From contig PQAI01000262.1 of the NCBI GenBank assembly GCA_003105245.1, forward strand, positions 21,637-38,768: a DNA stretch of 17,132 bases, given 5' to 3'. Below are positions 1-17,132 of this stretch, piece after piece. Positions within the stretch are counted from its first letter, which is position 1; each line of letters starts with the position of its first letter. The stretch comes from Betaproteobacteria bacterium. GTDB lineage: Bacteria; Pseudomonadota; Gammaproteobacteria; Burkholderiales; Usitatibacteraceae. Position numbers and translations under genes: made by a program. Under the pieces are notes generated by a model. The model worked only from the letters and a program-made list of their open reading frames with translations. It searched no databases and was not told where the DNA came from.

Positions 1-138
1 TACCTGCCGCGCCGAAAGACCCGCGTGCACATCCACGCCGACGAGCTCGAGCGCGCCGACAACCCCCTCAAGGTCGATCGCCAGCTGCCCCGCCCCGCCA
101 AGGGCGAGCCCACGCTGGACGACGCCGTCACCTGGTAG
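1..138 (+). CDS. soeB: C-terminal end of DmsB/SoeB-like iron-sulfur subunit (partial)
   Basis: Only the last 45 codons are present, in frame 1 from base 1 to a TAG at 136-138. The peptide begins YLPRRKTRVHIHADELERAD and ends DDAVTW. No Fe-S cysteine motif lies in the visible part, so identity rests on context: a DmsC-type membrane anchor starts 12 bases after the stop, and in this family the anchor normally follows the four-cluster ferredoxin subunit. With sat and apr nearby, the likely complex is the sulfite-oxidising SoeABC enzyme on the cytoplasmic side of the membrane, where SoeB would carry electrons from the molybdenum subunit SoeA to SoeC. A DMSO reductase or polysulfide reductase subunit is the alternative. 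The 5' part is outside the window. Confidence 0.6.
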   Translation, partial: YLPRRKTRVHIHADELERADNPLKVDRQLPRPAKGEPTLDDAVTW

Positions 139-150
139 GCGCCCCACCGC

Positions 151-1131
151 ATGCGACCGGCCCTCTCCGTCATCCTGCTCACCACCCTGCTCGGCGCCGG
201 TCAGGGCCTGTTCCTCGCGATGGTCACGCACCAGACCTACGCGCTGTTCGGCGTGCTCTCCCCGGGAGGCTCCCGGGGCCTGTACGGGCCGGCCGCGGCG
301 GTCTCCCTGGCGCTCCTCCTGGCCGGGCTCGTGGCCTCCTTCTTCCACCTGGGCCGGCCGGAGCGCGCGTGGCGCTCCGCGGCGATGTGGCGCACCTCGT
401 GGCTGTCGCGCGAGGTGATCGTGCTCCCGGCGCTCATGGGAGCGGTCTTCCTGTACGCGGCCGCGCACCTGGCCGGCCTCAATCCCGTCCTCGCGCGGCT
501 GCCGGGGGGCGTGGCGATCGACGCGAGCATGGCCATCGGCGCCGTCGGCGCCGCGCTCGCCTTCGCGCTCTTCGTGTGCACCGGCATGATCTACGCGTGC
601 CTGAAGTTCCTGCGCGAGTGGCACAGCCCCCTCACGGTCGCCAACTACATCCTGCTCGGCACCGCCTCGGGATTCACCGCCGCCGCGGCGCTCGCCACCG
701 TGCTCGCTCCCGGCGAGGCGACCTTCTTCGCCGGCTGGGCGCTCGTGTTCACGGCCCTGGGCGCGGCCTCGCGCGGGGCCTCCCTGGTGCGCAACGCCCG
801 GCTGCGCCCCGTGAGCACGCTGCAGACCGCCATCGGGGTGCGCCACCCCGCGATCCGGCAGATCTCGCAGGGCTTCACGGCGGGCTCGTTCAACACGCAC
901 GAGTTCTTCCACGGCCAGGCGGCCTCGCTCGTGCGCTCGGTGAAGTGGATCTTCCTCGCGGCCGCCTTCGTCGTGCCCGCGGCGCTGCTCGCGGGGCACC
1001 TCGGCAACGGCTCGCACGCGCTGCTGGCCGCGGCCATCGCGATCCAGATGGCGGGACTCATGGCGGAGCGGTGGTTCTTCTTCGCCGAGGCGAACCACCC
1101 GCAGAACCTCTACTACCAGGCCGTGGCCTAG
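151..1131 (+). CDS. soeC: DmsC-family membrane anchor, probably SoeC of sulfite dehydrogenase
   Basis: This 326-aa protein is strongly hydrophobic, with about eight predicted membrane segments beginning at the N terminus (LSVILLTTLLGAGQGLFLA). It has features typical of DmsC-type anchors: an early HLGRPERAWRS segment after the second helix and a C-terminal ERWFFFAEANHPQNLYYQ motif. In DmsABC-like enzymes this subunit exchanges electrons with the quinone pool. It follows the ferredoxin subunit by 12 bases and precedes sat by 54 bases, so all three are probably co-transcribed. With sat and apr in the same region, direct oxidation of cytoplasmic sulfite to sulfate by SoeABC is the best reading. 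The family call is firm; the substrate is inferred from neighbours. Confidence 0.8.
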   Translation: MRPALSVILLTTLLGAGQGLFLAMVTHQTYALFGVLSPGGSRGLYGPAAAVSLALLLAGLVASFFHLGRPERAWRSAAMWRTSWLSREVIVLPALMGAVFLYAAAHLAGLNPVLARLPGGVAIDASMAIGAVGAALAFALFVCTGMIYACLKFLREWHSPLTVANYILLGTASGFTAAAALATVLAPGEATFFAGWALVFTALGAASRGASLVRNARLRPVSTLQTAIGVRHPAIRQISQGFTAGSFNTHEFFHGQAASLVRSVKWIFLAAAFVVPAALLAGHLGNGSHALLAAAIAIQMAGLMAERWFFFAEANHPQNLYYQAVA

Positions 1132-1185
1132 TGCCGCGGCGACATCGGCGATTGAAGATCGGCAGAGACCACAGGAGGAAATGAC

Positions 1186-2400
1186 ATGGCGCTCGTGAAT
1201 CCCCATGGCGGCGGGCCGCTGCGACCGCTCGCGCTCGAGGGCGCCGCCCTCGCGGCCGAGCTCTCCCGCGCGAAGAAGCTCCCGCGGCTCACGGTGAGCT
1301 CGCGCGAGAAGGGCGACCTCATCATGATGGGCATCGGGGGCTTCACGCCCCTGGAGGGCTTCATGACGCACGCGGACTGGCAGGGCGTCTGCGACGGCAT
1401 GCGCACGGCCTCCGGGCTCTTCTGGCCCATCCCCATCACGCTTTCCGCCGGCGAGGCGGAGGCCGGCGCGATCGCCGTCGGGGGCGAGCTGGCGCTCCTC
1501 GACCCGGACGACGGCTCGATCCTCGCCACGATGCTCGTCACCGAGAAGTACGCGATCGACAAGGCGCACGAGTGCGCCAGCGTGTTCCGGACGACGGAAG
1601 CCGAGCATCCCGGCGTGCAGATGGTGATGGCCCAGGGCGAGGTGAACCTAGCCGGCCCCGTGAAGGTGCTCTCCGACGGCGGCTTCAAGGCGAAGTACGG
1701 CGCGCTCTTCATGACGCCTGCCGAGACCCGCGCGGAGTTCGAGCGGCTCGGGTGGTCGCGGGTGGCGGCCTTCCAGACGCGAAACCCCATGCACCGCTCG
1801 CACGAGTACCTGGCCAAGGTGGCCATCGAGGTCTGCGACGGGGTCCTCATCCACTCCCTGCTGGGCAACCTCAAGCCCGGGGACATCCCGGCCGACGTGC
1901 GCACGAAGGCGATCGGCGTGCTCACCGAGAAGTACTTCCTCGGCAAGACCGTGGTGCAGGCCGGCTACCCGCTCGACATGCGCTACGCCGGCCCGCGCGA
2001 GGCGCTGCTGCACGCGCTCTTCCGCCAGAACTACGGCTGCTCGCACCAGATCGTCGGGCGCGACCACGCGGGGGTGGGGAGCTACTACGGCCCCTTCGAC
2101 GCGCACCACATCTTCGACCAGATCCCGCACGATGCCCTGGAGACCAAGCCGCTCAAGATCGACTGGACGTTCTGGTGCTACAAGTGTGGCGGCATGGCCT
2201 CGGCGCGCACCTGCCCGCACGGCGACGCCGACCGGCTGCTCGTCTCGGGGACCAAGCTTCGCAAGTGGCTTTCGGAGGGCGCGGACGTGCCCGCGGAGTT
2301 CAGCCGCCCGGAGGTCCTGGAGATCCTGCGGGAGTACTACGCGACGATCGAGGCGAAGGACAGGGTCGAGGTGAAGCTCACGGGTCACTCTGCGCGCTGA
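1186..2400 (+). CDS. sat: ATP sulfurylase (sulfate adenylyltransferase), dissimilatory type
   Basis: This 404-aa protein matches the monofunctional homo-oligomeric Sat family in length and motifs. The nucleotide-binding [11 protein letters not shown] motif is at 197-207, GRDHAG at 291-296 and SGTKLR at 354-359. A cysteine/histidine cluster, C331-x2-C334 with C343 and H345, resembles the zinc site of prokaryotic Sat. In sulfur oxidisers Sat runs in reverse, converting APS and pyrophosphate to ATP and sulfate, as the last step of indirect sulfite oxidation. The ATG at 1186 has an excellent AGGAGG ribosome site a few bases upstream. It lies just downstream of the soeC-like gene rather than beside apr. 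Its last 23 bases overlap the 3' end of the convergent lysR. Confidence 0.96.
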
Positions 2401-3328
2401 GCGCGAGTCCCTCGGCCTCCGCCTCCCTCCCCGGAGGGGCGTCCAGCCTGCGCTTGGCGAACTGCACGAAGGCCCCCACGAGTCCCGACTGGATGCGCTC
2501 CCGGGGATAGACCGCCGTCAGCTGCCGCGTGAGCGGCGGCGAGAGGGGAATGCGCGCGAGCAGGCCCAGCCGCACTTCCTTCTCGACGGAGACGCGCGGC
2601 ACGATCGCGATCCCCATGCCGGCCGCCACCAGTCCCTTGAGGGCCTCCGGGCTGCTCGCCTCCATCACCACGTGAAGCGCTCCGGGCTCGATCCCGGCCC
2701 TCTCCAGGTAATGGTCGATCACCTCGCGCGTGCCGGAGCCCTGTTCCCGCGAGAGATAGGCGTGCTCGACGAGGGCGGCGGCCGGCACCGACCGGCGTGC
2801 CGACAAGGGATGTCCGGGGGCGCAGACGACCTGCAGCTCGTCGCTGCACAGCCGCTCTCCCGCGAGGGCCGGAAGGTACGAATCGCCCTCGATGAACCCG
2901 ATGTCCAGGGCCCGCTCGCGCACGCGCTCCTGGACCGTCTCGGAATTGCCCACGAAGAGGCTGGGCACCACGCCCGGGTGGGCCGCCTTGAATTCCCCGA
3001 GGATCTGCGGCAGCAGGAAGTCCGCGATCGTGGTGCTCGCGCCGATGAGCAGGGGGCCCGCGACCTGGCCGCCCATGTCCCTCAGGGCCGACTCGAGCTC
3101 CGCCGTCAGCGCCAGGATCCTCTCGGCATGCGCGAACGCGACGGCCCCCGCGGGCGTGAGGGAGATGCGGCCATGGGTGCGGTCGAAGAGCCGGGTGTTG
3201 AAGTGCTCTTCCAGCTGGCGGACCTGGAAGGTCACGGCCGGCTGGGTCATGCAGAGGGCTTCCCCCGCCTTCGTGAACGAGAGGTGCTTCGCGACCGCGT
3301 GGAACACCTGGAGCCGCCGATCCGCCAT
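2378..3328 (-). CDS. LysR-family transcriptional regulator, probably of sulfur oxidation genes
   Basis: This 316-aa protein has the normal LysR layout. The N-terminal winged helix-turn-helix (about residues 4-62) contains [20 protein letters not shown] and [15 protein letters not shown], and an effector-binding domain runs from about 90 to 295. The N-terminal region resembles CysL/CbbR-like regulators more than metabolic specialists, but the effector cannot be read from the sequence. The gene comes last in the - strand train that begins with aprM, but 111 bases separate it from the preceding gene and include a plausible operator (3353-3366), so it may have its own promoter. Its 3' end overlaps the end of convergent sat. 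Its position between sat and apr suggests control of one or both. Confidence 0.88.
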
Positions 3329-3336
3329 CGCCCTAT

Positions 3337-3351
3337 CCCCTATTAGAGGGG
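3337..3351. repeat. Short perfect inverted repeat in the lysR leader
   Basis: CCCCT-ATTAG-AGGGG forms a 5-bp stem with a 5-base loop, 8 bases upstream of the lysR start codon. It could be a small hairpin near the lysR ribosome-binding region or part of an operator. The repeat is directly visible; any function is inference. Confidence 0.3.
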
Positions 3352-3352
3352 C

Positions 3353-3366
3353 TTATTCAAGCATAA
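3353..3366. promoter_or_regulatory. Candidate LysR-type operator TTAT-N6-ATAA upstream of lysR
   Basis: TTATTCAAGCATAA is a dyad (TTAT/ATAA) that contains the T-N11-A pattern typical of LysR-type regulator sites. It is an AT-rich island in very GC-rich DNA, 24 bases upstream of the lysR start, where autoregulation would be expected. On the - strand the same patch offers a weak -10-like TATGCT. No matching copy was found by eye before sat or aprM. Confidence 0.4.
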
Positions 3367-3410
3367 AAACGGGCATGCCGAGAGGGAGGGCTGCGTCGCG
3401 GGCCAGGCGC

Positions 3411-3423
3411 CCGGGTTGCCCGG
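3411..3423 (-). terminator. Possible hairpin after the 388-aa gene (weak terminator)
   Basis: CCGGG-TTG-CCCGG is a GC-rich 5-bp hairpin 16 bases beyond the stop codon of the 388-aa gene in its direction of transcription. A T-run (TTTTT on the - strand, opposite 3366-3370) follows only about 40 bases later, so it does not make a canonical intrinsic terminator with this stem. It may protect the 3' end or pause polymerase before lysR. Confidence 0.22.
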
Positions 3424-3439
3424 CCGACCCGCTGACCCG

Positions 3440-4606
3440 CTAACCCGCGGAGGTCAGGTTCACGCCCTTTGACTCCCCGCGCTCGACCTTGTCGATGCAC
3501 CTCACGACCAGCTTGTTCAGCGCGTCCGGGTTGAATGTCGTGATGTTGGACTTCTTGGAATGGTGCATCAGCGCCGACAGGGCCGCGCCCATCTCGGAAG
3601 CGGCGAACGCGGCCGACAGGCCGTCGTCCAGGACATCCACGAAGTAGGGGTAGAACATGTGCCCGGCGATGCGCGCATCCCCGCGCCCGACCTGGTACTT
3701 GCCGTTGAACGCGGCGTCGACCAGCGGGTCGTCGAACGTCTCCGCGATCCTCGTGGACTCCTGCGCGTCCAGGGGAAGGTGAATCAGGTACTGCTTGTTC
3801 TGGTACTGGTAGCACGTCAGTGACCCGCCGTTCGAGAAGCCCAGCGCGAAGGTCATGCTGGGATCCATGTGCGGGTTGTGGTTCTTGGTGAAGCGCTCCG
3901 TGATGTTCAGCAGGACCTCGTTCGACATCTCGTCGGGGAAGATCTGCGTGCCGAACTTCTCGATCAGCTCGTCGTCGTTCAGGCAGACGATGACGTCGTT
4001 GTTGCCGACGCGCGGCTTGATCGTGTCGAAGCCGATGCCCGTGGGCACGATGACCTGCGGCCCCAGGTAGCTGTTCAGGTATCCCGGCGTGATGATGGGG
4101 ATGTTGTCCGCCCTCCTGAACCTCGTCTTGATCTCGGCATCCAGCGTGTCGATCGGCGGGTGCGGCGAGACGAGCAGGTACGTCCGCCCGTGCGCATTGC
4201 CGTTGTAGCACTCGCGCGGGCCCCAGATGGGCGTGTGCACCTGGACGATGTTCACGTCGTTGAAGACGTGGGCGTCGATTTCCTGCTGGGCGATCGACGC
4301 GCGGTCCTCGGGCAGGATGATCTTGAACTGGATGTCGACCTGCATCGCGGAATAGAGCGCCACGAGGCTCAGGAAGACGTTCGTCGTGTTGCCGCCCGAG
4401 TTGGGCGGGGAGACGTCCTTCCTCGCGATGAAGTATTCCGGGTGGTCCTTCTCGTCCAGCTTCAGGCGGAAGCCGTCCTTGTCCTTGGTGACCGTCTGGA
4501 GCGGGATCTTGTTGTAGCGGAACTTCGGGATGTCGACGAACTCCTCGACATAGTAGTCGTTGACCGGCACGCCGATGGCGCGCAGTTTCGGTGTCAGCGT
4601 ACCCAA
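3440..4606 (-). CDS. Conserved-looking 388-aa cytoplasmic protein of unknown function in the apr gene train
   Basis: I do not recognise the family. The 388-residue protein has no signal peptide, membrane segment or familiar nucleotide or metal motif. It is unusually rich in Asn, Ile, Asp and Tyr for such GC-rich DNA, which suggests strong constraint rather than a chance frame. Segments that look conserved are SPPNSGGNTTNVF (66-78), HTPIWGPRECYNGNAHGRTY (124-143) followed by LLVSPHPPID, and ITPGYLNSYLGP (172-183). Cysteines are at 133, 208, 265 and 370. The start is TTG at 4606, supported by a strong GGGGAGG site (4615-4621, - strand) at 8-base spacing; no ATG or GTG fits better. It lies 72 bases after the CBS-domain gene on the same strand, so a role linked to APS reductase or sulfite metabolism is possible. 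Confidence 0.8.
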   Translation of the reverse strand: MGTLTPKLRAIGVPVNDYYVEEFVDIPKFRYNKIPLQTVTKDKDGFRLKLDEKDHPEYFIARKDVSPPNSGGNTTNVFLSLVALYSAMQVDIQFKIILPEDRASIAQQEIDAHVFNDVNIVQVHTPIWGPRECYNGNAHGRTYLLVSPHPPIDTLDAEIKTRFRRADNIPIITPGYLNSYLGPQVIVPTGIGFDTIKPRVGNNDVIVCLNDDELIEKFGTQIFPDEMSNEVLLNITERFTKNHNPHMDPSMTFALGFSNGGSLTCYQYQNKQYLIHLPLDAQESTRIAETFDDPLVDAAFNGKYQVGRGDARIAGHMFYPYFVDVLDDGLSAAFAASEMGAALSALMHHSKKSNITTFNPDALNKLVVRCIDKVERGESKGVNLTSAG

Positions 4607-4678
4607 AGCCGGATCCTCCCCGCGCGCTCAGCCGCGACGATGCTCGCCATCCCGGGCTTCTCGGCCGGGTCGATGCCG

Positions 4679-5203
4679 CTACTTCCTCTTCGCGCCCTTC
4701 TTCGCGGCGGGCTTGCGCGCCGTCTTGCGCTTGCCCGAGGCGGTCGCCTTCACCGCCTTCCTGCCGGTCCTTGCGGGAGTCTTTCCTGCGGCCTTCTTCG
4801 TCGGCTTCTTCTTTTCCGGCCGGGCGTTCAGCATCCCGGCGGCGATCTTGAATATGTCGGTTTCCGTGATGATGCCGACCAGGGTCCTGCCGGCGTCCAG
4901 GACGGGGAGGCTGCCGATATGGTGTGCCACGAGCAGCCGGGCAGCCTCCTTCAGCTGGGCGCTCGCCGGGACGCAGACGGGAGGGCCGCCCCGCATGATC
5001 TCGCCGACGGGCACCTCGGCCGATCCGTAGTTCGCGGCGGCGAGCAGCACGTCACGCTCGGCGATCATGCCGATCACGCGATCGCCCTCGACGACCGGCA
5101 AATGGTGGATTCGCCGGCTGCGCATCAGGTCGAAGGCCCGGTGGAACTCGGTATCCGGCCCGACCGTCACGACCGGCCGGGTCATGTACTGGCTGACTTT
5201 CAT
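4679..5203 (-). CDS. Tandem CBS-domain protein with a histone-H1-like lysine-rich tail
   Basis: This 174-aa protein has two CBS domains (about residues 6-57 and 69-122), including the typical MTRPVVTVGPDTEF, HHLPVVEGDRVIGMIAERD and GSLPVLDAGRTLVGIITETD signatures. A pair of CBS domains forms a Bateman module that usually binds adenine nucleotides. Residues 131-174 are a low-complexity basic tail with 15 Lys and 5 Arg among Ala, Thr and Pro, resembling bacterial histone-H1-like or AlgP-type tails that bind nucleic acid. The ATG at 5203 has a good GGAGG site. It follows the 53-aa gene by 43 bases in the apr train. A nucleotide-sensing protein that contacts DNA, RNA or a membrane is a reasonable inference. 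Confidence 0.88.
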   Translation of the reverse strand: MKVSQYMTRPVVTVGPDTEFHRAFDLMRSRRIHHLPVVEGDRVIGMIAERDVLLAAANYGSAEVPVGEIMRGGPPVCVPASAQLKEAARLLVAHHIGSLPVLDAGRTLVGIITETDIFKIAAGMLNARPEKKKPTKKAAGKTPARTGRKAVKATASGKRKTARKPAAKKGAKRK

Positions 5204-5246
5204 GTCGATCCTCCAGGCCCTGCTCGTCCGGGCTGCGGCATTGCGC

Positions 5247-5408
5247 CTACGGCTTCTTCGGCGTCTGGTACTCGGCTTCCTTCTGGAACGGCTCCCAGAT
5301 GGTCTCGTAGCCGACGAACCCCTTCTCGTTCGGGGGCATCTGGCGCGTCGTCAGGAAACGCGTGTGACCGTCGGGAACCTTGGCGGGCGGCGGTTTGTGA
5401 TCGCTCAT
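5247..5408 (-). CDS. Small 53-aa protein of unknown function between the FKBP and CBS genes
   Basis: A 54-codon frame runs from ATG (5406-5408) to TAG (5247-5249). The peptide starts MSDHKPPPAKVPDGHTRF and ends YQTPKKP, with GFVGYETIWEPFQKEAE in the middle. It is hydrophilic and proline-rich, and it has no cysteines, signal peptide or membrane segment. It is placed with 43-base gaps on both sides, matching the regular spacing of this gene train, and a GAAAGG-like ribosome site lies upstream. Its composition (Tyr, Trp, Phe, Asn, Lys and few Arg or Ala) is unlike a random frame in GC-rich DNA, which favours a real gene over the overlapping 71-codon frame at 5200-5415. Function unknown; a small partner of a neighbouring protein is possible. 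Confidence 0.68.
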   Translation of the reverse strand: MSDHKPPPAKVPDGHTRFLTTRQMPPNEKGFVGYETIWEPFQKEAEYQTPKKP

Positions 5409-5451
5409 GAGGCACCTTTCTCGCGGGTGATGTGGGGAATGTTCTGGAAAA

Positions 5452-5967
5452 TCAGCCGACGGGCCTCAGGCGCGCCGGGTCGACGCCGGCGCCCGCGGCG
5501 GGAATCGCCCCACCGGCCTTCGTCTCCTCGTCCGTCGCGTCGCGCACGGCCAGGATCTCGAGGACGAAGACGACCTGCCTGCCGCTGAGCGGATTGTTGC
5601 CGTCGACCGTGAGCTTCTCGTCATCCACCTGCGTGACGAGGAAGCTGCGGGTCTCGCCCCGGTCGTTCTCCATGAGGATGGAGGTGCCGACCTGCCGGTA
5701 CTCCTCCGGGACGTTCTCGATGAAATCGGTGAAGACCAGCGACTCGTCCCGCGGGCCGAAGATCTGGCTGCCGTCGATCGCCACCTCGATGACGTCGCCG
5801 GCGGACCTGCCCTCGAGCTGCGCGTGGACCGAGGGGGCCAGGATCTCGTTGTGCCCGTGGACATAGCCCAGCGGGAACTCGACCCGGGTGAGGACGTGCC
5901 CCGTCTTCCGGTCGGTCACCTTGTAGGTCAGCTCGACGAACTTGCCGTCCCGGATGGCTTCGCGCAC
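5452..5967 (-). CDS. SlyD-like FKBP-type peptidyl-prolyl cis-trans isomerase
   Basis: This 171-aa protein follows the SlyD plan. An FKBP core contains YVHGHNEIL (35-43) and LEGRSAGDVIEVAIDGSQIFG (51-71), an inserted chaperone flap spans roughly 73-120, and the closing DGNNPLSGRQVVFVLEIL strand begins at 122. SlyD proteins speed prolyl isomerisation and act as folding chaperones. The histidine/cysteine-rich metal-binding tail of E. coli SlyD is absent; the C terminus is a short Ala/Gly/Pro tail. I chose the GTG at 5967, 19 bases after the preceding stop; an upstream in-frame ATG at 6051 would add 28 non-homologous residues inside the previous gene. Its place in the apr train suggests a role in folding or maturing Apr proteins. 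Confidence 0.85.
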   Translation of the reverse strand: MREAIRDGKFVELTYKVTDRKTGHVLTRVEFPLGYVHGHNEILAPSVHAQLEGRSAGDVIEVAIDGSQIFGPRDESLVFTDFIENVPEEYRQVGTSILMENDRGETRSFLVTQVDDEKLTVDGNNPLSGRQVVFVLEILAVRDATDEETKAGGAIPAAGAGVDPARLRPVG

Positions 5968-5986
5968 GTGGGGTCCCGGCGATCGT

Positions 5987-6337
5987 TCAGAAGATGGACG
6001 CGCCGAAGATCCTGACCTTCCCGTCCTCGTAGCCGAGGACCAGGCGGCCAAGCCACTCGCCGGGCTTCTTGGTGCTGCGCTGCCGGTAGACGACCGTCAC
6101 GTGCTCGCCCCGGCGGATGATGCCGAGCGGGTCGGCGTCCTCGGAGAGGTTCCTCGCCAGCTCGCTGTTGGCGAACTGGTGGCCCGCGACGACCTGGTTC
6201 ATGGCGAGCGCGAGCGCGCTGGAGAAGTTCCTGGCGAACTCCCCGTACTTGCCTTCGTTCGAGTACTTGACCAGGTCTCGCCACAGCGGCTTCGCCATGG
6301 CGAGGATCTCCTCGTCGGTCTTGTCGACGATGTTCAC
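5987..6337 (-). CDS. Unknown 116-aa protein encoded directly after aprA
   Basis: I do not recognise this protein. The GTG start at 6337 (NIVDKTDEEILAMAKPLWRD) has a GGGGAG ribosome site, and the frame ends at TGA 5987-5989. The N-terminal 60 residues look helical (LAMAKPLWRDLVKYSNEGK, FARNFSSALALAMNQV). The C-terminal half looks like beta strands (EHVTVVYRQRS, EWLGRLVLGYEDGKVRIFG). That helix-then-sheet order is compatible with an NTF2-like fold, but this is only a guess from pattern. It has no cysteines, no signal peptide and no membrane segment. It sits 53 bases after aprA and 19 bases before the SlyD-like gene, so co-expression with APS reductase is likely. Confidence 0.75.
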   Translation of the reverse strand: MNIVDKTDEEILAMAKPLWRDLVKYSNEGKYGEFARNFSSALALAMNQVVAGHQFANSELARNLSEDADPLGIIRRGEHVTVVYRQRSTKKPGEWLGRLVLGYEDGKVRIFGASIF

Positions 6338-6375
6338 GGGCGGCTCCCCGGGAGCGGGGGGGACGCCCGCGGCGG

Positions 6376-6389
6376 GGCCCGGCGGGGCC
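6376..6389 (-). other. GC-rich hairpin immediately downstream of aprA
   Basis: GGCCC-GGCG-GGGCC forms a 5-bp stem with a 4-base loop, starting one base past the aprA stop codon. There is no T-run, so it is not a normal intrinsic terminator. It could stabilise the aprMBA part of the message or lower expression of the downstream accessory genes. Chance is quite possible in such GC-rich DNA. Confidence 0.25.
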
Positions 6390-6390
6390 G

Positions 6391-8259
6391 CTACTTCTCG
6401 TCCGCCACCAGGTGATAGCACGGCGCCTTCTCCATGGTGTATTCGCCGGTCTTCGGGTCGCGGCGCGAAACCGTCAGCACGTGCCAGTTCGCGTCGTCCA
6501 CCTTCATGGCGTCGCCCCGGTAGTAGTAGCCGGGCCAGCGGGTCTCCTTGCGGAAGAGCGTGTGGTGCGTGACGCACTCGGCGGCGCGGTGGCGGTGCTT
6601 CAGCTCCCAGGCGCGCAGCAGCTCGTGGATGTCCTTGGCGGCCAGGCTCTCGAGGTCCTCCTCGAGGATCCGCATCTTCTTGAGGCCGATGTGCAGGAGC
6701 TTCTCGTTGGTCATGTAGTTGACCGTCACGCCGCCGCAGTATTCGTCCATCAGCTTCTGCAGGCGGTCCAGGCCCTGCTTGGGATTGATGTAGTGCGGGT
6801 TGACGTCGCCCGCCACGATCTCGTTGCGGTAGATCCGGTAGTGCTCCAGGGGCTTGTAGATCTCCTCCTTGCGGCGGTTGATCTGCTCGTCGGACACGAC
6901 GATGCCCTCGGCCTTCCCGTCGTCGATGTACTTGCAGGCGGCCTTCGCGGCCAGCCGCCCCTCGGTGAACGACCCCGACGAGAACGCGTGCGGCGTGCCG
7001 CCGACCGCGTCGCCGGCGCCGAACAGGCCCTCGACGGTCGTCATGCGGTTGTAGCCCCAGAAGTACTCGGGCGGGGAGAGGTCCTCGGGGCCGGAGCACC
7101 AGGCGCCGGAACCCGTCGCGTGCGAGCCCATGACGTAGGGCTCGGAGGTGGTGAGCTCGGGGTTCTCGTTCTTGGGATCCACGTCGGTGGCGGCCCACAG
7201 GACCGCCTGGCCGACGGTCATGCCGAGGAAGTTCTCCCAGCCGACCTCCTCCAGGTGCGGATCCTGGAAGGCGCGCATGGTGATCATGTGGATGGGGCCG
7301 CGGCCGGCGTTGATCTCGCTGATCAGCGCGTGGTTGCGCAGGCAGGTCGGGATCGGCCGGTGCGTCAGGTGAGAGGCTTCCGGGTCGAGGTATTCCTTGC
7401 CGACCATCTTCTGCAGTTCGGGGAACCACTTGGACTCGTACTCCTCGCCCAGGCCGTTCTGCGTGTAGGTCTTCAGGTGCAGGAAGTAGGCGCCGACCGG
7501 GCCGTAGCCGTCCTTGAACCGCGCCAGCACGATGCGGTTCTCCATCTGCGTCATCTTGGCGCCGGCATTGATCAGCAGGCCGTAGGCCGAACCGGAAGAC
7601 CAGGGCGCGTACCACGTGCGGCCGGAACCCTCGCCCACGGAGCGCGGCTTGAAGATGTTGGAAGCCCCGCCCGCGCCGCAGATAACGGTCTTGGACTTGA
7701 AGACGTGGTAGTTGCCCGTGCGGACGTTGAACCCGACCGCGCCGGCGACGCGGTTCGGCTTGGCGTCGTCCATCAGCAGGTGGGTGACGCAGATGCGGTT
7801 GAAGACCTTGTCCGCCGACTTCTTGGCGGCCTCGGCCACGATGGGCTTGTAGGACTCGCCGTGGATCATGATCTGCCAGCGCCCTTCGCGCAGGTAGCGC
7901 CCGGTCTTCGGGTCCTTCATGATCGGCAGGCCCCACTCCTCGAACTGGTGGACGGCGGAGTCGACGTGGCGCGCCATGTCGAAAAGCAGGTCCTCGCGCA
8001 CCATGCCCATCAGGTCGATGCGGGCGTAGCGGACGTGGTCCTCGGGGTTGTTCTCGCCCCAGCGCGTGCCCATGTAGCAGTTGATCGCGTACAGGCCCTG
8101 GGCGACCGCGCCGGAGCGGTCGATGTTGGCCTTCTCGGCGATGACGATCTTCTTGTCCTGCCCCCAGAATCTCGCCTCCCAGGCGGCACCCGTGCCGCCA
8201 AGTCCCGCACCGACGACCAGGACGTCGATGCCGTCTTCGATGATGGTTTCGTAGGCCAT
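6391..8259 (-). CDS. aprA: Adenylylsulfate (APS) reductase alpha subunit
   Basis: This 622-aa flavoprotein is the catalytic subunit that interconverts APS with sulfite and AMP; in sulfur oxidisers it forms APS from sulfite. The FAD-binding motif VGAGLGGTGAAWEA starts near residue 16 and is followed by IDRSGAVAQGLYAINCYMG. Other hallmark AprA segments are ARFKDGYGPVGAYF, RGPIHMITMRAF, PYVMGSHATGSGAWCSGPED and GLFGAGDAVGGTPHAFSSGS. The length is that of full AprA. Its ATG overlaps the aprB stop by one base (TAATG), indicating translational coupling. A 616-codon antisense open frame over the gene is a codon-bias shadow. Confidence 0.98.
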   Translation of the reverse strand: MAYETIIEDGIDVLVVGAGLGGTGAAWEARFWGQDKKIVIAEKANIDRSGAVAQGLYAINCYMGTRWGENNPEDHVRYARIDLMGMVREDLLFDMARHVDSAVHQFEEWGLPIMKDPKTGRYLREGRWQIMIHGESYKPIVAEAAKKSADKVFNRICVTHLLMDDAKPNRVAGAVGFNVRTGNYHVFKSKTVICGAGGASNIFKPRSVGEGSGRTWYAPWSSGSAYGLLINAGAKMTQMENRIVLARFKDGYGPVGAYFLHLKTYTQNGLGEEYESKWFPELQKMVGKEYLDPEASHLTHRPIPTCLRNHALISEINAGRGPIHMITMRAFQDPHLEEVGWENFLGMTVGQAVLWAATDVDPKNENPELTTSEPYVMGSHATGSGAWCSGPEDLSPPEYFWGYNRMTTVEGLFGAGDAVGGTPHAFSSGSFTEGRLAAKAACKYIDDGKAEGIVVSDEQINRRKEEIYKPLEHYRIYRNEIVAGDVNPHYINPKQGLDRLQKLMDEYCGGVTVNYMTNEKLLHIGLKKMRILEEDLESLAAKDIHELLRAWELKHRHRAAECVTHHTLFRKETRWPGYYYRGDAMKVDDANWHVLTVSRRDPKTGEYTMEKAPCYHLVADEK

Positions 8260-8738
8260 TAGTAGTACACGCCTTTCTTCAACTTGAGGCCCGCGTCCTT
8301 CAGCGAGCGCAGGCCGCCTTCATCCAAGCGGATGTACTTCGGTTCGTTGTACAGCAGCTCGCCTTCGCGCATCTCCTTGCCGGGGCCGGGGACCTCCGCG
8401 AGCTTGGGGATCGCCTGTCCCCAGGGCTTGGTGGTGATGGGGGAGAGGAAGTTCTTCTCCGTGCCGTTGCGGAACTTGATCCGCCAGGCGATCGTGCCCT
8501 TCTGCTCGTCGCGGTGGACGCGCACGCTGTGGCCCAGGGGGGCGAAGTCGGCGTAGCCGCGCACGTCGATCGCGTGCTGCGGGCAGGCCTTCACGCAGGA
8601 GTAGCACTCCCAGCACATGTTCGGCTCGATGTTGTAGGCGCGCCGGTAGGTCTTGTCGATGTGCATGATGTCCGAGGGACAGATGTCGACGCAGTGTCCG
8701 CATCCGTCGCACCTCGTCATGTACACGAAGGTAGGCAT
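8259..8738 (-). CDS. aprB: Adenylylsulfate (APS) reductase beta subunit, two [4Fe-4S] clusters
   Basis: This 159-aa ferredoxin-like subunit transfers electrons from the AprA flavin. Two cluster motifs are visible, C10-x2-C13-x2-C16-x3-C20 (CDGCGHCVDICP) and C42-x2-C45-x2-C48-x3-C52 (CWECYSCVKACP), followed by the long AprB C-terminal extension that wraps AprA. The ATG at 8738 has an AAGGAG ribosome site. It is 46 bases downstream of aprM and overlaps aprA by one base, giving the aprMBA order known from sulfur-oxidising beta- and gammaproteobacteria that lack the Qmo complex. Confidence 0.98.
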   Translation of the reverse strand: MPTFVYMTRCDGCGHCVDICPSDIMHIDKTYRRAYNIEPNMCWECYSCVKACPQHAIDVRGYADFAPLGHSVRVHRDEQKGTIAWRIKFRNGTEKNFLSPITTKPWGQAIPKLAEVPGPGKEMREGELLYNEPKYIRLDEGGLRSLKDAGLKLKKGVYY

Positions 8739-8784
8739 AAGCTGGCTCCTTGGTTCCGTTCCGCGGGAAGGCGCGGGTTGGCTT

Positions 8785-9612
8785 CTAGTAGTGGCGCGGG
8801 GCTTCGCGCTTGATGCCGAGCCCCATGTCCATGGGGGCGTCCTTCAGCAGCTCCATCGAGTGCCGCTCCCGCTGGGCGGGATCGTCCCGGGACTGCGTCG
8901 GCAGGTTCATGTTCGTGCCGTTGGCCTCGGCGACCCGCTTCTCGAAGGCCGCCGCGGGCTTGAAGAACATGTGCGCGAACTTGGACCAGTACACCCCGCC
9001 GAACAGCACCGTCGTGGCCAGGAGGTACAGGCCGAAGACCACGCCGGAGGCCGCGCTTGCGCTCGCCTGCAGCCAGGCCCAGACGAGGCCGAGCGTCACG
9101 CTGGCGAGGAGCGAGAGGATGAAGAGGTCGGCGCGCATCAAGCGAAGCGGCGTGCCGCCCTCGGCCGCGACGTCGACGCGGATGAAGAACCAGAACCAGT
9201 AGCCCCCGGCCAGCGCCATCGCGCCGCCGAGCCACCAGAGCTGCGCCACCAGGGCCGGCGTGGGCGTGGCGGCCGTCGGGTAGGCGTAGACCATCAGGAT
9301 GGTGGTGACGAGGTACAGGATGAACCCGTACATGGTCAGCAGGTGGGCGACGCGGCGCCGCTGGTTGCAGAATTCCCCCGAGGCGAGGACGTCCACCACG
9401 ACGGTCTTGACCGCGATCGAGGCGACGTCGACCGGGGCGCCCTTGCCCTTCGTCTTGCGCCAGTTGGCGAAGAAGTAGGTCGCGCTGCCCTTGTGGGCGA
9501 CGTCCAGGAGCGTGCCGACGATGACCGCCAGGATCATCAGCCCCACGTACCACTGCATGAAGCCGGCGGGCAGATTTCCCGAAACCGCCGCGAAGGCATT
9601 GCTGGTGAACAT
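8785..9612 (-). CDS. aprM: AprM, membrane anchor/electron acceptor subunit for APS reductase
   Basis: This 275-aa protein has about five to six membrane segments (for example MQWYVGLMILAVIVGTLLDV and YGFILYLVTTILMVYAY) and histidines in RRVAHLLTMYGF and YWSKFAHMFFKP. That arrangement resembles the heme-b anchors of the QmoC/HmeC and nitrate reductase gamma type. AprM is proposed to link AprBA to the quinone pool in organisms without qmoABC. I chose the ATG at 9612 because a strong GGGAGG site (9619-9624) lies six bases upstream; an in-frame ATG at 9660 would add 16 residues with no comparable site. It is the first gene of the apr train. Confidence 0.92.
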   Translation of the reverse strand: MFTSNAFAAVSGNLPAGFMQWYVGLMILAVIVGTLLDVAHKGSATYFFANWRKTKGKGAPVDVASIAVKTVVVDVLASGEFCNQRRRVAHLLTMYGFILYLVTTILMVYAYPTAATPTPALVAQLWWLGGAMALAGGYWFWFFIRVDVAAEGGTPLRLMRADLFILSLLASVTLGLVWAWLQASASAASGVVFGLYLLATTVLFGGVYWSKFAHMFFKPAAAFEKRVAEANGTNMNLPTQSRDDPAQRERHSMELLKDAPMDMGLGIKREAPRHY

Positions 9613-9659
9613 CCTTTTCCTCCCTGCTTGTCGTTCGTGCGCGTCACCGAAAGAAGACA

Positions 9660-9689
9660 ATTATGGAGGGCGATCCCGGGGGCGTGGAA
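9660..9689 (-). promoter_or_regulatory. Candidate sigma-70 promoter of the apr operon
   Basis: On the - strand a CATAAT -10 element (9660-9665) follows a TTCCAC -35 element (9684-9689) at 18-base spacing, about 50 bases upstream of the aprM start. It lies in the 94-base gap after the phosphodiesterase gene, an unusually AT-rich patch here. The -35 match is only fair. Read-through from the upstream gene pair is also possible, because I see no intrinsic terminator in the gap. Confidence 0.4.
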
Positions 9690-9706
9690 AGAATCGGGTG
9701 ATGGGC

Positions 9707-10219
9707 CTATAAAGGGATCGTATGGACCTCGAATCGCATGTCCCCGAGGTCGCCCAGGACCCAGGTGGCCGGGCCGGAGAGGCCCGCCACCGTGCCGGGG
9801 TTGACGAGCCAGGTGGAGCCTGCCTTCACGTCGGCCACCTGCCGGGCCTCCGCGCGGTGCGAATGGCCGCAGCACACCAGGTCCCACTCGCCCGTGCAGG
9901 CGAGCGCGTACCCGAGGTGGTCGTAGTGGGTCACGATGATGCGCCGGCCGGCGAGCTCGAGCCGGGCCTCGGCGCCGTGGTACTGGAGCAGGCCGCCGCT
10001 CATGCGTGACTGGTAGTGCATCGCCTGCGCGTCGCCCAGGTTGTTGCCGTGGATGGCGTGCACCGGGAGGCCGGCCGCGAGGGCGGGCTTCACGGTCTGG
10101 GCGCCGATGAGGTCGCCACAGTGGATGACCGCCTGGGCGCCGAGTGCCTTCGCCGCATGCACGGCGCGCGCGAGCGGGTCGGCGCGATCGTGGCTGTCGG
10201 ACACGATGCAGAGCTTCAT
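9707..10219 (-). CDS. YfcE/MJ0936-type metallophosphodiesterase
   Basis: This 170-aa calcineurin-like phosphoesterase has the family's metal-binding blocks in order: SDSHD (D8, H10), CGDL (D36), HGNN (N59), VTHYD (H98), GHSHR (H119, H121) and a closing NPGTV. The third block is normally THGH, and here the second histidine is replaced (THYD), which may alter metal binding or activity. YfcE-like enzymes hydrolyse phosphodiesters in vitro, and the physiological substrate is usually unknown. The ATG at 10219 was chosen because the core motif begins at once (MKLCIVSDSHD); the upstream frame extension is a shadow of the neighbouring gene. It starts 14 bases after the AhpD-Rieske gene, so the two are probably co-transcribed. 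Confidence 0.9.
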   Translation of the reverse strand: MKLCIVSDSHDRADPLARAVHAAKALGAQAVIHCGDLIGAQTVKPALAAGLPVHAIHGNNLGDAQAMHYQSRMSGGLLQYHGAEARLELAGRRIIVTHYDHLGYALACTGEWDLVCCGHSHRAEARQVADVKAGSTWLVNPGTVAGLSGPATWVLGDLGDMRFEVHTIPL

Positions 10220-10233
10220 GGGCGGGCCGGCGC

Positions 10234-10866
10234 CTACCAGAGCACCTCGAGGCGGCCGCCGGTGAGGCGGTGCTCGAGGCGGTTGAGGGGGCTGGTGCCC
10301 TTGGCGATGCAGTTGCCGGTGGCGAGGTCGAAGGCCCACTCGTGCTTGGGGCAGGTGAGCGTGCGGCCCTTGAGCGCGAGCTCGGGAATGTTGGTCACCT
10401 GGTGCGGGCAGCGGCTGTCGTAGACGCGGATCTCGGCGGCGGCGCGGTAGACGAAGAGCCCGCGATCGCCCACCTCCAGGCGCTTCACGCCGTCGGCCGG
10501 CAGGTCGGCGAGCGCGGCCACGTCGTGCCACTCGGGCTTCGCCTTTCCGCCCAGCCGTTCCGGGTCGAATCCGGGAATATTCATCTCGAGGATGATGTTC
10601 ACTGCCCAGATGATCTTCGCCAGCCCCAGCGCGGGGAAGGCCATGAGCAGGGCGTCCAGGATCTCGTCGGGCGAAGCGCCCTCGCGAAGCGCGCGGCCGA
10701 GGTACTGCTTGAAGCCGTTGCGGGTCTGGGCGTGGACCTTGGTGATGACCGAGATGAGGTTGCGCGTCTTGGGGTCGAGGTGCCGGCCGGCTTCCTTGAG
10801 GAAGGCGAGGTACGGACCGATGGCCTCGGGGCGGGCCTTGACGAGGTAGTTGAGTGCGTCGCTCAT
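10234..10866 (-). CDS. AhpD/carboxymuconolactone-decarboxylase-like domain fused to a Rieske [2Fe-2S] domain
   Basis: This 210-aa protein has two parts. Residues 1-100 form an all-helical AhpD/CMD-like domain (KTRNLISVITKVHAQTRNGF, then GASPDEILDALLMAFPALG), but the redox CxxC that AhpD carries after the helix is missing: QTRNGFKQY stands where cysteines are expected. Residues 112-210 are a Rieske ferredoxin domain with C153-P-H155 and C172-P-K-H175, the C-x-H...C-x2-H ligand set for a [2Fe-2S] cluster. The Rieske part resembles soluble NirD/dioxygenase-type ferredoxins. The first half probably serves as an oligomerisation or binding module rather than a peroxidase partner. It is first in a two-gene unit with the phosphodiesterase. 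Partner and substrate are unknown. Confidence 0.85.
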   Translation of the reverse strand: MSDALNYLVKARPEAIGPYLAFLKEAGRHLDPKTRNLISVITKVHAQTRNGFKQYLGRALREGASPDEILDALLMAFPALGLAKIIWAVNIILEMNIPGFDPERLGGKAKPEWHDVAALADLPADGVKRLEVGDRGLFVYRAAAEIRVYDSRCPHQVTNIPELALKGRTLTCPKHEWAFDLATGNCIAKGTSPLNRLEHRLTGGRLEVLW

Positions 10867-10932
10867 GGGCGTGGGGATGATCGCGGTGGGAAGCGGAAAG
10901 CGGGCGCTCCGGAACCCGGGGCGGATTGGAGC

Positions 10933-10938
10933 ATCATA
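10933..10938 (-). promoter_or_regulatory. Candidate -10 element (TATGAT) for the AhpD-Rieske gene
   Basis: In the 104-base gap between two divergent genes, the - strand carries TATGAT, a close match to the -10 consensus, about 65 bases before the AhpD-Rieske start. No convincing -35 lies at 16-18 bases, so an activator or a weak promoter would be needed. I see no clear promoter for the lipoprotein on the other strand. Confidence 0.28.
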
Positions 10939-10970
10939 AGGGCGAGAGCCCCTCAGCCGATAGGTGACCC

Positions 10971-11477
10971 ATGGAACTACGCATCCCGATCCCGGCCGCC
11001 GTCCTCGGCGCCGCCCTGCTCGCCGGCTGCGCCGCGGTGGGGCTGGCCCGCCTCGAGCCGGGAAGGTCCACCGAGGCCGACGTGCGCCAGGTGCTCGGCG
11101 ATCCCGCGGCGACCTACGCCAACGCCGACGGCTCGCGCCAGCTCGCCTTCCCGCGCGGCCCCGAGGGTCTGCAGACCTACATGGCCTTCGTCGCCGCCGA
11201 CGGTCGGCTGATCCGCGTGGACCAGGTCCTCAGCGAGGCGCAGTTCGGCCGCATCTCCGCGGGCCAGACCACGGCCGGGGAGGTCGAGCGCCTCGTGGGT
11301 CCGCCATGGCGCAAGCAGGACTTCCCCAACAAGCAGGCGACCGCCTGGGACTACGTCATCCGCGACAGCTGGGACTACACGGTGGACTTCTCCGTCATGG
11401 TGGGCCGCGACGGCGTGGTGACCGAGAAGGTCCACGCCCGCCGCTCGCGGGGCGACAACGGATTCAGCGCCAAGTAG
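10971..11477 (+). CDS. Outer-membrane-type lipoprotein with two SmpA/BamE-like repeats
   Basis: This 168-aa protein begins with a short lipoprotein signal peptide ending in the lipobox L17-A-G-C20, so Cys20 should be lipidated. The mature part seems to hold two related SmpA/OmlA (BamE-like) units. Each begins with a G-x-S/T-T-x-x-x-V-x-x-L/V-x-G-x-P pattern: GRSTEADVRQVLGDP near 32 and GQTTAGEVERLVGPP near 103. Each continues into beta strands (YMAFVAADGRLIRVDQVL; YTVDFSVMVGRDGVVTEKVH). BamE proteins assist outer-membrane protein assembly, and many such lipoproteins are uncharacterised. It ends one base from the stop of the convergent SafE gene, leaving no room for a separate terminator. Confidence 0.82.
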   Translation: MELRIPIPAAVLGAALLAGCAAVGLARLEPGRSTEADVRQVLGDPAATYANADGSRQLAFPRGPEGLQTYMAFVAADGRLIRVDQVLSEAQFGRISAGQTTAGEVERLVGPPWRKQDFPNKQATAWDYVIRDSWDYTVDFSVMVGRDGVVTEKVHARRSRGDNGFSAK

Positions 11478-11478
11478 G

Positions 11479-12198
11479 TCAGTGCGCGGCGGGCACGCAG
11501 AAGGCCCCCAGGGCCGTATCGGCCACGCCGAAGGCCTGCAGGATGCCCGCCACGGCGAGGACGACCAGCGCGCCCCCCGCCACCCGCCGGGCCACGGGCC
11601 CCGGTGCCAGGGCGATCCCCTTGCCGGCGAGCCACCCGGCGCCCAGCAGGGCCGGAAGGGTCCCCGCGCCGAAGGCGAGCATGACGGCCGCGCCCCGCGG
11701 CGCGGAGCCGCTCACGAGCGCGAGCGGCAGGGCCGAGTAGACCAGGGCGCAGGGCGCCCAGCCCCAGAGGACCCCGAGGCCGAGCCGGTGTGGAAGCGAA
11801 TCCGTCCGCGCGAGCCCGCGGGCGAGTCCCGTGGCGCGCCGCCAAAGCGGCTCCGCCCATGCTGCGGAGGCCGGTCGGACGAGGCGCACTCCCGCGATGC
11901 GAAGGCCGGTCACGGCGAGCGCCAGGGCGCCCAGCGAGAAGAGTACCGCCTGGAAGCGGGCCGACCCGAGGAGCAGCGCCGGGGTGGCGCCCAGGGCGCC
12001 GGCGAGGGCTCCGGCGGTCGCGTAGGAGGCCAGCCGGCCGCCGTGAAGGGCCAGGGCCGCGAGGGGCGCGGGAAGCCGCGGCCGGCCTTCCGGGCCGGGC
12101 GCGAACGCGCTGGCCACGAAGCCGCCGCACATGGCGGCGCAATGGGCGATGCCGGCGAAGGCGAGGAGCGCCGCCGCGAGGGCGAGGGAGGCGGTCAC
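11479..12198 (-). CDS. SafE/DsbD_2-type membrane protein downstream of hemN
   Basis: This 239-aa protein has about six membrane segments. It shows HCAAMCGGF near the N terminus (C20, C24) and GWAPCALVYSALPLA in the middle, the motifs of the 'sulfite exporter TauE/SafE' or UreH/DsbD_2 group found beside cytochrome cbb3 oxidase assembly, hemN and fnr genes. Despite the family name, the cysteine motifs and neighbours fit copper or thiol handling in cytochrome maturation better than sulfite export, although the nearby sulfur genes keep that open. The start is the GTG at 12198, 23 bases after the hemN stop, since homology begins there; the frame stays open upstream only as a shadow of hemN. It is probably in an operon with hemN. 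Confidence 0.82.
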   Translation of the reverse strand: MTASLALAAALLAFAGIAHCAAMCGGFVASAFAPGPEGRPRLPAPLAALALHGGRLASYATAGALAGALGATPALLLGSARFQAVLFSLGALALAVTGLRIAGVRLVRPASAAWAEPLWRRATGLARGLARTDSLPHRLGLGVLWGWAPCALVYSALPLALVSGSAPRGAAVMLAFGAGTLPALLGAGWLAGKGIALAPGPVARRVAGGALVVLAVAGILQAFGVADTALGAFCVPAAH

Positions 12199-12221
12199 CG
12201 GGGGCTCCCGCGGGCCGCCGG

Positions 12222-13661
12222 TCAGATGATGCGCGAGTAGGCGACGCGCGCCTTGTCCGCGCGGAGGTACTTGTCGAAGACGGCGGAGATCGCCCGCACG
12301 AAGAAGCGGCCCTTGGGCGTGACCGCGATCCAGCCCGGCTCGCGCTCGACCAGGCCGAGCTCCTCGAACTCCTTGAGCGCCTCGATCTCGTAGGCGAAGT
12401 ACTCGTCGAACTTCACCAGGTGCGCGGCCTCCACGGACTCGATGGAGACGCAGAACTGGCACATCAGCGCCACGATGATCGCGCGGCGCAGGAGGTCGTC
12501 GGCCGTGAGCTCCAGTCCCCGGATGATGGGAAGGCGCCCCTGCTCCAGGGAGTCGTAGTACGCGGGCAGCTCGCGCGCGTTCTGGCTGTAGGTGGGGCCC
12601 ACCTTGGCGATCGCGGAGACGCCGAAGGAGAGCATGTCGCCGTCCGGGCCCACGGTGTAGCCCTGGAAGTTGCGCGTGAGGGTGCCGGAGCGCTGCGCGC
12701 GGGCGAGCTCGTCGTCGGGAAGCGCGAAGTGGTCCATCCCGATGTAGATGTAGCCGGCGCGGTTGAACAGGTCGATGGCGCGCGCGAGGATGGAGAGCTT
12801 CTCGGCGGCGCTCGGCAGGTCCACGTCGAGGATGCGCCGCTGCGGCTTGAACCTCTGCGGGAGGTGGGCGTAGCTGTAGAGCGCGATGCGGTCCGGGCGA
12901 AGCTCGAGAACGCGCTCGACCGTGTCGGCGAAGCTCGAGACGCTCTGCTTGGGCAGGCCGTAGATGAGGTCGATGTTGAGCGACTTGAAGCCGCAGGCGC
13001 GCGCGGCGTTGAACACGTCCCGCGTGAGCTCGTAGGGCTGGATGCGGTTCACCGCGCGCTGCACGGCGGGGTCGAAGTCCTGCACGCCGAAGCTCGCGCG
13101 GTTCAGGCCCAGCTCCGAGAGCAGGCGCACCGTCTCCGGGGAGCAGGAGCGCGGGTCGATCTCGATCGCGTACTCGCCGTCGGGCTGGAAGTCGAAGTGG
13201 GAACGCAGCAGGTCCCACACCACGCGCATCTCGTGGTCCGACAGGAACGTGGGCGTGCCTCCGCCCCAGTGCATCTGGCGCACCCGCCGGTCGTCGCCGG
13301 CGAGCTCGGCCTGAATCTGCACGTCCTTGGAGAGGTAGTGCAGGTAGCGCGCGGCGCGCGACTTGTCGCGCGTCACCACCTTGTTGCAGCCACAATAGAA
13401 GCAAATGGTGTTGCAGAACGGCAGGTGGACGTAGAGCGACAGCGGCTGGCGGACGGCCCCGATCAGCCGCGTGCGCATGGCCTGGCGGAACGACTGCTCG
13501 TCGTAGGCCTCGACGAAGCGGTCGGCCGTCGGGTAGCTGGTGTAGCGGGGCCCCAGCTTGTCGAAGCGCTGGACCAGGTCGAGGTCGATCTGGGCCGGGA
13601 GCGATTCCGGGCGGGGGGCGGGCGCGGGAGCGGGGGCGGTCGGGGTGGCTGCTGAAAGCAT
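12222..13661 (-). CDS. hemN: Oxygen-independent coproporphyrinogen III oxidase (radical SAM)
   Basis: This enzyme decarboxylates coproporphyrinogen III to protoporphyrinogen IX without oxygen, for anaerobic or microaerobic heme synthesis. The radical-SAM cluster motif CNTICFYCGC (C-x3-C-x2-C-x-C) lies about 83 residues from the start. It is preceded by the HemN hallmark GPRYTSYPTADRF and followed by GGGTPTFL, IEIDPR, ASFGVQDFDPAVQ and NIDLIYGLP. Full length, about 479 aa, matches true HemN rather than shorter HemW. The ATG at 13661 has GGAAG nine bases upstream; the ATG at 13670 adds three residues but abuts that site. The Ala/Pro-rich N-terminal stretch is unusual. Expression is probably FNR-controlled through the box at 13696-13709. 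Confidence 0.95.
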   Translation of the reverse strand: MLSAATPTAPAPAPAPRPESLPAQIDLDLVQRFDKLGPRYTSYPTADRFVEAYDEQSFRQAMRTRLIGAVRQPLSLYVHLPFCNTICFYCGCNKVVTRDKSRAARYLHYLSKDVQIQAELAGDDRRVRQMHWGGGTPTFLSDHEMRVVWDLLRSHFDFQPDGEYAIEIDPRSCSPETVRLLSELGLNRASFGVQDFDPAVQRAVNRIQPYELTRDVFNAARACGFKSLNIDLIYGLPKQSVSSFADTVERVLELRPDRIALYSYAHLPQRFKPQRRILDVDLPSAAEKLSILARAIDLFNRAGYIYIGMDHFALPDDELARAQRSGTLTRNFQGYTVGPDGDMLSFGVSAIAKVGPTYSQNARELPAYYDSLEQGRLPIIRGLELTADDLLRRAIIVALMCQFCVSIESVEAAHLVKFDEYFAYEIEALKEFEELGLVEREPGWIAVTPKGRFFVRAISAVFDKYLRADKARVAYSRII

Positions 13662-13695
13662 GGATCGCATCTTCCGTCAATGGCGTGCACCGGGC

Positions 13696-13709
13696 TTGAC
13701 AAGGATCAA
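13696..13709. promoter_or_regulatory. FNR box shared by divergent hemN and fnr
   Basis: TTGAC-AAGG-ATCAA matches the FNR/ANR consensus TTGAT-N4-ATCAA at nine of ten half-site positions. It lies in the 88-base gap between hemN and fnr. Toward hemN, a poor -10 (GAAGAT, 13669-13674) lies 21 bases away, the class II distance. Toward fnr, TACAAT (13736-13741) lies 26 bases away. Both genes can therefore be oxygen-controlled from this site, with autoregulation of fnr. Confidence 0.85.
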
Positions 13710-13735
13710 GGCTCGCCGGGCGCTTTGGTGCCGTC

Positions 13736-13741
13736 TACAAT
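13736..13741 (+). promoter_or_regulatory. -10 element of fnr; transcript probably nearly leaderless
   Basis: TACAAT is a good -10 element with no proper -35 at 17 bases, fitting activator dependence on the FNR box. Its 3' end is only eight bases before the fnr ATG, and no Shine-Dalgarno sequence lies between, so the transcript should start within a few bases of the start codon. Confidence 0.5.
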
Positions 13742-13749
13742 GCGCCATT

Positions 13750-14490
13750 ATGACCGAGCCGGCCCTCGCCACGCTGACCCGACTGCGCACCGCGTGCTCG
13801 CAGTGCAACCTGCGGGAGCTGTGCCTCCCGGTGGGCCTTTCCGCCGACGAGCTGCAGACGCTGGACAACCTCGTTTCCACCCGCCGCAAGGTGCGCCGCG
13901 GGGACAGTCTCTTCTACGGGGGAGAGCCCTTCTCGGCGCTCTACGCGGTGCGCTACGGCTTCTTCAAGAGCACGCTCACGAGCGGCGACGGCCGGGAGCA
14001 GGTCACCGGGTTCTACATGGCCGGCGAGCTGCTGGGCATGGACGGGATCGGCGGCGACCGCCACACCTGCACGCTCACGGCGCTCGAGGACAGCGAGGTC
14101 TGCGTCATGCCCTTCGCGCGCGTGGAGGACCTGTCGCGCCACTTCGAGCCGCTGCAGCGCCACTTCCACAAGGTCCTCTCGCGCGAGATCGTGCGCGACC
14201 AGGGCGTGATGATGCTCCTGGGCTCGATGCGCGCCGAGGAGCGGCTGGCCGCCTTCCTCGTGAACCTCTCGCAGCGCCTCACCGCGCGCGGCTTCTCCGC
14301 CTCGGAGTTCGTGCTGCGCATGACGCGCGACGAGATCGGCAGCTACCTCGGCATGAAGCTCGAGACCGTGAGCCGGCTCTTCTCGCGCTTCCAGGAGGAC
14401 AACCTCATCGAGGTCCACCAGAAGCACGTCCGCATCCTGGACATCGGCGGCCTGAAGCGCGTGATGGCCCAGGCGCAGAGCTCGACCTGA
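13750..14490 (+). CDS. fnr: FNR/ANR-type oxygen-sensing transcription regulator
   Basis: This 246-aa Crp/Fnr protein carries the four cysteines that bind the oxygen-labile [4Fe-4S] cluster: C16, C19 and C25 (CSQCNLRELC) and C118 (EVCVMPF), with the same C25-to-C118 spacing as E. coli FNR (C29 to C122). The cyclic-nucleotide-like beta-roll spans about 30-150, followed by the dimer helix with MRAEERLAAFLVNLSQR. The helix-turn-helix recognition segment is LETVSRLFSRF, whose E-x2-S-R residues read TTGAT half-sites. The ATG at 13750 aligns with FNR proteins; the upstream open frame lies inside hemN antisense. It probably activates hemN, itself and the downstream uspA gene under low oxygen. Confidence 0.96.
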   Translation: MTEPALATLTRLRTACSQCNLRELCLPVGLSADELQTLDNLVSTRRKVRRGDSLFYGGEPFSALYAVRYGFFKSTLTSGDGREQVTGFYMAGELLGMDGIGGDRHTCTLTALEDSEVCVMPFARVEDLSRHFEPLQRHFHKVLSREIVRDQGVMMLLGSMRAEERLAAFLVNLSQRLTARGFSASEFVLRMTRDEIGSYLGMKLETVSRLFSRFQEDNLIEVHQKHVRILDIGGLKRVMAQAQSST

Positions 14491-14508
14491 GGCGCCGGCG
14501 GTCGCGCC
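14491..14508 (+). terminator. Weak hairpin after fnr
   Basis: GGCGC (14491-14495) pairs with GCGCC (14504-14508) directly after the fnr stop codon. A C-run, not a T-run, follows, so this is not a canonical intrinsic terminator. It may mark the fnr 3' end just before the uspA promoter. Confidence 0.25.
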
Positions 14509-14515
14509 CCCCCGC

Positions 14516-14556
14516 TTGATCCCGGTCAACCGGGGGACGGGGGCACGGGGTAGCAT
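14516..14556 (+). promoter_or_regulatory. Class II FNR-dependent promoter of uspA
   Basis: TTGAT-CCCG-GTCAA (14516-14529) is a nine-of-ten match to the FNR box. A TAGCAT -10 element follows at 14551-14556, 21 bases beyond the box. With a start near 14563-14564 the box is centred close to -41.5, the standard class II activation position. The transcript would have a leader of about 40 bases with an AGAGGAG ribosome site before the ATG at 14603. Confidence 0.75.
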
Positions 14557-14602
14557 GGACCTGCAGGAAGTCACCTGTCATCCCCACCCAGAGGAGAACG
14601 CC

Positions 14603-15046
14603 ATGTACAAACGCATCCTCTGCGCCACCGACGGATCCAAGCGTTCCGCCCACGCAGTGAAGACCGCCGCCTCGCTCGCCAAGGGCATGGACGCGCTGCT
14701 GACGCTCGTGCACGTGACGCCCGACTACCGCACGCCGTACTACCCCGACGGGGTCATGATCGACTGGCCGTCGGAGAAGGACTACAAGCGCGACTGCAAG
14801 GCCGCGGCCGACAAGGTGTTCGCCAAGGACACGGCGGCCGCCCTCAAGGAGGGCGTCGAGGCAGAGACGCTGCACCTCTTCGGCGACTCGCCGGCCGACG
14901 AGATCCTCGCCGCCGCGAAGAAGCAGAAGGCCGACCTGATCGTGATGGCCTCGCACGGACGCAAGGGCTTCGAGGCGCTGCTGCTCGGCAGCGAGACGCA
15001 GAAGGTGCTCGCGCGCACGGGCGTGCCGGTGCTCGTCGTTCGCTGA
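14603..15046 (+). CDS. Universal stress protein A family
   Basis: This 147-aa single-domain UspA protein begins with the typical YKRILCATDGS strand-loop (D10). It ends with the nucleotide-binding segment MASHGRKGFEALLLGSETQKVL (115-136), close to the G-x2-G-x9-G-S/T signature of ATP-binding Usp proteins, although the first glycine is Ala116. UspA proteins support survival under stress or energy limitation, often in anaerobic regulons. The ATG at 14603 is preceded by AGAGGAG. The FNR box upstream suggests induction at low oxygen. Its stop overlaps the start of the next gene by one base. Confidence 0.94.
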   Translation: MYKRILCATDGSKRSAHAVKTAASLAKGMDALLTLVHVTPDYRTPYYPDGVMIDWPSEKDYKRDCKAAADKVFAKDTAAALKEGVEAETLHLFGDSPADEILAAAKKQKADLIVMASHGRKGFEALLLGSETQKVLARTGVPVLVVR

Positions 15047-15453
15047 TGGCTGACAAGGGCGCCATGAACGGGCTGGACGGCCGGCAGAGGCAGGCCCTCG
15101 CCGAGGCGCTCGCGCGCCTGAAGCGCGAGGCGCTCGACGGCGTTCGCCGCGCCTCCGGCGAGATGAGCACCGAGGACGCGGAGCTCTTCCGCGACCTGGG
15201 GCTCACCGGCGATGGCGCCCTGGCGGAAGCCGAATTCGAGCGCGACGTGGCCGGCGCAGGGCAGGTGCGGGCGGCGCTCCTCGCGATCGTCGCCGCGGAG
15301 CGGCGGCTGGCGCAGGGCGACTACGGGCTCTGCGAGGATTGCGGCGAGTCCATCGGCTTCGCGCGCCTCGAGGCCCAGCCCTCGGCCTCGCGCTGCGTGC
15401 GCTGCCAGGACGTGGCGGAAAGGCGCGCAGGCCCCGCGCGCTTCGCGGGCTGA
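15046..15453 (+). CDS. DksA/TraR-family C4 zinc-finger protein
   Basis: This 135-aa protein has a charged, probably coiled-coil N-terminal region (residues 10-90, rich in Ala, Glu and Arg). A C4 zinc finger follows with C96-x2-C99 (CEDCGESI) and C117-x2-C120 (CVRCQD), as in DksA/TraR proteins that enter the RNA polymerase secondary channel. It is shorter than E. coli DksA (151 aa), and the coiled-coil tip lacks an obvious DxxDxA motif, so it may be a DksA-like paralogue rather than the main ppGpp cofactor. The ATG overlaps the uspA stop (TGATG), giving translational coupling and the same FNR control. A second ATG at 15064 is possible. Confidence 0.88.
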   Translation: MADKGAMNGLDGRQRQALAEALARLKREALDGVRRASGEMSTEDAELFRDLGLTGDGALAEAEFERDVAGAGQVRAALLAIVAAERRLAQGDYGLCEDCGESIGFARLEAQPSASRCVRCQDVAERRAGPARFAG

Positions 15454-15462
15454 CCGGCCTTC

Positions 15463-17132
15463 GTGGGAACCAAGTTCAGGAACCGGCTGGCGGCCAGCCG
15501 CTTCCGCATTCCCGACGCGGCCGCCGTTCCCGCCGCCCCGGGGATCTCGAAGCACATCCACCCCCTGCACCCGCTTCTCTCGCCGGCTTCCGTGGCGCTC
15601 GTGGGCGCGAGCACGCGCCCGAACTCGCTGGGGCAGGTGGTCCTCGCCAACCTGCGGAAGGGCGGGTTCCGCGGGCCCATCCACCTCGTGAACCCGCGCT
15701 ACGCGGAACTCGACGGCGTGCCCTGCGTGCCGTCGCTGGAGGCCCTGCCGGAACCCGTCGACCTGGCCGTCGTGGCCGCGCCCGCGCCCGCCGTGGCCGG
15801 GGTGATCGCGCAGGCGGGCCGGGCGGGCATCCCGGCTGCCATCGTGCTGTCGGCCGGCTTCGCCGAGACGGGGGAGGCCGGCAAGGCGATGGAGGCGCGC
15901 GTGATCGAGGCCGCGCGCGAGGCCGACGTGCGCATCCTCGGGCCCAACTGCATCGGGATCCTGCGTCCGTCGGTGGGGCTCAACGCCTCGTTCTGCCGCA
16001 CCGCCTGCGAGCCGGGGAGCATCGCCCTGGTGTCGCAGTCGGGCGCCATCTGCACGGCCCTCGTCGACTGGGCGGCCAGCACGAAGGTGGGGCTGTCCAG
16101 CGTGGTCTCCCTCGGGGGCGCGGCCGACATCGACTTCGGCGACGTGCTCGACTACCTGCTCTTCGATCCGAAGACGGAGAGCGTGCTGCTCTACGTCGAG
16201 GGCATCCACGACGGGCGCACCTTCATCAGCAGCCTGCGCGCGATCGCCCGCGCCAAGCCCGTGATCGTGCTCAAGGTCGGCCGCTACGCCTCCGGGTCGC
16301 AGGCCGCGCGCTCGCACACCGGCGCCCTGGTCGGCAACGACGCGGTCTTCGACGCGGTCCTCGCCCGCTGCGGCGTGGTGCGCGTGCACAGCGCGCAGGA
16401 CCTCTTCGCCGCCGCGCGCGCGCTGTCGTCGCGGCGCAAGCCCTACGGCGACCGGCTGGCGGTGGTCACCAACGGCGGGGGACCGGGCGTGCTGGCCGCG
16501 GACGCGTGCAGCTCGGAGAACGTGCAGCTGGCGAAGCTCGCTCCTGAAACCATCGCGAAGCTCGACGCCGTCCTTCCCGCGCACTGGTCGCACGCCAACC
16601 CCGTGGACGTGATCGGCGACGCGGATGGCGAGCGCTTCGCGAAGGCCACCCGGATCGTCGCCGCGGACCCGAACGTCGACGCGGTGCTCACCGCCTACTG
16701 CCCGACGGGCATCGCGAGCGTGGAGTCGATCGCCGACGGGATCCTGCCCGTGGCCAAGGAGGTGTCGAAGCCCTTCCTCACGGCCTGGCTCGGCGAGATC
16801 AGCGTCGTGCCGACGCGCCGCCGCGTGGAGGAGGCGGGGATCCCCGCCTACCGCTCGGGAGAGGTCGCCGTGCAGGCCTTCGCGGCGCTCGCCACGCACG
16901 TGAAGAACCAGAAGCTGCTCCTCGAGTCGCCGCCGCCGCGGTCGACGACGGCGGAGCACGACATCGTTCGCGCCGAGGAGATCTTCCAGGCGGCCGTGGC
17001 CGAGGGACGCACGCTGCTCAACGAGGTGGAGGCGAAGTCGCTCCTGGCCGCCTTCGGCGTGCCGGTGCCGCCGTTCGTCGTGGCCACCACGCACGAGGAG
17101 GCGGTCCGCGCCGCGGAGACCATCGGCTATCC
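15463..17132 (+). CDS. NDP-forming acyl-CoA synthetase / CoA-binding protein (3' end missing)
   Basis: An open frame of 556 codons runs from GTG 15463 off the right edge. It has a CoA-binding Rossmann domain starting VALVGASTRPNSLG (about residues 45-58) and a succinyl-CoA-ligase-like domain with ILGPNCIGILRP and SQSGAICTALVDW. The SHTGALVGND motif contains the probable phospho-histidine H285. The last visible part (about 515-556, EVEAKSLLAAFGVPVPPFVV) begins an ATP-grasp domain. This matches fused acetate/acyl-CoA ligases (ADP-forming), or Pat-type lysine acetyltransferases if a GNAT domain follows beyond the window. An in-frame stop at 15451 makes GTG 15463 the first start, but no clear ribosome site is seen. 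It follows the DksA-like gene by nine bases. Confidence 0.88.
   Translation, partial: MGTKFRNRLAASRFRIPDAAAVPAAPGISKHIHPLHPLLSPASVALVGASTRPNSLGQVVLANLRKGGFRGPIHLVNPRYAELDGVPCVPSLEALPEPVDLAVVAAPAPAVAGVIAQAGRAGIPAAIVLSAGFAETGEAGKAMEARVIEAAREADVRILGPNCIGILRPSVGLNASFCRTACEPGSIALVSQSGAICTALVDWAASTKVGLSSVVSLGGAADIDFGDVLDYLLFDPKTESVLLYVEGIHDGRTFISSLRAIARAKPVIVLKVGRYASGSQAARSHTGALVGNDAVFDAVLARCGVVRVHSAQDLFAAARALSSRRKPYGDRLAVVTNGGGPGVLAADACSSENVQLAKLAPETIAKLDAVLPAHWSHANPVDVIGDADGERFAKATRIVAADPNVDAVLTAYCPTGIASVESIADGILPVAKEVSKPFLTAWLGEISVVPTRRRVEEAGIPAYRSGEVAVQAFAALATHVKNQKLLLESPPPRSTTAEHDIVRAEEIFQAAVAEGRTLLNEVEAKSLLAAFGVPVPPFVVATTHEEAVRAAETIGY

Follow-up and report, generated by a model that had tools for sequence, protein, structure and literature searches.

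The described systems closest to the locus considered here are the aprMBA loci of Apr lineage I (Meyer and Kuever; PMC2211403), for which aprM is the constant partner and, in the sections of that account used here, no mention is made of the three small genes (p116, a SlyD-like gene and p53) with which we are mainly concerned. The same sections state that lineage II APS reductases are thought to use Qmo in place of AprM, that lateral movement of the apr genes is known, and that the electron partner of the AprM-type APS reductase was called unknown in 2008 (PMC2211403). With these loci the window (the whole stretch of 17,132 nucleotides that was analysed) shares the position of aprM ahead of aprBA and an AprA that falls among those of the AprM-bearing loci in the AprA tree. 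A second likeness is offered by Desulfovibrio, in which, reportedly (Zane et al. 2010), qmoABC is followed by a promoter-distal hypothetical gene. There, too, a gene without an assigned function closes the operon for an APS-reductase partner; the enzyme lineage and the partner are different, however, and the two loci are likened by description, not by sequence.

The apr genes of the window are on the minus strand. The assignments of AprB (8259..8738; TIGR02060, 208.2 bits against a cut-off of 135.65) and AprA (6391..8259; TIGR02061, 1094.5 bits against a cut-off of 641.75) are certain. The aprM gene (8785..9612, likely ATG start), directly 5' of aprBA, is presumed to encode the membrane anchor of an AprM-type APS reductase; its product matches the QmoC model weakly (30.9 bits; cut-off 300). 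The aprM ORF extends to a TTG at 9660. AprM relatives are present in 40 of the 62 apr loci that were fetched, and the window AprA groups with the AprM-bearing loci with a support of 100/100. With AprA and AprB above the curated cut-offs and aprM in this position, the locus is of the AprM type; the label of lineage I rests on aprM, because the AprA tree holds no named lineage I reference sequence.

Following aprA on the same strand are five ORFs and then a LysR regulator, a layout that the sequence-only reading had described correctly. The five are p116 (5987..6337, GTG start), the SlyD-like FKBP (5452..5967, GTG start), the conserved 53-aa protein p53 (5247..5408, ATG start), a protein with two CBS domains and a basic tail (4679..5203, ATG start), and p388 (3440..4606, TTG start). 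The gaps, beginning with that between aprA and p116, are 53, 19, 43, 43 and 72 nt, in agreement with the 19 to 72 nt given earlier, and p388 is separated by 111 nt from lysR (2378..3328, minus strand; PF03466 and PF00126). The regulator gene is convergent with sat (1186..2400, plus strand), an ORF with relatives beside apr genes elsewhere, which we take from its sequence to be a putative ATP sulfurylase gene. Three of the five proteins had been said to belong to no recognised family. By sequence this stands for p116, p53 and p388, but the predicted folds of p116 (NTF2-like) and p388 (ribokinase-like) are recognisable. The CBS protein matches PF00571 at 4.5e-31, over two stretches. Homologues or family matches exist for all five proteins and speak against chance reading frames.

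How closely does p116 follow the enzyme? Strong matches to p116 are found in 34 of 275 genomes of the class, 31 of them with a full-length AprM-type aprA and three (G031, G084 and G125) with aprA fragments, to which no lineage is assigned; none of the 275 genomes has a strong p116 without aprA or aprA fragments. Three AprM-type genomes of this set are without p116, and two genomes with aprA fragments of no assigned lineage (G230 and G147) are left out of the AprM-type count. For the co-occurrence of p116 and aprA, the Fisher test gives 4e-34 with full-length genes only and 2e-40 when the fragments are included, phylogeny being ignored. Outside the class, 299 genomes of the phylum yield eight strong matches besides the window's own, of which six adjoin aprA and two are near contig ends. 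The strong counts exclude the weak matches (G041, G050, G248, a second one in G255 and, from the phylum scan, G343, G432 and G453), and no apr genes are found in the DNA fetched around them.

All 36 loci that carry p116 have it downstream of aprA and in the same orientation, and slyD comes directly after it in 32 of them, with a median gap of 20 nt. The AprA tree has 21 fetched loci on its AprM-less side, none of them with p116, and 42 rows (window included) on its AprM-bearing side, of which 37 retain it at AprA identities down to about 71%. An alignment of 23 p116 sequences has 19 invariant columns. Five AprM-bearing loci (L065, L067, L072, L082 and L083) form a supported clade without p116, the SlyD-like gene and p53, and the trio is therefore not needed by every AprM-type enzyme; three others (L066, L070 and L071) keep p116 and have neither an apr-clade SlyD nor p53. 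A comparison of alignment columns in the Apr proteins with p116 loss gives nothing that stands out from the control (AprA, 4/387 versus 3/370; AprB, 1/88 versus 6/89; AprM, 0/102 versus 4/106). The mirror-tree r values for 35 rows (AprA-SlyD 0.91, AprA-AprB 0.87, AprA-p116 0.73, AprA-AprM 0.47) come without a correction for relatedness between species, and we draw no evidence from them.

The structure predicted for p116 has an NTF2-like fold, a fold that often acts as a dimer or a docking domain. The Foldseek matches are weak (none at E<=0.001), and p116 has no convincing match to any Pfam family or PDB sequence, which sets it apart from described members of the NTF2-like superfamily such as the DUF3887 protein (4hyz) and the enediyne protein SgcE6 (4i4k). 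Among the families listed for 73 p116 members at E<=1, there is no NTF2-like Pfam family.

The SlyD-like protein (171 residues) is homologous, from residue 11 to residue 152, to SlyD proteins of known structure (PDB accession codes: 8g01, 2k8i, 3cgm; E 8e-19), across both the FKBP and the IF domains. It nevertheless differs from described SlyD proteins, being below the NCBIfam cut-off (PRK10737.1, 71.7 bits versus 174), with no Pfam match at E<=1, and its translation is without the His/Cys-rich metal-binding C-terminal tail that E. coli SlyD carries. Together with one copy from G178, the apr-linked copies form a single clade (support 1.0), and 30 of the 33 high-scoring genes are beside p116 on the same contig. 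Two genomes (G041 and G178) have a high-scoring SlyD-like gene and p53 with no apr detected, on contigs that end about 100 nt or less from slyD. A second SlyD-like group is flanked by atpC and glmU in 14 of the 20 loci fetched for it, and the family as a whole is therefore not Apr-specific. Matches to p53 are present in 28 of the 275 genomes, 25 of which have p116, and 21 of the 28 genes are at about 10 kb or nearer to aprA or p116 on one contig. The gene is absent from nine of the 34 p116 genomes and has drifted to other positions. Lone copies in two loci (L115 and L116) have neighbours that show no obvious connection with sulfur oxidation.

Of 31 aprA-p116 gaps from relatives, 26 contain a terminator-like hairpin (five shuffles give 0, 1, 2, 5 and 3 of 31), a count that omits five of the 36 gaps, those of 0, 2, 34, 34 and 1452 nt. 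None is found in this gap in the window, in L002 or in five same-genus loci. One common transcript is plausible for the window itself and doubtful in general, because of the hairpin in 26 of the 31 relatives. A scan of the window between positions 2300 and 10900 finds no sigma-70-like promoter, and the terminator-like sites number 6 versus 4.8 +/- 2.4 in shuffles.

The protein p388 (103 homologues at E<=0.001) is predicted to have a ribokinase-like fold, with Foldseek TM-scores of about 0.35-0.57. The Ribokinase/PfkB motifs are GG..N, N..E and G.GD, the last usually as GAGD. In 52 p388 sequences G71 G72 N73, G307, G309 and D310 are invariant, and N210 and E213 are conserved in at least 90%; p388 has GRGD in place of the GAGD usual in that superfamily, to which the pseudouridine kinase 7vva, adenosine kinases and ribokinases belong. 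Sequence comparison with Pfam, NCBIfam and the PDB gives nothing convincing: no carbohydrate-kinase Pfam model is listed for the 52 members at E<=10 (the best sub-threshold family is DUF6908, 0.0029), and no NCBIfam model matches p388 at E<=0.1. One p388 flank (in L018) encodes a CxxCxxCC protein; in loci without aprM, the same domain is encoded behind aprA.

The sequence-only reading had proposed that all five genes serve APS-dependent sulfite oxidation as a single accessory module. Does this hold? The tight co-directional packing with no terminator in the window speaks for such a module, as do the p388 genomes (aprA or fragments in 15 of 18, dsrA in 14, aprA or dsrA in 17) and the CBS gene, which remains beside p388 in L002, L003 and L019. 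However, p53 adjoins lysR, with CBS and p388 both missing, in all five p388-free genomes of the same genus (L120, L122, L123, L124 and L125), where p388 is present in three of eight genomes and aprA in all eight; no apr gene is found in the 4-21 kb of DNA covered around p388 in 16 of 18 loci; and p388 occurs in one of the 275 class genomes, the window's own. The genes flanking p388 at 16 loci (30 ORFs, one to three each, 24 with a Pfam match and six without) are mostly unrelated, and p388 is rejected as an apr-linked gene. By the refuting condition that the sequence-only reading had itself set, homologues mostly away from apr, the proposal is largely refuted for CBS and p388, and we consider a module of all five highly improbable. 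The protein p388 appears to be a divergent one with a predicted ribokinase-like fold, at unrelated sites in sulfur oxidisers, and its job is therefore not tied to making APS reductase. The CBS-p388 pair looks like a recent insertion, made most simply between p53 and lysR; the site without the pair is observed, and the direction of change is what we infer from it.

An accessory set for APS reductase is supported for p116 and the SlyD-like gene, and more loosely for p53. On balance we think it probable that the block is composite, with p116, the SlyD-like gene and p53 as old helpers of the AprM-type APS reductase and CBS-p388 inserted separately. For the trio we infer a helper role, a dosage effect and binding partners: the most likely partner of p116 is AprBA (or AprA), bound while the enzyme is being assembled or docked to AprM; the SlyD-like FKBP most likely assists the folding of one of the Apr proteins; and p53 would be an auxiliary beside them. 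In most relatives the hairpin after aprA would leave p116-slyD at a lower dose than the enzyme, a ratio that would fit helpers better than subunits in a fixed stoichiometry. No such hairpin is found in the window's genus, and read-through from aprA is likely there. Could p116 instead belong to the mature AprM-AprB-AprA complex itself, as a true small subunit or as a docking adaptor? Its close pairing with AprM-type aprA, its absence from the 21 AprM-less loci and the docking habit of NTF2 folds would fit, as would the supposed use of Qmo by lineage II in the account cited above (PMC2211403). However, the hairpin (26 of the 31 gaps) points to an unequal dosage, five AprM-bearing loci manage without p116, and AprA, AprB and AprM show no matching signature, so that we regard a subunit as rather unlikely. 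The idea that transferred segments carry p116 and the SlyD-like gene along as neutral passengers would agree with the lateral movement of apr (PMC2211403) and with the drift of p53, but p116 is kept in 37 of 42 AprM-bearing rows with its 19 invariant columns, and gives no strong match without aprA or fragments in the 275 genomes; we hold this to be improbable.

Among the matches listed in a search of open-licence PMC titles and abstract starts, none presents a gene of the trio (p116, SlyD-like, p53) as a partner of Apr; the apr-locus survey of Meyer and Kuever 2007 (Microbiology 153:3478), outside that search, may show these ORFs. A bolder conjecture, possible in our view and short of probable, joins two claims: that maturation of the AprM-type APS reductase is served by a dedicated and previously unrecognised set, composed of p53, an Apr-linked FKBP and an NTF2-fold protein hardly ever met elsewhere, and that p388 is a new ribokinase-fold enzyme, shared by sulfur oxidisers, which serves dissimilatory sulfur oxidation, for example as a kinase of adenosine (to supply AMP) or of some sulfur-linked substrate. 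The p388 protein, of an unnamed family with a predicted kinase fold concentrated in dissimilatory sulfur oxidisers, is a separate lead. For p116, common among public sequences (6461 homologues at E<=0.001) yet without a convincing Pfam match, the finding offers a direct genetic handle on the assembly of the AprM-type APS reductase and on its electron transfer to the membrane.

In the window, the genes behind aprMBA are laid out as the sequence-only reading described: aprM-aprB-aprA, p116, the SlyD-like gene, p53, the CBS gene, p388 and lysR are open reading frames in this order on one strand, with successive gaps from aprA-p116 to p388-lysR of 53, 19, 43, 43, 72 and 111 nt. Both AprA and AprB pass the curated cut-offs, and among the six downstream proteins only CBS (two stretches) and LysR give confident Pfam matches. 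The SlyD-like protein is matched by SlyD models below their cut-offs and by solved SlyD structures (E 8e-19). A calcineurin-like (YfcE-like) phosphoesterase is encoded just 5' of aprM (9707-10228), and the same type lies directly 3' of p116 in three fetched loci (L066, L070, L071). The gene at 10234-10866, whose product has a carboxymuconolactone-decarboxylase-like and a Rieske domain, keeps its place upstream of aprM in the same-genus loci L120, L122 and L123.

The next question is whether the five genes between aprA and lysR form one accessory module for APS-dependent sulfite oxidation, as had been proposed. By adjacency and co-occurrence the proposal is supported for p116 and the SlyD-like gene and more loosely for p53; by adjacency it fails for CBS and p388. 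In a class sample of 275 genomes, taken from the class of the window, aprA is found over its cut-off in 78 and p116 strongly in 34. Full-length AprM-type aprA, assigned by score, AprM neighbourhood and tree, also occurs in 34, and p116 is present in 31 of these (the exceptions are G161, G172 and G174). The remaining three p116 genomes (G031, G084, G125) have aprA as contig-end fragments only, of 102 nt in G125, and are counted apart from the AprM type. The two genes adjoin on one contig in 32 of the 34 p116 genomes, and are on different contigs in G084 and G125.

For comparison 60 apr loci were fetched: 48 came from the class sample, where mostly the best-scoring places were taken, and 12 from genomes with p388. 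With the p388 loci L002 and L003 the set comes to 62, in which aprA is present 62 times, aprM 40, p116 36, the SlyD-like gene 35 and p53 23. In all 36 loci that have it, p116 is co-oriented with aprA and lies on its 3' side; the SlyD-like gene comes directly after p116 in 32. On the AprA tree, p116 accompanies 37 of the 42 AprM-bearing rows (window included) and none of the 21 AprM-less rows, one of which, L086, sits on a very long branch; the five AprM-bearing loci that lack p116 form a single clade (support 96/98). Since aprM is absent from the other side, we read that side as lineage II of Meyer and Kuever, in a tree that contained no named reference sequence. In 15 of the fetched loci without aprM (L068, L069, L073, L075, L076, L084, L085, L086, L090-L094, L096, L097), a gene of a CxxCxxCC-domain family (PF03692, from a scan of one member) stands behind aprA, so the AprM-less Apr type may have an accessory gene of its own.

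Across 299 phylum genomes, the p116 profile matches 12: the window's own, eight strongly and from outside the class, and three weakly. The order aprA-p116-slyD is found in six of the eight; in the other two (L102, L105) p116 lies 420 and 0 nt from the contig end with slyD next, and p53 is nearby in seven. No apr stands beside the three weak matches in the fetched loci.

Matches to the SlyD-like protein in the class sample (E<=1e-25) form two groups. Thirty-three score at least 200 bits, and 30 of them are beside p116 on the same contig; in G189 the gene is near a contig end on another contig than p116, and in G041 and G178 the contigs stop about 100 nt or less from it. No apr was detected in the G041 and G178 genomes; with contigs that end so close to slyD, the assemblies may have missed it. 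Their loci (L113, L114) carry SlyD-like, TPR, DUF4279, HIT and p53 genes that are about 50-87% identical to those of the window or of fetched relatives. The apr-linked copies and that of G178 form one clade (support 1.0). The second group scores 95-145 bits and has other sites: of 20 loci fetched, 14 (L129, L131-L141, L143, L145) have it between genes that we take from their sequences to be atpC and glmU; aprA is over its cut-off in 18 of these 20 genomes. Either group occurs in 82 of the 275 genomes, 75 of them with aprA or fragments, an overlap that may be partly due to ancestry.

The p53 gene is found in 28 class genomes, 25 of which also have p116, and is absent from nine of the 34 p116 genomes. 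In 21 of the 28, aprA or p116 is on the same contig at a distance of about 10 kb or less; order and orientation are variable. Some loci have a TPR, DUF4279 or HIT protein between slyD and p53 (one member per family scanned; for HIT a 60-residue excerpt).

The p388 protein has 103 homologues at E<=0.001 among 5.8 billion proteins. Around its 18 GTDB loci, in the 4-21 kb examined, apr is found only in L002 and L003, which seem to duplicate the same-genus genomes G581 and G582, since the aprA coordinates are identical; elsewhere its neighbours are mostly unrelated genes. A CBS relative adjoins p388 in L002, L003 and L019. All eight genomes of the window's genus have aprA (two in pieces) and three have p388; since p53 is followed by lysR in the other five, with the matches 28-129 nt apart, the CBS-p388 pair would have been inserted between them or lost several times, insertion being simpler. 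At the genome level, aprA is over its cut-off in 13 of the 18 p388 genomes (15 with fragments; class background 78/275) and dsrA is found in 14; one or the other is present in 17, in genomes that are not phylogenetically independent and with a background for aprA only.

Over 36 loci, aprA and p116 are separated by a median of 145 nt. Among 31 gaps of 40-320 nt, 26 contain a hairpin (<=-12 kcal/mol) with a run of T behind it, whereas five shuffles gave 0, 1, 2, 5 and 3 of 31; the same pattern follows slyD in 3 of 32. No such hairpin is seen in the aprA-p116 gap of the window, of L002 or of five further loci from the genus. Co-transcription of aprA and p116 is therefore plausible in the window's genus, and outside it expression of p116-slyD probably needs read-through or its own promoter. 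In L053 the gap is 1452 nt, with what looks by eye like a transposase-like insertion, positioned after the usual hairpin.

One study reports that lineage I AprBA always has AprM as its partner (PMC2211403), and another gives sat-aprMBA as one transcriptional unit in Allochromatium (PMC3779200). Among the matches listed from open-licence literature, the text available does not mention p116, the SlyD-like gene or p53 with Apr. The clade without all three counts against their being a strict requirement of the AprM-type enzyme, and no AprA, AprB or AprM residue signature follows p116 loss beyond control. The main rival explanation makes p116 a stable subunit of APS reductase. Given the close pairing with one enzyme type, the chaperone-family neighbour and the lower expected dose, we favor a reading in which p116 and the SlyD-like protein would act as assembly or stability factors for AprBA/AprM.
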